A stretch of 64,000 bases of DNA, taken from contig NZ_JAQNDK010000002.1 in the NCBI RefSeq assembly GCF_028368935.1, positions 1,364,001-1,428,000 of the forward strand. The letters are read 5' to 3'. The notes under the pieces were generated by a model. The model saw only the letters and a list, made by a program, of their open reading frames with translations. It ran no database searches and was not told the origin of the DNA. Positions 1-64,000 of this stretch are shown here, piece by piece. The position numbers and the translations under genes were made by a program. Within the stretch, counting starts at the first letter, position 1; each line of letters starts with the position of its first letter. Source of the stretch: Sorangium aterium. GTDB lineage: Bacteria; Myxococcota_A; Polyangia; Polyangiales; Polyangiaceae.

Positions 1-1
1 G

Positions 2-2647
2 CGGCGGTCGGGGCCGCCGGGGCGAGGGAGCGAGCCGCCTGAGCGCATCAGCGGCGCAACGCGGCCGTCGAGCGCGCCGCACCTCGAGGGCGCGCAGCGC
101 CCGCCCAGCCAGCCGGAAGGCGCGCCCCCGCAGGAGAGAGGCCCCGGGATCGCGACGTGGGCGAAGCGCATCGGGATCGCGCTCGCGGCGCTGCTCGTGC
201 TCGCCGCCGCCACGATCGCGCTCGTCATCCGGCACTACGAGGCGGATCTCCCCTCGACCCATGAGCTCAAGGACTACCGGCCCCCGCAGGTGACGCGCAT
301 CCTCGCGCGCGACGGGACGCGCCTCGGCGAGGTCTTCACCGAGCGGCGCACCGTGGTGCGCATCGGCGAGATCCCGAGCCAGGTGAAGCTGGCCGCGCTC
401 GCCGCCGAGGACGCGGGCTTCTACGAGCACGCGGGGCTGAACTACCTCGGCATGCTCCGCGCCCTCGCGGTGAACCTCCGCTCGACCCGGGCCCGGCAGG
501 GCGCGAGCACCATCACGCAGCAGGTCGTGAAGAACGTCCTGCTCACGCCGGACCGGACCTTCAACCGCAAGGCGCGCGAGATCATCCTCGCCCGGAAGAT
601 CGAGCAGGAGCTCACCAAGGACGAGATCCTGGAGCTCTACCTCAACAAGATCTACTTCGGCCACGGCCGCTACGGGGTCGAGGAGGCGAGCCGCTACTAC
701 TTCGGGAAGAGCGTGCGCGACGTGACGCTCGCCGAGGCCGCGCTGCTCGTCGCCGTCGTGAAGGGGCCGTCGGTGTACTCGCCGCGGGTGAACCTCGAGC
801 GCGCCGTGGCGCGGCGGGACTTCGTGCTCGATCAGATGCAGCGCAAGGCCTTCGCGGACGAGATCCAGGTGGCGCAAGCGAAGCAGGAGCCGGTCGTGCT
901 CGCCGTCGAGACCGAATCGCTCGCCGAGCTCGCGCCCGAGGTGGTCGCCGAGGCGCAGCGCCTGCTGCGCGAGCTCGTCGGGCCCGCCGCGCAGCAGGGC
1001 GGCTACACGATCTCGACCACGATCGATCCGGCGATGCAGGCGGCGGCGCGCGCGTCCGTCCGCAAGAACCTCGACGCCTACGCGAAGCGGCACAAGCTGC
1101 TCGGCCCGCTCGCGCGGAGCAAGAAAGAGCCGCCCGCCTTCGAGGGGACGCCCGCCGGACACAAGGTCTTCCGGGGAGTCGTGACGGGCGCCGACGACGC
1201 CCGAGGGACGCTCTCGATGCGCGTGGGCACGCTGGAAGGCACGGTCACGCTCCGCGGCGCGCAGCGGTACAACCCGAACGGGCTCCCGCCGAGCAAGTTT
1301 GCCGACGTCGACAAGGTCGTGCGCGTCAGCCTGATCGGCCCCGCGCCGGAGCCGGTCGTCGAAGCGGCCGCCGCAGGCCAGGAAGAGGACGAGGACGCCG
1401 CCGGAGAGGCAGGGCGCGCCGCGCCCGCGGGCAAACCGGGGAAGCCCGCGGCCCCGGCGCCGCTGCGGCTCGAGCTCGGACCCGAGGGGGCGCTCGTCGC
1501 GATCGACGTGCGGACGCGAGAGATCGTCGCGCTCGTCGGCGGCTACGAGGCGGTGCGCGGCGGGCTCGACCGGGCGACGTTCGCGCGGCGGCAGCCTGGG
1601 TCGACGTTCAAGGCGTTCGTCTACGGCTACGGCATCCACGCGCGCACGCTGACGCCGGCGACGATCCTCGACACCGATCCGCTGGCCATCGCCGGGTACA
1701 AGCCGCAGAACTACGATGAGAGCGAGGGGGAGTCGCCGGCGCGGCTCCGGGAGGCCGTGGCGCACAGCGTGAACGTGGCCGCGGTGTCGGCGCTGTCGCG
1801 CGTCGGCGCCTCGAACGTGGTCGCCTTCGCCGGCGCGCTCGGCGTCCAGTCGAAGCTCGGCGCAGACCTGTCGCTCGCCCTCGGCGCCTACGAGGTCACG
1901 CCGCGCGAGATGGCCGCCGCGTACGCGAGCATCGCCGCGGGCGGCGTCCACGAGCAGCCGGTCCTGATCACGAAGATCGTCGGGCCCGGCGGGGTGGAGA
2001 TCCCGCTGCCGCCGCGCCCTCCGGGGCACCGCGTGATGGAGGAGGCGGAGGCCTACGTGCTCACGAGCGTGTTGACGTCGGTCGTGCAGAGCGGGACCGC
2101 CAAGCAGGCGCGCTCGCTGGGGCGCCCGATCGCCGGCAAGACGGGGACGACGAACCAGGCGAAGGACACCTGGTTCGTGGGCTACTCGACCGACATCGCG
2201 TGCGCCGTGTGGACCGGCTACGACGACGCGGCGCCGCTCGGCAACGGCGAGGTGGGCGCCACGGCGGCGCTGCCGGCGTTCGTGGACTTCATGAAGCAGG
2301 CGCACGCGAAGCGCCCGGCCGCCGATTTCCCGGTGCCGAGCGGCGTCGTGCGCGTGAAGATCGATCCGCGGACGGGTCTCCTCGCGCGCGAGGGGCAGGA
2401 AGACGCCATCGAGGAGGTGTTCGTCGCCGGGACGGAGCCGACCGAGGAGGCGCAGGTCCCCGAGACGGACGCGGGCGCGGAGCCGGCGGACGGCGGGGCG
2501 CCAGCCGAGCCGCAGGGAACCGCGCCGGCGCCAGGGGAGGAGCCGCGGCCGGTAGAGCCGGGGGTCGCGCCAGCGCCGGTCGAGTCAGAGCACGCGCCGG
2601 AGCCGGGCCCGCTGCCGGCCGGCGAGACGGCGCCGCCGCCGTTCTGA
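2..2647 (+). CDS. Class A penicillin-binding protein (PBP1A-like), 5' end outside window
   Basis: Bifunctional peptidoglycan synthase: an N-terminal glycosyltransferase (GT51) polymerises lipid II and a C-terminal transpeptidase cross-links the strands. The frame is open to the left edge with no in-frame ATG, GTG or TTG before the GTG at 197. That GTG lies in the middle of the membrane segment, so the true start is outside the window. In order: a Pro-rich cytoplasmic stretch, one membrane anchor (about 161-235), GT51 motifs EDAGFYEH, QGASTITQQ and LNKIYFG, then transpeptidase motifs STFK (1601-1612, nucleophile Ser), SVN and KTGTT (2138-2152). A Pro/Ala/Glu-rich tail of about 70 residues ends the protein, as in many myxobacterial PBPs. 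All key motifs are intact, so it should be active. Family assignment is firm. Confidence 0.95.
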   Translation, partial: RRSGPPGRGSEPPERISGATRPSSAPHLEGAQRPPSQPEGAPPQERGPGIATWAKRIGIALAALLVLAAATIALVIRHYEADLPSTHELKDYRPPQVTRILARDGTRLGEVFTERRTVVRIGEIPSQVKLAALAAEDAGFYEHAGLNYLGMLRALAVNLRSTRARQGASTITQQVVKNVLLTPDRTFNRKAREIILARKIEQELTKDEILELYLNKIYFGHGRYGVEEASRYYFGKSVRDVTLAEAALLVAVVKGPSVYSPRVNLERAVARRDFVLDQMQRKAFADEIQVAQAKQEPVVLAVETESLAELAPEVVAEAQRLLRELVGPAAQQGGYTISTTIDPAMQAAARASVRKNLDAYAKRHKLLGPLARSKKEPPAFEGTPAGHKVFRGVVTGADDARGTLSMRVGTLEGTVTLRGAQRYNPNGLPPSKFADVDKVVRVSLIGPAPEPVVEAAAAGQEEDEDAAGEAGRAAPAGKPGKPAAPAPLRLELGPEGALVAIDVRTREIVALVGGYEAVRGGLDRATFARRQPGSTFKAFVYGYGIHARTLTPATILDTDPLAIAGYKPQNYDESEGESPARLREAVAHSVNVAAVSALSRVGASNVVAFAGALGVQSKLGADLSLALGAYEVTPREMAAAYASIAAGGVHEQPVLITKIVGPGGVEIPLPPRPPGHRVMEEAEAYVLTSVLTSVVQSGTAKQARSLGRPIAGKTGTTNQAKDTWFVGYSTDIACAVWTGYDDAAPLGNGEVGATAALPAFVDFMKQAHAKRPAADFPVPSGVVRVKIDPRTGLLAREGQEDAIEEVFVAGTEPTEEAQVPETDAGAEPADGGAPAEPQGTAPAPGEEPRPVEPGVAPAPVESEHAPEPGPLPAGETAPPPF

Positions 2648-2718
2648 GCGGCACGAGCCCTCTGATGGGCGAGAGAGGCGGGGCGGCCGAGGTGGAGGGA
2701 GAGACTCTCGCTCATGCT

Positions 2719-2898
2719 CCGCGCGTTGCGCGCGAAATCGAAGATCTGCCCGTCCAGCGTCACGCCTCGAAGGTAGTTCCCTCGATAGCCATCCTCCGCC
2801 ATGAAGAGCTCTCCCCAGGGGGCGATGGTGATGTTGTCCGGCGGATGCGTCGTCGCATGGGGATGATCCACGTCGGAGCACCACCACGCGAAAGGCAC
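2719..2898 (-). pseudogene. Decayed C-terminal fragment of a PhoX-type (DUF839) alkaline phosphatase
   Basis: Most of the 369 bases between the PBP gene and the next gene carry no intact gene, but the minus strand translates to about 60 residues that read like the C-terminal propeller of PhoX/DUF839 phosphatases: PDNITIAPWGELFMAEDG, then LRGVTLDGQIFDFARN. The match has no start codon nearby. It is preceded by unrelated Arg-rich sequence and followed by nonsense reading into the antisense of the PBP gene. The normal next PhoX segment (the NDSEFAG region) is missing. It is therefore a relic of a lost gene. Recognition is from memory of the family, not a search. Confidence 0.6.
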
Positions 2899-3016
2899 GG
2901 GGCGATTGCCACAGGGGCGCCGCGGGGCCGATGCAACGAGAGGAACGCAATGCCGCACACGCCGAGAGGTCGAGTCGGCGAGCGCGCTGGCCGGGACACA
3001 CTCCACCTCTGCGGCG

Positions 3017-3724
3017 TCACCCCACCTGGCCGCCGTCAGCAACGTCACGGGCCAGGACCTTCGAGGACACCCGGCCGATGAGCCGCCGCAGGACCTGCTT
3101 CGCGCCGATCGCGCCGCCAGCGCCGACCGCGAAGACGAGCGGCGCCGCGGCGCCGCCGGTCACCGCGACGAGGCCCGCCGCGAGCAGCACGCCGGCGCCG
3201 GTCGCCACCGCGCCTGTCGAGGCCTCCTGCGCCGCGTGCGCGAGCGCTTCGTTCCGCGTCATCTCGCCTCGCTGGTAGGCCGTGACGCCCTCGTAGGCAC
3301 CGAAGGCGCCGTCGAGCACGAACCCGATACCGGCCGCCTTGCCCGCGCCCTTCAGGACCTCCCGGCCCGCGGCCCTCATCGCCTCTCGGGCCAGCCCCTT
3401 CGCGACCGCGGCCGAGACGCCGTCGGTGAGCGCCGCCTGGCCCACGTGCCGCCCCGCTGCCTGCGCGACCATCGCGGCGGCCTGCGTTCCGCCCTGTTCC
3501 GCGATGATCTTCCCCGTCGTCTGCGCGCCAAGCGAGAGCCCGGGCGCGAGCGCGTCCACGACCGCCGTGGTGTTCTCGACCATCACGCGCCGCAGGCCCT
3601 CCCGCGTGCCCTCGTCGAGGAGCCGCTTGCCCGCCGCCGAGAACAGCGCCTCCGCCGCCCCGCGGACGGCGACCGCGCCGCTCCCTGCAATCGAACCAAG
3701 GATGTTGTTTCGCCGTGAGCTCAT
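3017..3724 (-). CDS. Hypothetical Ala/Gly-rich helical protein, 235 aa
   Basis: Function not recognised. The ATG at 3724 is chosen because GGGAGG lies about 10 bases upstream; the frame stays open 105 bases further but that stretch looks non-coding. The protein is made of amphipathic helices rich in Ala and Gly, with two hydrophobic segments near residues 180-215 (GAVATGAGVLLAAGLVAVTG and a following Ala/Gly stretch) that could be a membrane hairpin. No signal peptide and no catalytic motif were seen. It resembles in style small phage-like or toxin-delivery helper proteins, but nothing specific supports that. It stands alone on its strand. Confidence 0.7.
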   Translation of the reverse strand: MSSRRNNILGSIAGSGAVAVRGAAEALFSAAGKRLLDEGTREGLRRVMVENTTAVVDALAPGLSLGAQTTGKIIAEQGGTQAAAMVAQAAGRHVGQAALTDGVSAAVAKGLAREAMRAAGREVLKGAGKAAGIGFVLDGAFGAYEGVTAYQRGEMTRNEALAHAAQEASTGAVATGAGVLLAAGLVAVTGGAAAPLVFAVGAGGAIGAKQVLRRLIGRVSSKVLARDVADGGQVG

Positions 3725-3857
3725 CTCGACCTCCCCGCCTCGCGCGCCCTCGCCTCGATTATGGGGTAGCGCCCGGGTGCGGAAAGACAAGCTCAGCGAC
3801 GCGCGCCCCTGCGTTGCCTTCCGCGTCACGGCGCCGGCCGCGTCCGATCGCTGGACC

Positions 3858-4865
3858 TCAAAACCTCACGAGCAGGCGCGAGCCGAGGCCGCCCGGGGTC
3901 GGCGTGAGGACGAGCTCTGCCGCCGGCTTGCCAGGGGCCGGCGGCGTGGGCTCGGAAGGGCTCAGCAGGAGCAGCGTGACGCCGGCGCCGATCCCGACCA
4001 GGCCGACGCCGGCGAAGACGCTGGCGAGCGTCGAGGCGGTCTTGCCCGTGTCGTAGTCGCCCTGGAGCGACGGCGGGCACTCGTAGGCACCTCCGCCGGC
4101 GGGGGAGCACCCGTCCTCGACCGCGGACAGCGCGCCGGCGCGCACGGCCAGCGCCACGACGGTCGCGATCGCGCCCGCGCCGCCGACGCCGAGCGCGACG
4201 TAGCCGCCCATGCGAATGCCGCTGGGCGGCGTGCCGGAGGCGCTCGGCGCGGAGGGCGCGTCGCGCGCCGGGAGCGGCGCGGGCACGGTCAGCGTCACGA
4301 CCTGACGGGCGCCAGGCGCGAGCTCGGCGCGCTCCGCGATGGGCGCGGCGCCGCCGTAGAACAGCTCGACCGTGTGGGCGCCGAGATCGCGCTCGAGCTC
4401 GACGCCGAGGAGCCTCGGGTCGAGGGGCTTGCCGTCCAGCACCACCTGGACCGGCGGCTTCCCCTCGGCGCCTTTCAGCCGGACGGTCAACGTCCCGACC
4501 TTGCTGCCGAGCGCCCGGTAGCGGGCCTCGGCGTCCTCCGTCCACCCGGCGTACTTCGCCTCGTTGGACTGGAGCGCGGCGCGCCGGAGATCCCACCAGT
4601 CTCGCCTCGCCGAGGCATAACGGCCGAGCTCCTCCTCGCACTCGGCGATGTTCCTGAGCGCGCCGAGCCCCTCGGGGTAGATCTCCAGCGCGCTCCGGAA
4701 GGCGATGACCGCCTGGTCGCACTGTCCGGCGCTCCGCAGCTCGCGGCCCCGGGCGAACAGCGTCTTCGCGTCCTCCTCGGCCCCGACGGCGAGCGCGCGC
4801 GCCGGCGCCGCCGCGAGCAAGGCGGCGCTGCAGAGCGTGATGAGCCGTCGCTCAAAAGGTCTCAC
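3858..4865 (-). CDS. Exported TPR/PEGA-like membrane protein, partner of the upstream kinase
   Basis: The GTG at 4865 is preceded by AAGGAG and overlaps the end of the kinase gene by 14 bases, so the two are translationally coupled. Domains in order: signal peptide (LITLCSAALLAAAPARALA), a TPR-like helical region (about 30-110), a PEGA-like beta domain (VQVVLDGKPLDPRLLG, then HTVELFYGG), a Pro/Ala/Ser linker, then two membrane segments with a loop between them holding two Cys (GCSPAGGGAYECPP). The same order is found in the protein at 29066-30058, also directly behind a kinase gene. Role is inferred: an envelope component working with the kinase. No enzymatic motif is seen. Confidence 0.85.
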   Translation of the reverse strand: MRPFERRLITLCSAALLAAAPARALAVGAEEDAKTLFARGRELRSAGQCDQAVIAFRSALEIYPEGLGALRNIAECEEELGRYASARRDWWDLRRAALQSNEAKYAGWTEDAEARYRALGSKVGTLTVRLKGAEGKPPVQVVLDGKPLDPRLLGVELERDLGAHTVELFYGGAAPIAERAELAPGARQVVTLTVPAPLPARDAPSAPSASGTPPSGIRMGGYVALGVGGAGAIATVVALAVRAGALSAVEDGCSPAGGGAYECPPSLQGDYDTGKTASTLASVFAGVGLVGIGAGVTLLLLSPSEPTPPAPGKPAAELVLTPTPGGLGSRLLVRF

Positions 4866-6249
4866 TCTTGTCGATCTCCTTGCGGCGCCGGGGCACCGTG
4901 GGCGCGGCGGTCGCCGTCGCGCGCGGGGCGACCCTGTCACTCCCGGGGCGGCGCTGGGACGAGCGCGGCTGCGCAGGCGCTGCGGAGGCCGGCGGCGCGG
5001 GCGATGCTGTGGAAGCAGGCGGCGCGGGCGTCGCCGCGGAGGCCGGCTGCTCGGCTGCGGTGGGCTGCGGCGGTGGCGGCGAGCGCAGCGCCACGCCCTG
5101 GAGCGCGCCCCGCACGCCGGGGGCCACCAGCCGCGCCGGCTGCTCCAGGCGCGGCCGATCGAGCAGGCGCGCCGCCAGCGCGGCGGTCCCTCCGACGAGC
5201 GCGGTCAGGCAGGCCAGCGCCACGGCGGGCGCCACCCGAGGCCGCCGCGGCGGCGCGACCTCCGCGGGCCGCTCGGGCGGCGGCGCCGAGAGCGCGGCGT
5301 GGTAGGCCCCGACCATCTCGCGGATCGAGGCGAACCGCTGCGCCGGCCCCTTCGCGAGGGCGCGCGAGAACCAGGCGTCGAGCCCCGGGGGAAGCGACCG
5401 CTTGATCTCCGTGGCAGGCTCGAAATCGCGGGTGCTGACCGCCACGATGATCTCCGCGATGCTGTTGCCGTGAAAAGGCGTCCAGTCCGTCAGCACCTCG
5501 TAGGCCAGCACGCCGAGCGCCCAGACATCGGCCCGCGCGTCGACCGCGAGCGGCGAGGCGAGCTGCTCCGGGCTCATGTAGTTCGGCGAGCCCAGCATGA
5601 CGTCGGCCTCCGTCTCCTGCGGTCGATCCAGGCCCAGATCGCCGTGCAGCGCCTTGGCGATGCCGAAATCCGCGACCTTCACCGTCAGCTCCGCGCCGGG
5701 CGCGTCGACGAGCATCACGTTCGAGGGCTTCAGGTCGCGGTGCACGATGCCCATGTCGTGCGCCACGGTGAGCGCGTCCCCGATCTGATCAAGGATGTGC
5801 CCGAAGCGCACCGGATCGATCGGTCCCTTCTGGCGCACCTCGGCGAACAGCGTTCGCCCCGGGATGTACTCCATCACGAGGTAAGGGATGTCGTCGTGAA
5901 CCCCCGCGTCGTGGACCGCGACGATGTGCCGCGTGCGCGCGCTCAGGCGGGCCGAGATCTGGGCCTCGAACCGGAACCTCTCCAGGACGGTGCGGCTCCG
6001 CTCCGCGTCGCCGGTCAGCGAGGCGCTGAGGAACTTCACGGCGAGCTCGGTCTTGAGCGTGACGTGCACGGCGAGCCAGACCTCGGCCATGCCCCCGCGC
6101 CCGAGCGGTCGGACCAGCCGGTATTTGCCCTCGACGACCTCGTCGGGGGTGTGCTGCCAGATGTCCGACTCGTCGGCGCCGGCGTGACGAGCCGCCGCGC
6201 TCGGGCTGATCCGCACGGTCGGCGGTATGCGGGGCGTGGCGGCGTCCAC
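4852..6249 (-). CDS. Membrane-anchored Ser/Thr protein kinase (PknB/Hanks type)
   Basis: A complete Hanks-type kinase domain (about residues 43-310): glycine loop GRGGMAEVW, ATP-binding Lys72 in AVKFL, catalytic loop HRDLKPSN (Asp172), DFG at 194-196 and SPNYMSPEQL in the activation/P+1 region. A single membrane helix follows (ALACLTALVGGTAALAARLL), then an Ala/Pro/Thr-rich extracytoplasmic tail without a PASTA domain. The start is set at GTG 6249 because sequence upstream of it (open to 6357) is Arg-rich and unlike protein; this start is tentative. It is first in a two-gene operon with the TPR/PEGA protein. The kinase is expected to be active because every catalytic residue is present. Confidence 0.93.
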   Translation of the reverse strand: MDAATPRIPPTVRISPSAAARHAGADESDIWQHTPDEVVEGKYRLVRPLGRGGMAEVWLAVHVTLKTELAVKFLSASLTGDAERSRTVLERFRFEAQISARLSARTRHIVAVHDAGVHDDIPYLVMEYIPGRTLFAEVRQKGPIDPVRFGHILDQIGDALTVAHDMGIVHRDLKPSNVMLVDAPGAELTVKVADFGIAKALHGDLGLDRPQETEADVMLGSPNYMSPEQLASPLAVDARADVWALGVLAYEVLTDWTPFHGNSIAEIIVAVSTRDFEPATEIKRSLPPGLDAWFSRALAKGPAQRFASIREMVGAYHAALSAPPPERPAEVAPPRRPRVAPAVALACLTALVGGTAALAARLLDRPRLEQPARLVAPGVRGALQGVALRSPPPPQPTAAEQPASAATPAPPASTASPAPPASAAPAQPRSSQRRPGSDRVAPRATATAAPTVPRRRKEIDKSETF

Positions 6250-6375
6250 GCCCGAAGGATAGTGGATGCTGCGCGCGGGACTGGCACTTTTCGACAGCCC
6301 TCGCCGCCGTCGCCCTCTGGCCAGCGCGGGATGGCGACCGCCGACATCGGCGCGCACGCCGCGAGCGCGGCCATT

Positions 6376-7368
6376 TCACTCGGCGGCGTCGGCGAAGAGC
6401 TCCACAGGCGGCGCGTCGATCGGCGGGGCCGCCCGCGAGGGCGCGCCGCCCACGCCGCGGTCGAGGGCGTCGCAGAGGAGCGCGCCGACGCCGGGGACGA
6501 CGTTGGCGATCGCCTCGTCGGCCTCGCGCGGGTTCAACCACCAGAACGGGTTCAGCAGCCGGCGGATGTCGCGGAAGGAGCGTGCAGGACGGCTGACCTC
6601 CACCGTGAAGGCGAGCGTTCCCAGGTTGGCGTCGAGCCAGTCGTCCATGTCGCCGACCGTGGGGTACCAGTGCGCCGCCTGGCGTACCTCGTACCGCTCG
6701 CGCGGCAGAGCCTGGCAGAAGGCGTCGCCGAGCGCCCGGTACAGCGGCTCGCGCGGGTTGGGCACGTCGGTGTGCGCCCACGGGTAGAGCAGGAAGTTGC
6801 CGCAGCTGTGAAAGCCGATCGCGAGCGCAGGCCGCGTCTCCAGCGCGACGTCGCGCAGGGCGCGCGACTCGGGCTCCGAGAAGGCGTGCGGCCCCGTGTA
6901 GTGCGGCGACCACCGGAGCCGCGAGCCCGCGAACGGGTGCAGCGGCCGCGACGAGGACAGCGGCGCGAAATTCCGGTTCAGATCCACGCCGCGGGCGTTG
7001 CAGCGCTGCGACGCCCGCCGCTCGCCGCGGAGGCGCTCCAGGTTGTCGGCGAACGCGTCGGGGTTGACGACCGGCACCACGACGAGCCGCGCCCGCGCCG
7101 CCACGCCCGCGCGCCCGCTCGCCAGGATCGACCGGACCGCATCGAGCAGCGCGAGCCCGCCGATCACCTCGACCCCGTGCATGAGCGACGTCAGCAGGAA
7201 CGTCGGACCGAGCGGATTGCCGAAGTCGTAGCGCCGCAATGGCCTTCCGTTTGCGGACGTCCCGATCGTTATTTCCCGTCCGCCGTAGGTGCGCGCCAGG
7301 CGTGCCCAGGCGTCATCGAGCTGCGGGAGATCGGCGTAGCGGCCACAAAGAGCGGGCGAGCGTGTCAT
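6376..7368 (-). CDS. M14-family zinc carboxypeptidase-like protein
   Basis: 330 residues, cytoplasmic (no signal peptide). The zinc site is visible as HGVE (His64, Glu67) and His187 in GFHSCGN. The substrate-binding DLNRNF motif lies at 129-134, and the general-base Glu is Glu257 in FTVEVS. All canonical M14 residues are present, so peptidase or deacylase activity on a C-terminal amino acid or peptidoglycan-type substrate is likely. Substrate is unknown. The DLNRNF form is shared with the AGBL/MpaA branch, and MpaA (murein peptide amidase) is a reasonable comparison. It stands between the kinase gene and the ureohydrolase on the same strand. Confidence 0.88.
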   Translation of the reverse strand: MTRSPALCGRYADLPQLDDAWARLARTYGGREITIGTSANGRPLRRYDFGNPLGPTFLLTSLMHGVEVIGGLALLDAVRSILASGRAGVAARARLVVVPVVNPDAFADNLERLRGERRASQRCNARGVDLNRNFAPLSSSRPLHPFAGSRLRWSPHYTGPHAFSEPESRALRDVALETRPALAIGFHSCGNFLLYPWAHTDVPNPREPLYRALGDAFCQALPRERYEVRQAAHWYPTVGDMDDWLDANLGTLAFTVEVSRPARSFRDIRRLLNPFWWLNPREADEAIANVVPGVGALLCDALDRGVGGAPSRAAPPIDAPPVELFADAAE

Positions 7369-7436
7369 CCCAGTGTCTCTTATGTGACACCGGAATGGCG
7401 GCGGACGCCAGCGGATTGAGCGGATTCACGTGGCGC

Positions 7437-7507
7437 GATTCCACGATTCCACGATTCGCGTCATCCGCGTCATCCGCGCGGCTGGTCGCGCTGGTCGCGC
7501 TGGTCGC
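7437..7507. repeat. Three successive microrepeats at the 3' end of the ureohydrolase gene
   Basis: Back to back lie two copies of GATTCCAC (7437-7452), two copies of GCGTCATCC (7458-7475) and three copies of GCTGGTCGC (7481-7507). The last two sets lie inside or at the end of the ureohydrolase gene: the triplet encodes the C-terminal RDQ repeats and the second GCGTCATCC contains the stop codon. Slippage here would change the length of the C-terminus only. Confidence 0.85.
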
Positions 7508-8465
7508 GTTTGTTGCCCTTGCGCGTCGCGAGGAGGGCCAGGCCCTCGAACAGGAGGTGCGCGCCGAGGTGGAGGGTGATGTCGGCGTGGTCCAGGGCGG
7601 GGCATACCTCGACGAGATCCATGCCCACCAGGTTGATCCCCGCGAGGCCGCGGAGCAGCTGGAACGCCTCGCGTGAGGTGAGCCCGCCGGGCACGGGCGT
7701 GCCGGTGCCCGGGGCATAGGCCGGGTCGATGCCATCGATATCGAAGGAGATGTAGACGGGCGACTCGCCCGCGGCTGCCCTGATGGCGGCGGCGACCGCG
7801 TGAGCGCCGTCGCGGTCGATCCGATCCATGCCGTAGAGGGTCGCCCCGGCGTGCGCCGCGAAGGCGCCCTCCTCCGGGTGGCCCCACGTGGCGCGGATGC
7901 CGATCTGGTGGAGCGCGCTCCGCGCGATCAGCCCCTCTTCGATCGCGTTGCGGAACGGCGTGCCGTGGTGGAACGGCTCGCCCCACACCTCCGAGGTGCT
8001 CGTGTCGAGGTGCGCGTCGACGTGGACGACCGTGACGGGGCCGTGGCGCCGCGACAGCGCGCGGAGCACCGGGAGCGCGATGGAGTGGTCGCCGCCGACG
8101 ACGAACGGGACCGCGCCGGCCGCGAGCACCTCGTCGACCGAGGCCTGGATCAGCTCGCGCACGGAGTCCGCGTGAAACGGGGGAAAGGGCACATTGCCCC
8201 CGTCGAGCACGTCAATCGCGCGGAACACGTCGACGCCGTGGCCGGGGTGATACGACTGCACGAGCGCGCTCACGCGGCGCAGCTCGTAGGGGGCGAACCG
8301 CGCGCCGGGGCGGTACGTGACGCTCCCGTCCCACGGGACGCCGAGGAGCACGGCGTCGGCGCCGGAATAGGCGGACGCGCCGGCCTCGTGGAAGCCCGCG
8401 GTCGGGAGGCGAAAGAACGGAGTCTGCCCGTGCCGCAGGTACGCGGCTGCTCGTTGTTGAGACAT
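7470..8465 (-). CDS. speB: Agmatinase/arginase-family ureohydrolase
   Basis: Hydrolyses a guanidino compound (agmatine, arginine or a relative) to urea plus amine, with two Mn ions. The metal ligands are all present: His127 in GGDHS, Asp150, His152 and Asp154 in DAHLDT, and Asp242 and Asp244 in SFDIDGIDP. Length (331) and the N-terminal GVPWD motif fit SpeB-type agmatinases, but exact substrate cannot be read from sequence; guanidinobutyrase or formimidoylglutamase-like activity is possible. ATG 8465 has TAGGAG upstream. It follows plsC by 8 bases, so the two are probably co-transcribed. The last residues (RDQ repeats) come from a DNA microrepeat and are not part of the fold. Confidence 0.9.
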   Translation of the reverse strand: MSQQRAAAYLRHGQTPFFRLPTAGFHEAGASAYSGADAVLLGVPWDGSVTYRPGARFAPYELRRVSALVQSYHPGHGVDVFRAIDVLDGGNVPFPPFHADSVRELIQASVDEVLAAGAVPFVVGGDHSIALPVLRALSRRHGPVTVVHVDAHLDTSTSEVWGEPFHHGTPFRNAIEEGLIARSALHQIGIRATWGHPEEGAFAAHAGATLYGMDRIDRDGAHAVAAAIRAAAGESPVYISFDIDGIDPAYAPGTGTPVPGGLTSREAFQLLRGLAGINLVGMDLVEVCPALDHADITLHLGAHLLFEGLALLATRKGNKRDQRDQRDQPRG

Positions 8466-8473
8466 GAGATCTC

Positions 8474-9253
8474 CTACAGGCTCAAGAGGTCCAGGATCAC
8501 GGCGCGGGCGCGGTCCGCGAGATCGGCCGCGCCGCCGTGATCGCCGAGCGGCGGGCCGAAGGCGACGCGGGCGCTCGCCTCTCGGCGGCTGGAGAAGCGG
8601 AGGAAATGGGGGAGGAAGGTGTCGTCGCCCGCCCAGCAGAGCTCCGGATCATCGTAGGTGATGGCCGCGGGCACGATGGGGACACCCGCGATCCGGGCGA
8701 CGCCGAAGATGCCTTTCCGGAAGGGGAGGACCTTCTCTCCGCGGGTGGTCGAGCCCTCCGGGAAATTCAGCACCGGGACGCCATGGCGAAGGGCCCGGAG
8801 CGCGCACCGGAGCACGCGCGCCCCGCTCGCCGGGCGCCGCCGATCGACGAGCATCACGCCGAGATCGCGCGCGCGATCGCCGATGATCGGCCAGCTGCCG
8901 ATCTCCTGCTTCGCGATGGCGGTGCAGGGGGTGAGCGACGCGAGGAGGATCGGATCGAGGTAGCTGACGTGGTTGGCCACGATCACGAACGGCGACGCGG
9001 GGAGCGCGCCGGTCACGCGGACGCGCAGGGAGTGCTGCGCGCACAGGTCCCGGGCGATCCCGTGAAGGAGGCGCGCCCTCTCGCGGTGGCGCGAGGCGGG
9101 CAGCGTGGGCAGCAGGCTGGTCCGGAACATGGTGTCGAGCGCGAGCCCCATCACGCCGGAGAGCCGGCTGGCGATGGAGAGCGCCTCGGTCCAGGGCCGG
9201 TCGGCCGCCGCCGGTGCGCGGCGGCCGTGGTCGAGCGGAGCGGTGGTCGTCAT
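8474..9253 (-). CDS. plsC: 1-acylglycerol-3-phosphate acyltransferase family (PlsC-like)
   Basis: 259 residues. Contains the acyltransferase motif NHVSYLD (His95, Asp100, the HX4D catalytic pair) and FPEGSTTRG (164-172), which binds the glycerol phosphate. A hydrophobic segment lies ahead of the catalytic domain. Likely acylates lysophosphatidic acid at the inner membrane in phospholipid synthesis. Paralogs of this family also acylate ornithine lipids or other lipids, so the exact acceptor is open. It lies 12 bases behind a GNAT gene and 8 bases ahead of the ureohydrolase; the three form a probable operon. Confidence 0.88.
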   Translation of the reverse strand: MTTTAPLDHGRRAPAAADRPWTEALSIASRLSGVMGLALDTMFRTSLLPTLPASRHRERARLLHGIARDLCAQHSLRVRVTGALPASPFVIVANHVSYLDPILLASLTPCTAIAKQEIGSWPIIGDRARDLGVMLVDRRRPASGARVLRCALRALRHGVPVLNFPEGSTTRGEKVLPFRKGIFGVARIAGVPIVPAAITYDDPELCWAGDDTFLPHFLRFSSRREASARVAFGPPLGDHGGAADLADRARAVILDLLSL

Positions 9254-9265
9254 GGTCTGTCGGCC

Positions 9266-9826
9266 TCAGGCCACCGCGGCGATGCCGCTGCTCTCCGCCG
9301 CGCGCGGCTCCTTCGCGTCCGCCTGGCGATCGACGAGCCCCACCTTCTCGAAGCGGGCCCGGAGGGCCATGAACGCGTCGCGATCGATGCGCGAGATGAT
9401 GCGCGGGTGCCCGGTTCCATAGAAATCGGGGCGGACCTCGATCTCCTTGGCGCCGAGCATGGCGTGCAGCGCCCGCGCGGCGTGGTTGTCCTCCTCGACG
9501 GTGAACCAGCACGACTCCGCCCATCCAAGGATCGACCCGACGAACGCGCGGAGGAGCGTGTGCGTCGCGCGGGAGCCCTGATACTCGGGCAGGACGGCGA
9601 GGGTCGTGCAGTAGACCTCCTTGCCGCGCGTGAAGGAGAGCAGGTAGCCCGCGGGCTTCCCCGCGGCCTCGACCATGAAGCAAGAGTCCTTGAAGAAGTC
9701 GCAGCAAAGACGGATGTAATACCGCCCGAGCTCCCCTTCGCCCGCGTCGCCGAAGAGGGTCGTCTCCAGTTCCATCAAAGTCGAAAAGTCATCGCTTCGG
9801 AGCGTGCGCGCCACATAACGGCTCAT
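9266..9826 (-). CDS. GNAT-family N-acetyltransferase
   Basis: 186 residues with a GNAT fold: the beta4 strand and pyrophosphate loop region read TTLAVLPEYQGSRATHTLL, followed by VEEDNHAARALHAMLGA, the typical C-terminal half of the acetyl-CoA site. The usual Q/RxxGxG/A loop appears as QGSRAT, a slightly divergent form. ATG 9826 has a strong AAGGAGG ribosome site and an A+T-rich leader (TCAATTAGAATAAG). First gene of the run with plsC and the ureohydrolase. Acceptor substrate unknown. Confidence 0.8.
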   Translation of the reverse strand: MSRYVARTLRSDDFSTLMELETTLFGDAGEGELGRYYIRLCCDFFKDSCFMVEAAGKPAGYLLSFTRGKEVYCTTLAVLPEYQGSRATHTLLRAFVGSILGWAESCWFTVEEDNHAARALHAMLGAKEIEVRPDFYGTGHPRIISRIDRDAFMALRARFEKVGLVDRQADAKEPRAAESSGIAAVA

Positions 9827-9989
9827 CGTTGCGCCTCCTTATTCTAATTGAATCGTCGTTGTGGGCGCAGCATGCCGGGACTCCGTGGAGAACACGTCAC
9901 AGGACCCCCGAGGTTGAGAGACACGTCGGGGGCGATGGCGCGTCAAGATGGCTGGGGAATCGCGTACGGAGGGTGCCAGGACGGCTATG

Positions 9990-10970
9990 TCATCGTGGCC
10001 TGATGCGCTCTGCCGCTGTGGACGGGAGTGTGAGCGCGAGGCCGGCGAAGACCCGGGCGGTGTCGAGGAGCGCGGCGAGGCCCGAGGTCGAGCGCCATCC
10101 GCCGGTCACGCCGGTCCAGTGCTTCATGGGCACGAAGATGTTGCCGTCGGTGTACGGCGCCGCGCGATCCAGGAAGGTCGCGCGGATCGCGTAGGCCGCG
10201 AACAACCGCTCCATGAGGCCCGGGAAGGCGACGAACGCCGCGGCGGCGATGCGTCCCGCGGCGCCGACATACACGCTGCGCCGCGGCCGCTCTGCGAGCG
10301 AGACAATCGCCGCCGCGACCCGCTCGGGGTCGACGATCGGCCGCATCGGCTGGACGGCGCGGCCGGTCGTATTGCCGGCATGCTGGTAGATGGGGGTGTC
10401 GACCGTCGCGGGCAGGAGCGTGCAAACGTGGATGTCCGGGGTGCTGGAGAGCTCCTGTCTCAAGCAGGACGAGAGGCCCATGATCCCGAACTTGGAGATC
10501 ACGTAGGCGCTCATCGTCGGCGCGCCGAACTTGCCAAGAGCGGAGACGTTGTTGATGAGCACCCCGGCGCCCTGCGCGCGGAAACAGGGCAGCACGGCCC
10601 GTACCCCGTGCACATAGCCGAGCAGGTTCGTCTCGATGACCTGGCGGTAGATCTCGTAGGGCGCCTCGTCCGCGCGCGCGTAGAGGAACACGGCGGCGTT
10701 GTTCACCCAGACGTCGATCCTGCCGAACACCTCGACGGCGGCGCGGGCGAGCGCCCGGACGGCGTGCTCGTCCCTCACGTCCGTCGGGACGGCGAGCGCC
10801 CGCGCGCCGACGCTGGCGCACTCGGCGGCGACCTCCTCGAGGGCCGCCTCGTTCCGAGCGGCGATGACGACCCGCGCTCCGCGCCTCGCGAACGCGAGCG
10901 CCGCCGCCCTGCCGATGCCCGAAGACGCCCCGGTGATAACGACCACCGCGTCGCGAATGCACTTCCGCAT
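9990..10970 (-). CDS. Short-chain dehydrogenase/reductase (SDR)
   Basis: NAD(P)-dependent oxidoreductase of 326 residues. The classical SDR features are present: cofactor motif TGASSGIG (13-20), NNAA (90-93), and catalytic Ser143, Tyr156 and Lys160. ARN after the second strand, rather than an acidic residue, suggests NADPH preference. The C-terminal 100 residues, with a hydrophobic Ala-rich helix (AAAAFVAFPGLMERLFAAYA), extend beyond the core as in fatty-acyl or steroid SDRs that sit at membranes. Located downstream of the fadIJ operon but separated from it by a large inverted repeat, so co-transcription is uncertain. Substrate unknown. Confidence 0.88.
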   Translation of the reverse strand: MRKCIRDAVVVITGASSGIGRAAALAFARRGARVVIAARNEAALEEVAAECASVGARALAVPTDVRDEHAVRALARAAVEVFGRIDVWVNNAAVFLYARADEAPYEIYRQVIETNLLGYVHGVRAVLPCFRAQGAGVLINNVSALGKFGAPTMSAYVISKFGIMGLSSCLRQELSSTPDIHVCTLLPATVDTPIYQHAGNTTGRAVQPMRPIVDPERVAAAIVSLAERPRRSVYVGAAGRIAAAAFVAFPGLMERLFAAYAIRATFLDRAAPYTDGNIFVPMKHWTGVTGGWRSTSGLAALLDTARVFAGLALTLPSTAAERIRPR

Positions 10971-11103
10971 GACTGGTCCCCTCCCGCTCCGTCCCTCGCC
11001 GAGAGGAGAGCAAAGCGCGGGCCATGAGGGGGCCGGCGGCTGCGCCGGATGTGATCATGGAGGTCGATAGAAACAGCGAGCGAGGTGGATGGATGAAGAA
11101 TTT

Positions 11104-11192
11104 AAACCGCCAAGACGCCAAGACGCCAGGACGCAAGGAAGAGAGAAGATCTGTTCTTCTCTTCTCCTGGCGTCTTGGCGTCTTGGCGGTTT
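11104..11192. repeat. Large palindromic element with perfect 28-bp arms
   Basis: Left arm 11104-11131 and right arm 11165-11192 are exact reverse complements over 28 bases. Both are built from repeats of the CCAAGACG/CGTCTTGG kind. The 33-base centre is itself nearly self-complementary (GAAGAGAGAAG against TTCTTCTCTTC). The whole would form an about 40-bp hairpin in RNA or DNA. It fills most of the gap between fadJ and the SDR gene and may end fadJ transcription. A related element lies at 15477-15545. Confidence 0.85.
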
Positions 11193-11204
11193 TTCTCTCT
11201 CTCT

Positions 11205-13433
11205 TCAGCCGTAGAAGGGCTTCCCGGTCCTCGCCGCCTCGACGAGCGCCGGGGCGGGCGTCCAGCGCTTGCCGAAGCGGCGCTCGTAGATCTCGATGCG
11301 GCGGAGCACCTCCGCGGCGCCGAGGCTGTCGACGTAACGGAACGGCCCGCCGCGGAACGGCGGGAAACCCAGGCCGAAGATCGCGCCGACGTCGCCGTCG
11401 CGCGGGCTCCGGAGGATCCCCTCGCCGAGACAGTGCAGCGCCTCGTTCACGAGCTGGAGCGAGCAGCGCAGCTGGATCTCCTCGACCGGCACCGGCGGGC
11501 CGTCCTTCGCCCTCGGCACCGGCAACCCGAGCACGCCATAGACGCTCTCGTCGGCGTGCTTGCCCTTGCCCTTCTTCTTCGCCGCCGCGCCGTACAGGTA
11601 CATCCCGCGCTCGTTCTTGCGGCCCCTGCGGTCGTCCGAGACCAGCCTGGCCATCGTGGGAGGCGGCGCGAGGCGGTCGCCGAACGCCTCGAGCATGATC
11701 GGGCCGACGTGCGCCGCGACGTCGATGCCCACCTCGTCGAGCAGCGCGAGCGGGCCGACCGGCCAGCCCCACGCGACGAGCGCCCCGTCGACCTGCTCGA
11801 TCGCGACCCCCTCGGCGAGCAGCCAGCTCGCCTCGTTCATGTACGGCCCGAGGATCCGGCTCGTGTAGAAGCCGACACCATCGTTCACGACGATGACCGT
11901 CTTGCCCTGCCGCTTGCCGACCGCCACCGCCGTCGCGACCACATCGGGAGACGTCGCCTCGGTCCGGATGACCTCGAGCAACGGCATCTTGTGCACCGGG
12001 CTGAAGTAGTGCATCCCGACCACGTTCTGCGGCCGCTTCGACGCGGCCGCGATCCGGGAGATCGGGATCGACGACGTGTTCGACGCGAAGATCACCCCGT
12101 CCTTGCCGTGCTCCTCGACGTCCCGCAGGACCGCGTGCTTCACCGCGAGATCCTCGAAGACCGCCTCGATCACGAGATCGGCGCTCCGGAGGCCCGAGCC
12201 GTCCGTCGTCGCGGTGAGCAGCGCGAGCTTCTCGTCGCGCTCGAGCGGCGTGAGCTGCTTCTTCTTCACCCGCTCGCCGAGGATGTCGGCCACGTACTTG
12301 AGCCCGCGGCCGATCGACGCGTCGTCGCGGTCCCGGAGCCGCACGGGGATGCCGGCGTTCAGGCTGACATAGGCGATGCCGGCCCCCATCAGGCCGGCGC
12401 CGATCATCGCGATCTTCTCGACCTTCCTCGGCTGCACGGCGGGGTCGTCCACGCCGGTGTCCTTCTTCATCGCGTTCGTCGCGAAGAAGAGCTCCATCAG
12501 CCGGTGCGCCGTGCTCGACGCGACGAGCTCGCCGAACGCGCGCGCCTCGACCTCCTTCGACGCCTCGAAGCCCTTCTCTGCATAGGTCCTCAGCACGTCG
12601 ATGATCCGCTCGGGCGCCGGGTAGTGCCCGCCGGTCTTCTTGCGCGCCTGCCGCGCTGCCTGCTGGAAGAGCAGGGCACGGCCGATCGGGTTCCGCTCGA
12701 GGGCCGCGCGGGTGAGCGCGGCGGAGTCGAGCTTCGGCGCGCTCCCGCGCTTGGGCCGGAACGGCGGGCCGGCTTCGACACGCGCGAGCTTGAGCGCGAG
12801 CGCCGCGGCCGTCTCCCTCAGGATGGCCACGGGGACCACGTCGTCGGCGACGCCGAGCTGCCGCGCCTTCGAGGGGCGCATGTTCTTGCCGGTGAGGCCG
12901 TGATCGAGCGCTACCTGGAGGCCGGCGCGCTCCGCGAGCCGCTGGAGCCCGTTGATGCCGGGGAGCAGGCCGAGCTGCACCTCGGGCAGGCCGAGCACCG
13001 TCTTCCGGTCGTCGCTCAGCACCCGGGCGTGGCAGGCGAGCGCCACCTCGAGGCCGCCGCCGAGCGCGGCGCCGTGGATCGCGGCGACGATCGGCTTCGG
13101 CGAGCGCACGATCCGCAGGATCGCCTCGTGGCCGGCCCGGCACATCGCCTCGGCCTGGGCCGGCGTGGCGACGCTCTTCAGCATCTCGATGTCGGCGCCC
13201 GCGATCCAGGTGTCGGCCTTGCCGGATACGAGGATCGCCGCCTTGATGAGCGGGTTGCTCGCGATCTGGCCCGCGATCCGCTCGAGATCGCCGGTGAACG
13301 TGGGCTTCAGCGTGTTCACCGCCTCTCCCGGGACATCGTAGGTGACGACGGCGACGCCGTCGGGGCGCACCTCGAGGGAGAGCGGGCTCGCGGCCGCGGG
13401 GGCCGGCGCGGCGGCGGCGGATGTCGTGGTCAT
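11205..13433 (-). CDS. fadJ: Fatty acid oxidation complex alpha subunit: enoyl-CoA hydratase / 3-hydroxyacyl-CoA dehydrogenase
   Basis: 742 residues, the usual length for FadJ. The N-terminal crotonase half has IAGADIEMLKS and IHGAALGGGLEVALACHARV (oxyanion hole). The C-terminal half has the Rossmann motif IGAGLMGAGIAY and the dehydrogenase motifs SNTSSIPI and GMHYFSPVHKMPLLEVI. It hydrates trans-2-enoyl-CoA and oxidises the resulting 3-hydroxyacyl-CoA. ATG 13433 overlaps the thiolase stop by four bases (ATGA), so it is coupled to fadI. A 20-residue Ala/Pro-rich N-terminal extension precedes the crotonase domain. Confidence 0.95.
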   Translation of the reverse strand: MTTTSAAAAPAPAAASPLSLEVRPDGVAVVTYDVPGEAVNTLKPTFTGDLERIAGQIASNPLIKAAILVSGKADTWIAGADIEMLKSVATPAQAEAMCRAGHEAILRIVRSPKPIVAAIHGAALGGGLEVALACHARVLSDDRKTVLGLPEVQLGLLPGINGLQRLAERAGLQVALDHGLTGKNMRPSKARQLGVADDVVPVAILRETAAALALKLARVEAGPPFRPKRGSAPKLDSAALTRAALERNPIGRALLFQQAARQARKKTGGHYPAPERIIDVLRTYAEKGFEASKEVEARAFGELVASSTAHRLMELFFATNAMKKDTGVDDPAVQPRKVEKIAMIGAGLMGAGIAYVSLNAGIPVRLRDRDDASIGRGLKYVADILGERVKKKQLTPLERDEKLALLTATTDGSGLRSADLVIEAVFEDLAVKHAVLRDVEEHGKDGVIFASNTSSIPISRIAAASKRPQNVVGMHYFSPVHKMPLLEVIRTEATSPDVVATAVAVGKRQGKTVIVVNDGVGFYTSRILGPYMNEASWLLAEGVAIEQVDGALVAWGWPVGPLALLDEVGIDVAAHVGPIMLEAFGDRLAPPPTMARLVSDDRRGRKNERGMYLYGAAAKKKGKGKHADESVYGVLGLPVPRAKDGPPVPVEEIQLRCSLQLVNEALHCLGEGILRSPRDGDVGAIFGLGFPPFRGGPFRYVDSLGAAEVLRRIEIYERRFGKRWTPAPALVEAARTGKPFYG

Positions 13434-14740
13434 GCGGCCTCCAGGACGACGGCGGCGCCGAGGCCGCCCGCCGCGCAGACGGTGAGGAGCGCGTGATGCC
13501 CGCCGCGCTTCTTGAGCTCGCGGAGCGTGGAGAGCACCATGCGCCCTCCCGTCGCCGCGAAGGGGTGGCCGAGCGCGATCGAGCCGCCGTTGACGTTGAG
13601 CTTCTCCGGATCGATCTCGCCGACGGGGGTGGACCGGCCGAGCTTCTCCGCGGCGAACGACGGCGACGCGAGCGCCTTCAGGTTGGACGCGACCTGGGCG
13701 GCGAAGGCCTCGTGCATGTCGACGAGGTCCATGTCGGCGAGCGAGAGGCCGGCGCGCTCGAGCGCCCGCGGCACGGCGAGCACCGGGGCCATCAGGAGCT
13801 GCCAGCCCGGGTCGACCGCCGCGTAGGACCACGACTTGACGTACCCGAGCGGCTGGTAGCCGAGCGCCTTGGCCTTGCCCTCGCGCATCAGGAGCAGGGC
13901 GCTCGCCCCGTCCGTGAGCGGCGACGCGTTGCCCGCGGTGATCGTGCCGTGCCGCCGATCGAAGGCCGGCGACAGCTTCGCGTAGGCCTCGAGGGTCGAG
14001 TCGTCGCGGACCACGTTGTCGCGCTCGACCGGCTTGTCGTAGGGCGGGGGGATCACGTGCATGACCTCGGCGGCGTACGTGCCGTCGCGCCAGGCGCGCG
14101 CGGCGTTCGTATGCGAGCGGTGGGCGATCGCGTCCTGCTCGGCGCGCGAGATGCCGTTCTGCTTCGCCATCTTCTCCGCGGCCTCGCCCATCTGCTCGCC
14201 CGTGGTGGGCTCGCGCGAGAAGCCCGGGATCGGGGGCACGAGGTCCTTCAGCGAGAGGCGGGAGAGGATCTCCAGCCGGGCGCCGAGCGACCTGGCCTTC
14301 TGGAAGTCGGTCAGCGCGGAGGCGAGCTTCCGGGAGACGCCGAGCGGCACGTCGCTCATGCTGTCGGCGCCGCCGACGAGGGCGACGTGGTGCTGGCCGG
14401 CGAGCATCGCCTCGGCGGCGCTCGTCATGGCCTGGAGCGACGTCGCACAGGCGCGCGAGACGCTGTAGGCGTCGGTGTCCTTGGGCAGGCCGGTGCGCAG
14501 CACGACCTCGCGCGCGATGTTGAGCCAGTCGAGCGTCGGCACCACCTGGCCGTAGACGACCAGCGTGATGTCGCGCGGGGTCACCTCGCTCCTCTGGAGG
14601 AGCTCCTTGACCACCGTGGTGGCGAGATCGACGGTGCGCAGCGCCTTGAGCGCCGTCCCTGCCTTGGTGAACGGCGTGCGCAGCCCGGCAACGACCGCCA
14701 CCCGGTCCTTGCCGCCCTTCCCATTCTTGCCTGAAGCCAT
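13430..14740 (-). CDS. fadI: Acetyl-CoA acyltransferase (3-ketoacyl-CoA thiolase)
   Basis: 436 residues. Nucleophilic Cys98 in SRACATS, the NEAF-equivalent MHEAFAAQ, and the C-terminal GGSIALGHPFAATGGR and VCAAGGLG motifs with the second active Cys are intact. It cleaves 3-ketoacyl-CoA in the last step of beta-oxidation. Length and the fadI-fadJ gene order match the trifunctional FadIJ-type complex rather than the shorter FadA. Its start is ATG 14740. The stop overlaps the fadJ start. Confidence 0.95.
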   Translation of the reverse strand: MASGKNGKGGKDRVAVVAGLRTPFTKAGTALKALRTVDLATTVVKELLQRSEVTPRDITLVVYGQVVPTLDWLNIAREVVLRTGLPKDTDAYSVSRACATSLQAMTSAAEAMLAGQHHVALVGGADSMSDVPLGVSRKLASALTDFQKARSLGARLEILSRLSLKDLVPPIPGFSREPTTGEQMGEAAEKMAKQNGISRAEQDAIAHRSHTNAARAWRDGTYAAEVMHVIPPPYDKPVERDNVVRDDSTLEAYAKLSPAFDRRHGTITAGNASPLTDGASALLLMREGKAKALGYQPLGYVKSWSYAAVDPGWQLLMAPVLAVPRALERAGLSLADMDLVDMHEAFAAQVASNLKALASPSFAAEKLGRSTPVGEIDPEKLNVNGGSIALGHPFAATGGRMVLSTLRELKKRGGHHALLTVCAAGGLGAAVVLEAA

Positions 14741-14867
14741 GTCGACTCCTCTGCTGCCGGAGAGCCCATCGCGAGCCCGCCCCGCGCGCCCCGCGCAGCC
14801 CCCCGGATCCCGGCGCGCCAGCGCACACCGGTTGGGGCAATTCCCTTAGGTGCGCTAACGCGGCGTG

Positions 14868-14976
14868 TCAACCGTGGGCGGCGAGGGTGTCGCGGGCGGC
14901 GAGGCGCTCCACGAGAAAGCGACGTGGGAGGAAGAGCTGTTGGGACAGCCTGAGCGCTAATTTGGCCCACGGTTGA
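14868..14976. repeat. Element bounded by perfect 12-bp inverted repeats
   Basis: TCAACCGTGGGC at 14868-14879 and its exact reverse complement GCCCACGGTTGA at 14965-14976 enclose 85 bases with no coding signal. It lies between fadI and the small lipoprotein gene, which are divergently transcribed, and overlaps the likely promoter region of the latter. It could be a small mobile-element relic or a structured regulatory region. Confidence 0.7.
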
Positions 14977-14999
14977 GCTTGCCGATAGCGTGGTTGGCC

Positions 15000-15212
15000 A
15001 TGCGGAAACTCATTCTATGCAGTGCGTTGCTCTGCGGTGCTTCGGCGCTCGCGGGCTGTGCGACGTTTGCGAGCGACTCGGCGCCGGCGGCGCCGGGTTA
15101 TGTGTATGTGGCCGGTCACAAGAACAACCAGCCTGCGATGTGGATGTGCCCTGACGCGCCGGGCAAGGCGGAGTGCACCGAGGTCGAGGTAACGACGGAG
15201 GCGAGCGAATGA
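15000..15212 (+). CDS. Small lipoprotein, 70 aa
   Basis: Start ATG 15000 chosen so that the protein begins MRKLILCSALLCGASALAGC, a complete lipoprotein signal with lipobox LAGC (Cys20). The mature part is about 50 residues with GYVYVAGHKNN and two further Cys (MCPDAPGKAEC). Function unknown. Its stop overlaps the start of the next lipoprotein gene (ATGA), so the two are translated together and may act as a pair. Confidence 0.8.
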   Translation: MRKLILCSALLCGASALAGCATFASDSAPAAPGYVYVAGHKNNQPAMWMCPDAPGKAECTEVEVTTEASE

Positions 15213-15415
15213 AGCGTTCTTTGATTTTCGGGCTCTTGCTCGCGAGCCTCGGCGCGATCGGCTGTCAGGGGAGCTACACGAGCATCCGGCAGATCGACGG
15301 GACGCGGTACCACGTCACGCGCACGAAGCAGGGCTTCTTCAAGACGTACGGCACCGTGTTCGACTGCCAGGCCAAGGGCGACGCGATGACGTGCGTCGAG
15401 ATCAGCGATCTGTGA
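15209..15415 (+). CDS. Small lipoprotein, 68 aa, coupled to the preceding gene
   Basis: Start ATG 15209 overlaps the preceding stop. Begins MKRSLIFGLLLASLGAIGC, a lipoprotein signal (lipobox AIGC). The mature part of about 50 residues includes YHVTRTKQGFFKTYGTVFDC and a second Cys near the C-terminus, suggesting one disulphide in the periplasm. Not recognised as a known family. Followed by a palindromic element. Confidence 0.8.
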   Translation: MKRSLIFGLLLASLGAIGCQGSYTSIRQIDGTRYHVTRTKQGFFKTYGTVFDCQAKGDAMTCVEISDL

Positions 15416-15476
15416 GCTCCGCGCGGGGTCGAAAGGCGCCCCGCCCGTAGAGCGCTGAGCGGCTCGAAGGAGCCGA

Positions 15477-15545
15477 CCGCCAAGACGCCAGAAGACGCCA
15501 GAGGGCGAAACTCGTTCTCTGGCGTCTTCTGGCGTCTTTTGGCGT
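15477..15545. repeat. Palindromic element related to the one at 11104-11192
   Basis: Left arm 15477-15503 and right arm 15517-15545 are near-perfect reverse complements built on CCAAGACG / GGCGTCTT modules, with a short centre (GGCGAAACTCGTT). It separates the lipoprotein pair from the convergent GCS2-CBS gene and could act as a terminator for both sides. Its similarity to the element 4.3 kb upstream shows a dispersed repeat family. Confidence 0.8.
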
Positions 15546-15597
15546 TTTCGCGGCCACCTGCCCTCTCGCTCCGGCGCCTCTCGGCGGCAGGCGGCCC

Positions 15598-17544
15598 TCA
15601 CGCCTCGCGCAGGAAGGCCTCGAGCAGCGCCGCCGAGACGTCGAGGAGATCGCGCTCCGTCACGATGCCCACAAGCCGCTCGCCCGCGACGACGGGCAGG
15701 CAGCCGACGCGGTGCTCGCGCATGATCCGCATCGCCTCCAGCGTCGGCGTGTCCGGCGCGACGGTCACGGGGTCGGGCCGCATGATGGACGCCACCGTGG
15801 GCGACGCGGATCCGCTCGGCGCCGCCGCGGCGCCGCGGGCGACGAGCCGGAGCAGCGCGCGGTGGGAGACGACGCCGACGAGCCGGCCCTGCTCGTCCTC
15901 GACCGGGACGTGGCGCACGTGCCGCCAGTCCATGACGCTCGCGGCGAAGTCGACGATGTCGGTGGGCCGCACCGTGAACAGATCGGTCGACATGAACTGG
16001 CCCACGGTCCGGTAGCTGTCGCGCACGAGGTCCTGGTCGTCTTCGAGCGTGGCGGGCTCCCACGCGTGCACCGGGCGCCCCGCCCCGCCGCCCCGGGCCT
16101 CCTCCTGCTGGCGGGCCAGCATCGCCGCGCAGAGGGCGCGGTTCCGCAGCTCCGGGGTGCCCCGCCCGGCCATGGACGCGAGCGAGCCGAGCGCCCACTG
16201 CGCGCCCGTCTGGCCGCGGCGGACCCGCTCCTCGACGACGCCGAGGTACCGGTCGATGTCGGCGGCGTCGATGCCCGCGGCCGAGAGGCCCGCCCGGGCG
16301 GCGGGGAGCAGGTGCGAGAGGAGGAGCTCCGGGGCAGGGAGGCTCCGGCCGCCGATCCACGTGAGCTGCGCCTTGAGGCCGTGGCGGGCCGCCGCGAAGA
16401 AGTTCGCCTTGGCGTCCTCGAACGGCATCTCGAGGTCGATGCGCGGGTGCTCGGCGGCGAGGCCGGACATGAGGCCGAAGAAGAAGGCGGCGTTCGCGAC
16501 CTCGTCGAGGACCGTGGGCCCCGAGGGCAGCGCGCGGCTCTCGATGCGCAGGTGCGCGACCCCGGCCAGAGTCCCGTAACAGGGGCGGTTCCAGCGGTAA
16601 ACGGTGCCGTTGTGGACCCGCAGGGCCTTGAGGTCCGGCACCTCCCCGCGCGCGAGCACGGCCGCGGGGGGCTCGCCGGTCTCGGCGGTCATGACCACGC
16701 GGAACCGCGCGATGTCCTCGCGGAAGAGATCGAGCACGCCGCCCTGCACCCAGCCGTCTCCGAAGTGGACGCGGGGCCTGTGCTGCCGGCCCTCGAGCGC
16801 GGTCGGGCGGGTGTCGACCGACGTCTCGAAGAGGGCGATCCGCGTCTCGTGCCAGAGCCGCTGCCCGAGGAGCAGCGGCGAGTTGACCGCGGCGGCGAGG
16901 ACGGGCGCGGTCACCGCCTGCGCGAGGTTGTAGAGCGACGTGAACTCTCGCGCCCCGACCTGGAGGTGGACCTGGAAGCTCGTGTTGCACGACTCGAGCA
17001 GGATGTTGTCGTGGGTCATCTCGAGCTCGTCGAGCCCGTGGATCGAGACTCGGAAGTCGCCCTGGCGCAGCCGCAGGAGCGCGCGGTTGAGCTCGTGGTA
17101 GCGAGGCGCCGGCGTGAGGTTCTCGAGGCGGAGGTCGCCGGCGCGCAGGGTGGGGAGGATGCCCGTGAGCAGGACGTCGGCGCCGGCGGAGCGCGCGGCC
17201 TCGGCGGCCCGCCCGATGACCTCCGAGAGCTCGGCCTCGAGCCGCCGCAGGCAGTCGCCGCCGAACGGGAGGGGGGTGAGGTTCGCCTCCAGGTTGAAGC
17301 GAGCGAGCTCGGTCGTGAGCCGGTCATCGGCGGCCCGCTCGAGCACCTCCAGCGCGAGCGGCGCGGGCCGGAGCGCGCGATCGACGAGGAACATCTCCTG
17401 CTCGGCGCCGATGCGGCGCACGCCGGACTCGATGCGATCCTCCCGGAGGAGGCGCTCGAGCGCCTCCACGTCGTCGAGCAGCGCCCGCATGAACGCGTGG
17501 TGCTGCTCCTCGCTCGCCTGCTCGGAGACGTGCTGCTCGCCCAT
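15598..17544 (-). CDS. GCS2-type carboxylate-amine ligase fused to two CBS domains
   Basis: 648 residues. The first about 470 belong to the glutamate-cysteine ligase GCS2/YbdK family: IGAEQEMFLVD, NLEANLTPLPFGG, CNTSFQVHLQV and HLRIESRALPSGP are typical ATP/Mg and substrate motifs. Such enzymes join an amine to a carboxylate at ATP cost; gamma-glutamylcysteine synthesis is the classic reaction but YbdK-type members are often weak in it. The last 140 residues hold a CBS pair (VGQFMSTDLFTVRPTD, then SIMRPDPVTVAPDTPT), a module that binds AMP, ATP or SAM and regulates linked enzymes. ATG 17544. The linker at about 470-500 is Gly/Ala-rich. Confidence 0.9.
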   Translation of the reverse strand: MGEQHVSEQASEEQHHAFMRALLDDVEALERLLREDRIESGVRRIGAEQEMFLVDRALRPAPLALEVLERAADDRLTTELARFNLEANLTPLPFGGDCLRRLEAELSEVIGRAAEAARSAGADVLLTGILPTLRAGDLRLENLTPAPRYHELNRALLRLRQGDFRVSIHGLDELEMTHDNILLESCNTSFQVHLQVGAREFTSLYNLAQAVTAPVLAAAVNSPLLLGQRLWHETRIALFETSVDTRPTALEGRQHRPRVHFGDGWVQGGVLDLFREDIARFRVVMTAETGEPPAAVLARGEVPDLKALRVHNGTVYRWNRPCYGTLAGVAHLRIESRALPSGPTVLDEVANAAFFFGLMSGLAAEHPRIDLEMPFEDAKANFFAAARHGLKAQLTWIGGRSLPAPELLLSHLLPAARAGLSAAGIDAADIDRYLGVVEERVRRGQTGAQWALGSLASMAGRGTPELRNRALCAAMLARQQEEARGGGAGRPVHAWEPATLEDDQDLVRDSYRTVGQFMSTDLFTVRPTDIVDFAASVMDWRHVRHVPVEDEQGRLVGVVSHRALLRLVARGAAAAPSGSASPTVASIMRPDPVTVAPDTPTLEAMRIMREHRVGCLPVVAGERLVGIVTERDLLDVSAALLEAFLREA

Positions 17545-17688
17545 GGTGACCGCCCCGCCTTTCGCTCGCTCCCGCTCCAGGGAAGCCTACGACGGCGAGC
17601 GGCAGGGGGCGCGGGAGATCCCCTGACGGACGGCGGGCGTCTGGCTCGGCGCGGGCGGCGCGGCGGCGGGCGGAGGCGGGCGACGCGA

Positions 17689-18582
17689 TCAGAAGCTGCG
17701 GCCGGCCGCGAGCCGCAGCGTGGCGACCTTGTCCTCGGCGAGGCCGAACCCGAGCGGCGCGTCGATCGCGACGAGCAGGCCCGCCCGGGCGTAGAAGCCA
17801 GGCTGCTCCAGCGTGTAGGTGAAGAACGGCTCCATCGCGAGCTGCATCCAGTCGTCGCGGGTCGGCGTCAGCGCGGCCTGGAGGCGGAGCCCGCCGCCGT
17901 AGGGGCCTCGGCCGCGCAGCTCGAGCTCGTCGCCCTGCTCGACCACGAGCTCGACGCCGGCCCTGCTGGTCGGGAGGGCGAACATCACCGCGGTGTCCGC
18001 GCGGTAGACGAGCCGGGTGGCGAGCTCCGCCTCGACGCCGCCGAGGACCCTCAGGGGCAGGTGCCCGGCGGTGAGCCGGTGCAGGCCGAAGGAGGCGCGC
18101 GCGGGGGCGGTCGCCTGCAGCGTGGCGCGGGCGTCGGCGTCGGGGGCGCTGAGGACGGGGATCGAGAGCGCGCCGCCGCCGAAGACGGTGAGCTTGCGCG
18201 AGAGGGCGCGCGCATAGTGGGCGCCGACCGTCGGATTGCCGAAGAGAAGGCTGCCGGCGCTGCTGCTCTCGTCGACGCCGAGCCGGGTGGACCGGAACGT
18301 CGCGGAGACGTCGCCGTAGGCGAGCGGGAGATCCACGTCGAGGTGGAGCCGGCCGAACCGCTCGAGCTGACCTCGGAGATCGAAGGTCAGCCCGAACGTG
18401 CTGACCTCGGACGTGACATCGTCCATGGCCCAGGAGGCCGACTTGCTCAGGACGTCGAGCTCGAGCTCCGCACGCGATCCCTGGGATTTAGCCCAGCTGT
18501 TCTTTTCGGCCGGAGCGGCAGGTGGCGCCGCGAGCCAGAGCGAGAGCAGGAGAGCGGAGGAGAGCAGCGATCTCGCGTTCAA
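17689..18582 (-). CDS. Secreted, probably outer-membrane beta-barrel protein
   Basis: 297 residues from a TTG start (18582). Signal peptide LLSSALLLSLWLAAPPAAPA. The mature part is alternating hydrophobic/polar strands (LHLDVDLPLAYGDVSATF, then several Gly-turn hairpins) and ends in a terminal aromatic strand, ATLRLAAGRSF, the usual outer-membrane insertion signature. No lipobox. Function unknown; the pattern resembles the transporter/DUF-type barrels common in myxobacteria. The adjacent gene on the same strand encodes an inner-membrane protein, but a 44-base gap leaves the operon link open. Confidence 0.75.
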   Translation of the reverse strand: MNARSLLSSALLLSLWLAAPPAAPAEKNSWAKSQGSRAELELDVLSKSASWAMDDVTSEVSTFGLTFDLRGQLERFGRLHLDVDLPLAYGDVSATFRSTRLGVDESSSAGSLLFGNPTVGAHYARALSRKLTVFGGGALSIPVLSAPDADARATLQATAPARASFGLHRLTAGHLPLRVLGGVEAELATRLVYRADTAVMFALPTSRAGVELVVEQGDELELRGRGPYGGGLRLQAALTPTRDDWMQLAMEPFFTYTLEQPGFYARAGLLVAIDAPLGFGLAEDKVATLRLAAGRSF

Positions 18583-18626
18583 TCAGGCCCACCTGCGAGG
18601 ACTACCATGGCTCGGCTCGGCCGTGA

Positions 18627-19427
18627 TCAGCGAACGGCGCCCTCGGCGCCCGCGGCCTCCTCGTCCTCGTCGTCCTCCTCCTCGTCTTCGTCGTCGTCCT
18701 CCTCGCTGTCGTCGTCAGCGTCGCCGCTGCCGTCGAAGAGCAGGGAGGGAGCGCCTTCGTTGCCGTGCTCGGCGAAGATCGCGTCGGCAGCGATCACGAG
18801 CTCCTCCATGCGGTCGGCGTCGACGGGGCCGTACACGGCGAGCGCCATGGCGCGATCCCGCACGAACAGCCACGCATCGGGGAAGTCGAGCAGGGCGTCG
18901 CGGATGGGCTTCGAGAGCCACCTGCCGATGGCCTTCGCTTCAGGCCCCTCGACAAGGAACTGCTCCATGAACTCCGGGTCCTTCTTGAACTGGACGCCGG
19001 TGTTGGGGGCACGCGTGCCATCGACGATGGGCAGCGGACACACGGTGAGCCGGGGAGCAGCCTTGGCCAGCTTTGTGAGGACCACCTGGTACTCGCTGCC
19101 GTTCTTCGCGTCCGGCCCCACGACCGCGACGTAGGCGAGCTTCGGGACGAGCTCGTAGCGGGCGAGCACCGCGCCGCCGCCCGTCTCCTGCAGCGTGTGC
19201 TCGAGGCTGGATGGCAACGAGCGCACCGGACGAGGGCCGTCGGCGCCGGCGTCGGCCTTCCGGCCGCCGGGCTTCGCGCCGGGACGGGCCGGGGCCGCCT
19301 CCGGGGTCATCAGCGCGCGCCACCGCGCGAGCTCGCGGTCGCGCCGCGCCTCGTGCCGACCGCGCAAGCCGGTCAGGAACCAGACGACGAGCAACGCAAG
19401 GGGACCTACGTACCAGAGCCAGGGCAT
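18627..19427 (-). CDS. Membrane-anchored protein with an acidic C-terminal tail
   Basis: 266 residues, not recognised. It starts with a membrane helix (LWYVGPLALLVVWFLTGLRG) followed by basic residues, so the rest should be cytoplasmic. The middle (about 70-225) looks globular, with AYVAVVGPDAKNGSEYQVVL and FPDAWLFVRDRAMALAVYGP. The last 40 residues are nearly all Asp and Glu (DDDSEEDDDEDEEEDDEDEE), encoded by a TCGTCCTC-type low-complexity run. Such tails can bind Ca or basic proteins; here that is only a possibility. Confidence 0.75.
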   Translation of the reverse strand: MPWLWYVGPLALLVVWFLTGLRGRHEARRDRELARWRALMTPEAAPARPGAKPGGRKADAGADGPRPVRSLPSSLEHTLQETGGGAVLARYELVPKLAYVAVVGPDAKNGSEYQVVLTKLAKAAPRLTVCPLPIVDGTRAPNTGVQFKKDPEFMEQFLVEGPEAKAIGRWLSKPIRDALLDFPDAWLFVRDRAMALAVYGPVDADRMEELVIAADAIFAEHGNEGAPSLLFDGSGDADDDSEEDDDEDEEEDDEDEEAAGAEGAVR

Positions 19428-19546
19428 GGGGCGGCGATGCTAGCAAACCTCGCGGAGCTGCGGTGGGGTCGCGCGCGCCCGCGGTAGGGCCGCCCTCGTC
19501 TCGCCACCCATCCGCCATCCGCCATCCGACGCGTGTTGCCGTGGCG

Positions 19547-19571
19547 AGCCTCGCCGCGGAGCGGCGAGGCT
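19547..19571 (-). terminator. G+C-rich hairpin just after the glycosyltransferase-like gene
   Basis: An 11-base perfect stem (AGCCTCGCCGC against GCGGCGAGGCT) with a 3-base loop starts at the stop codon of the gene at 19571-21265 on the minus strand. There is no U-run after it, so it would be a hairpin-only or Rho-assisted end. Confidence 0.5.
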
Positions 19572-21265
19572 CAGGGCGCCGGGGCCGGAGCGGCGTCGTT
19601 CGACCGCTCGAAGACGCACCAGTAGCCGTTCTTGCTGTGGCGCACCATCCCGGCCACCTCGTAAACGCCCCGGAAACGCCGGTCCTTGCGGAGCTTCTCC
19701 TGCGCCGGGAACGGGAGCTTGTCGCACGTGTCGGCGCCGCCGACGAACACGAAGTAACGCGGCATCTTGTCGAAGACGTGCTGCACGTAGCCGGGGCCCG
19801 TCTTGCGCGTGTAGCCGCCCGGGAGCTTGGAGATCACGGGATCGACGAGGCCGAGGAGATCGAGCACCGGATAGTCGGTCACATAGCCGATGTACCCGAT
19901 GTCGCCCACGGCGACCTCGCCGGGCTTGCCGTGCTCCTGGAACCAGCTGGCCACGCCGCCCGCGGCGCTGTCCCAGAACCGCTTCTCGTCGTCGAGGATC
20001 CGGTGCTGGGCGCGCTCGATCCGCTGCGCCCGGAAGGCGCCCAGCGCGACGAGGCAGCCGAGCGCGAGCACGCCGGCCCCCGCGGCGAGGGCGATCGCCT
20101 TGCCCTCGGGCGCGTCCGTGGCGCGGGCCGAGAGCTCGGCGAGCAGCGGCTCGAGAAGCGCGCGCGCCCCGAGGCCCGCGAGCAGGAAGCAGAACGGCTC
20201 GAACGGGCTCATGAAGCGGTAGTACGGCATCCAGTCCCCGCCCACGAGGAGCACGTAGCCGCCCACTGCGAGCGCGAGGGCCCCGACGCAGAGCGCGTCG
20301 CGGTGGCGCGCGACGATCGCCACGCAGAGGCCGAAGAGCCCGAGCAGGAGCGCCGGCCACGTGTGCTCCGCGTACTCCGCGAGGTAGCGCTGCCCCCCGG
20401 CCAGCTGCTCCGCGAGGCTGCCGGTCTTGGCGCTCAGCGTGTTCGGCAGCCACGTGCCGTAGTAGCTGTGCCGCCAGAGCATGTGGCACGCGATGGGCGC
20501 GGCGAAGACGACGCCGCGGAGGAGGTTCTGCCGCCCGAAGAAGCGAAGGCCGAGGAAGAGCATCGGTATGCCGATGAACATCGGCGCTTCCGGGCGCGTC
20601 AGGCCGGCGAGCCCGAAGACGAGGCCCGAATACGGGAAGCCGGTCCCCCGATCGCGCTCGCGGAACATCATCTCGGTGCCCGCGAGGACGAGCAGGACGA
20701 ACAGCGGCGTCTCCAGGCCGAAGACGGCATATCCGCTCTGCACGATCGAGCTCGCGAACAGCCACGTGGCGATGCAAGGGACCGCGCCGTGCGGGCGAAG
20801 CCGGGCCGAGAGGAGGTAGAGCGCGCCGAGCGAGCCGCAGGCGGCGAGCCCGCCGAGCACCTTGGCGACGATGTCCGGGTCGAGGCCGAGCTTGATGCCG
20901 CCCGCGAGCAGCACGGTCCAGAGGAAGTTCGTGTACCCCTCGATGCGCTCGCCGGCGTTGTAGACGAGCCCGAGGCCTCGGGCGAAGTTGCGCGCGTAGC
21001 GGTAGGAGATGTACGCGTCGTCGATCGTGAACGAGCGCACACGCACCATGTTCACGACGAGGAGGAACGCCGGCAGCACGAGGCCGAACGCGAGGTGCAG
21101 GCGCTCGGAGAGCGGCGCGCCTCGCAGCCAGTCGCGCCAGCTCCGGGCCGAGGGCGCGCCTTCGACGCCGTCGCCCGCCGCTTCCAGGTCGCCGTCGGCC
21201 TCGCCGCTCGGAGGGGCGACCCCGAGTTGTCCGTGCTCTGCTTCTTCCGGTTCCAGGAAAGCCAT
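19571..21265 (-). CDS. Polytopic membrane protein, GT-C-like glycosyltransferase (PMT/arabinosyltransferase style)
   Basis: 564 residues, about ten hydrophobic segments. The N-terminal periplasmic-loop motif IDDAYISYRYARNFARG, followed by GERIEGYTNFLWT, is characteristic of the bacterial GT-C-like family often annotated as putative mannosyl- or arabinofuranosyl-transferases; the Asp-Asp pair is the expected catalytic/metal site. The C-terminal about 150 residues form a soluble domain (VAVGDIGYIGYVTDYPVLDLLGLVDP). It would use a polyprenyl-phosphate sugar to glycosylate a lipid or protein outside the membrane; donor and acceptor are unknown. ATG 21265 has GGGAGAGG upstream. The first 45 residues are an acidic cytoplasmic extension. 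Confidence 0.82.
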   Translation of the reverse strand: MAFLEPEEAEHGQLGVAPPSGEADGDLEAAGDGVEGAPSARSWRDWLRGAPLSERLHLAFGLVLPAFLLVVNMVRVRSFTIDDAYISYRYARNFARGLGLVYNAGERIEGYTNFLWTVLLAGGIKLGLDPDIVAKVLGGLAACGSLGALYLLSARLRPHGAVPCIATWLFASSIVQSGYAVFGLETPLFVLLVLAGTEMMFRERDRGTGFPYSGLVFGLAGLTRPEAPMFIGIPMLFLGLRFFGRQNLLRGVVFAAPIACHMLWRHSYYGTWLPNTLSAKTGSLAEQLAGGQRYLAEYAEHTWPALLLGLFGLCVAIVARHRDALCVGALALAVGGYVLLVGGDWMPYYRFMSPFEPFCFLLAGLGARALLEPLLAELSARATDAPEGKAIALAAGAGVLALGCLVALGAFRAQRIERAQHRILDDEKRFWDSAAGGVASWFQEHGKPGEVAVGDIGYIGYVTDYPVLDLLGLVDPVISKLPGGYTRKTGPGYVQHVFDKMPRYFVFVGGADTCDKLPFPAQEKLRKDRRFRGVYEVAGMVRHSKNGYWCVFERSNDAAPAPAP

Positions 21266-21345
21266 GTGAAGCCTCTCCCTACCATGGATGGTTCATGTCG
21301 GGGTCGTTTCTTGGTCGAGGCGCTCATCCCAGCTATCCTTGCGAC

Positions 21346-22671
21346 ATGCGTGCAGCCATTGTCGCTCTTGCCGCCTCCTCCGCGCTTTTCGTCGCGCCCC
21401 CGGCGCTCGGTGCCCGCGGCGTGCCGTGCGGCTTCTATGGCATCGATCCCGGGGCGCCCGTCGACGCAGGGGAGGTGATCCTCGACGGCGATCACGCGAA
21501 ACGGCTCGCGCGGGCGGGCGCCGGCGCCGTGCGCGTCGAGTTCCTGCTCGACGGCGCCGACGCGTGGGACGACGACAAGCTCGAGGAGTACGACGCCATC
21601 ATCGACGCGGCGCGCGCCGCTGGCCTCGAGCCGGTCGGGCTCCTCTCTCACCGCACGCTCGGAGAAGAACAGGATGTCTGGAATGACGATCGGGACCGGG
21701 ACGGCAACAACCCGTATGTAGAGGCGTTCGCCGAGACGGCAGAGGCGCTCATGACGAGGTACGCCGGGGACGTCGTCCAGTGGGAGATCTGGAGTCAGCC
21801 GAACTGCTCCGAGCTCCCCGACCCCACGCTCGACCCGGAGCACGCGGGCTGCACCTTCGTCCTGCCCCGGGTGCTCGCGCGGATCCTCGCCGAGATCCGC
21901 ATCCGCAACGAGGCGCTCTTCAACGTCGACGAGCTGTCGCTGACCACGGGCGGCCTGCTCGCGTCGGACGACCCGGCCGCGCCGTTCTCGGGGGTCGATT
22001 ACCTGCGCGAGCTCTACGCGCAGCCGGTGTGGGACGATCTCGAGGCGCGCTTCGGCCAGCGGACGCCGTGGTCTCGCCTCGGTCAACAGCTGTTCTTCCA
22101 TCAGGGCACCGAGGTCGATCCGGTGGCGCTCGGCGATTACCTCGACGAGCTGCGCGACCTCGCCGACGAGGAGGGAGACGAGAGCCCCTTCGCCGTGACC
22201 GGGATCGCGTGGTCGAGCGCGCTCGTCGGCGAGGAGCTCCAGGCGGCGAACCTGACCACATCGTTCGAGCTCCTCTCCGAGCGCGACGATGTCGCCAGCG
22301 TCGTCTGGGCCAGCTACCAGGACGCGCCGCTCGACGAGCAGCCCTTCGGCCTCGTCGACGAGGCCGGGGTGGAGAAGCTCGCGCTCGACGCGTTCAGCGA
22401 GTCGGCCGACAACTGCGAGCCGACGGAGCAAGGCGGGGGAACGGGGAGCGGCGGCGGGGGGAGCGGATCGAGCGGCGGCGGCGTTGCAGCCGGCTCGCCG
22501 CCCGGAAGCAGCGGGCAGATGGGGCGGCCGATCGACGGAAAGCGGCGCGCGAGCTCCTGCAGTTATGCAGCGGGCGCGACCAGCGAAGGCGGAACGCGGC
22601 CCGGTGCGGGGTGGCTCGCGTTGCTCGCGATCGGCGCGATCGCGGTGGTGCGCTGCCGCCGCGTCATTTGA
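21346..22671 (+). CDS. Secreted TIM-barrel (glycosidase-like) protein with MYXO-CTERM-like tail
   Basis: 441 residues from ATG 21346, chosen because it begins a clean signal peptide (MRAAIVALAASSALFVAPPALG). The fold looks like a clan A glycoside hydrolase: VRVEFLLDGADAWDDD, AGLEPVGLLSH and VVQWEIWSQPN. In active relatives the last motif is WEIWNEPN, with the acid/base Glu; here Asn-Glu is Ser-Gln, so the hydrolase function may be lost. The tail has a Gly/Ser linker, a Cys (SSCSY), a hydrophobic helix (WLALLAIGAIAVV) and RCRR, as in MYXO-CTERM surface sorting. Divergent from the GT-C-like gene, with 80 bases between them for both promoters. Confidence 0.8.
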   Translation: MRAAIVALAASSALFVAPPALGARGVPCGFYGIDPGAPVDAGEVILDGDHAKRLARAGAGAVRVEFLLDGADAWDDDKLEEYDAIIDAARAAGLEPVGLLSHRTLGEEQDVWNDDRDRDGNNPYVEAFAETAEALMTRYAGDVVQWEIWSQPNCSELPDPTLDPEHAGCTFVLPRVLARILAEIRIRNEALFNVDELSLTTGGLLASDDPAAPFSGVDYLRELYAQPVWDDLEARFGQRTPWSRLGQQLFFHQGTEVDPVALGDYLDELRDLADEEGDESPFAVTGIAWSSALVGEELQAANLTTSFELLSERDDVASVVWASYQDAPLDEQPFGLVDEAGVEKLALDAFSESADNCEPTEQGGGTGSGGGGSGSSGGGVAAGSPPGSSGQMGRPIDGKRRASSCSYAAGATSEGGTRPGAGWLALLAIGAIAVVRCRRVI

Positions 22672-22708
22672 AGGCAACTCGGGCGCTCTCGTCGCCGACA
22701 GGTGAGGC

Positions 22709-25700
22709 ATGCCTCACAGCTCGGCGCGCTTCGCGCGGCGGATGGCCGTGCGCGTGGTCCTTTTGCTCTTCAATGGCTGCGGGGACGACGCCGCGGGCGT
22801 TCGCTTCGGCGTCTGCACCGACGGCGTGGTCGACGAGGGCGAGGCGTGCGACGACGGCAATACCGCGGAGGGCGACGGCTGCTCGCCGACGTGCCAGCGT
22901 GAGGAGCCAGCGGCGCCCCGCTGCGGCGACGGCGCGCTCGACCCGGGCGAGGCGTGTGACGACAGCGACACGGCGGCCGGGGACGGCTGCTCGGCGGCGT
23001 GCGAGATCGAGGTGCCCCCGCGCTGCGGCGACGGCGCCCTCGATCCGGGGGAGCAGTGCGACGACGGGAACGTCGCGACGGGCGACGGCTGCGAGATCGA
23101 TTGCACGAAGACGCCGGCCGAGGAGACCGTCTGCGAGGAGCTTTCGCCGCTCCCGCAGGGGACGTGCGAGGTGGTCGCCGGCGCGGGCGCGACGCTGATC
23201 CGGGGCGTCGTGCTGGCCCCGGGCAGGGTGTACCGGGGCGGGCGGGTGCTCGTGGACGAGCGGGGCGCGATCGCGTGCGTCGGCTGCGATTGCGAGGCGG
23301 CGGGCGCGACGGAGATCACGTGCCCGAGCGGGGTCGTCTCCCCGGCGCTCATCAACACGCACGATCACATCACGTACACGCAGAACAGCCCGTATACCCC
23401 GACCGAGGAGCGCTATGAGCACCGCCACGACTGGCGCACCGGCAACAACAAGCACACGAGGATCGACGCGCCAGGCATGGCGAGCCAGGCGCAGATCCGC
23501 TGGGGCGAGCTCCGCTTCCTGATGGGCGGCGCGACCTCGATCGTCGGCTCGGGGAGCGCGCCAGGGCTCCTCAGGAACCTGGACCGGGCCGACCAGGAGG
23601 GCCTGGGCCAGAAGGCGGTCCATTTCGACACGTTCCCGCTCGACGACACGGGCGGCCGCGAGATCGTGAGCGGCTGCGGCTACTCGGCCGACATGGTGAC
23701 GGGGGAGGACGTCGAGGGGGAAGACGCCTATTGCCCGCATGTCGCCGAGGGGATCGAGGCGTCGGCGCGCAACGAGTTCGTCTGCCTGAAGACAAAGCCG
23801 AACGACGTGCTCGAGCCGCAGAGCGCGTTCATCCACGGGATCGGCCTGACCGCGCCCGACTACGCGGCGATGGCGGCGGAGGGCACGGCGCTCATCTGGT
23901 CTCCCCGCTCCAACATCACGCTCTACGGCGACACCGCCGTGGTCACCGCCGCCGCCCGCCTCGGGGTGCAGATCGCGCTCGGCACCGACTGGATCGCGAC
24001 CGGGTCGATGAACCTCCTGCGGGAGCTCCGGTGCGCGGCGGCGCTCAACGAGGCGTACTACGACGGCTTCTTCACCGACGAGGAGCTGTGGAGGATGGTC
24101 ACCGGGAGCGCCGCCGCGGTCACCGCGACGGACGACGTGATCGGCGCGCTGTCCACGGGGAAGGTCGCCGACATCGCGATCTTCGACGGCAGAGAGCGCG
24201 AGAGCCACCGCGCTGTCGTCGCCGCCGATCCCGAGGACGTCGTCCTCGTGATGCGCGGCGGAAAGGTCCTGTACGGCGACGCGGCCGTGGTGTCCGCGCT
24301 CCGGGGCGCGGACGCGTGCGACGCGGTCGAGGTGTGCGGCGCGTCGAAGCAGGTCTGTCTGCGGGACGAGATCGGGATGACGCTGGAGGACCTCGAGCGG
24401 CAGACGGGCGAGATCTATCCGGCCTTCTTCTGCGGCGAGCCCGAGCGCGAGCCGCTCTGCACCCCGTCGCGCGCGGAGAGCGCGCCCCGGAACGCCTCGG
24501 TGAACGGCTCGACCGTCTACACCGGGCAGCCGACGGACGCGGATCTCGACGGCGACGGCATCGAGAACGGCGCGGACGATTGCCCGAGCGTCTTCAACCC
24601 GATCCGGCCGCTCGACAACGGGGTCCAGGCCGACTTCGACGGCGACGGCGACGGTGACGCCTGCGACGCGTGCCCGCTCGACGCCGGCAGCTCGCTCTGC
24701 TCGCCGCCGGACCCGAACGACGCCGACAACGATGGCATCGAGAACGGCGCGGACGACTGCCCGAGCCTCCAGAACCCCGATCAGGCCGACGCGGACGGCG
24801 ACGGCAAGGGCGATCCGTGCGACCTGTGCCCGGACCAGGCGAACGCAGGGGCCCTGGGCTGCACGGTGGCGATCTACGATATCAAGGACGGCACGCGCGC
24901 GGAGGGCGAGACGGTGGCCCTGGAGGACGTGCTCGTGACCGGGAAGCACGCGAGCGGCTTCTTCGTCCAGGCGAAGCCAGGGGACCCGGGGTACGCGGGG
25001 CCGGCGTACTCCGGCGTCTACGTGTACAGCCCGCAGAACACCGTGCTGGTGGGCGATCGCGTGCGGATCCCGAGCGCGGTGATCGCGAGTTACTTCGGGC
25101 AGATCCAGCTCGGGTCCGCCGTGGTCGAGGTGATCGCGTCGCTCGGCGAGGCGGCGCCGGCCCCGGAGCTCGTCGCGCCGGCCGACATCGCGACGGGCGG
25201 CGCGCGCGCTGCCGCGCTCGAGGGGGTCCTCGTCGAGGTGGAGGACGTCACGGTGATCGGGCTCGATACGAGATATCATGAGTTCGTCGTCACAGGCGAT
25301 CTGTGCGTGGACGACCTCCTGTACCGGTCGAGCCCCTTCCCGGCGGAAGGCCAGCATTTCGCGAGCATCCGCGGCGTCCTCACCCACCGGAACGACGACT
25401 CGAAGGTCGAGCCGCGCGGCGTCGATGACCTCGTGACGACCCTCGGGGCGGAGGCCGCGACGGCAGGGCTCGTGATCAACGAGGTGGATTATGATCAGCC
25501 GGGCGGCGATGGGGCCGAGTTCATCGAGATCTACAATGGTACCGGCGCGCCCGTGGATCTCACGGGCCATGCGCTCGTGCTGGTCGATGGATCCAGCAGC
25601 GCGCCCTCCGCCTACAGGACGCTCGATCTGAGCTCCGCCGGCACGCTCGCGGCTGGCCAGTACCTCGTCGTCGGCAGCACGGCGGTGGTCGGCACCGACA

Positions 25701-26041
25701 CCATGCCTGGCGTCGTGGCGAAAGGTGCGGTGACGATCGCGTTCTCTGGCGCGCAGACCGACCGGATGCAGAACGGGGCTTCCGACGGGATCGCGCTGAT
25801 GAACACCATGACAGGGGCCGTGATCGACGCGCTCTCCTACGAGGGGAGCATCACCGCCGTCACGATCGGGAGCGCCAGCGTGAGCCTCGTCGAAGGCGAC
25901 GCGTTGCCGGCCACCGTGGCGGACGGCGGCACGGCGGCTGGCTCGCTCTGCCGCCTGCCCGACGGGACGGACACGAACCAGGCCGCCGTCGACTGGGCGC
26001 TCTCCGCGACGATCACCCCTGGTGCGGCGAACGTGCCGTGA
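22709..26041 (+). CDS. Secreted modular amidohydrolase (DUF4215 x3, amidohydrolase, TSP3, OB-like, lamin-tail domains)
   Basis: 1110 residues. ATG 22709 has GGTGAGG upstream. A hydrophobic leader with a weak lipobox (LLLFNGC) comes first. Three DUF4215 Cys-rich repeats follow (CDDGN..GDGC, residues about 36-132). Then an amidohydrolase domain (about 160-520) has the metal motif THDH (His218, His220), a later His (AFIHGIG) and catalytic Asp in LGTDW. TSP3 calcium repeats (DLDGDGIENGADDCP, DADNDGIENGADDCP) cover about 608-715. An OB-like domain of the type attached to secreted nucleases covers about 717-900, and a lamin-tail domain (LVINEVDYDQPGGDGAEFIE) follows from about 920. It should act outside the cell on an amide or related bond. 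Substrate unknown. The combination of domains is unusual. Confidence 0.88.
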   Translation: MPHSSARFARRMAVRVVLLLFNGCGDDAAGVRFGVCTDGVVDEGEACDDGNTAEGDGCSPTCQREEPAAPRCGDGALDPGEACDDSDTAAGDGCSAACEIEVPPRCGDGALDPGEQCDDGNVATGDGCEIDCTKTPAEETVCEELSPLPQGTCEVVAGAGATLIRGVVLAPGRVYRGGRVLVDERGAIACVGCDCEAAGATEITCPSGVVSPALINTHDHITYTQNSPYTPTEERYEHRHDWRTGNNKHTRIDAPGMASQAQIRWGELRFLMGGATSIVGSGSAPGLLRNLDRADQEGLGQKAVHFDTFPLDDTGGREIVSGCGYSADMVTGEDVEGEDAYCPHVAEGIEASARNEFVCLKTKPNDVLEPQSAFIHGIGLTAPDYAAMAAEGTALIWSPRSNITLYGDTAVVTAAARLGVQIALGTDWIATGSMNLLRELRCAAALNEAYYDGFFTDEELWRMVTGSAAAVTATDDVIGALSTGKVADIAIFDGRERESHRAVVAADPEDVVLVMRGGKVLYGDAAVVSALRGADACDAVEVCGASKQVCLRDEIGMTLEDLERQTGEIYPAFFCGEPEREPLCTPSRAESAPRNASVNGSTVYTGQPTDADLDGDGIENGADDCPSVFNPIRPLDNGVQADFDGDGDGDACDACPLDAGSSLCSPPDPNDADNDGIENGADDCPSLQNPDQADADGDGKGDPCDLCPDQANAGALGCTVAIYDIKDGTRAEGETVALEDVLVTGKHASGFFVQAKPGDPGYAGPAYSGVYVYSPQNTVLVGDRVRIPSAVIASYFGQIQLGSAVVEVIASLGEAAPAPELVAPADIATGGARAAALEGVLVEVEDVTVIGLDTRYHEFVVTGDLCVDDLLYRSSPFPAEGQHFASIRGVLTHRNDDSKVEPRGVDDLVTTLGAEAATAGLVINEVDYDQPGGDGAEFIEIYNGTGAPVDLTGHALVLVDGSSSAPSAYRTLDLSSAGTLAAGQYLVVGSTAVVGTDTMPGVVAKGAVTIAFSGAQTDRMQNGASDGIALMNTMTGAVIDALSYEGSITAVTIGSASVSLVEGDALPATVADGGTAAGSLCRLPDGTDTNQAAVDWALSATITPGAANVP

Positions 26042-26209
26042 GCCCCGGCCGAGGCGCTGCGCCGCGCTCCTCAGCGCAGCGCGCGTCGGCGGCCCGCCGT
26101 TCGCCCGGCGCCGCCGCGCGGTCCACGCCGCTCGCCGGTGTCTTCGTTCTGTCAGCTGTGTCTGGAGAAGATAGGAAGAATCAAGGAGGGATGAGCCGTG
26201 AGCGGGCGC

Positions 26210-26869
26210 TCACAGGCAGCCGCAGAGCGGGTCGCCCGCCTTGCACACGCACTTTCCGCCCTTCTTGGCCGACGCCGCCGCGCTGGCGCCCCGCACCGCC
26301 GCGCTGGCGCCCCGCGCCGCCTTGCCGGACGTCGCCGCTCGGCCGCGGAGGGTTGCGGTCCCCTTGACGGTCGGCGTCTTCGCGTCGGCCACGTCATCAC
26401 CCTCGGCCAGCGCCTTGGTCGCCGCCGTCGCCTTGTAATCGGCGAACGCCTTCTGCGCCTTCTCGGCGTCGCTCTTGGCGGCATCGAGCGCGAGGGTAAG
26501 CTCGGTGATCTTCCGGTTGCGCTCGTCGAGCTGGAGGTTGAGCTGCGCGATCCTGTCCTGCTCGGCGACCCGGGCGGCCACGGCCTCGGCCTGACCCGCC
26601 TCGGCTTCCTTCACCTTGCCGGCGAAGGTGGTCACCGCGACCGCGGCCACGGCCGCCACGACCAGACCCATCCAGAACGCGAACCGACCCCGCCGCTTCT
26701 GCCGCACGCCTTGGGCGATCGCCTCGAGCTCGCGCTCGAGGTCCCCCGAGCCCGACATGGGCGGCACGCTGGCCGCCACCGGCGCGATGCTGGCGGGCCC
26801 TCTCGTCCCCTGGGTGTACGTGGCAGGGGCCTGGTAGAGCCCTCCCGGGCTTTGTTGCGTGTTCCTCAT
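26210..26869 (-). CDS. Single-pass membrane protein with coiled coil and Cys-rich C-terminus
   Basis: 219 residues; ATG 26869 with GGAGGAGG upstream. Cytoplasmic N-terminus of about 65 residues, one membrane helix (FWMGLVVAAVAAVAVTTFAG), a coiled coil of about 75 residues (AEAVAARVAEQDRIAQLNLQ onward), an Ala/Thr-rich linker with the internal repeat RGASAA, and a final KCVCKAGDPLCGCL with four Cys. The Cys cluster could hold disulphides or a metal at the cell surface. Not recognised as a known family. Confidence 0.75.
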   Translation of the reverse strand: MRNTQQSPGGLYQAPATYTQGTRGPASIAPVAASVPPMSGSGDLERELEAIAQGVRQKRRGRFAFWMGLVVAAVAAVAVTTFAGKVKEAEAGQAEAVAARVAEQDRIAQLNLQLDERNRKITELTLALDAAKSDAEKAQKAFADYKATAATKALAEGDDVADAKTPTVKGTATLRGRAATSGKAARGASAAVRGASAAASAKKGGKCVCKAGDPLCGCL

Positions 26870-26925
26870 CGCGCGAGACCTCCTCCTGCGTGAGCCATTC
26901 CTCCTCTAAGCAAGTGGGGGGGCCT

Positions 26926-26946
26926 CCTGGCAAGTGTGGTGCCAGG
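26926..26946. promoter_or_regulatory. 21-bp palindrome upstream of the coiled-coil protein gene
   Basis: CCTGGCA, seven bases, TGCCAGG: a perfect 7-base inverted repeat 57 bases upstream of the gene at 26210-26869. The size and position fit an operator for a dimeric regulator; the regulator is unknown. Confidence 0.45.
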
Positions 26947-26999
26947 TGAGCTCGCCTTGCGCTGGCACCGTGTGCATCGTCCGTGAAGCAAACAGCGGT

Positions 27000-27079
27000 G
27001 CAAAGCGAGGACTCCCACCGCAAAGCGATGGCTCACGCCGCGAAACGTGGACTCTCACCGCAAAACGAGGACTCACGAG
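27000..27079. repeat. Four tandem copies of a 20-bp repeat
   Basis: Units at 27000-27019, 27020-27039, 27040-27059 and 27060-27079; the first reads GCAAAGCGAGGACTCCCACC and the others differ at 3-6 positions. Period 20 does not fit codons, and the stretch from 26870 to 27359 (490 bases between two minus-strand genes) has no supported gene. Apart from this array and the palindrome at 26926-26946 nothing else was seen in that gap. Confidence 0.85.
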
Positions 27080-27359
27080 GTGCTCCGGAGGCGAGTCGCG
27101 CGAGATCCGGGTGGATCACTCGTTCTGGTGCATGGACGGCTCACCGGACCTCGATGCGTCCCCTGGTCCAACGGAGGTCCTGCACCACGCGCCGGCAACA
27201 CGGTGCTGCCGGCGCGGAGGGAGGGCCGCCCCCGGGCAGCGACCGGAAGCGCCCCGATCGAGTCAACGATTCCGGCCACTTGCGGCCGTAGTCCGGCCAC
27301 TGCCGCGCCTCCGCGGGACCGGTGACGCGAGCGCCTCGTCGCGAGGTGGCTGCCGGCCG

Positions 27360-29066
27360 TCAGGGCTGCAGTTTGGCGACGAAGGCGTCGGGGCCCCCGG
27401 TGTTCATCAGGGGCTCCCCCCCGAGATCGATCCTGCCGCTGAAGCTGCCCGTCAGCGCGATGGCTCCCAGCTCATCCACGGCGACGGCCCGGGCGCGCTG
27501 CTCCGACGCGTCGCCGAACGATTTGGCCCAGACCGTATCGCCGTTCGGAGCGAGCTTCGCGAAGAAGGCGTCGTTGCCGCCGAGGGACTGGAGCTTCGGG
27601 CTCGGGGCGCCGAAGTCGATGGCGCTCTCGAACTCTCCGACAACGATGACGTTGCCCGCCTGGTCGACCGCCACCCCCAGCGCCCTCTGATCTCGGCCGT
27701 CCCCGTACAGACGGTTCCAGAGGTGCTTGCCCTCCGCGTTGAAGGCGGCGACGACCGCGTCGTTTCCTCCGGCGTATCTCCGCGGCGCTCCGTCGAAATT
27801 GATCGTTCCCCCGGTGCTCCCTGCGACGACGATGTCCCCCTTCGCGTCCACCGCGACCGCCGTGAATTCCTGGCCCATGGTGTCGCCGAACATCTTGGCC
27901 CAGAGCGGCGTGCCGCTCCCGTCGAGCTTCGCGATGAAGGCGTCGTCGCCCTGCGCCGTGAGGAGCGTCGTCCCGAAGTACACCCTGCCTGCGATGCGGC
28001 CGACCAGGACCACGCCTCCGTCGGGCGTGACGGCAGCGTCGTTCGCGACCTCAGCCGTCGTATCGCCGAAGTTCTTGCTCCAGGCGAGGTTCCCGAGGGC
28101 GTCCATCTTCACGACGAAGATGTCCTCTCCACCCTTGCTCGTCAGGTGGCCCCCGCCCATCCGCTGCCCGCCCAGCACGTCGGCCGAGTCGGTGAAACTG
28201 CCAGCGACGACGATGTTGTCGTTCGAATCCACCGCGAGCCCGTAAACCCTATCGACGCTCGGACCGGCGATCGTCTCGATCCAGTCCAGGCCGCCAATCG
28301 CGTCGAGCTTCGCCACGAACACGTCCGAGCTGCCTGCGCTCGTGAGCGACGCCCCGTCGAAGTTAAGTGTGTTTTCGAAGGTCCCGGCGAGGATCACGCC
28401 GCCGTTCTTGTCGAGCGCCACGCGAGTGGAAAAATCCGAGCCGTTCCCCCCGAACGCCTTCGACCACCCCCTCGCGCCGCCGGGACCGAGCTGGACGACG
28501 AAGCCGTCGTACGCTCCCTGGCTGCCGACGGGCGCTCCCTGGCTGCCGACGGAATCCAGGCTGGTGCTGAAGGCACCCGCGACCAGGATGTGCCCTTCCC
28601 TGTCGAACGTGACGTCAACCCCGAACTGGTCGCCGTTCCCTCCGAGCTTGGCGCTCCAGTCGTGCGCTCCGATGCACGCCGCCACGCCGTCGCAACTCTC
28701 GTCGTTCTCCTTCGTCGTACAGCCCTCGGCCGTGGGGACCACCTCGCCGTCGCACGAGGCGCCGCGCAGGCAGCCTTCCTTGCACTCGCCGACCCCCTTG
28801 GTCGCTTCGGGGCCTGTATAACAAGGCGTGCAGGGCTCGTTGCCGCCCGCGCCGCCCGCGCCTCCCGCGGCGCCTGCGCCTCCCGCGGCGCCTGCGCCGC
28901 CCGTGCCGCCCGCGCCTCCCGCGGCCCCCACACCGCCCATCCCCCCTTGCGCGGCGCCGCCGCCGCTGATGGCGCCCGGCACGAGCACGCCCTCGTCGAA
29001 GCACCCGCCCAGCGCGCCGGCCAGGCCGACCGCGCCGCCAAGGATCATGAAGCCGTTGCGTTTCAT
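27360..29066 (-). CDS. Surface lipoprotein with Gly-rich linker and SBBP-type beta-propeller
   Basis: 568 residues. ATG 29066 is preceded by GGGGGTG and shares one base with the stop of the TPR gene (TGATG). Lipoprotein signal FMILGGAVGLAGALGGC, then a linker of GGAGGTGGAG-type repeats, a Cys-rich segment (CTPCYTGPEATKGVGECKEGC), and about seven beta-propeller repeats of the form DAxxxAKLDxxGxxxWxKxFG..VAVDxxGxIxVAGxF (SBBP/Kelch-like). No catalytic motif. Likely a surface-exposed binding protein. Last gene of the kinase-TPR-lipoprotein operon, so it may be the sensor or output of that module. Confidence 0.85.
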   Translation of the reverse strand: MKRNGFMILGGAVGLAGALGGCFDEGVLVPGAISGGGAAQGGMGGVGAAGGAGGTGGAGAAGGAGAAGGAGGAGGNEPCTPCYTGPEATKGVGECKEGCLRGASCDGEVVPTAEGCTTKENDESCDGVAACIGAHDWSAKLGGNGDQFGVDVTFDREGHILVAGAFSTSLDSVGSQGAPVGSQGAYDGFVVQLGPGGARGWSKAFGGNGSDFSTRVALDKNGGVILAGTFENTLNFDGASLTSAGSSDVFVAKLDAIGGLDWIETIAGPSVDRVYGLAVDSNDNIVVAGSFTDSADVLGGQRMGGGHLTSKGGEDIFVVKMDALGNLAWSKNFGDTTAEVANDAAVTPDGGVVLVGRIAGRVYFGTTLLTAQGDDAFIAKLDGSGTPLWAKMFGDTMGQEFTAVAVDAKGDIVVAGSTGGTINFDGAPRRYAGGNDAVVAAFNAEGKHLWNRLYGDGRDQRALGVAVDQAGNVIVVGEFESAIDFGAPSPKLQSLGGNDAFFAKLAPNGDTVWAKSFGDASEQRARAVAVDELGAIALTGSFSGRIDLGGEPLMNTGGPDAFVAKLQP

Positions 29067-30058
29067 CAAAACACCCCCGCGATCCCGGCACCCCACGGCG
29101 ATATCCATGGAAGGACCGCTGCGCCCTTGGGCTTCGCCGCCGCCGACGGTGCGGTGAGGAGCAGCGCGACGCCGCCCGCGGCGAGCGCCCCGCCCACGAT
29201 GAACGCCGGCGCAGGGACGAGGCGCATGTCGTTGTACGAGCCCAGCTTGTCGCGCGTCTTCGGCGTGTCCGGGCACACGACGTCCTCGGTGCACCCGAGG
29301 TCGATCAGATCGCTGCGCAGCGCGCTCGTGATGCCGAACGTGACGCCACCGGCCACGAGCGCCGCGGCGCCCGTGCCGACGGCGGTCCAGCCGAGCACGC
29401 GCTGCGTGGTCCCCGGCGCCGGGCCGGCAGGCGGGGGGAGGACGATGGGCGGGCGGACACCGACGGGGAACTCGAGCGTGACCGCCGCCTCCTGCCGCTC
29501 CTGCAGCGCGACCTCCCGCCGGACGACACGCCCCGTCCACACGGCCTCGACGACGTGCTTGCCAGGATCGACAGGCTGGCTGACCCCCACCAGCGCCGGC
29601 GGCATCGGCTTACCGTCGATGGTGATCTGCACCTCGCGCTCTGGGGCGCCGCGCACCCCCACAGCGAGCCTGGGGATTCGTGGCTTGAGATCGTCGTACG
29701 CTTTCCCGGCGTCGGCGACAGCGGCCTTGAAGACGTCGCTGGCCGAGGCATCGAGCGAGGTGCGGCTCACTTGCAGGTAGCGCTCGGAGGCCTCGATGAG
29801 GCGCCCGAGCTGCTCGAGGCACCGCGCGGCATAGAGGTCGATCGTCGGCGCCTGGATCAGCTGGTCCGCGCGCCCGAACTTGTCGAGCGCCGCCGCATAC
29901 TGGCCCTTGTCGAAGAGGTCGAGGCCCTCCTCGGCGAGGGCCCGGGCGGCGTTCATGGTGGCGGGGTCGACGTCGGCCGCCCGCGCGGTGGCCGCGAGCG
30001 CGAGCGCGAGCGCGAACGCGATGGTGGCGGTGCCCGAGACGCTCGATCGCGCGCGCAT
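29066..30058 (-). CDS. Exported TPR/PEGA-like membrane protein, partner of kinase
   Basis: 330 residues. Signal peptide IAFALALALAATARAA, TPR-like helices (ARALAEEGLDLFDKGQYAAA, IDLYAARCLEQLGRLIEASE), a PEGA-like domain (VQITIDGKPMPPALVG, then KHVVEAVWTG), a Pro-rich linker, and two C-terminal membrane segments around a loop with two Cys (GCTEDVVCPDT). Same order as the protein at 3858-4865, including the Cys loop, so they are paralogs. The gene lies 8 bases behind the kinase gene and is coupled to the following lipoprotein gene. Role inferred as envelope partner of the kinase. Confidence 0.85.
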   Translation of the reverse strand: MRARSSVSGTATIAFALALALAATARAADVDPATMNAARALAEEGLDLFDKGQYAAALDKFGRADQLIQAPTIDLYAARCLEQLGRLIEASERYLQVSRTSLDASASDVFKAAVADAGKAYDDLKPRIPRLAVGVRGAPEREVQITIDGKPMPPALVGVSQPVDPGKHVVEAVWTGRVVRREVALQERQEAAVTLEFPVGVRPPIVLPPPAGPAPGTTQRVLGWTAVGTGAAALVAGGVTFGITSALRSDLIDLGCTEDVVCPDTPKTRDKLGSYNDMRLVPAPAFIVGGALAAGGVALLLTAPSAAAKPKGAAVLPWISPWGAGIAGVF

Positions 30059-30066
30059 TCGTCTCC

Positions 30067-31599
<1,533 letters not shown>

Positions 31600-31673
31600 T
31601 GTCGCAGGACCTGTGATGCGAGCGTGGCCTTCCCTACGCTGGTGGTTGTTCAGTGCTGGTCAACAACAACGGA

Positions 31674-31688
31674 TAGACTGAAAGTCTA
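31674..31688. promoter_or_regulatory. Palindrome upstream of the kinase operon
   Basis: TAGACT-GAA-AGTCTA, a perfect 6-base inverted repeat 75 bases upstream of the kinase start. Next to it, GTTGTT (31645-31650) and AACAAC (31662-31667) form a second pair. Either could be an operator; no clear -10/-35 pair was found. Confidence 0.4.
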
Positions 31689-31786
31689 CGGGGCGTGGCG
31701 CGGAGCGTCAATCGGTGCACCCGCCGCGTGCTCGCGGGACGTCGCTAGAGCACCGAACAGGTTGAAACGCCGCGCGAGAGAGAGTT

Positions 31787-31845
31787 TGAACCACAGAGAC
31801 ACAGAAGCGACAACAACAAAACCTCCGCACATCCGTGGTTCGTTT
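31787..31845. repeat. Degenerate palindromic repeat, GAACCACAGAGACACAG type
   Basis: TTTGAACCACAGAGACACAG at the left and GTGGTTCG at the right face each other across about 35 bases. The phrase AACCACAGAGACACAGA is familiar from intergenic repeats in many unrelated bacteria. Its style (short GAGAC/GACAC modules ending in an AACC/GGTT palindrome) resembles the elements at 11104 and 15477. Confidence 0.5.
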
Positions 31846-31873
31846 CGTCAATTTTTTCGATCGGATCGGTACC

Positions 31874-33229
31874 CTAGATCAACACGAAGTCCTCGGCCAC
31901 GGAGACCTCCTCGGCCATGATGCTCGTGGTCTCGTCGTCGCGCTGGACCGCGAGCTTGTAGAGTTGCGCCAGCACGGCCGGGTGATCCTCGACCAGACCC
32001 ATGAACTCGGTGGCCGGAAGGTACAGCGTCACGGTGGGGTGGACGGCGATCACATCGGCGTTCGCCGCGCGGCGGAGGACCATCGCGATCTCGCCGGCGA
32101 CGTCGCCGGGGCCGAGCGTCGAGAGCACGAGCGGCTCGACGCGGGCGTCGTCCGCCGCGTCGCGCCGGACGACGGCGACCTCTCCGGAGGCGATGAGGAA
32201 CAGGCCGGGGGGGCGCTCATCCTGGACGAGCAGCCGCTCGTTCTTCTCGAACGTGCGCGTGCGGAACCGCTTCACGAGCGCGGGCCTGTCGGCCTCGGGC
32301 ACGACGCGGAGCACGTCGCTCATCCGGACGAGGTTCTCCACCATGCGGTCCCGGCAGTAGGCCGCGAGCTCCAGGCCGACCTCGGGCTCGCGCTGCGCGA
32401 TGTCGTCGATCGCGTCGCGCTTCACCTCGAGCACGATGGAGGGCCGCGTGGCGACGACGCTCCCGGTGCGCGGGGCCCGAGAGAGCAGCGCCATCTCGCC
32501 GAACATGGCGCCGTTCGTGAGCCGGGCGAGGATGATCTCCTCGTCCACGCGCCGGCGCCGCGCCTCGAGCTCCCCGCGCGCGACGAAGTAGGCCTCGCTG
32601 CGCGCGGCGCCCTGCTCGATCACGGTCGCCCCCGCCGCCACCCAGATGGGCGTGAAGGCGGCGCACAGGGCGCGGAGCGCGTCGCGCCCGACGGACGAGA
32701 AGACCGGCTGGGGCGCGATCCCGGGGTGATCGGTCTGGGCGGCCAGCCTGCGCGTGGCGTCGTGGATGATCTCCGTCGCCTTGTTGAGCAGGAGCGCGCC
32801 GGTGAGCACGGAGGCGAGCGGCTGGAACGCCTCGGCGGCCGGCAGGGGCGGCGGCGGCGGCGCGCCCTCGCCGAGCCGCGGCGAGTCTCGGCAGAACGCC
32901 CCGGCGATCAGGTCGAGCCCGGGCCCGGGATCGCCGCCGAAGCGCTCGCTCTCGCGCGCGGCCGCCACGGCGAGCGGCAGGTTCTCGAGGTCGATCGCGC
33001 GGGCGATCGCGGTGGAGCACGCCTCGCGCGCGGCCTCGTGCCGGTTCAGCTCGCCGAGGAGGCGACCGCAGAGGCAGAGCGCCGACGGCATCGTCGGGTC
33101 GTGCCGGACCAGCGCAGCGGCCCAGCGCAGCGCGGCGTCCCGCTCTCCCGCGAGCGCCAGCGAGAGCGCTCGGTCGATCGGCGACTCCGCCTGCTGGATC
33201 GAGCCCGGGAGTACCGGGGGGAGGGCCAT
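31874..33229 (-). CDS. Protein with two cyclic-nucleotide-binding domains
   Basis: 451 residues, soluble. N-terminal about 110 residues are TPR-like helices (ALAGERDAALRWAAALVRHD). Two cNMP-binding jelly rolls follow: one at about 175-290 (FVARGELEARRR, GAMFGEMALLSRAPRTGSVV, the phosphate-binding cassette with FGEMAL and R) and one at about 305-430 (FLIASGEVAVVRRD, GPGDVAGEIAMVLRRAANAD). The first cassette keeps Glu and Arg needed for cNMP contact; the second has GEIA and an Arg but is less canonical. No DNA-binding or kinase output domain is attached, so it may be a signalling scaffold. Transcribed alone. Confidence 0.88.
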   Translation of the reverse strand: MALPPVLPGSIQQAESPIDRALSLALAGERDAALRWAAALVRHDPTMPSALCLCGRLLGELNRHEAAREACSTAIARAIDLENLPLAVAAARESERFGGDPGPGLDLIAGAFCRDSPRLGEGAPPPPPLPAAEAFQPLASVLTGALLLNKATEIIHDATRRLAAQTDHPGIAPQPVFSSVGRDALRALCAAFTPIWVAAGATVIEQGAARSEAYFVARGELEARRRRVDEEIILARLTNGAMFGEMALLSRAPRTGSVVATRPSIVLEVKRDAIDDIAQREPEVGLELAAYCRDRMVENLVRMSDVLRVVPEADRPALVKRFRTRTFEKNERLLVQDERPPGLFLIASGEVAVVRRDAADDARVEPLVLSTLGPGDVAGEIAMVLRRAANADVIAVHPTVTLYLPATEFMGLVEDHPAVLAQLYKLAVQRDDETTSIMAEEVSVAEDFVLI

Positions 33230-33341
33230 GTAAGCGTGTATATCAGGGTTCCCTGCGCGACGGCAAAGAACGCGCCCGGTCGACGCCCCGCGCGTCCCGC
33301 GGAGCCCGGGGAAGGTCCGCGGCGTCGTGCTCAGCCAATGT

Positions 33342-34016
33342 TCAGCCGAGGTGCTGCTTCAGGAACGCGATGCTCCGTTCCCACGCGAGCTTGGCGGCCT
33401 CGGGGGCGTAGACCTCGGGGCGCGTGTCGTTCACGAACGCGTGGTCGGCGTCATAGACGTGGAGCTCCATGGACTGGCCGTGGGCGGCGAGCTCCTTCTG
33501 GATCGCCTCGGCGGCGGCCGGCGTGGCCCAGCCGTCGCGCGCGGCGAAGTGGGCGAGGATCGGCGCCTTGACGCGCGCATAGTCGGGCGCGGGGCTCGGG
33601 ATGCCATAGAAGGGCACCGCGGCCGCGAGCTCGGGGATCGTCGCCGCGGCGGCGAAGCTCAGCGCGCCGCCCATGCAGAACCCGATGACGCCGACCTTGC
33701 CGGTCGACCGCTCGTGCGCCGACAGGAAGCGGACGGCGCCGGCGATCTCCGCGAGGGCGCGCGGCTTGTCGAGCTCGACCATTAGCCGGTTGGCCTCGGT
33801 GGCATCCTTGGTGGTCTTGCCGTGGTAGAGGTCGGGCGCGAGGGCGATGAACCCGGCATCGGCGAGCCGGTCGAGCAGAGAGCGGATGTGGTCGTTCACA
33901 CCCCACCACTCCTGGATCAGGACGACGGCAGGCGACTTGTCCCCCTGCTTCGGCCAGACGATCTCGCCGGTCGCCGAGGACCCGTCCTTCGCGGGGAACG
34001 AAACCTTTTCGGACAT
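33342..34016 (-). CDS. Dienelactone hydrolase family protein
   Basis: 224 residues from ATG 34016, preceded by GGGAGGAG. Alpha/beta hydrolase with the dienelactone hydrolase triad: Cys114 in GFCMGG, Asp161 in ARDGWA and His192 in DADHAF, with Glu36 in QEWWG. It hydrolyses a carboxylic ester or lactone; classic members act in chlorocatechol degradation, but no such pathway is nearby and many relatives have other substrates. Cytoplasmic. Its 5' leader contains the 32-bp tandem repeats. Confidence 0.92.
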   Translation of the reverse strand: MSEKVSFPAKDGSSATGEIVWPKQGDKSPAVVLIQEWWGVNDHIRSLLDRLADAGFIALAPDLYHGKTTKDATEANRLMVELDKPRALAEIAGAVRFLSAHERSTGKVGVIGFCMGGALSFAAAATIPELAAAVPFYGIPSPAPDYARVKAPILAHFAARDGWATPAAAEAIQKELAAHGQSMELHVYDADHAFVNDTRPEVYAPEAAKLAWERSIAFLKQHLG

Positions 34017-34036
34017 GCGACTCCTCCCTTTCGAGA

Positions 34037-34158
34037 CGGGGATCGGCTGCGCCGTCCGCGTCAGCAACCGGGGATCGGCTTCGCCGTCCCCGCCAGCAAT
34101 CGGGGATCGGCTTCGCCGTCCCTGCCAGCAACCGGGGATCGGCTTCGCCGTCCCCTCA
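34037..34158. repeat. 32-bp tandem repeat, about 3.8 copies
   Basis: Units at 34037-34068, 34069-34100, 34101-34132 and partial 34133-34158, each opening CGGGGATCGGCTTCGCCGTC and ending in GCCAGCAA or GTCAGCAA followed by C or T. There are no spacers, so this is not CRISPR. It occupies the divergent promoter region between the dienelactone hydrolase gene (minus) and the gene at 34255 (plus). Confidence 0.9.
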
Positions 34159-34254
34159 TGGCGCGGCGCAGGATAACCGCCCCGCGCACGTCGCGTAGCG
34201 CAAACTGCCTGGCACGCGCTCCACGCCGGGACGCCGGCGATGTAGATTGACGGC

Positions 34255-35037
34255 GTGGATGCGTTGGCCGGGCGATGGAGGCGAGCCGTCTCGTCCTTGA
34301 AGGAGCTCCGGCTGCGGGTCGCGTACCTGCGGAGCGAGGTGCTGCGGGCCGACCCGCCCTCGGTCGCCCGCGCGCTCGACGACCTCTGCCGCGACGCCGA
34401 GCAGGCCAACCCCCTCGCGCGCGACGTGCTGGGCGCCGTCGTGCCGATCCTCGCGGATCCTGCGCTCTCGGAGCGCGTCGAGCAGCTCCGGGAGCTCGCG
34501 TCCTCCCATGCCCTGCTGCCGCTCTCGCGCCTCTTGCGCCGCAAGGCGCGGCGGCCCGAGGCGCAGCCGGCCTCGCCGGCGCCCGACGAGCGGCTCCTCG
34601 CCACGTCGAGCGCCGGTCGCGCGCTCACGCTCGGCGAGCGGCGCGCGCTGGCCCGGCGGCCGACCCGCGCGGCCTTCGAAGCCTTGCTCCGGGACCCGCA
34701 CCCGCTCGTCATCCGCAACCTGCTCGACAACCCGCGCTTGACCGAGGATGACGTCGTCCGCCTCGCGGCGCGGCGCCCGGCGAGCGCGGAGGTCCTGACG
34801 GAGATCGCGAAGCACCCCGAGTGGCCGCAGCGCGCGCGGGTGCGCATGGCGATCGTGCAGAACCCGGGCGCGCCGCAGGAGATCGCGGTGCCCATGGTGC
34901 GCCTCCTCCTGCGGCCCGAGCTCCTGCGGCTCGCGGCGGCGGCGGACGTGCCCGCGGTCGTCCGGGCCGCGGCGCGGGAGCTGCTCGATCGCCGCCCGCC
35001 GGTCCCGCACAAGCCGGGCGGCCCGCTGGCGCAGTGA
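34255..35037 (+). CDS. Helical-repeat protein (HEAT/leucine-rich-variant-like)
   Basis: 260 residues from GTG 34255. Composed of Leu/Ala/Arg-rich helical pairs; the C-terminal half has repeats like HPLVIRNLLDNPRLTEDDVV and RARVRMAIVQNPGAPQEIAV, the pattern of leucine-rich-variant or DUF2336-like alpha-solenoids. No signal peptide or membrane segment. Probably a cytoplasmic protein-binding adaptor; function not known. Confidence 0.78.
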   Translation: MDALAGRWRRAVSSLKELRLRVAYLRSEVLRADPPSVARALDDLCRDAEQANPLARDVLGAVVPILADPALSERVEQLRELASSHALLPLSRLLRRKARRPEAQPASPAPDERLLATSSAGRALTLGERRALARRPTRAAFEALLRDPHPLVIRNLLDNPRLTEDDVVRLAARRPASAEVLTEIAKHPEWPQRARVRMAIVQNPGAPQEIAVPMVRLLLRPELLRLAAAADVPAVVRAAARELLDRRPPVPHKPGGPLAQ

Positions 35038-35133
35038 GCGGCCCGCGGCGGCGTCCATGGTGGTGCTCGGTCAGCGCCTCGACGTGATCGGGGCGCTGGC
35101 GTGAATCTAGCGTGAATCGGGGCGCTGGCGACG

Positions 35134-36327
35134 CTACGCGACCTCGGCCCAGCACCGCGCGAGGCGGCGCACGCCCTCGTCGAGGTCCTCGTCGCACGCC
35201 ACCGAGGAGAAGCAGAGCCGGAGGGCGAACGGGCTCACGGCGCCGTGGGCCCGGAACAGCGAGCCCGGGTCGAAGGCGACGCCGTGCTCGATGGCGGCGG
35301 CCAGGAGGAAGGCCTCGTTCGGCTCGGCGTCGGGCTCGACCCAGATCGCGAAGCCGCCGGTGGGGGGGTCGAACCGCCAGCCGGGCAGGTGCCTCCGGAG
35401 CGCCCGCTCCATCCGGTCGGCGCGGCGGCCGTAGAACTCCCGCAGGCGAACGAGCCGCTGATCGAAGTTTTCTGTGCGGAGGTAGTCTTCCAGGACGGCC
35501 TGCGGCAGGCTGGCTGCCTGCAGGTCGTCGGATTGCTTCAGCTGGAGGATCTCGGCCCGGAGCGAGCGCGGGGGCACGAGCCAGCCGATGCGGAGCCCGG
35601 GGCAGAGCGTCTTCGAGAACGTCCCGACGTGGAACACGCGATCGGGCGCTTCGGCGAGGAGCGGTCGCGGGGCGGCGCCGTCAAAGGACAGATCCGCGTA
35701 AGCGTCGTCCTCGATGATGGGCCGCAGGGTCGAGAGGACCCTGGCTCGATCGCTGCGCGACAGCTTGCGTCCACGCGGGTTGGAGACGGCGGGCATGAGG
35801 TAATAGGCATCGACGTGGCTGCCGTCATCGACGACCGTCGCGCCGAGCTCCCGGAACAGATCGAGCGCGCCGGGGTAGCTCTCGCGGTCGACGCCGGTCC
35901 TGGCGCGCGGTCCGCGGAGCAGCAGCTGCGCGGCGAGGGACACGGCCTGCTGTGCGCCGCTGGTCACGATGACGTCGTCGCGAGCCACCTGGGCGCCGCG
36001 CCGGCGCAGCTGCCCGGCGATCCAGGCGCGGAGGTCCTCGTCGCCCTCGGGCCAGCCGTACTGGAGCGCCGGGCAGCTGGGGTTCTGAAGGGCGCGAACG
36101 AACGAGGCCGCGAGCTTCGCGCGCGGGAACTCGCCCGGGGCGGGCAGCCCGCCCGCGAAGCTGATGAGCCCAGGCGTGTCCGCGGCCCGCCGCTTCAAGG
36201 CGTCGAACGGATCGGGGCCGTGTCCGGGCCTCGGCCCGCTCCGCGGCGCATCACGTGAGATCGGGGCCTGCACAGGCCGGGTGTGGGACGACGGGGGAGG
36301 ACGGGTTGCGCGCGCGTTGGCATCCAT
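35134..36327 (-). CDS. PLP-dependent aminotransferase (class I/II, MocR-like catalytic domain without HTH)
   Basis: 397 residues from ATG 36327. Fold type I aminotransferase: LISFAGGLPAPGEFP, LQYGWPEGDEDLRAWIA, TSGAQQAV (phosphate loop), IIEDDAY (PLP-ring Asp) and the Schiff-base Lys239 in GTFSKTLCPGLRIGW. The sequence is closest in style to 2-aminoadipate aminotransferase and to the catalytic half of MocR/GntR regulators, but no winged-helix domain is encoded upstream. A Pro-rich N-terminal 40 residues precede the fold. It converts an amino acid and a 2-oxo acid; substrate not determined. Confidence 0.9.
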   Translation of the reverse strand: MDANARATRPPPSSHTRPVQAPISRDAPRSGPRPGHGPDPFDALKRRAADTPGLISFAGGLPAPGEFPRAKLAASFVRALQNPSCPALQYGWPEGDEDLRAWIAGQLRRRGAQVARDDVIVTSGAQQAVSLAAQLLLRGPRARTGVDRESYPGALDLFRELGATVVDDGSHVDAYYLMPAVSNPRGRKLSRSDRARVLSTLRPIIEDDAYADLSFDGAAPRPLLAEAPDRVFHVGTFSKTLCPGLRIGWLVPPRSLRAEILQLKQSDDLQAASLPQAVLEDYLRTENFDQRLVRLREFYGRRADRMERALRRHLPGWRFDPPTGGFAIWVEPDAEPNEAFLLAAAIEHGVAFDPGSLFRAHGAVSPFALRLCFSSVACDEDLDEGVRRLARCWAEVA

Positions 36328-36703
36328 AGAGTTCAGGGTCCGAGCGGGGCCATTCAAGGATGGTGCCGCCCGTGCTGCCCGTCTCCAGGCGCAGCGGAAG
36401 CGATCGCGTCCCAGGGCAGGGCAGAACTCCATGGAAAATTGGTTACATCGCGGCCGCCTGGGACGGGTCTGGGCGTGTAACGGCATGTTGCGGGGTGTGG
36501 CGTGCGCGCGCGGCGAGACAGGCTGCCACAGCACACGAGCGGGTGCGCCGAGGTGCCCCTCCGTGGAGGCGCTGGATCGGTGTGAGATCTGGGCAGGCGA
36601 ACGAGGGGCGCGGGCGCATCGAGGCGCCGGCGGCCACCGGAGGCGCGTCCGCCGCGGGCAGCCGAGCGCGGCGTTGCGGAGCCGCGGAAGCGTGCGGCCG
36701 AGC
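36328..36703. other. 376-base gene-free stretch
   Basis: Between two minus-strand genes. It holds a short A+T-richer patch (CATGGAAAATTGGTTACATC near 36430) within the upstream region of the aminotransferase gene, and G+C-rich sequence after the CBM3 gene with no clear terminator. Small plus-strand frames here show no protein-like sequence or ribosome site. Confidence 0.5.
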
Positions 36704-37897
36704 TTAGGGCTCGATACCCCAGGCGAGCTCGCCGGCGCGGTACCCGGTCACCTGCATCGAAGGCGTGAAAGCGGTCGCCGTCGCGCTGAAGGAGTAGTCG
36801 TTGGCCTGCGTCAGCTTATCGTAGTTCGCGTTGTAGATGGCAATCTCTGCGTATCCCGAGGTGGCGCCCGGGGCGAGGCTGCCTGTAGCGGATGCGAAGC
36901 CGATCTCGAGGTAGTGATCGGCGTCCGTGCCAGACGCTTCGTGAAACGTCCTGATGATGTTGTCGCGCCCACCGGTGACCGACGCGAAGTCGCAGTTGCT
37001 CATCAGTGCCGACGTGAAACCGTCGGCCGTGAACCAGTAGCGAATCGTGACATCCTGGAGCGGGACGCTCGCACTTCCGGTGTTCTTGACCTGGATCTTG
37101 AAGGAGAGAAAGGCGGGGGTGGCGGCGGCGTCTCTCGTGGCGTACTGCACCTCGAGTTCCCCCGTGGGATCGCCGCCGGTGGTGGAGCTTGCGGTCGTGG
37201 AGCTCGTGGCGGTACCGCCTCCGGCGCCTGTCGTGCTGCTCGTCGTGGAGCTGGCCGAGCTGCTGGCGGAGGAGCTGGCCGAGCTACTCGCGGAGGAGCT
37301 GGCCGAGCTGCTGGCGGAGGAGCTGGCCGAGCTGCTGGCAGAGGAGCTGACCGAGCTGCTGGCCGACGAGCTGGCCGAGCTGCTCGCGGAGCTGCTCGTC
37401 GTTGAGCTCGTGGCGTCCTCACCGCCAGCGCCGCCCAGGCCTCCGGCGCCGCCCGTGCCGTCGGCACCACCTGAGCCTGCCGAGCCGCTCACCGCTGCGC
37501 TCGTGACGTTGCCGCCCGCGCTGGCCGAGCCGCCTGTCGCGGAGCCCGTCGTGCCGCTCGCTGTCGTGCTGCTCGTTGCAGACACGGTGGAGCCGGCGCC
37601 GGCCGAGCTGGACGACGGCGCTCCACCCGAGCTAGCGCCGCCGCCCCCCGTGCTCTCGCCGTCCAGGCTGGCGCCTTGGGCACATGCCACGAGCGTCAGC
37701 AGCGCGATGGCACAGAGCGCGGTGGCTCCGTTCGGCCATGAGCTCGAGGCGTTGACTCGGTTGGCCCGATTGCCGCGACTGCCCAGCTGCGGTGGCGCTC
37801 CCGCCCTCGTCGACAGCTTCCCCCTGGAACCCCCGATACGAGCTGCTCCAGAGGCCGTCTGGCCGAGCAGTGACGCACATCTCACCATCGGTCGCAT
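36704..37897 (-). CDS. Cellulose-binding (CBM3) lipoprotein with long Ser-rich linker
   Basis: 397 residues from ATG 37897, which has GGGGTG upstream and lies 60 bases past a good promoter (37964-37991). Lipobox LVAC at Cys72 follows a hydrophobic core (ATALCAIALLTLVAC); the n-region before it is unusually long (about 55 residues). Then Gly/Ser/Thr-rich sequence, a linker of about 50 residues of SSSA units (37247-37396) and a C-terminal CBM3 domain (LEVQYATRDAAATPAFLSFK, TIRYWFTADGFTS). It should tether the cell surface to cellulose; no catalytic domain is attached. Confidence 0.88.
   Translation of the reverse strand: MRPMVRCASLLGQTASGAARIGGSRGKLSTRAGAPPQLGSRGNRANRVNASSSWPNGATALCAIALLTLVACAQGASLDGESTGGGGASSGGAPSSSSAGAGSTVSATSSTTASGTTGSATGGSASAGGNVTSAAVSGSAGSGGADGTGGAGGLGGAGGEDATSSTTSSSASSSASSSASSSVSSSASSSASSSASSSASSSASSSASSSASSSASSTTSSTTGAGGGTATSSTTASSTTGGDPTGELEVQYATRDAAATPAFLSFKIQVKNTGSASVPLQDVTIRYWFTADGFTSALMSNCDFASVTGGRDNIIRTFHEASGTDADHYLEIGFASATGSLAPGATSGYAEIAIYNANYDKLTQANDYSFSATATAFTPSMQVTGYRAGELAWGIEP
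37247..37396. repeat. 12-bp repeats encoding the (SSSA)n linker
   Basis: About twelve copies of a 12-base unit (GAGCTGGCCGAG / GAGCTGCTGGCG-type on the plus strand) encode SSSA, with one SSSV variant. Third-position variation between units shows that selection holds the Ser/Ala pattern. Length is likely variable between strains. Confidence 0.85.
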
Positions 37898-37963
37898 CTT
37901 GAACACCCCTGCGACAGCTCGACCAAATCCGGAGGCCGAACGGAAGGAAGTTGAGGCCAACAG

Positions 37964-37991
37964 CTTATACGGGACCGTCTGGCATCAGCAA
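37964..37991 (-). promoter_or_regulatory. Promoter of the CBM3 lipoprotein gene
   Basis: On the minus strand, TTGCTG, 16 bases, TATAAG: close to a housekeeping sigma consensus. Transcription would begin near 37957, just outside the alternative TTG start at 37960, which argues for the ATG at 37897. Confidence 0.6.
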
Positions 37992-38161
37992 GAGGCTGGC
38001 CATGGGAACTTTCTGCCGATGTCGTAGATGATAAGGTATCCGTCTACATGCATTGGCCACAGATCGAGCAGCACCGAACCGCAGAGTCCAAGGATCGCCC
38101 CTTCTTCGAGGCGAAGGTGATGTCCCTCTGAGCGCTGCCTGTCGGCGAGGGCGCGAGGGGG

Positions 38162-38626
38162 TCACGTGGCGCGCGTGGGCTGCGAGGCCTCGAGCCGCGC
38201 CTTTTCGGCGAGCAGCAGCTCGGTGAACGCCGCGATGAACATGCGCCTGGCGAGCGATCCGAGCGGCTTGCCGACGAGCGGCAGCGGGATGTCGAAGCGC
38301 GATGTCCAGTCGATCTCCGTGCCCTCGCCGCGCGGGGTGAAGCGGAGACGCGAGCCCTGGTGCCGGAGCGGCTGCGTGCTCTCGACGATCTGGTAGTCGA
38401 ACGAGCACGGCCGCTCGAAGGCCGTGATCTCCTCGACGTAGCGGATCCGCTTCCCGACGCGCACCTCGCGGAGGGCGCCGAGGCCGTTGTGCTCGGTGAG
38501 CCCTGGCCGGACGACCTTCGTATGGGTGCCGTCCCCGGAGCGCAGGAAGCGCTCGTGGTCAGCCACCGCGTCGAAGACCCGCTCGACCGGTGCGTGGATG
38601 TAGACGTTGACGTGGACCTCTTCCAT
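38162..38626 (-). CDS. SRPBCC (START/Bet v1-like) family protein
   Basis: 154 residues from ATG 38626. Begins VHVNVYIHAPVERVFDAVAD, the usual first strand and helices of the polyketide cyclase/dehydrase-type SRPBCC fold, and ends in a long amphipathic helix (RRMFIAAFTELLLAEKARLE). These proteins bind hydrophobic ligands in a cavity; some are cyclases. It is divergent from the FAD monooxygenase gene with 160 bases between the starts, so the two could share control and a ligand. Confidence 0.85.
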   Translation of the reverse strand: MEEVHVNVYIHAPVERVFDAVADHERFLRSGDGTHTKVVRPGLTEHNGLGALREVRVGKRIRYVEEITAFERPCSFDYQIVESTQPLRHQGSRLRFTPRGEGTEIDWTSRFDIPLPLVGKPLGSLARRMFIAAFTELLLAEKARLEASQPTRAT

Positions 38627-38723
38627 GCGGCGACCATTGCATCCATCTCGCTGGGGGAGCACGCGGGCGGTCCGCCGATCGAGGGTGGGGCGGGGGCGGA
38701 TGAGCGGGGAGTTCGGTCGCTCC

Positions 38724-38768
38724 TTGCCAACCCGCCGCTCCTTCTTATAGTGAGTGAGTACTTACTCA
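38724..38768 (+). promoter_or_regulatory. Promoter and overlapping TetR-type operator of the monooxygenase-tetR operon
   Basis: TTGCCA (38724-38729), 16 bases, TATAGT (38746-38751) form a sigma70-like promoter. The 18-bp palindrome TGAGTGAGTACTTACTCA (38751-38768, one mismatched pair) begins at the last base of the -10 box and covers the expected start site. It has the form bound by many TetR proteins. The downstream TetR gene (40430-41065) is the obvious repressor, giving autoregulation of the operon. Confidence 0.75.
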
Positions 38769-38786
38769 CCAAATCGGAGGCGGGGC

Positions 38787-40433
38787 ATGACAGGAGCACT
38801 GGATGCGCTGGTGGTCGGTGGAGGGCCGACCGGGTTGACGATGGCCGGGGAGCTCGCCCGGCGGGGGCTCACGGTGCGGATCGTGGACAAGGCAACGGAG
38901 CCGCCGCCGGATCACTCGCGGGCGCTCGCCGTGCAGACGCGGACGATGGAGCTCTTCAGCAGGATGGGGCTCCTCGGTGCCGCCATGGAACACGCCGTGC
39001 GCGTGGGAGGGCTCAACGTCCTCCTCTCGAACGGACGGCGCGCCCGGCTGCCGATCCTCGACTTCCCGGAGCTATCCACGCCGATCCCGGGCATCTTCAC
39101 CGTCCAGCAGTTCGACACCGAGCGCGTCCTGGGCTCCCGGCTAGCCGGGCTCGGCGTGACGCTCGAGCGCGGCGTCGAGCTCGCCTCCTACACGCAGGAC
39201 AGCGCCGGCGTCTCCTGCACGCTCCGCCGGGCCGATGGGAGCATCGAGGAGGTGCGCGCCAGGTGGCTCCTCGGCTGCGACGGCGCGCGCAGCGCCGTCC
39301 GCAAGGGCGCGGACATCGCCTTCGAGGGCGACACCTACGACGATCACTGCATGCTCGGCGACCTCATCGTCGACTGGCCGCTGCCGGACGGCGACATCTA
39401 CATCAGCCCCTCGCGTCGCGGCGTCGGAGTGGCCTTTCCGGTGCCCGGCACGCATCGGTTCCGGGTCGTCCTCATCCAGCCCGAGCCGTCGCCGGCGCAC
39501 GGCGCGCCGGTCTCGCTCGAGGAGTTCGAGGCCGCGATGCGCGAGATGATCCCGGTGTCGTTCAAGGTCGAGAGGGCGATCGTCCTCTCGCGCTACCGGC
39601 TGCACCACCGCGTGGCCACGCGGCTGCGCAAGGGCCGGATCTTCCTCGCCGGAGACGCGGCGCATATCCACAGCCCGGCCGGGGGGCAGGGCATGAACAC
39701 CGGAATCCAGGACGCCTACAACCTGGCGTGGAAGCTCGCAGCCGTCGAACGAGGCCGGATGCCAGCATGGCTGCTGGACACCTACGAGCTGGAGCGGCTG
39801 CCTGTCGCCCGTCGGCTCGTCGATTTCACGGACCGCCTCTTCGGGCTCATGGCAGGGCACGGTCCGCTGGGCCGGACGCTGCGCGCGGTCGCGCCGCGCC
39901 TCGCGGTCCGCCTCCTCGGCATCCCCGCCGTGCAGCGCCGGATCGTGGGATTCCTCTCGCAGCTCAAGATCCGCTACCGGAACAGCCCGCTCTCCGTGCA
40001 GATCGGAAGCCCTCCCGAGCGCGGGCCCCACGCCGGGGATCGCGCGCCGGACGTCGTGCTGCGCAGCGAGGCGGGCGCGCAGGTCCACCTCTTCGACCTG
40101 ATGCGCGGCGCAGAATGGATGCTGCTGCTCTTCACCGGCCCGCAGGCGGACGGCGGGGCGCGCGAGCAGGCACGGAAGCTCGCCGCGCAGCTCGGGGGAC
40201 CCGACCTCGAGGCCCTGGTCATCGGCGCGCCCGAGGCCGGAGGCTATGCGGATCCCGACGGGCACGCCCACGCGACGTACGGCGCCGCGTCGGCGGCCGC
40301 CGTCCTCGTCCGGCCCGACGGCCATGTCAGCGTGCGCAGCGATCCGCTCGACGAGGGCGAGCTCCACCGGGCCCTCGACCGGCTCTTCACGCGCAGGGCC
40401 GAGGCCGACGGTGGCCAGGGAGAGCGCCGATGA
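38787..40433 (+). CDS. FAD-dependent monooxygenase (aromatic/polyketide hydroxylase type) with thioredoxin-like C-terminus
   Basis: 548 residues from ATG 38787, with GGAGG eight bases upstream. FAD dinucleotide motif VVGGGPTGLTMAGELARRG near the N-terminus, DG motif GCDGARSAVRK, and the GD motif GDAAHIHSPAGGQGMNTGIQ. This is the PHBH/phenol hydroxylase class, which inserts one oxygen using NAD(P)H. The last about 140 residues (GDRAPDVVLRSEAGAQVHLF) form the thioredoxin-like domain found in rifampicin/polyketide hydroxylases, without a CxxC. The likely role is hydroxylation of an aromatic or antibiotic-like compound sensed by the coupled TetR protein. Its stop overlaps the tetR start (ATGA). 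Confidence 0.93.
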   Translation: MTGALDALVVGGGPTGLTMAGELARRGLTVRIVDKATEPPPDHSRALAVQTRTMELFSRMGLLGAAMEHAVRVGGLNVLLSNGRRARLPILDFPELSTPIPGIFTVQQFDTERVLGSRLAGLGVTLERGVELASYTQDSAGVSCTLRRADGSIEEVRARWLLGCDGARSAVRKGADIAFEGDTYDDHCMLGDLIVDWPLPDGDIYISPSRRGVGVAFPVPGTHRFRVVLIQPEPSPAHGAPVSLEEFEAAMREMIPVSFKVERAIVLSRYRLHHRVATRLRKGRIFLAGDAAHIHSPAGGQGMNTGIQDAYNLAWKLAAVERGRMPAWLLDTYELERLPVARRLVDFTDRLFGLMAGHGPLGRTLRAVAPRLAVRLLGIPAVQRRIVGFLSQLKIRYRNSPLSVQIGSPPERGPHAGDRAPDVVLRSEAGAQVHLFDLMRGAEWMLLLFTGPQADGGAREQARKLAAQLGGPDLEALVIGAPEAGGYADPDGHAHATYGAASAAAVLVRPDGHVSVRSDPLDEGELHRALDRLFTRRAEADGGQGERR

Positions 40434-41065
40434 GCCGACGACCGCGCTCGAGCGACACGCTGACCGAGGCGCAGAAGAAGATCGTCGAGGCCGCGGTGGC
40501 GGCCTTCGCCGAGCAGGGCTTCCACGGGACCGCGACGCGGGACATCGCCCGGCGCGCAGGGGTCGCCGAGGCGACGATCTTCAAGTACTTCCCGAGCAAG
40601 AGGGACCTCCTCCTGGGGGTGCTCGGTCCCGCCATCGAGCACCTCGTGGGGCCCGCGATGGCGCGCTCCATGGATCCGCTCTTCGACGCGAGCTACCCGA
40701 CCTTCGAGGCGTTCCTGCGGGCGCTCCTCGCCGAGCGCACCGCGTTCGTCCGCGCGCACCCGCAGCTCGCGCGCATCCTCGCGCAGGAGCTGCCGTTCGA
40801 CGCCGAGCTGCGGATCGGCATCGCCAGCCGGGTGTACGCGCCGATCCTCGCGAAGGGGATCGCCCTGATCGAGCGCTTCCAGCGCGAAGGGCAGATCGTC
40901 CCGTGGCCGCCGCCCCTCGTCCTGCGCTGCATCGTCTCGACGTTCGCGGGGTACATCCTCCACCGCGTGTTCATCGCTCCCGACGCGGCGTGGGACGACG
41001 AGGCGGAGATCGAGCGGGTCATCGCGTTCGTGAGCCGCGGCCTCTCGCCCGGCCAGCCAGCGTGA
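40430..41065 (+). CDS. TetR/AcrR-family transcriptional regulator
   Basis: 211 residues. HTH at about 17-60: IVEAAVAAFAEQGFHGTATR, DIARRAGVAEATIFKYFPSK. The C-terminal helical ligand domain is variable. ATG 40430 overlaps the monooxygenase stop, so both are made from the same mRNA. The palindrome at 38751-38768 is the expected target. Likely a repressor released by the monooxygenase substrate or a related compound. Confidence 0.92.
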   Translation: MSRRPRSSDTLTEAQKKIVEAAVAAFAEQGFHGTATRDIARRAGVAEATIFKYFPSKRDLLLGVLGPAIEHLVGPAMARSMDPLFDASYPTFEAFLRALLAERTAFVRAHPQLARILAQELPFDAELRIGIASRVYAPILAKGIALIERFQREGQIVPWPPPLVLRCIVSTFAGYILHRVFIAPDAAWDDEAEIERVIAFVSRGLSPGQPA

Positions 41066-41098
41066 GGTCGCGCCTGCCGCGCGCGGGCGCGCGGCCGC

Positions 41099-41965
41099 TC
41101 AGCTCGTGGTCAGCAGCGAGCGGAGCTGCGACGGCGACACCTGGTAGTCCTTCCCGCAATAATCGCAGCGGATGTCGAGGACCTTCCCGTCCGTGACCAT
41201 CTCCTCGATGTCGCTCCGCGGCAGGCTCGCCAGCGTGGCCATGACCCGGAGCTCGCTGCAGCGGCAGCTGAAGCTGAGCGGCGAGTCGTCGAGCCGCGAG
41301 AACGGCATGCCGTAGAGCAGCTCGCCGAGCAGCACGTCCGCCGAGGCTCCCTCGTGCGCGAGCACGTCGTCGAGGCGCTCGAAATCCTTGAGCCGCTCGG
41401 TCATCACCATGAGCGGACCGCGCTCGACCTCCGGGAGCAGCTGCACGAGGTAGCCGCCGGAGGCGCCGACGCCGTCCTCGCCGATCAGCGTCGCCACCGC
41501 GATCATGGAGACGACCTGCTCCGATTCCTGCATGTACGCCATCAGGCCCGCGGAGATGCCGCCCTCGGTCGGGATCTCGACGACCCCCTGGTGGAGCATG
41601 CCGCTCGGCAGCGTGCGCATGACCTGAAGCAGCGACCCTCCGCCGATCTCCACCGCGCTCTCCGCCGTGGCCCCCTTGCCGAGGTTGACCAGGCCGCGGC
41701 TCGTGCCGTCCGGGTGCGAGTCGGCCACCAGGCTCCCGTGACCGGCCGCGCCCTTGACGATCGCCTGGACCCGCAGGTTCGGGGCCATCGCCTCGCGCAC
41801 GAGGATGGCGCCGGTGATCAGCTCTCCCAGCCGCTGCGCGGTCGCGCCGGTCGCAGCTTGCACCGCGACGGCCCCCCGCACGGTCTCGGTGGTCAGCGCC
41901 GTGATGACGCGAAAGGCGCCATCCATCGTGATGGCACGGACGACGGAATCAGAAGGTCGGGGCAA
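41099..41965 (-). CDS. hslO: Redox-regulated chaperone Hsp33
   Basis: 288 residues from TTG 41965 (GGGAGAG upstream; a stop precedes it in frame, and the conserved first strand VRAITMDGAFRVITA needs this start). The C-terminal zinc switch is intact: Cys234-x-Cys236 in SCRCSE and Cys267-xx-Cys270 in RCDYCGK. On oxidation the zinc is lost and the protein becomes a holdase that protects unfolding proteins. Cytoplasmic. Convergent with the TetR gene. Confidence 0.95.
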   Translation of the reverse strand: MPRPSDSVVRAITMDGAFRVITALTTETVRGAVAVQAATGATAQRLGELITGAILVREAMAPNLRVQAIVKGAAGHGSLVADSHPDGTSRGLVNLGKGATAESAVEIGGGSLLQVMRTLPSGMLHQGVVEIPTEGGISAGLMAYMQESEQVVSMIAVATLIGEDGVGASGGYLVQLLPEVERGPLMVMTERLKDFERLDDVLAHEGASADVLLGELLYGMPFSRLDDSPLSFSCRCSELRVMATLASLPRSDIEEMVTDGKVLDIRCDYCGKDYQVSPSQLRSLLTTS

Positions 41966-42146
41966 GAGGCACTCTCCCGTGAGAAAACATCGTTAAGCCA
42001 CGGACGGCCGATGGCAACCCGCGGCGCATCGGTCGTCGCAGGCAGAGGCGCCCCGCGGGCGGGCGCGCCTCGCATAAAAGCATAGTTATTCCGTTGGCTT
42101 GTAGCACAGGCGCCCCCTGGGCGCGGGGGCGCCCGGGGGGGAGAGC

Positions 42147-46400
<4,254 letters not shown>

Positions 46401-46413
46401 CGACGCCTCCAGC

Positions 46414-48240
46414 CTAGGGCTGCTTCTTTTCCTTCTCGATGATGTTGAACTGGACGCGCCGGTTCTTCTGGCGACCCGCCTCGGTCTTGTTCTCCGCGAT
46501 CGGGACGTCGGGCCCGTAGCCCTTCGCCTGCATGCGCTGGGCGGCGATGCCGCGATCGACGAGCGCCTTCAGCACCGACTCCGCGCGGGCCTGGCTCAGC
46601 TTCGTGTTGAACTGGCGCGTGCCGCGGTCGTCCGTGTGGCCCTGAACCTCGATCTTGAGGATCTCCGGGTGGTCCTTGAGCACGCCGGCGACCTCGTCGA
46701 GCAGCTCGTTGCTCACCGGCCGGATGGTCGCCTTGCCGATGTCGAACTGAACCTGCTGCAGGATGACGATCTCGGTCTCGGTCACCCGGACCGCGACCGG
46801 GCACCCGTTCTGCGTCGGATCTTCGTTCGGCTTGCCCTTCTCGTTCGGGCAGGCGTCCTTGTCGTCGCGGATGCCGTCGCCGTCGGTGTCGCCCGGGCAG
46901 CCGTTCGTGGCCGGGTCGGTCGTGACGAGGCCGGCCAGATCCGGGCAGGCGTCCGACGCATCGGGGACCTTGTCCCCGTCGCGATCGGGCGGCGGCGGGC
47001 ACCCGTGCTGCTTCGGGTCGTCGTTCGCCGGGCCGGCCTGCTCCGGGCACGCGTCGACGTCGTCCGTGATGCCGTCCTTGTCGCGGTCCCCTGGCGGCGG
47101 GCAGCCGTTCTTCTTCGGGTCCGGCGAGGCGACGCCGGCCACGGCGGGGCAGGCGTCGACCGCGTCGAGGATGCCGTCGTGGTCCGCGTCCTTGGGCGGC
47201 GGACAGCCGTTCTTCGCGCGATCCGGGCTGCGGACGCCCGCGGTGTGCGGGCAGGCGTCGTCCGCGTCGGCGATGCCGTCGGCGTCCTGGTCCTGCACGG
47301 GCGGCTTCACCTCGGGCGAGTAGGCGACCATGGCCACCGCGCGGAACGAGGGGGTGCCGACGCCGGGGGTGAGGCCAGGGCCCACGCCGAGCCCGGCCTC
47401 GAAGTCGTCCGCGAAGCGGTAGCGCCCGCCGAGCAGGGCTTCCAGGTTGGTCGTGCGCTGCTGGACATCGGTGACCGTGATCGCGCCGGTGATCTCGGGG
47501 CCGATCTGCAGGCGTCGCTCGTCGTCGAGCAGCAGCCCGAGGCCGGCGCCCCAGTGCACCGTCATGCCCTGCTCGACGTTGGCAAACTGCTTCGTGGACC
47601 GGAACTCCGGCCCCGCGGCGAGCGACCACACCGCGCGATCCAGGTGGCCGCCGAGGACGAGCTGCGGACCGCCGCGCACGCTGCCGTCGCCCGAATACGC
47701 CTCGGGGTCGCCGGTCGGCAGCCACACGTAGCCGCCGAGGGCGATCTGGAACGGATCGAAGTAGCCGCCGAAGAGCGTCGCGCGCGCGCCGAGCCGGAGA
47801 TCCCCGAGGGCGCTGCTGGTCGGCTGCGGCAGCAAGGCGCCGGAGGCGGCCCCGCCGTCGCCCGACTGGAGCGCGAGCGGCAGATCGATGTTCACCGTGA
47901 GGCGCTCCCAAAGAGAGAGCGAGGCGCTCAGGTGGAGCAGGAGCTGGCTGCCTACGACCTTGCCGTCACCGAACTCCTCGTTCCCCGACAACCGCCGCAA
48001 CACGAGCGGATCCTGGGCATAATCGCCGAGGAGCATGATGTGGGGTGTGGCGCTCCCTGCCGTGTAGGCGGACTGGACTCCGAACATCCTGTCGCCGGCG
48101 GGCGCAGGCTGGAACCTGTCGAGCGCGAAGCCTTCGGGTCTCGCGGGTTCCTGCGCCTCGGCGTGAGCCGCTGCGCCGAGCAGGCACAGCGCCGCCGCGA
48201 GCGCGGCCGTCGGATGGGTCCCCTGTGTACGAGCCGGCAT
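46414..48240 (-). CDS. OmpA-family outer-membrane protein with beta-barrel and TSP3 repeats
   Basis: 608 residues from ATG 48240 (GGGAGG upstream). Signal peptide (TAALAAALCLLGAAAHAEAQ), an about 280-residue beta-barrel region, five TSP3 repeats with the form DxDxDGIxDxxDACP (about 310-470), and a C-terminal OmpA domain that binds peptidoglycan (FDIGKATIRP, IEVQGHTDDRGTRQFN, LSQARAESV, AKGYGP, NRRVQF). It anchors the outer membrane to the wall. It is the first gene of a two-gene operon with the giant TSP3 protein, so both may form one surface structure. Confidence 0.93.
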   Translation of the reverse strand: MPARTQGTHPTAALAAALCLLGAAAHAEAQEPARPEGFALDRFQPAPAGDRMFGVQSAYTAGSATPHIMLLGDYAQDPLVLRRLSGNEEFGDGKVVGSQLLLHLSASLSLWERLTVNIDLPLALQSGDGGAASGALLPQPTSSALGDLRLGARATLFGGYFDPFQIALGGYVWLPTGDPEAYSGDGSVRGGPQLVLGGHLDRAVWSLAAGPEFRSTKQFANVEQGMTVHWGAGLGLLLDDERRLQIGPEITGAITVTDVQQRTTNLEALLGGRYRFADDFEAGLGVGPGLTPGVGTPSFRAVAMVAYSPEVKPPVQDQDADGIADADDACPHTAGVRSPDRAKNGCPPPKDADHDGILDAVDACPAVAGVASPDPKKNGCPPPGDRDKDGITDDVDACPEQAGPANDDPKQHGCPPPPDRDGDKVPDASDACPDLAGLVTTDPATNGCPGDTDGDGIRDDKDACPNEKGKPNEDPTQNGCPVAVRVTETEIVILQQVQFDIGKATIRPVSNELLDEVAGVLKDHPEILKIEVQGHTDDRGTRQFNTKLSQARAESVLKALVDRGIAAQRMQAKGYGPDVPIAENKTEAGRQKNRRVQFNIIEKEKKQP

Positions 48241-48584
48241 GAACGAGGTCGCCTCCCTGCGCGAAGGAACAGCAAGTTCCAGGAGTATCGACCGAAACGG
48301 CGGCGGCGTTCAACGTTTCACGAGGTTTTTGGACGCGCGCCGGCCGATCGGGCCAGCTCGGGCGCTGCGCTCCGGGGTGTGGGGGCGTGGCGTTCCTTCG
48401 CCGGCTCACGGCGCCGATCGAGCCGGCGTCCGGAGTTTCCTGCGCGGAAGGTCAGGCCCGCTGGCGTCGTGAGTCGGCGGTGTGTCGCCTGGTACGGCAG
48501 GGTTGCTACTGGGGGGCGGCAGCGGTAAAGCGGCCGCCTGACCCCGCGGCACGCACTGCTCGCGGTACTCGTTCAGGAGGGACC
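48241..48584. other. 344-base divergent promoter region, ompA-like / sod
   Basis: No gene supported. It contains the inverted repeat GGAAC-AGCAA-GTTCC (48266-48280), 26 bases upstream of the OmpA-like start. Nearer the sod gene lies GGCGGCAGCGGTAAAGCGGC, part of a weak hairpin. No clear sigma70 promoter was recognised. Confidence 0.45.
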
Positions 48585-49196
48585 ATGGCGCGCGAACCCA
48601 AGAACTTCGACAACCTCCTCGGCGGCAACGCCAAGGGCTTGAGCGACCTGCAGCTCAAGGCGCACTTCACGCTGTACCAGGGCTACGTGAAGAAGCTCAA
48701 CGAGATCTGGGAGCAGCTTGGCAAGGCGGACCGCAGCGCGCCGAACTACTCGTACAACGCGTACAGCGAGCTGAAGCGTCGCGAGCCGGTCGCCTTCAAC
48801 GGTACGGTGCTCCACGAGCTGTACTTCGAGAACATCGGCAACGGCTCGACGCAGCCGAGCGCCCAGTCGAAGAAGCTCATCGAGGCGTCGTTCGGCAGCT
48901 TCGACGCCTGGCTGGCCGACGCGAAGGCGGCGCTCCTCAGCGCGCACGGCTGGACGGTGCTCGTGTACGACTACCAGGAGCAGAAGCTCTTCAATAACCT
49001 CATCCGGACCGAGCACGATGTCGGTCTGTTCGCGAACACGCATATCATGGTCGCCGTCGACGCCTGGGAGCACGCGTACTTTGCGGACTACCAGACCAAG
49101 AAGGCGGACTATGTGGCCAACGTCCTCTCGGGCCTGAACTGGGACGTGATCAACGCGCGCCTCGCGCAGATCGGGCCGCACGCTCAGCAGGGTTGA
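48585..49196 (+). CDS. sodB: Fe/Mn superoxide dismutase
   Basis: 203 residues from ATG 48585, with AGGAGGG upstream. Family motifs: LKAHFTLYQGYVKKLNEI (first metal His), FNGTVLHELYFENIG (second His), and DAWEHAYFADYQ (Asp and His ligands). It converts superoxide to hydrogen peroxide and oxygen in the cytoplasm. Whether Fe or Mn is used cannot be settled by eye. The N-terminal loop between the first His and the Tyr is one residue shorter than in the E. coli enzymes, as in some divergent family members. Confidence 0.9.
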   Translation: MAREPKNFDNLLGGNAKGLSDLQLKAHFTLYQGYVKKLNEIWEQLGKADRSAPNYSYNAYSELKRREPVAFNGTVLHELYFENIGNGSTQPSAQSKKLIEASFGSFDAWLADAKAALLSAHGWTVLVYDYQEQKLFNNLIRTEHDVGLFANTHIMVAVDAWEHAYFADYQTKKADYVANVLSGLNWDVINARLAQIGPHAQQG

Positions 49197-49372
49197 TTCG
49201 TTACACGGCGGGGGCCTGCACTCCCGCCGTCCCACCGGCGAGTTCGGCGCTCCCTGCGCCACGCGACGACCACCTTCCCCTCGGGCTGGACTGCCCAACG
49301 AGACGCGGCTTTCCAGATCATGGCTCGCCCCCAGTGCCCCGGCCGCGTTCGTCCTGTAGACTGGGCGCGGCG

Positions 49373-50146
49373 ATGAGCAAGGCCGAGCCGAGCACCCGCG
49401 CCGTCGGGGAAGAGAGCCTCATCTACGTGCGCCGGATCCACCGGCGCGACCTGAACCGGGTCTGGGAATTCCTCAAGAAGGTGTTCCGTGACGTCAACCG
49501 GGAGACGGTCGAATACCAGCGGCCTCGCTCGAAGAAGCGGTTCCTCGAGGTCTACGAAGAAGAAGGGGTCGAGCAGCTCCTCTTCGAGGTCCGAGCGGCG
49601 CATGGTCAGGAGATCGTCGGCTACGCGGAGTGCGCCTTCGAGATCACCGGGACCGATAACTGGATGAACGAGCGCTACTTCACGAAGCACGACATGCGCC
49701 CGCTCTTCGTCGAGGAGCTCGCGGTCCACCCCGAGTACCAGGGCCGCGGCGTCGGCGCCTTCATGCTCGAGCAGCTCGAGCACCTCGCGCGTATCCACGG
49801 TTGCACCCACCTCGTGCTGGAGGTGGCCGAGAACAACATCGGCGCCCTCAAGTTCTACCGGAAGCGCAGCTTCTACCGGCTCGACGCCGCGATCTTCATG
49901 GCGAAGAAGGTCGCTGTCGACGCGGAGCTCCTGCCGCCTCGGGCGCTCAAGAAGCCCCGCAACCCGGACGCGCTCGGCGCGCCCGCGAAGCCGAAGCGAG
50001 CGCCGCGAAAACCGCTGAAGGCGCGCGGCGGCGAGAAGAGGTCGAGCGCCCCGCCGCCGACGTCGCGCCTGCCCGGCCCCGCGACGGACGAGGAGAGCGA
50101 TCCGCTCGACGAGGTGGAGACCGACGGCGGGGGCGACCCGCCGTGA
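49373..50146 (+). CDS. GNAT-family acetyltransferase with disordered C-terminal tail
   Basis: 257 residues from ATG 49373. GNAT core: VEELAVHPEYQGRGVGAFML contains the acetyl-CoA loop QGRGVG, then VLEVAENNIGALKFYRKRSF. Residues about 185-257 are Lys/Arg/Pro-rich and then acidic, probably disordered. This layout (RIHRRDLNRVWEFLKKVFRD at the start) fits RimI-like protein acetyltransferases, but target is unknown. Convergent with the arginine genes. Confidence 0.87.
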   Translation: MSKAEPSTRAVGEESLIYVRRIHRRDLNRVWEFLKKVFRDVNRETVEYQRPRSKKRFLEVYEEEGVEQLLFEVRAAHGQEIVGYAECAFEITGTDNWMNERYFTKHDMRPLFVEELAVHPEYQGRGVGAFMLEQLEHLARIHGCTHLVLEVAENNIGALKFYRKRSFYRLDAAIFMAKKVAVDAELLPPRALKKPRNPDALGAPAKPKRAPRKPLKARGGEKRSSAPPPTSRLPGPATDEESDPLDEVETDGGGDPP

Positions 50147-50203
50147 GCCCGAGCGCGAAGAGGCGCCCTCGCCACGGCGGATAAAAGGCGGCGTCGGTCG
50201 GGG

Positions 50204-51541
50204 TTAAGCCCTGCCGTGCTGGCGCAGCGTCGCCGGCAAGGACAGCGCGTGATCGATGCAGGCCCGGATGTCGTCGAAGCTCGACAGGCCGTACCAGAAC
50301 ACCGTCCAGTTCTCGTTGCGGTAGCTGCCCTCGGCCTGCTGGAAATACCAGGGGTTGATCTCGTTGCCGTTCCGGGCGCGCCAGAACAGCTTCGGGTTCT
50401 CGTTCTTCATCCGCGTCCAGAGCGAGCCGCCGATTCCCACGCCCTGCGCCTCCGAGGTCACCGCGAACTTGTCGAGGTACGGAGTGAGCGGGGCCCTCCC
50501 GCCCGGGTCGAGCGTGAGGATCGCCGTCGCCCGGTACGAGTCGGACAGGTAGATGCGATAGAAAGGCTTCTTGTCGAAGTAGTGCTCGTCGAGCTTCCGC
50601 TGGAAGCACGCCTCGAGCAGATCGCGGAGCCGGATGCGGTCGATGGCGTCGTCCAGCGCGTCGTGCCGCAGGATCCGCTCGCCGCGGCGGACGAGCGTGC
50701 CAGAGCCCGTGTGCGTGAAGAGCTCCTTCGCCAGGTGATCGGGCGATGTGATCGAGACCGAGGAGGTCGCGGGCAGCCCGTCGAGCAGGAGCTTGATCTC
50801 CTGCAGCTTGAGGCGCATGCCCCCGTTCAGCGAGGGCTGGGCCATCAGGCCCGCGAAATCCTCCTCGAGGTTGATCGCCGAGATGATGCGCCCGTGCTCG
50901 TCGAGGAGACCGCCCGTGCTCGTGAGGAAGATCATCTTGAACGGCTGCGTCGCGAGCGCGAGCTCGCGCGCGGCGACGTCGGCGTTGATGTTGAGGATCT
51001 GCCCGCCCGGCGTCTCCCCGAGGCAGGCCAGGATCGGCAGGTGCCCGGCGCGGAGGCTGGACCTCACCGCGTCGACATGGACGCGCTCGACCTTGCCGAC
51101 CAGCCCGAGGCGCTCCTCGTCGAGCAGAGAGGCCTCGAAGACGCCCGCCGTGATCGGCCGCGTGCGCGTGCCCATCTCCTCGAGCGCCTCGACGAGCCGC
51201 AGGTTCTCGCGGAGGAAGACGCGGCGGGCGATCTCCAGGATGCGGGGCGTCGTGACGCGCAGGCCGTTGACCCGCTCCGTCGGGATGCCCGCCTGGGCGA
51301 GCGCCCGATCGAGCTGCGGCCCGGCGCCATGGATGACGACGGGGTACAGCCCGACCTGGTTCAGGAACACGAGCGAGGTCGCGAGCGCCTCGAGGTCCTC
51401 ATCGAGGATGGCGCCGCCGACCTTGATGATGGCGAACTTCTGCTGATCGACGGCCGCGTACTGCTTCAGGTACTGCTCGACCTCCTTGCGGCTGCCGAGG
51501 TTCCTGAGCAGGCGGACGATGACGTCTTGCGTCGAACCCAT
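50204..51541 (-). CDS. argB: Bifunctional N-acetylglutamate synthase/kinase
   Basis: 445 residues from ATG 51541, six bases after the argF' stop. The N-terminal amino acid kinase domain has FAIIKVGGAILD, VIHGAGPQLDRAL and LNINADVAARELA (acetylglutamate kinase motifs). The C-terminal NAT domain (about 290-445; RAPLTPYLDKFAVTSEAQGV, GIGGSLWTRMKNENPKLFWR) is the vertebrate-type N-acetylglutamate synthase domain. The fusion is known from Xanthomonas and relatives and makes both first steps of arginine synthesis. It is placed directly behind acetylornithine transcarbamylase, as in that group. Confidence 0.9.
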   Translation of the reverse strand: MGSTQDVIVRLLRNLGSRKEVEQYLKQYAAVDQQKFAIIKVGGAILDEDLEALATSLVFLNQVGLYPVVIHGAGPQLDRALAQAGIPTERVNGLRVTTPRILEIARRVFLRENLRLVEALEEMGTRTRPITAGVFEASLLDEERLGLVGKVERVHVDAVRSSLRAGHLPILACLGETPGGQILNINADVAARELALATQPFKMIFLTSTGGLLDEHGRIISAINLEEDFAGLMAQPSLNGGMRLKLQEIKLLLDGLPATSSVSITSPDHLAKELFTHTGSGTLVRRGERILRHDALDDAIDRIRLRDLLEACFQRKLDEHYFDKKPFYRIYLSDSYRATAILTLDPGGRAPLTPYLDKFAVTSEAQGVGIGGSLWTRMKNENPKLFWRARNGNEINPWYFQQAEGSYRNENWTVFWYGLSSFDDIRACIDHALSLPATLRQHGRA

Positions 51542-51546
51542 CGTCG

Positions 51547-52548
51547 TCACCACCCGTTGGCCAGCACGTCCATCACGGCCTTCTGGACATGCAGCCGATT
51601 CTCTGCCTCGTCGATGACCATCGATGCTGGCGAGTCGATCACCGCGTCGGTGACCTTGACGTTGCGCCGGACCGGCAGGCAGTGGGAGAAGAGCCCCCCC
51701 GCGGTGAGCGCCATCTTCTGCTCATCGACGATGAAGTGCTTGTGCCTGTCGCGGATGGGCTTCTCCTGCTCCCAGCGCCCGAAGTAGGGAATCGCGCCCC
51801 AGCTCTTCGCGTACACGACGTGGGCGCCCTCGTAGGCGGACTTGATGTCGTAGGTGATCGAGAGCTTCTGCCCGTTGCCTTCGGCGCTCTTCCTGGCGGC
51901 GTCGAGGTAGCGCTCGTCGAGGTGGTACTCCTCGCTGGGGCAGAGGAGGGTGACGTCCATGCCGAGCTTGGACGCGATGAGAACGGCCGAGTTGGCGACC
52001 GCGGTGTTGAGCGGGCGCGGGTGATACGTCCAGGTGAGGACGAACTTCTTGCCGTCGAGGCGGCCGAGGCGCTCCTTCATGGTGAGCGCGAGCGCGAGCT
52101 CCTGGCAGGGGTGCGTGATGGTCTCCAGGTTGACGACCGGCACGGTGGCGTAACGGGCGAAGCCCTGGAGCACCTTGTCCTGGCGATCGTCCTCCCAGCG
52201 CTGGAACTTGGGGAACGCGCGCACGCCGATGAGGTCGGCGTAGCGGGAGAGCACGCGAGCGACCTCCTGGATGTGCTCCTCCGGCTCGCCATCCATCGCG
52301 ATGCCTTCCTCGAACTCGATGGGCCAGGCGCTCCGGCCAGGCTCGAGCACGACGGCGTGGCCGCCGAGCTCGCGGATGCCGACGTCGAAGGAGGTGCGCG
52401 TCCGCAGCGATGGGTTGAAGAAGACGAGCGCGATGGTGCGATCTTTGAGGCGCGGCTCGATCGGCCGCCGCTTGAAGCGCTGCGCGCGCTCGAGGAGGCC
52501 CTCGATCTCTGCGCGGGTGTAGTCCATCGTGGTCAGGAAGTGCCGCAT
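51547..52548 (-). CDS. argF': N-acetylornithine carbamoyltransferase
   Basis: 333 residues from ATG 52548 (GGAGG upstream). Carbamoyl-phosphate site SLRTRTSF, ligand loop ETITHPCQELALALTM and HCLPVRRNVKVTDAV. The features that separate acetylornithine from ornithine carbamoyltransferase are present: WPIEFEEGIAMDGEPEEHIQ in the loop region, and RRNVKVTDAV followed by IDEAENRLHVQKAVM at the C-terminus, close to the Xanthomonas enzyme. It makes N-acetylcitrulline, so arginine synthesis here should run with acetylated intermediates. First gene of the pair with the NAGS/kinase. Confidence 0.9.
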   Translation of the reverse strand: MRHFLTTMDYTRAEIEGLLERAQRFKRRPIEPRLKDRTIALVFFNPSLRTRTSFDVGIRELGGHAVVLEPGRSAWPIEFEEGIAMDGEPEEHIQEVARVLSRYADLIGVRAFPKFQRWEDDRQDKVLQGFARYATVPVVNLETITHPCQELALALTMKERLGRLDGKKFVLTWTYHPRPLNTAVANSAVLIASKLGMDVTLLCPSEEYHLDERYLDAARKSAEGNGQKLSITYDIKSAYEGAHVVYAKSWGAIPYFGRWEQEKPIRDRHKHFIVDEQKMALTAGGLFSHCLPVRRNVKVTDAVIDSPASMVIDEAENRLHVQKAVMDVLANGW

Positions 52549-52769
52549 CGGATGCCTCCTCGTTTGAACGGCGCGGAGCGGGCACTCGCATTGGAGCAAG
52601 CCTGGCGGTGATGTCAACGCTGCTCGCGGCGCGCGGCGCGGGCGGGCGATTCAAGGGGGCGGCGCCTCGCCTCCGGCGAGCGGGGACCGCTGCGCGATGC
52701 GACGAGAAACCGGGGTGAGCGTGGTTCGCTTCGAGGAGATCCCGGGAGCGGGAACCGATGCCGGTGGCG

Positions 52770-52807
52770 GGCACGCTCTCGTGCCGACAGGGCACGGTCT
52801 CGTGCCC
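52770..52807. promoter_or_regulatory. Two matched palindromes, possible tandem operator
   Basis: GGCACG-CTCT-CGTGCC at 52770-52785 and GGGCACG-GTCT-CGTGCCC at 52790-52807 share the same arms. Their centres are 21 bases apart, two DNA turns, so two dimers could bind on the same face. They lie about 220 bases upstream of argF' (minus) and just upstream of the structured RNA (plus). Confidence 0.55.
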
Positions 52808-52844
52808 GCCCCACCACCCGCTGGACGGGCTCCTCGGCAGTGTC

Positions 52845-52966
52845 GGGGATACCAGGATTGCAGGTGCTGATTTCAGGAACGAAAGGAGTACGCAGGTCCC
52901 CTAGGGAAAGACTCGCGGAAATCGAGGGTACAACCCTTGGCCTGCATCCTGCTAATCAAGTAGGGC
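52845..52966 (+). ncRNA. Candidate structured RNA (riboswitch-like leader or small RNA)
   Basis: In a 520-base gene-free stretch. GATTGCAGG (52856-52864) pairs with CCTGCTAATC (52948-52957, one bulge). Inside are small hairpins TCCC-CTA-GGGA (52897-52907), CTCG/CGAG (52912-52926) and GGG-TACAA-CCC (52926-52936). CCTGC at 52948-52952 can instead pair with GTAGG at 52960-52964, so two exclusive structures are possible. A strong terminator follows at once. Known classes were considered; none fits fully. The RNA may control the small gene at 53069 or be a free small RNA. Confidence 0.5.
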
Positions 52967-53019
52967 AGAGCGCCCGTGACGGTTTTCCCCCCCCACCGTC
53001 GAATGGGCGCTCTTTTTTT
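52967..53019 (+). terminator. Intrinsic terminator after the structured RNA
   Basis: AGAGCGCCC (52967-52975) pairs with GGGCGCTCT (53005-53013), with a nested GACGGT/ACCGTC pair inside, followed by seven T on the plus strand. It lies 50 bases before the start of the gene at 53069, so it would act as an attenuator for that gene or end a small RNA. Confidence 0.8.
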
Positions 53020-53068
53020 GTGCTTTGATGGCGGGGTGGCGGGGTGGCGTGAAGGAGCGGGTGTTCCT

Positions 53069-53380
53069 GTGACGCTGGTCGTGATCCTCACGGTGCGCTG
53101 CGAGGCGCTCGACGCGTTCCGCGCATACGAGAGGAAGGCCGCGGCCGTGATGGCGCGGTACGGCGGCGCGATCGAGCGGACCGTGGTGACCGCGCCCGAC
53201 GGCGCTGGGCTCACCCTGAAGGAGATCCACCTCGTCACGTTTCCGGATGAACAAGCCTTCTCGGCCTATCGCGGCGACGCCGGGCTCGGGGAGGTTGCGC
53301 ACCTGCGGGACGCGTCGGTCGTTCATACCGAGATCCTGCGCGGGGAAGAGGGACCGCACTACCACCTCGCCCCTGTCTGA
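53069..53380 (+). CDS. Small dimeric alpha/beta-barrel (DUF1330/ABM-like) protein
   Basis: 103 residues from GTG 53069 (GGAG in GAAGGAGCGGG upstream). Opens with a beta strand VTLVVILTVRCEALDAFRAY, then EKAAAVMARYGGAIERTVVT-like helices and strands and LVTFPDEQAFSAYRGDAG, the pattern of DUF1330 or antibiotic-biosynthesis-monooxygenase folds. The frame is open upstream to 52976 but that part runs through the terminator. Function unknown. Expression may be gated by the upstream RNA and terminator. Confidence 0.75.
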   Translation: MTLVVILTVRCEALDAFRAYERKAAAVMARYGGAIERTVVTAPDGAGLTLKEIHLVTFPDEQAFSAYRGDAGLGEVAHLRDASVVHTEILRGEEGPHYHLAPV

Positions 53381-53404
53381 TCGGCGCCGCGGTAGGGCGC
53401 TGCA

Positions 53405-54253
53405 TCACGTCTCGAGGACGTTGCCGCGCTCCGCTTGCACGGGCGGCTCGGCGATGCACGCCGTGGCGACGCGCCGGAACCCGACCCGCTCATAGACGCG
53501 CGCGACGCGGTCGTTCTGCGCGGACAGGAACACGGTGCGGATCCCGGCGTCCAGCGCATGGCGGGCCAGAAGCGCGGTGACCGCGGCGGCGAGGCCGCGC
53601 CCCCGGGCCGCCGGCAGCGTCCCCACGCCGACGATCTCGGCGACGTCCTGCACGTGCTGGTAGCAGCCGGTGCAGAGCGGGCCGGCGAGCGCTCCCTCGC
53701 GGCCCCGAGCGGCCGCGTGCACCAGCGTTCCCTCGATCAGCGACGCGTGCCACGCGGCCGCCTGTCCGGCCGGGAGCGCGGCCGCGGCGGCCTCCCGCTC
53801 GGCCGGTCCCGCAGAGCCGACCGCGGTGTCGAGCGCGCCGAAGGCGACGTGCGCGACGGCCTGCACTTCGGCGAGATCCGGGTCCTGGGCGGTGATGATC
53901 GAGAGCGAGACGTCCTCCGGCAAAGGCGTCTGGCGGGGCTCGCCGCAGAGCACGAGCAGCGGGCAGCGCCGGACGTGCAGGCCGGCCGCCTCGGCCGTGG
54001 CGTCGAGCCCAGGGGTGGTCTCCAGCACCCACTCGAACGCCTCCGGGATCGAGAGTTGCCGCTGACGCGTGCGTACGGCGGCCACGTCCTCGACCGATGC
54101 GGCGCCGGCATGGCCGAGGGCGGGGCGGGCATAGTAGGGCCAGCCGTCGCCGCGGCGAACGAAGAGAGTCAGCGGTCCGTGGTCCTCTGCGTCAGCGCGC
54201 CAGCGAGGGACGGCATCGTAAAACCGCTCGATGGCGGTGAGGAGAGCGCTCAC
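53405..54253 (-). CDS. GNAT-family acetyltransferase, two-lobed
   Basis: 282 residues from GTG 54253 (GTG 54268 is an alternative). The first half (LTLFVRRGDGWPYYARPALG) is a degenerate GNAT-like lobe and the second half has the acetyl-CoA loop VGVGTLPAARGRGLAAAVTA and the C-terminal AQNDRVARVYERVGFRRVAT. Such tandem GNATs usually keep one active site, here the second. Sequence between starts and 54574 is Arg/Pro-rich and not coding. Substrate unknown. Confidence 0.85.
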   Translation of the reverse strand: MSALLTAIERFYDAVPRWRADAEDHGPLTLFVRRGDGWPYYARPALGHAGAASVEDVAAVRTRQRQLSIPEAFEWVLETTPGLDATAEAAGLHVRRCPLLVLCGEPRQTPLPEDVSLSIITAQDPDLAEVQAVAHVAFGALDTAVGSAGPAEREAAAAALPAGQAAAWHASLIEGTLVHAAARGREGALAGPLCTGCYQHVQDVAEIVGVGTLPAARGRGLAAAVTALLARHALDAGIRTVFLSAQNDRVARVYERVGFRRVATACIAEPPVQAERGNVLET

Positions 54254-54339
54254 GGGCCGCGATTGTGTCACCTCACGCGCCCCGGCGCGAGGAGCGCCGG
54301 GCTCCTCGGAGAGGCCTTTCGGTGCTGGCGCCGAGCGGC

Positions 54340-54418
54340 GCCGGCGCCCGCCGTACACCGCGCGTCCAGGGGCCGGCGCCCGCCGTGCACCGCGCGTCCA
54401 CGGGGCCGGCGCCCGCCG
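54340..54418. repeat. 32-33 bp tandem repeat, about 2.4 copies
   Basis: Units at 54340-54371, 54372-54404 and the start of a third at 54405-54418 share GCCGGCGCCCGCCGT and CACCGCGCGTCCA. It lies in the region between the divergent GNAT and lipoprotein genes, within 25-100 bases of the lipoprotein start. Confidence 0.8.
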
Positions 54419-54438
54419 CCCGGGTGTAGACTCGTCCC

Positions 54439-54966
54439 ATGTACCGACGTGGCTGTTGCGCGACCTGCGCCGCCCTTGCGCTCGCGACGCTCTCCTCCAT
54501 CGGCTGCGGTCCCTCGCCAGCTCGACTGTCGTCTGGGGCCGCCGCCCCGGTCGAGCTCGTGCTTCCGCCCTCACGCCCAGGCGCGCCCGCGTCCAAGCTG
54601 GCGGCAGACGATCGGGAGTCCCGGATCGACGAGAAAGAGCGCCTGCCCTTCGTGGGCACGTGGATCAGCGAGGAGGACGGCTCGCTCCTCGAGCTGAGCG
54701 CGACGAGCTTCCACCTCCGCTTTCCCTACGAGGGTGCTCCGCGTGACCTCTACGCGCGCATCGTCTCGTACAACACCGAGCGTGGCCACATCGCGCTCGA
54801 GTACACGCGCATCCTGCAGGATGGAGTCGAGGAGCCCATCGAGGAGCCCTCCGTGTACATGCGCTACGAGATCCGCGAGGGCAGCCTGTACAAGCACGTC
54901 GACGACGGGGATTTCCCCGCCACCGTGGACGACGAGCGGTTCGTGCGGACCCCCGACCGGCGGTGA
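54439..54966 (+). CDS. Lipoprotein, 175 aa, function unknown
   Basis: Starts MYRRGCCATCAALALATLSS followed by IGCG: a lipoprotein signal with lipobox SIGC near residue 23. The mature part has LPFVGTWISEEDGSLLELSA, FHLRFPYEGAP and YMRYEIREGSLYKHVDDGDF, a lipocalin-like or copper-resistance-like beta sheet pattern that starts with a GTW motif. No catalytic residues recognised. Divergent from the GNAT gene. Confidence 0.78.
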   Translation: MYRRGCCATCAALALATLSSIGCGPSPARLSSGAAAPVELVLPPSRPGAPASKLAADDRESRIDEKERLPFVGTWISEEDGSLLELSATSFHLRFPYEGAPRDLYARIVSYNTERGHIALEYTRILQDGVEEPIEEPSVYMRYEIREGSLYKHVDDGDFPATVDDERFVRTPDRR

Positions 54967-55018
54967 GCGCGCGCCGGGCCTCGACGCCCTCGCCCACAGG
55001 GGGGTCGTCGATGGGCCG

Positions 55019-55615
55019 ATGGCCAGCGCTTCACCCGGGCGCTCGCTCCGCCAGAAGTCGAGCCGGTGTTCGGGCGACGCCGCTCAGCCCCGCCATGTCG
55101 CGGCCTGCAGCGTGACAGAGAAGCCCTCGCAGCGGCTCGCGCGGGCAGCGCTCCGGCTGCATGGCGCGACGCGAGGAGCTCGCTTCGGGCTGGATTTCCG
55201 TGTCGACGAGCGGTGCCGGTCCGGGCTCGGCGGCTCGGACAAGAGCCTGGCGGTCGACGTCGTCGGCTACGAGGCCGGTTTCACGCCGGCGCCCGGCCCC
55301 AACCACGAGCTGAATACGTATGTGGACTGGGCGGACACCCTGCCGACGGACCCGGAGGCGTGCCGCGATCTGTTTCTGGCTGCCACCCTGTACTACGAGG
55401 ATAATGGGGTGATGGCCCGCGCAGAGATAGCGCAGAGACGCGGCATCTACGTCAATGGCGTGGGCTGCAACGTTGGCCTCAGTCACGGACTCAAGTTCTA
55501 TACGCCCATGGTGGCCACCCACAGCTACCGCGTCGTCGTCACCGCCCGAACCGGCAATGGCAGCAGCTCCCCGACGCGAAAGTTCAGGATCCGTACGGTG
55601 TGGGAGCCGAGCTGA
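55019..55615 (+). pseudogene. Truncated copy of the lipoprotein gene at 56299-56904
   Basis: From about 55240 the frame encodes LAVDVVGYEAGFTPAPGPNH, TYVDWADTLPTDPEACRDLF, ATLYYEDNGVMA and RVVVTARTGNG, matching the intact paralog line by line to the final VWEPS. The signal peptide and first 60 residues of that paralog are missing; in their place is sequence (55108-55235) that matches DNA upstream of the intact gene (55955-56090). This looks like a deletion after duplication. It may be translated but would not be exported. Confidence 0.6.
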
Positions 55616-55649
55616 GCCGCCGATCGCCGGCGCGTGACGCCGGCGCTTC

Positions 55650-55790
55650 TCACACCCCGAGCACCACCCCTCCGCCCTCTCGCGCGTCGCCTCCGCGATC
55701 GCCTGCACGTAAAGCCGCGCCTGCGCCTCCTGCGCTGCGTGCGCCGTGCCCGCGTCGGAGCCGGTCTTGAGATCGACCACGGTCAGCCAG
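55650..55790 (-). pseudogene. Duplicated 3' end of the AddA-like helicase gene
   Basis: The minus strand reads WLTVVDLKTGSDAGTAHAAQ then EAQARLYVQAIAEATRERA, nearly identical to the last 45 residues of the helicase-nuclease encoded at 56951-60703, then shifts frame before the stop. It lies behind the truncated lipoprotein gene exactly as the real 3' end lies behind the intact one (offset 1.30 kb), so lipoprotein and helicase end were duplicated as one segment. Confidence 0.85.
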
Positions 55791-55899
55791 CGACCCCCCC
55801 AAGCCCGCAGCAAGCGCGCCGGACCCCCATCCGACGGATGACCGGTAAAAGTCGTCTGACGTCGAAGACCGTCCGATGCCGATGATAGCCCCGTGGCAT

Positions 55900-55965
55900 T
55901 GTCACGGCGTTTGGTGTGACATGTCACGGTGTTTGGTGTGACATGTCACGGCTCTCTGCGTGACA
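55900..55965. repeat. Three tandem 22-bp units, each with TGTCAC...GTGACA ends
   Basis: Units at 55900-55921, 55922-55943 and 55944-55965 each begin TGTCACGG and end GTGACA, so each unit is an inverted repeat and each junction makes the perfect palindrome GTGACATGTCAC. The form suggests an array of protein-binding sites 330-400 bases upstream of the lipoprotein gene at 56299. The rest of 55791-56298 has no supported gene; 55955-56090 is a diverged copy of 55108-55235. Confidence 0.8.
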
Positions 55966-56298
55966 GACACGTGCTCACCGCGGCTCGCACGGGCAGCGCT
56001 CCGGGCCCCTGGCGCGCCCTACAGGAGCTCTCTTCGTCTGGATTTACCGCCTTGCGGGGCCGTGCCGGACCGAGCTGGGGGCCTGGCGATGGCGTCGAGG
56101 CGGGAGGGGCGCTGCGTTGGCATGTGCGTTGCTGAACGCGACGGCGGCGGCGATGAGCCGGACCAAGGAAGGCCGTGGTGAAGAGGCGACTCGGCTCCAC
56201 GCACTGGCGTGGGCGAACCAGCGCACCATGGCCTCCCGACGCCCGGCTGAACATCGCGATGCCATTTTCATACGCTTCACAAATGGAGATCTGAAAAG

Positions 56299-56904
56299 AT
56301 GAGCCGAATCCATTCCGTAGTGGGATGCCTCTTTGCTGCCATGGCCGCGATGGCCACCACGGGCTGCGCCGTGGAGATGCAGGACGAACAGCGCGATGAA
56401 GACGTCGCGGAGGCGGAGCAGGCGTACGGTGAGTCTACATGCGCCACCGTCGGCGCGGCTGCGACGTACAGCGGCGGCTTCAACTACACCTCGCCGACGA
56501 CGTACACCACGACAGGCTGCTATAAGGCGCAGGCGGTCGACGTCACCAACTACAGGAGCGGTTTCACTTCGCAGCCCGGTCCCGGCTACACGCTGCATAC
56601 GTACGTGACCTGGGCGGACTCCCTGCCGACGAATGAAGAGGCATGCGAGGCGCTGATCTTGAAGGCCACCCTGTACCGTGAGGAGAACGGGGTCATGGTC
56701 AAGAAGGCGGAAGATACGCTGCACGGCAACTACGAGGACTTCGGTGGCTGCATGGTCGGCCCCCCGTGGGGAATCGACTTCAGTACGCTGACTCCGAATG
56801 AGCTTCTGTCCGGAGCCGACCACCGCATCGTTGTCACCGCTCGAACCGGCGACGGCGACTTCCCGACGCGGAGCTTCAAGATCAAGACGATGTGGGAGCC
56901 GTGA
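56299..56904 (+). CDS. Lipoprotein, 201 aa, intact member of the duplicated pair
   Basis: Signal peptide VVGCLFAAMAAMATTGC (lipobox TTGC), an acidic stretch (DEQRDEDVAEAEQAYGE), then a beta-rich domain with TYSGGFNYTSPTTYTTTGCY, HTYVTWADSLPTNEEACEAL, TLYREENGVM and RIVVTARTGDG. Two Cys pairs may form disulphides. Not recognised as a known family; the 'AYGES' start of the mature domain is common in Polyangiales secreted proteins. Convergent with the helicase gene, with 46 bases between stops. Confidence 0.82.
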   Translation: MSRIHSVVGCLFAAMAAMATTGCAVEMQDEQRDEDVAEAEQAYGESTCATVGAAATYSGGFNYTSPTTYTTTGCYKAQAVDVTNYRSGFTSQPGPGYTLHTYVTWADSLPTNEEACEALILKATLYREENGVMVKKAEDTLHGNYEDFGGCMVGPPWGIDFSTLTPNELLSGADHRIVVTARTGDGDFPTRSFKIKTMWEP

Positions 56905-56950
56905 TCTGATCCGTTGAGCGCCAGCGCGGCGCAGGCCGCGGCGGCGCCCC

Positions 56951-59900
56951 TCACACCCTGAGCACCACCCCTCTCGCCCTCTCGCCCGTCGCCTCCGCGA
57001 TCGCCTGCACGTAGAGCCGCACCTGCGCCTCCTGCGCCGCGTGCGCCGTGCCCGCGTCGGAGCCGGTCTTGAAATCGACCACGGTCCAGATCCCCACGTC
57101 GCCCACGCTCTCGCGGAACGAGAGGTCGACGATGCCCTCGGCGATCGTCCCGTCCTCGAGCCGCAGGAGCAGCGGCGTCTCCCGCTCGCACGCGCCGCGC
57201 GCGGCGCTCTCCGCTGCGCGCCGGAGCAGCGGGTGCTCGAGCGCCGCGACCGCCGCCGCGACCGCCGCGTCGAGCTCCTCGGCCGGCGCCCCGAGCAGCC
57301 TCGCCTGCGCCGCCGCCACCGTCCTTACCTCGTCCTCGCCCGCCCGGAGATCCACCTCGGCCAGCACCGCGTGCACAAGCGTCCCGAACCGCTTGCCGTA
57401 GGGCCGGCCCTCGCGCGCGATCTCCGTTTGCTCGAACGAGATCACCGGCAACGCGTCCGCCCTCTCCCCGCGCGCCGCCCCGCCGCCGCTCCGCTGCGCG
57501 GCCGCCGTCCCCGCTCCGGCCGCCGCCGCTGCCGCCTCCGCCGCCTCGTGGCTGATCTCCGTCGCCGTCTTCACGCGGACAGCCGCCATCGAGCCGTCCA
57601 CGATCGCCCGCTGCCGCGCCTCCTGCCATGCCTCGTGCCCGCGCTGCCCGAGCTCTCCTCCGAGCACGGCGCTCGCGGTCGCCCCGCTGCTCCCCAGGAC
57701 CCCGGCGCCGCTCGCTGGCCCGGCGCTCGCCGCCGCCACGCCCGCCCCGGCGCCGCCCGCGTCCGCCTGCAGGATCCGCTGCTGTCGCAGCCCCGCCTCC
57801 GGCTCGCGATCCAGGTCGAGCGCCCCCGGATCCCACCACACCACGCGGTGCGATCCGGCCATCGGCGCGTGCTCCCCCGGCGCGACCGCGTCCCGCTCGT
57901 CGGCCTCGCACCGCGCCGGGCGCTCCAGCACCGTGTCGGTCCCGAACGGAGGGCAGCCGAGATCTTCACAGCGCCGAGGGCTCCGCCGCTCGCGCGGCGC
58001 CGGGTAGAGCACGGGGTGCAGCACGTCGAGCCAGCCGTCGCTCGTGCCGTCGCCCGGGCGCGCGTCGCCCACCGCGGGCACGACCAAGAGCTCGCGCGCA
58101 CGCGTCGCCGCGACGTACGCGAGCCGCACCGCCTCCTCGCGATCGCGGCGCAGCACCTCGTCGCGGCGCTCGACGAGCTCCGCGGGCACGCAGCCGGCGA
58201 TCGGCTCCGCCCACAGGCCGAGCTCCGGATCGACGTGTCGGGACGGGAGCTGGTGCGCCGCCGGCGACGCCGGATCCGCCAGGATCACCACCGGGAACTC
58301 GAGCCCCTTGGCCCGGTGCACCGTCATGATCCGCACCCCCTCCGTCCCCTCCTCGACGACCGGCGCCTCCGCGACCTCGCCCCGCTCGGCGTCCAGCTCG
58401 AGCCGCTCCACGAACGCGCGGAACGACGTCGCGCCGGCCGCCTCGAAGCGCCGCCCGAGATCCATCACCCGCAGGACGTTCGCGAGCGCTTGCTCCCCCG
58501 TCGGCCAGATCGCGATGCCCGCGTGCGCGCGCGTCTCGTCGAGGAGCCCGCCGATGGTGTCCGCGATCGGCCGCCGGTTGCGCTCGCGGTGCAGCCTGCC
58601 GAGCACCGCGAGCGCCTCCGCGACCTCCCGGAGCGGCCGCGCCCCGCCCTCCACCGCGAGATCGAGCGCGCCGTCGTCCGGCGGTCGAAACAGCGGGTGC
58701 AAGCGCCGGAACCGATCGCGGTAGAGCAGGAGCACGTCGTCCGTCAGCGCGAAGAGGGGCCCGCGCAGCGTCGCGTAGACGCTGAGCTCGTCGTCCGGCC
58801 ACTCGATCGCGAGCAGCGCGCTCCGCACCGCCATCACCTCCTCGCGATCGTGGAACGACCGCCCGCCCACCAGCACGTGCGGGATCCGCCGCGCCTCGAG
58901 CGCCCGCACGTAGGCGCGGGTCGCGTCCTCGCCGAACGTCTGGAAGCGCTTGAACAAAAGGCAGATGTGCCGCGCCTCGAGCGGCACCCGCTGGCCAGGG
59001 CGCTCGCGCTCCGTCACCGTCCAGCGCCGCGCGCCGCCACCGTCCAGCGCCGCGCCGCCGTGGATGAGGTGGTGGACGAAGGCGCCCACCGCGTCCGGGA
59101 TCGACTGCCGCACCCGGAAATCGGAGATCTTGCCGAAGTCGCCGTAAGGCCGCGGCACCGGGAGCGCGATGACCGTCGGCTGCTCCGGCGGATCGTCCCG
59201 GAACCGCTCGAGCGCGACGTACCGCGCCTGGGTCGCCGCGCGCTCGCCCTCGGCGGCGCCTCCCTGCATCAGGGGGGCGAACGCCGCGTTGACGGCCTCC
59301 TGGATCGACGGGGCGCTGCGGAAGCTCGTCGACAGGTACAGCACGCTCGCGCCGCACGCGACGAGCCGGGCCTTGGTCGCCTCGTAGAGCGCGACCTCGG
59401 CGCGGCGGAAGCGGTAGATCGACTGCTTCGGATCGCCGACGACGAAGAGCTTGCCGGGCACCGGGCGCGCCCGCGTCCAGTCGGTCTCGGAGAGGTCGTC
59501 GGCCGCGAGCAGGAGCAGGATCTCCGCCTGGAGCGGGTCGGTGTCCTGGAACTCGTCGACGAAGAGGTGCGAGAAGCGGAGGTTCAGCTCCTCGCGCACG
59601 CCGCGGCTCGATCGGAGGAGGTCCCGGGCGCAGAGGAGCAGGTCTAGGAAGTCGAGCTTGCCGGCGCGGGCCTTGAGCGCGTCGTACGCCTCGATCGGCG
59701 GCCGGAGCTCGCGCGAGAGGCACGCCGCGAGATCGGCGCTCGCGGCCGTCAGCACGGCGTCGAGCTCGACCTTCACGCGGTCGCGCTGCGCGAGCACCTC
59801 GGCGCGCATGAGATCCCCGCCGAACGCCTTGCCGGTGCCCCTCCAGCGCCATTCCTTCCAGCGCGCGACGTCGCCGAGCTCGGCCTCCAGGCCGTCGTGG

Positions 59901-60703
59901 TCGCGCCCGCCCGTCACCTCCTCGCGGCGGCGGAGCTCCGCGAGGTAGCGGTCGAGGTTCCGGAGGCTCTGCGCGAGGTAGTCGCCCTCCCGGTCGGCCT
60001 CGGCGCCCAGGCCGGCGAGCGCCGCGAGGCGGTCCAGGATCTCGTCGATGGCGCGCTCGCGGTCGAACGGGTCGCGCCGCCAGGGGCGCGTGAAGTCGCG
60101 GTGCTCGGCGAGCTTGAACGCCGCGCTCCGGAGCAGGTCGCGCGGGCCCTGCGCGCCGTCGCGCGGGCGCCGGCGCAGGATCCGGCGCACGCCCTCGGGC
60201 GGGTCGTTCAGGGTGCGCTGGAACCAGGCGTCGAAGGCCTGATCGAAGAGCGCCTCGGCCTGATCCGCGGCCGCGACCTGGAACAGCGGGTCGACGCGCG
60301 CCTCGACCGGCCACTCGCGCAGGAGGTCGGCGCAGAAGGAGTGGATGGTCCCGATGCGCGCCGCCTCCAGGTGCGCGAGCGCCTCGTCGAGCCGCGCGCG
60401 CTCCGCGGGGCCGGCGCTCGGGTCGCTGCGCGCCCGCTCGATCTCGGCCCGGAGGCGCAGCTTCATCTCGCCGGCCGCCTTCTCCGTGAAGGTCACCGCG
60501 ACGATCCGATCGAGCGTCCCGCCGCCCTCCTCGGGCGCCCTCCGCAGCACGGCGACGATCCGCGACACGAGCGCGGTGGTCTTGCCGGTGCCCGCGGCGG
60601 CCTCGACGACGAGCGTCGTCCGCAGATCGTCGCGGATGCGGCGGCGAGCGGGCTCGTCCGCGAGCACCCGCGCGCCGCGCGGCCGGACCGCGTCGGCGTT
60701 CAC
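56951..60703 (-). CDS. AddA-like UvrD-family helicase with C-terminal PD-(D/E)XK nuclease
   Basis: 1250 residues from GTG 60703. Walker A AAAGTGKTT (35-43), motif Ia TFTEKAAGEM, DEFQDTDPLQAEIL (motif II), GDPKQSIYRFRRAE (motif III), and VRIMTVHRAKGLEFPVVIL (motif V) define superfamily 1A. After a low-complexity Ala/Gly/Ser insert (about 1010-1090) comes the nuclease: GIVDLSF...WTVVDFKTG with the D/DxK triad and QVRLYVQA (Gln motif). This is the AddA subunit layout, which processes double-strand breaks for RecA repair. No AddB-like gene is adjacent, so its partner, if any, is elsewhere. Its last 140 bases are duplicated at 55650-55790. Confidence 0.93.
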   Translation of the reverse strand: MNADAVRPRGARVLADEPARRRIRDDLRTTLVVEAAAGTGKTTALVSRIVAVLRRAPEEGGGTLDRIVAVTFTEKAAGEMKLRLRAEIERARSDPSAGPAERARLDEALAHLEAARIGTIHSFCADLLREWPVEARVDPLFQVAAADQAEALFDQAFDAWFQRTLNDPPEGVRRILRRRPRDGAQGPRDLLRSAAFKLAEHRDFTRPWRRDPFDRERAIDEILDRLAALAGLGAEADREGDYLAQSLRNLDRYLAELRRREEVTGGRDHDGLEAELGDVARWKEWRWRGTGKAFGGDLMRAEVLAQRDRVKVELDAVLTAASADLAACLSRELRPPIEAYDALKARAGKLDFLDLLLCARDLLRSSRGVREELNLRFSHLFVDEFQDTDPLQAEILLLLAADDLSETDWTRARPVPGKLFVVGDPKQSIYRFRRAEVALYEATKARLVACGASVLYLSTSFRSAPSIQEAVNAAFAPLMQGGAAEGERAATQARYVALERFRDDPPEQPTVIALPVPRPYGDFGKISDFRVRQSIPDAVGAFVHHLIHGGAALDGGGARRWTVTERERPGQRVPLEARHICLLFKRFQTFGEDATRAYVRALEARRIPHVLVGGRSFHDREEVMAVRSALLAIEWPDDELSVYATLRGPLFALTDDVLLLYRDRFRRLHPLFRPPDDGALDLAVEGGARPLREVAEALAVLGRLHRERNRRPIADTIGGLLDETRAHAGIAIWPTGEQALANVLRVMDLGRRFEAAGATSFRAFVERLELDAERGEVAEAPVVEEGTEGVRIMTVHRAKGLEFPVVILADPASPAAHQLPSRHVDPELGLWAEPIAGCVPAELVERRDEVLRRDREEAVRLAYVAATRARELLVVPAVGDARPGDGTSDGWLDVLHPVLYPAPRERRSPRRCEDLGCPPFGTDTVLERPARCEADERDAVAPGEHAPMAGSHRVVWWDPGALDLDREPEAGLRQQRILQADAGGAGAGVAAASAGPASGAGVLGSSGATASAVLGGELGQRGHEAWQEARQRAIVDGSMAAVRVKTATEISHEAAEAAAAAAGAGTAAAQRSGGGAARGERADALPVISFEQTEIAREGRPYGKRFGTLVHAVLAEVDLRAGEDEVRTVAAAQARLLGAPAEELDAAVAAAVAALEHPLLRRAAESAARGACERETPLLLRLEDGTIAEGIVDLSFRESVGDVGIWTVVDFKTGSDAGTAHAAQEAQVRLYVQAIAEATGERARGVVLRV

Positions 60704-60953
60704 GCGCGCCTCCGCGCGGGCTCGAGGCGCTGCCCGCGGGCGCGCGGCTGGAGCGCGCCGGCCAGGCTCGGGGAGGGGAGGGGGACGTGCCGCACTGGGT
60801 CGCGTGTGGAGGCTGTCGGGGGGAGTAAGGTGGCTCAGATCGGCGTGGAAGGAAACGCTGCCGTGCCCGGCGGAAGGCGCTCCGTTTTCCGTACGGGCTC
60901 ATGTAGCCCCGAAGCGTGGATGTTCTTGTGCTAGCAGCAGGGAGAGCTGATCC

Positions 60954-61901
60954 ATGCGCCTCGAGTCGATGAGCCCTGGAGCGCGGTGGGCGTACGCGCT
61001 CAAGCCCGCGAGCTGGCCCAAGGTGCTCGTCCCGGCCGTATACGGGCACGCGGTGGGCGCGGCCGTCGCCGGCCGGCTGTCCGCAGGGGCCCTGGCCTTC
61101 GGCGCGCTGTGGATGATGGCCGACGTCGCCTTCGTCGTGCTCCTGAACGACTGGGGCGATCGCGAGGTGGACGCCCTCAAGCGACGCATGTTCCCGGACG
61201 GCTGCTCGCCGAAGACCATCCCGGACGGCATCCTTCCCGCCAGCGCCCTCCTGCTCGCCGGGCTCGGGGCCGGCGTCGCCGCGTTGCTCATGGCCTGGGG
61301 TGCCGGTATCGCGCTCGATCGCCCGCTGCTGCTCCCCCTGGCCGCGCTCGGCCAGCTCGTCTTCATCGCCTATACGTTGCCGCCGATCCGGCTCAACTAC
61401 CGCGGCGGCGGCGAGCTCCTCGAGATGGCCGGCGTCGGCGGCGTGCTCCCCGCGCTGCACGCGTATGCCCAGTGCGGCGCGCTGGCGCCGGCGTGGCTCG
61501 TCGCGCTCCTGCCCGGGTTGCTCGTGCTCGCGCTGGCGAGCGCGCTGGCCAGCGGGCTGTCCGACGAGCAGAGCGACCGCGCCGGCGGCAAGCGCACCGT
61601 GGCCACGCTGCTCGGCAATGCGGCCACGCGCCGGGCCACCGAGGCCCTCGCCGGCCTCGGCCCGCTCCTCTGGCTCGCGGCGTCCCTCCTCGCCGAAGAC
61701 GCGCCGCCTCCCTGGTCGGTCGCGCCGGCGGCGGCCGTGGCGCTCTTCTTCCGGGCGCGGCTCCTCGAGAAGAGCCCCGAGGCGGTGACGAACGCCTTCG
61801 CCGCGCAGGCGGCCTACAAGCGCGAGCTCCACCGCGCGATTCAGTGGGGGATCGTCGCCCTGTCGGCGGCCGTGCTCGCCGCCGGGGGAGGGCCGGCATG
61901 A
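60954..61901 (+). CDS. UbiA-family prenyltransferase (first of two)
   Basis: 315 residues, about eight membrane helices; ATG 60954 with AGGGAGAG upstream. Both Asp-rich motifs of the UbiA family are present: NDWGDREVD (Asn65-Asp66-x2-Asp69-x3-Asp73) and DEQSDRAGGKRT (204-215), which bind Mg-prenyl diphosphate. Also RLNYRGGGELLEMAGVGGVL, shared with the second UbiA gene. It would transfer an isoprenoid chain to an acceptor in the membrane. Acceptor unknown. Stop overlaps the next start (ATGA). Confidence 0.93.
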   Translation: MRLESMSPGARWAYALKPASWPKVLVPAVYGHAVGAAVAGRLSAGALAFGALWMMADVAFVVLLNDWGDREVDALKRRMFPDGCSPKTIPDGILPASALLLAGLGAGVAALLMAWGAGIALDRPLLLPLAALGQLVFIAYTLPPIRLNYRGGGELLEMAGVGGVLPALHAYAQCGALAPAWLVALLPGLLVLALASALASGLSDEQSDRAGGKRTVATLLGNAATRRATEALAGLGPLLWLAASLLAEDAPPPWSVAPAAAVALFFRARLLEKSPEAVTNAFAAQAAYKRELHRAIQWGIVALSAAVLAAGGGPA

Positions 61902-62632
61902 CGGGCATCGCGGTCATCCCTCCGGAGGAGCGCGACGCGCTCGCGCGCCTCACGCCCCTGCAGGGCGCGCGGGCCTCGGTCGCGCCGGGCCGGCCGTGCG
62001 CGCCCACCCCCGTCGCCCTGGTCGAGCAGATCGTGAGCGGCAGCGAGGACGCCGAGCGGGCGCGCGCCTTCGCCCGCGGGCTCGGCGAGATCATCTGCGC
62101 GGTCGCCGACAACTTCCCCGACAACATCTTCTGGGATCTCGACTACCTGGCCTGCTGCCTGTGGCAGGCCGGGAGCGCGCCCGCGATCGGCGACTTCGCC
62201 CGCCGCGTGGTGTCGCTCTGCCTGGGCTTCGGCAACAAGTCGAAGCTGCGCTTCCGCTACGCGCACGACTTCCTCTACGGCTACGACTGGGCTCGCTGGG
62301 TGATGCGCAAGCCGGACGAGCGCGCGGGCATCGGGCCCTTCGACGTCTCGTTCTTCGATTACCTCGACGGCCGGCAGAGGACGCTCATCGAGCTCGTGGC
62401 CAGCAACGATCGCAAGTACTCCCAGCTGAACGGCCGGGAGTACCGCAACCCCTTCTCGTTCATCCGCGAGCCGCCCGAGGAGTCGCAGCTCCACTGCCTG
62501 CTCGCCCAGGTCGACCTGATCCCGCTCAAGGCCTGGCGCCTCGACGGCGAGCGCCGCTGGGACCTCCCCTTCACCGATCTGCGCGCCAAGCTGGCCGATC
62601 GCCTCGGCCTGTCGCGGGGCGAGGGGCGATGA
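61898..62632 (+). CDS. Hypothetical protein between two UbiA genes
   Basis: 244 residues, soluble, not recognised. Start ATG 61898 overlaps the UbiA stop; its own stop overlaps the next UbiA start, so the three are coupled. Conserved-looking segments: CAVADNFPDNIFWDLDYLAC, KLRFRYAHDFLYGYDWARWV and YRNPFSFIREPPEESQLHCL. Aromatic and acidic content suggests an enzyme or a lipid-binding partner. No known motif. It probably acts with the prenyltransferases on the same lipid. Confidence 0.82.
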   Translation: MTGIAVIPPEERDALARLTPLQGARASVAPGRPCAPTPVALVEQIVSGSEDAERARAFARGLGEIICAVADNFPDNIFWDLDYLACCLWQAGSAPAIGDFARRVVSLCLGFGNKSKLRFRYAHDFLYGYDWARWVMRKPDERAGIGPFDVSFFDYLDGRQRTLIELVASNDRKYSQLNGREYRNPFSFIREPPEESQLHCLLAQVDLIPLKAWRLDGERRWDLPFTDLRAKLADRLGLSRGEGR

Positions 62633-63546
62633 GCGCCCGGCCGGGCGCGCTTCGAGCGTGGCTCGATGCGTCGCGGCTGGCCTCGCAGCCGAGCATCGCG
62701 CTCCCGCTGCTGCTCGGGCAGCTCGTCGGCGCGCAGGCGGCCGGCCGACCGCTCGACCTGGGGACGCTCGCGGCGGTCCAGCTGTTCGGCCTGCTGGACC
62801 AGCTCTTCATCGTCTACGCGAACGACGTCGCCGATCGGGAGACCGATCGCCGCAACAGGACCGCCACGCCCTTCTCGGGCGGCTCGCGCGTGCTCGTCGA
62901 GGGGCGCCTCTCGCCCCGCGCGCTCGGCGCGGCGGCCGCCGTGTGCGCCGCGGCGCTCGTGGCCGTCTCCGCGGCGCTCGCCGCGGCGCTGGCGACCGCC
63001 GCAGCGCCGCTCCTCGTGCTCCTCGCGATCGCGGCGCTCCTGCTCCTCTGGGCCTACAGCTACCCGCCGCTTCGCCTGTCGTACCGCGGCGGCGGGGAGC
63101 TGCTCCAGATGGTCGGCGTCGGCGCGGTCCTGCCGCTCTACGGTTACATCGCCCAGGGGGGCGACCCCGCGCGTTTTCCCTTCGCGCTGCTCGCGTTCCT
63201 GCTGCCGAGCCACCTCGGCTGCGCGATCGCCACCGCGCTCCCGGACGAGCCCTCGGATCGCGAGAGCGGCAAGCGGACGCTGCCGGTGCGCGTGGGCGGA
63301 GAGCGCGCGGCTCGGTGGGTGGTCCTCCTGAACGGGCTCTCGCTCCTGCTCGCGCCGGTCGGCCTGGGCGCCGTGGGCCTGCGCCCGGGGGCGGGCCTGC
63401 TCGCGCCGGCGGCGGCGGCGCTCGTCGTGCTGCTGGCCCGCCCGGCGCCGCCGGGCTCGCGCCTGCTGCTGGTCCGGGTCGCGGCGGCGGGCGCGGCGAC
63501 GCTGGCGCTGGTCGGCTCGACCGCCATCGCGCTCGCAGCGCGCTGA
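62629..63546 (+). CDS. UbiA-family prenyltransferase (second of two)
   Basis: 305 residues, about eight membrane helices. Motifs NDVADRETDRRN (Asn65, Asp66, Asp69, Asp73, the same positions as in the first UbiA) and DEPSDRESGKRT, plus LSYRGGGELLQMVGVGAVLP. The shared positions and the RGGGELL phrase show the two are paralogs within one pathway. Start overlaps the preceding stop. Followed by a cyclase-like gene 14 bases on. Confidence 0.93.
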   Translation: MSARPGALRAWLDASRLASQPSIALPLLLGQLVGAQAAGRPLDLGTLAAVQLFGLLDQLFIVYANDVADRETDRRNRTATPFSGGSRVLVEGRLSPRALGAAAAVCAAALVAVSAALAAALATAAAPLLVLLAIAALLLLWAYSYPPLRLSYRGGGELLQMVGVGAVLPLYGYIAQGGDPARFPFALLAFLLPSHLGCAIATALPDEPSDRESGKRTLPVRVGGERAARWVVLLNGLSLLLAPVGLGAVGLRPGAGLLAPAAAALVVLLARPAPPGSRLLLVRVAAAGAATLALVGSTAIALAAR

Positions 63547-63560
63547 GGGGCGAGGGCGCG

Positions 63561-64000
63561 ATGTCGCACGAGTTCCTGCTGCTCTCGTTGCTCTTCCTCG
63601 TGCCAGGGGGCGTCATCTGGCTCGCGCGCCCGGATCTGCGCCCCCTGATGAAGCGGATGGCGCTCGCCTCGCTGCCGTTCGCGGCGGCCGAGCGGCTGTT
63701 CTACCCGAGGTACTGGGCCCCGAAGTTCCTGTTCGACCTGGCCGATCGGATCGGGTTCGGCATCGAGGACGTGCTGTTCGTCGTCGGGCTCAGCGGATTC
63801 TCCTCGACCGTCTATGCCGTGGTGTTCCGCCGCGCGCCCGTGCCCTGCGCGGCGCGGGGGGCGCGGCCGTGGCGGCGGGCGGCGGCGGCGATCGCGCTCG
63901 TGCTCGCGGTGGCCGGGGCGCTGCTCGCGGCGGGGGTGCCCGTGCTCTATGCGTCGGTGACGGCGATGGTGGCGGTCGCCGCGGCGCTCGGCGCGGCGCG
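63561..64000 (+). CDS. Lycopene-cyclase-domain-like membrane protein, 3' end outside window
   Basis: At least 146 residues from ATG 63561 (GAGGGGCGAGGG upstream), open at the right edge. Membrane helices with LFYPRYWAPKFLFDLADRIG and FGIEDVLFVVGLSGFSSTVY between them, which recall the CrtY-c/d type lycopene cyclase domain (conserved P..LF..iEd..F). The assignment is from pattern memory and is only moderate. Being directly behind two UbiA genes, it most likely acts on an isoprenoid. Confidence 0.65.
   Translation, partial: MSHEFLLLSLLFLVPGGVIWLARPDLRPLMKRMALASLPFAAAERLFYPRYWAPKFLFDLADRIGFGIEDVLFVVGLSGFSSTVYAVVFRRAPVPCAARGARPWRRAAAAIALVLAVAGALLAAGVPVLYASVTAMVAVAAALGAA

Follow-up and report, generated by a model that had tools for sequence, protein, structure and literature searches.

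Co-inheritance of two UbiA-type prenyltransferase genes with the gene of a family-less protein points to an undescribed isoprenoid pathway in Myxococcota

The way in which three neighbouring genes of a Sorangium genome are inherited points to a putative isoprenoid pathway that is so far undescribed. The genes encode two UbiA-superfamily prenyltransferases (UbiA-A and UbiA-B) and, between them, a soluble protein without a family (X), and all three occur together in 39 of 379 Myxococcota genomes. On balance we lean towards the reading that they constitute an obligate three-component isoprenoid-transfer pathway, whose product would be neither menaquinone nor haem O nor an archaeal-type ether lipid.

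Membranes and respiration are defined by quinones, haems, chlorophylls and ether lipids, all of them products of UbiA enzymes, and to our knowledge it is rare for a new UbiA-dependent pathway to come to light. In the present case it is purely the statistics of sequences from a whole phylum that join three proteins, including one whose fold is unknown, into a single candidate pathway, and the resulting set of genes is small and testable. The trio is the first functional lead for X, which is also present in Nostocales cyanobacteria, and So ceGT47, a sequenced Sorangium that has lost UbiA-A, provides a natural comparison. No description of this gene set was found in the papers searched, a search that left most subscription papers outside its scope.

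Layout of the locus and the protein X

The window, that is the whole stretch of 64,000 bases that was analysed (G000:C2:1364001-1428000), lies inside a 13.5 Mb genome whose nearest named strains are Sorangium cellulosum. At its right end four co-directional genes follow one another on the forward strand. UbiA-A (60954-61901, 315 aa) is a UbiA-superfamily intramembrane prenyltransferase (PF01040, E 1.9e-20), X (61898-62632) is 244 aa long, and UbiA-B (62629-63546, 305 aa) is a second prenyltransferase of the same superfamily (PF01040, E 2e-26). The fourth gene, which we call the cyclase, encodes a PF18916 lycopene-cyclase-family membrane protein of 233 aa (E 1.7e-11) and runs from 63561 to the window end at 64000 and on to 64262. 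The original prediction had described the four genes as coupled or 14 bases apart, and its coordinates are right: direct reading of the sequence gives ATGA start-stop overlaps of 4 bases, on the forward strand, between UbiA-A and X (61898-61901) and between X and UbiA-B (62629-62632), and 14 bases separate UbiA-B from the cyclase. It had also advised inspecting the sequence to the right of the window; in the flanking sequence that we fetched, the cyclase stops 262 bases past the window end and is followed by a convergent glycosidase-like gene. On the 5' side there is a divergent helicase-like gene. Therefore, with a convergent neighbour at one side and a divergent one at the other, the set consists of these four genes. 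The divergent gene upstream of UbiA-A (window 56951-60703) is a large UvrD/AddA-like helicase. Between Sorangium strains the four cassette genes show dN/dS values of 0.19-0.58, and therefore UbiA-A, X, UbiA-B and the cyclase are under purifying selection.

The middle protein had been called unrecognised, and so it is for every family collection consulted: X belongs to no Pfam, NCBIfam or PHROGs family, and no NCBIfam model of any kind matches it at E below 0.1. No membrane segments are predicted in it. The predicted structure (AF2, pLDDT 94.6, pTM 0.91) is all-alpha, with mainly helical content, and a Foldseek search of this model against the PDB and viral models gave nothing significant, with no PDB match below E 0.6. 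The best VIA Z for X was 6.7, to designed helical repeats, a match that is uninformative; a PDB sequence search with the X profile returned designed helical proteins only, at E 0.5 or worse. The alignment of X (21 relatives) contains 22 invariant columns, including D80, H123, D124, R183, R190 and E195.

Inheritance of the trio

The profiles of X (A2), UbiA-A (A3) and UbiA-B (A4) were run on one set of 379 Myxococcota genomes, with thresholds (1e-50, 1e-45) that were picked to keep out cross-hits among UbiA proteins; the cross-hit of the UbiA-A profile on UbiA-B in the genome of the window reaches 178 bits, and true UbiA-A hits score 245-488 bits. X was found in 41 genomes, UbiA-A in 40, UbiA-B in 41 and the complete trio in the 39 mentioned above. 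Partial sets occur in three genomes, namely G128, without UbiA-A, G264 (80% complete), without UbiA-B, and G058, where UbiA-B is a fragment at a contig end. The hypergeometric p of the co-occurrence is about 1e-52 by genome and about 1e-31 by genus, both values ignoring shared ancestry. A middle protein always occurring without UbiA genes, which the original prediction had named as a finding that would speak against it, is not what the genomes hold: X co-occurs with UbiA-A and UbiA-B.

The same search across Myxococcota, also proposed there, covered the gene order. In 40 of the 41 genomes with X, at least one of UbiA-A and UbiA-B is no farther than 300 bp from it; for UbiA-A the count is 35 of 40. 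Regarding UbiA-B, 19 of 40 genomes have it no more than 300 bp from X and 21 no more than 6 kb, and in the other 19 the distance exceeds 100 kb or the two genes are on different contigs. As the co-occurrence also holds in these 19 genomes, about half of the total, the link is functional and goes beyond synteny. Furthermore, carriers and non-carriers are intermixed within families, which argues for repeated joint loss or gain. The chance adjacency of X and the UbiA genes was considered too and was rejected, given the near-perfect co-occurrence and the X-UbiA proximity. In G432, a genome sampled from the phylum to which a Nostoc belongs, the trio is likewise an operon.

The complete genome of So ceGT47 has kept X, UbiA-B and the cyclase and has lost UbiA-A, and G128 has no UbiA-A either; therefore, UbiA-A is not always needed. 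At the So ceGT47 locus (L051:8845-9173) a degraded start of UbiA-A adjoins the intact X, UbiA-B and cyclase genes, with an HD-phosphohydrolase-like gene close by. In the draft genome of So0008-312, UbiA-A is broken across two frames, which may be a sequencing error. X, for its part, is present without UbiA-A and UbiA-B in Nostocales and also in Myxococcus sp. RHSTA-1-4, and therefore it can act without them. The Nostocales homologues (L033, L034, L035, L036 and L138) are flanked by yjbQ-like and nif3-like genes. Among the plasmids searched, none carries X.

One or two ArsA/GET3-type ATPase genes adjoin UbiA-B in several carrier families, also where X is distant (loci L037, L039, L040, L041, L043, L081, L083 and L093; L182, L185, L186, L187, L192 and L196). 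The ATPase pair beside UbiA-B may be an old synteny.

The two prenyltransferases and their possible products

UbiA-A and UbiA-B match PF01040 over the whole protein, with 73.7 and 93.2 bits respectively (Pfam cut-off 34.2 bits), which assigns them to the UbiA superfamily. The Asp motifs which had been noticed at the same positions in both were found again: the first, N65-D66-D69-D73, occupies identical positions, and the second is D204/D208 in UbiA-A and D206/D210 in UbiA-B. These motifs (NDxxDxxxD and DxxxD) do not vary in the alignments of UbiA-A and of UbiA-B, with 13 relatives each. In a tree of 57 proteins, whose long branches restrict deeper inference, the two form separate clades (support 100/98 each), which are sisters (95/73) and lie on the MenA side of the superfamily (98/94), outside MenA. 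By these sequence comparisons UbiA-A and UbiA-B are shown to be ancient lineages distinct from MenA, CtaB and UbiA/COQ2.

Neither protein reaches the cut-off of any named prenyltransferase in NCBIfam. Both stay far below the MenA equivalog cut-off, UbiA-B scoring 53.7 bits where 264 are needed. Elsewhere in the genome there are a MenA (L002), a CtaB (L001) and a decaprenyl-phosphate phosphoribosyltransferase (L004), each above its curated cut-off, and because of these dedicated genes we rejected UbiA-A and UbiA-B as the menaquinone, haem O or decaprenyl-phosphate phosphoribosyltransferase enzymes. The earlier suggestion that the set lies outside known pathways agrees with the separate MenA, and the searches brought up no homologous set with an assigned pathway. 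An additional UbiA of the genome (L007:1354-2376) is EboC-like, with 108 bits, under the cut-off of 250.

The position beside MenA, together with the weak NCBIfam matches, among which the MenA models are the best, would also suit an aromatic meroterpenoid or quinone branch, where the MenA-like pair would prenylate an acceptor of naphthalene or benzene type and a chroman- or beta-ring-like end would be made by the cyclase. Menaquinone decoration is indeed known in myxobacteria, e.g. in the myxoquinones (PMC8955186). Nevertheless, we consider such a branch rather doubtful, given that the genome's MenA is separate and that ring-forming aromatic genes, which the original prediction had not seen at the locus, do not recur beside the trio either. 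The myxoquinone cluster itself was rejected, as its genes are reported for Cystobacterineae and work with a different UbiA/MenA, MxqL (PMC8955186).

In the neighbourhoods compared there is no recurrent acceptor-forming gene fixed beside the trio, nothing but the ArsA-type ATPase pair near UbiA-B, and this would suit a role of UbiA-A and/or UbiA-B as terpene synthases, with a prenyl diphosphate being cyclised or rearranged to a hydrocarbon and X as the tailoring enzyme. Terpene synthases of the intramembrane UbiA type are known from fungi (PMC9835599). However, UbiA-B has DxxxDxxxGKRT, the form of MenA-type transferases, as its second Asp motif, and we regard this explanation as very unlikely.

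UbiA-B also matches models of geranylgeranylglycerol-phosphate transferases weakly, with 24-26 bits, as could be the case if one of the UbiA proteins were a digeranylgeranylglyceryl phosphate synthase for archaeal-type diether lipids. PcrB/GGGPS was found above the cut-off in none of 47 genomes, 28 of them carriers, whereas the same search was positive in control archaea and Bacillus. Because GGGPS is absent, archaeal-type ether lipids are disfavoured, and we hold them to be extremely improbable.

The cyclase and the proposed pathway

The fourth protein had been called lycopene-cyclase-like, and its match to PF18916 Lycopene_cyc (45 bits, cut-off 27 bits) agrees with that. It is the sole PF18916 protein of this genome, and its acidic residues E69/D70 and E202, located in both halves, are invariant. 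Foldseek found nothing significant in the PDB for the cyclase model (pLDDT 78). The cyclase profile matches 4 of the 379 genomes, every one of them with the trio (p about 1e-4; about 1e-3 when taken as three genera). Thus, of the UbiA-X-UbiA-cyclase unit that had been proposed, the co-inherited trio stands, but the cyclase falls outside the conserved core. In G048 and G384, which we take to be Sandaracinus, it is far from the trio, and therefore the association is not explained by linkage alone. In G134 the order is UbiA-A, X, ABC ATPase, UbiA-B, cyclase. A plasmid of Ilyobacter polytropus (Fusobacteriota) carries the cyclase and UbiA-B side by side, each 43% identical to that of the window, and therefore their coupling is old. 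The cyclase is an optional add-on following UbiA-B (Sorangium, G134, Ilyobacter), and most carriers are without it. G057 has a PF18916 protein that the cyclase profile does not match. In So0157-2 (Sorangium cellulosum) the cyclase gene (L028:9626-10819) contains around 15 tandem copies of a 27-base unit between its halves, translated as repeats of LAAARTRPG.

In the known C50 carotenoid branch (PMC3598387, PMC6393565) a UbiA elongase acts first and a CrtY-type cyclase second: the elongase adds C5 units to one end of the carotenoid, where the CrtY-type protein then forms the ring. In Corynebacterium these parts are played by CrtEb and CrtYe/Yf. Such a branch is also suggested by crtI/crtB genes about 2.4-7 kb from UbiA-B in genus g76 and in G211. 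We judge it unlikely, however. The cassette contains no crt genes and the Sorangium crtI is about 0.74 Mb away; curated CrtI is absent from 7 of 28 carriers and from 5 of 19 non-carriers, i.e. there is no association; and a PF18916 cyclase of this type is missing in most carriers. Furthermore, UbiA-A and UbiA-B are on the MenA side of the tree, below all named cut-offs, and Sorangiineae already use a CruA-type lycopene cyclase, as reported for their carotenoid synthesis (PMC9304148). An obligatory carotenoid pathway in particular is disfavoured, because CrtI is missing alike in carriers and non-carriers. As for genus g76, crtE-, crtD-, crtC-, crtI- and crtB-like genes lie a few kb from UbiA-B (L209:4188-11128 and L210:8759-11431), and these carotenoid loci include a CarH-like MerR/B12-type regulator, with an ECF sigma factor gene in between.

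In the three-component pathway that we prefer, each UbiA would move a prenyl chain, within the membrane, from a prenyl diphosphate onto a small acceptor; the two might work one after the other or as a heteromeric pair, and their substrates may differ. X would be their cytosolic partner, which makes, presents or finishes the acceptor and would be as indispensable in Myxococcota as both transferases. In Sorangium and a few others, the chain installed by UbiA-B would be closed into a ring at its end by the CrtY-type protein, through acid-initiated cyclisation. As product we would expect a membrane lipid or quinone-like compound that is prenylated and, in some cases, also cyclised. We infer in this way the two prenyl transfers, the partner role of X and the terminal ring closure by the cyclase. 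In a wider version, to which we give slightly less than an even chance, a large part of Myxococcota would have had an undescribed isoprenoid lipid pathway ancestrally, with many later losses, made up of two obligately paired UbiA enzymes and of X as an enzyme or subunit of new fold. UbiA-B and the cyclase would, in this version, be an ancient module of their own, which Fusobacteriota also have and whose product would be a non-carotenoid isoprenoid ending in a ring.

Comparison with known systems

With MenA and the wider UbiA superfamily (PF01040), UbiA-A and UbiA-B share the sequence family, the two Asp motifs, the membrane location and the MenA side of the tree; nevertheless, they are two clades outside MenA and far under its cut-offs, and the true MenA is elsewhere in the genome. 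The ebo cluster, with the UbiA-like EboC and the soluble EboA of unknown kind (PMC5133447, PMC6282210), is similar in that a UbiA and a soluble protein, both orphans and the latter without known relatives, are at the centre of a conserved cluster. However, there are two UbiA proteins here, the EboC-like UbiA of this genome, itself below the cut-off, is another gene (L007), and X matches none of the NCBIfam models searched.

The C50 branch of decaprenoxanthin (CrtEb and CrtYe/CrtYf) resembles our set in coupling a UbiA enzyme to a CrtY-type (PF18916) cyclase, whereas the core here is two UbiA proteins and X, the cyclase is optional, the cassette is free of carotenoid genes and CrtI is not required. 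Finally, the fourth protein has in common with the CrtYcd/CarR-type lycopene cyclases its match to PF18916 and the acidic residues retained in each half, but it is of a distinct subfamily, which goes with the UbiA trio in 4 of 4 genomes and is paired with UbiA-B in a fusobacterium.
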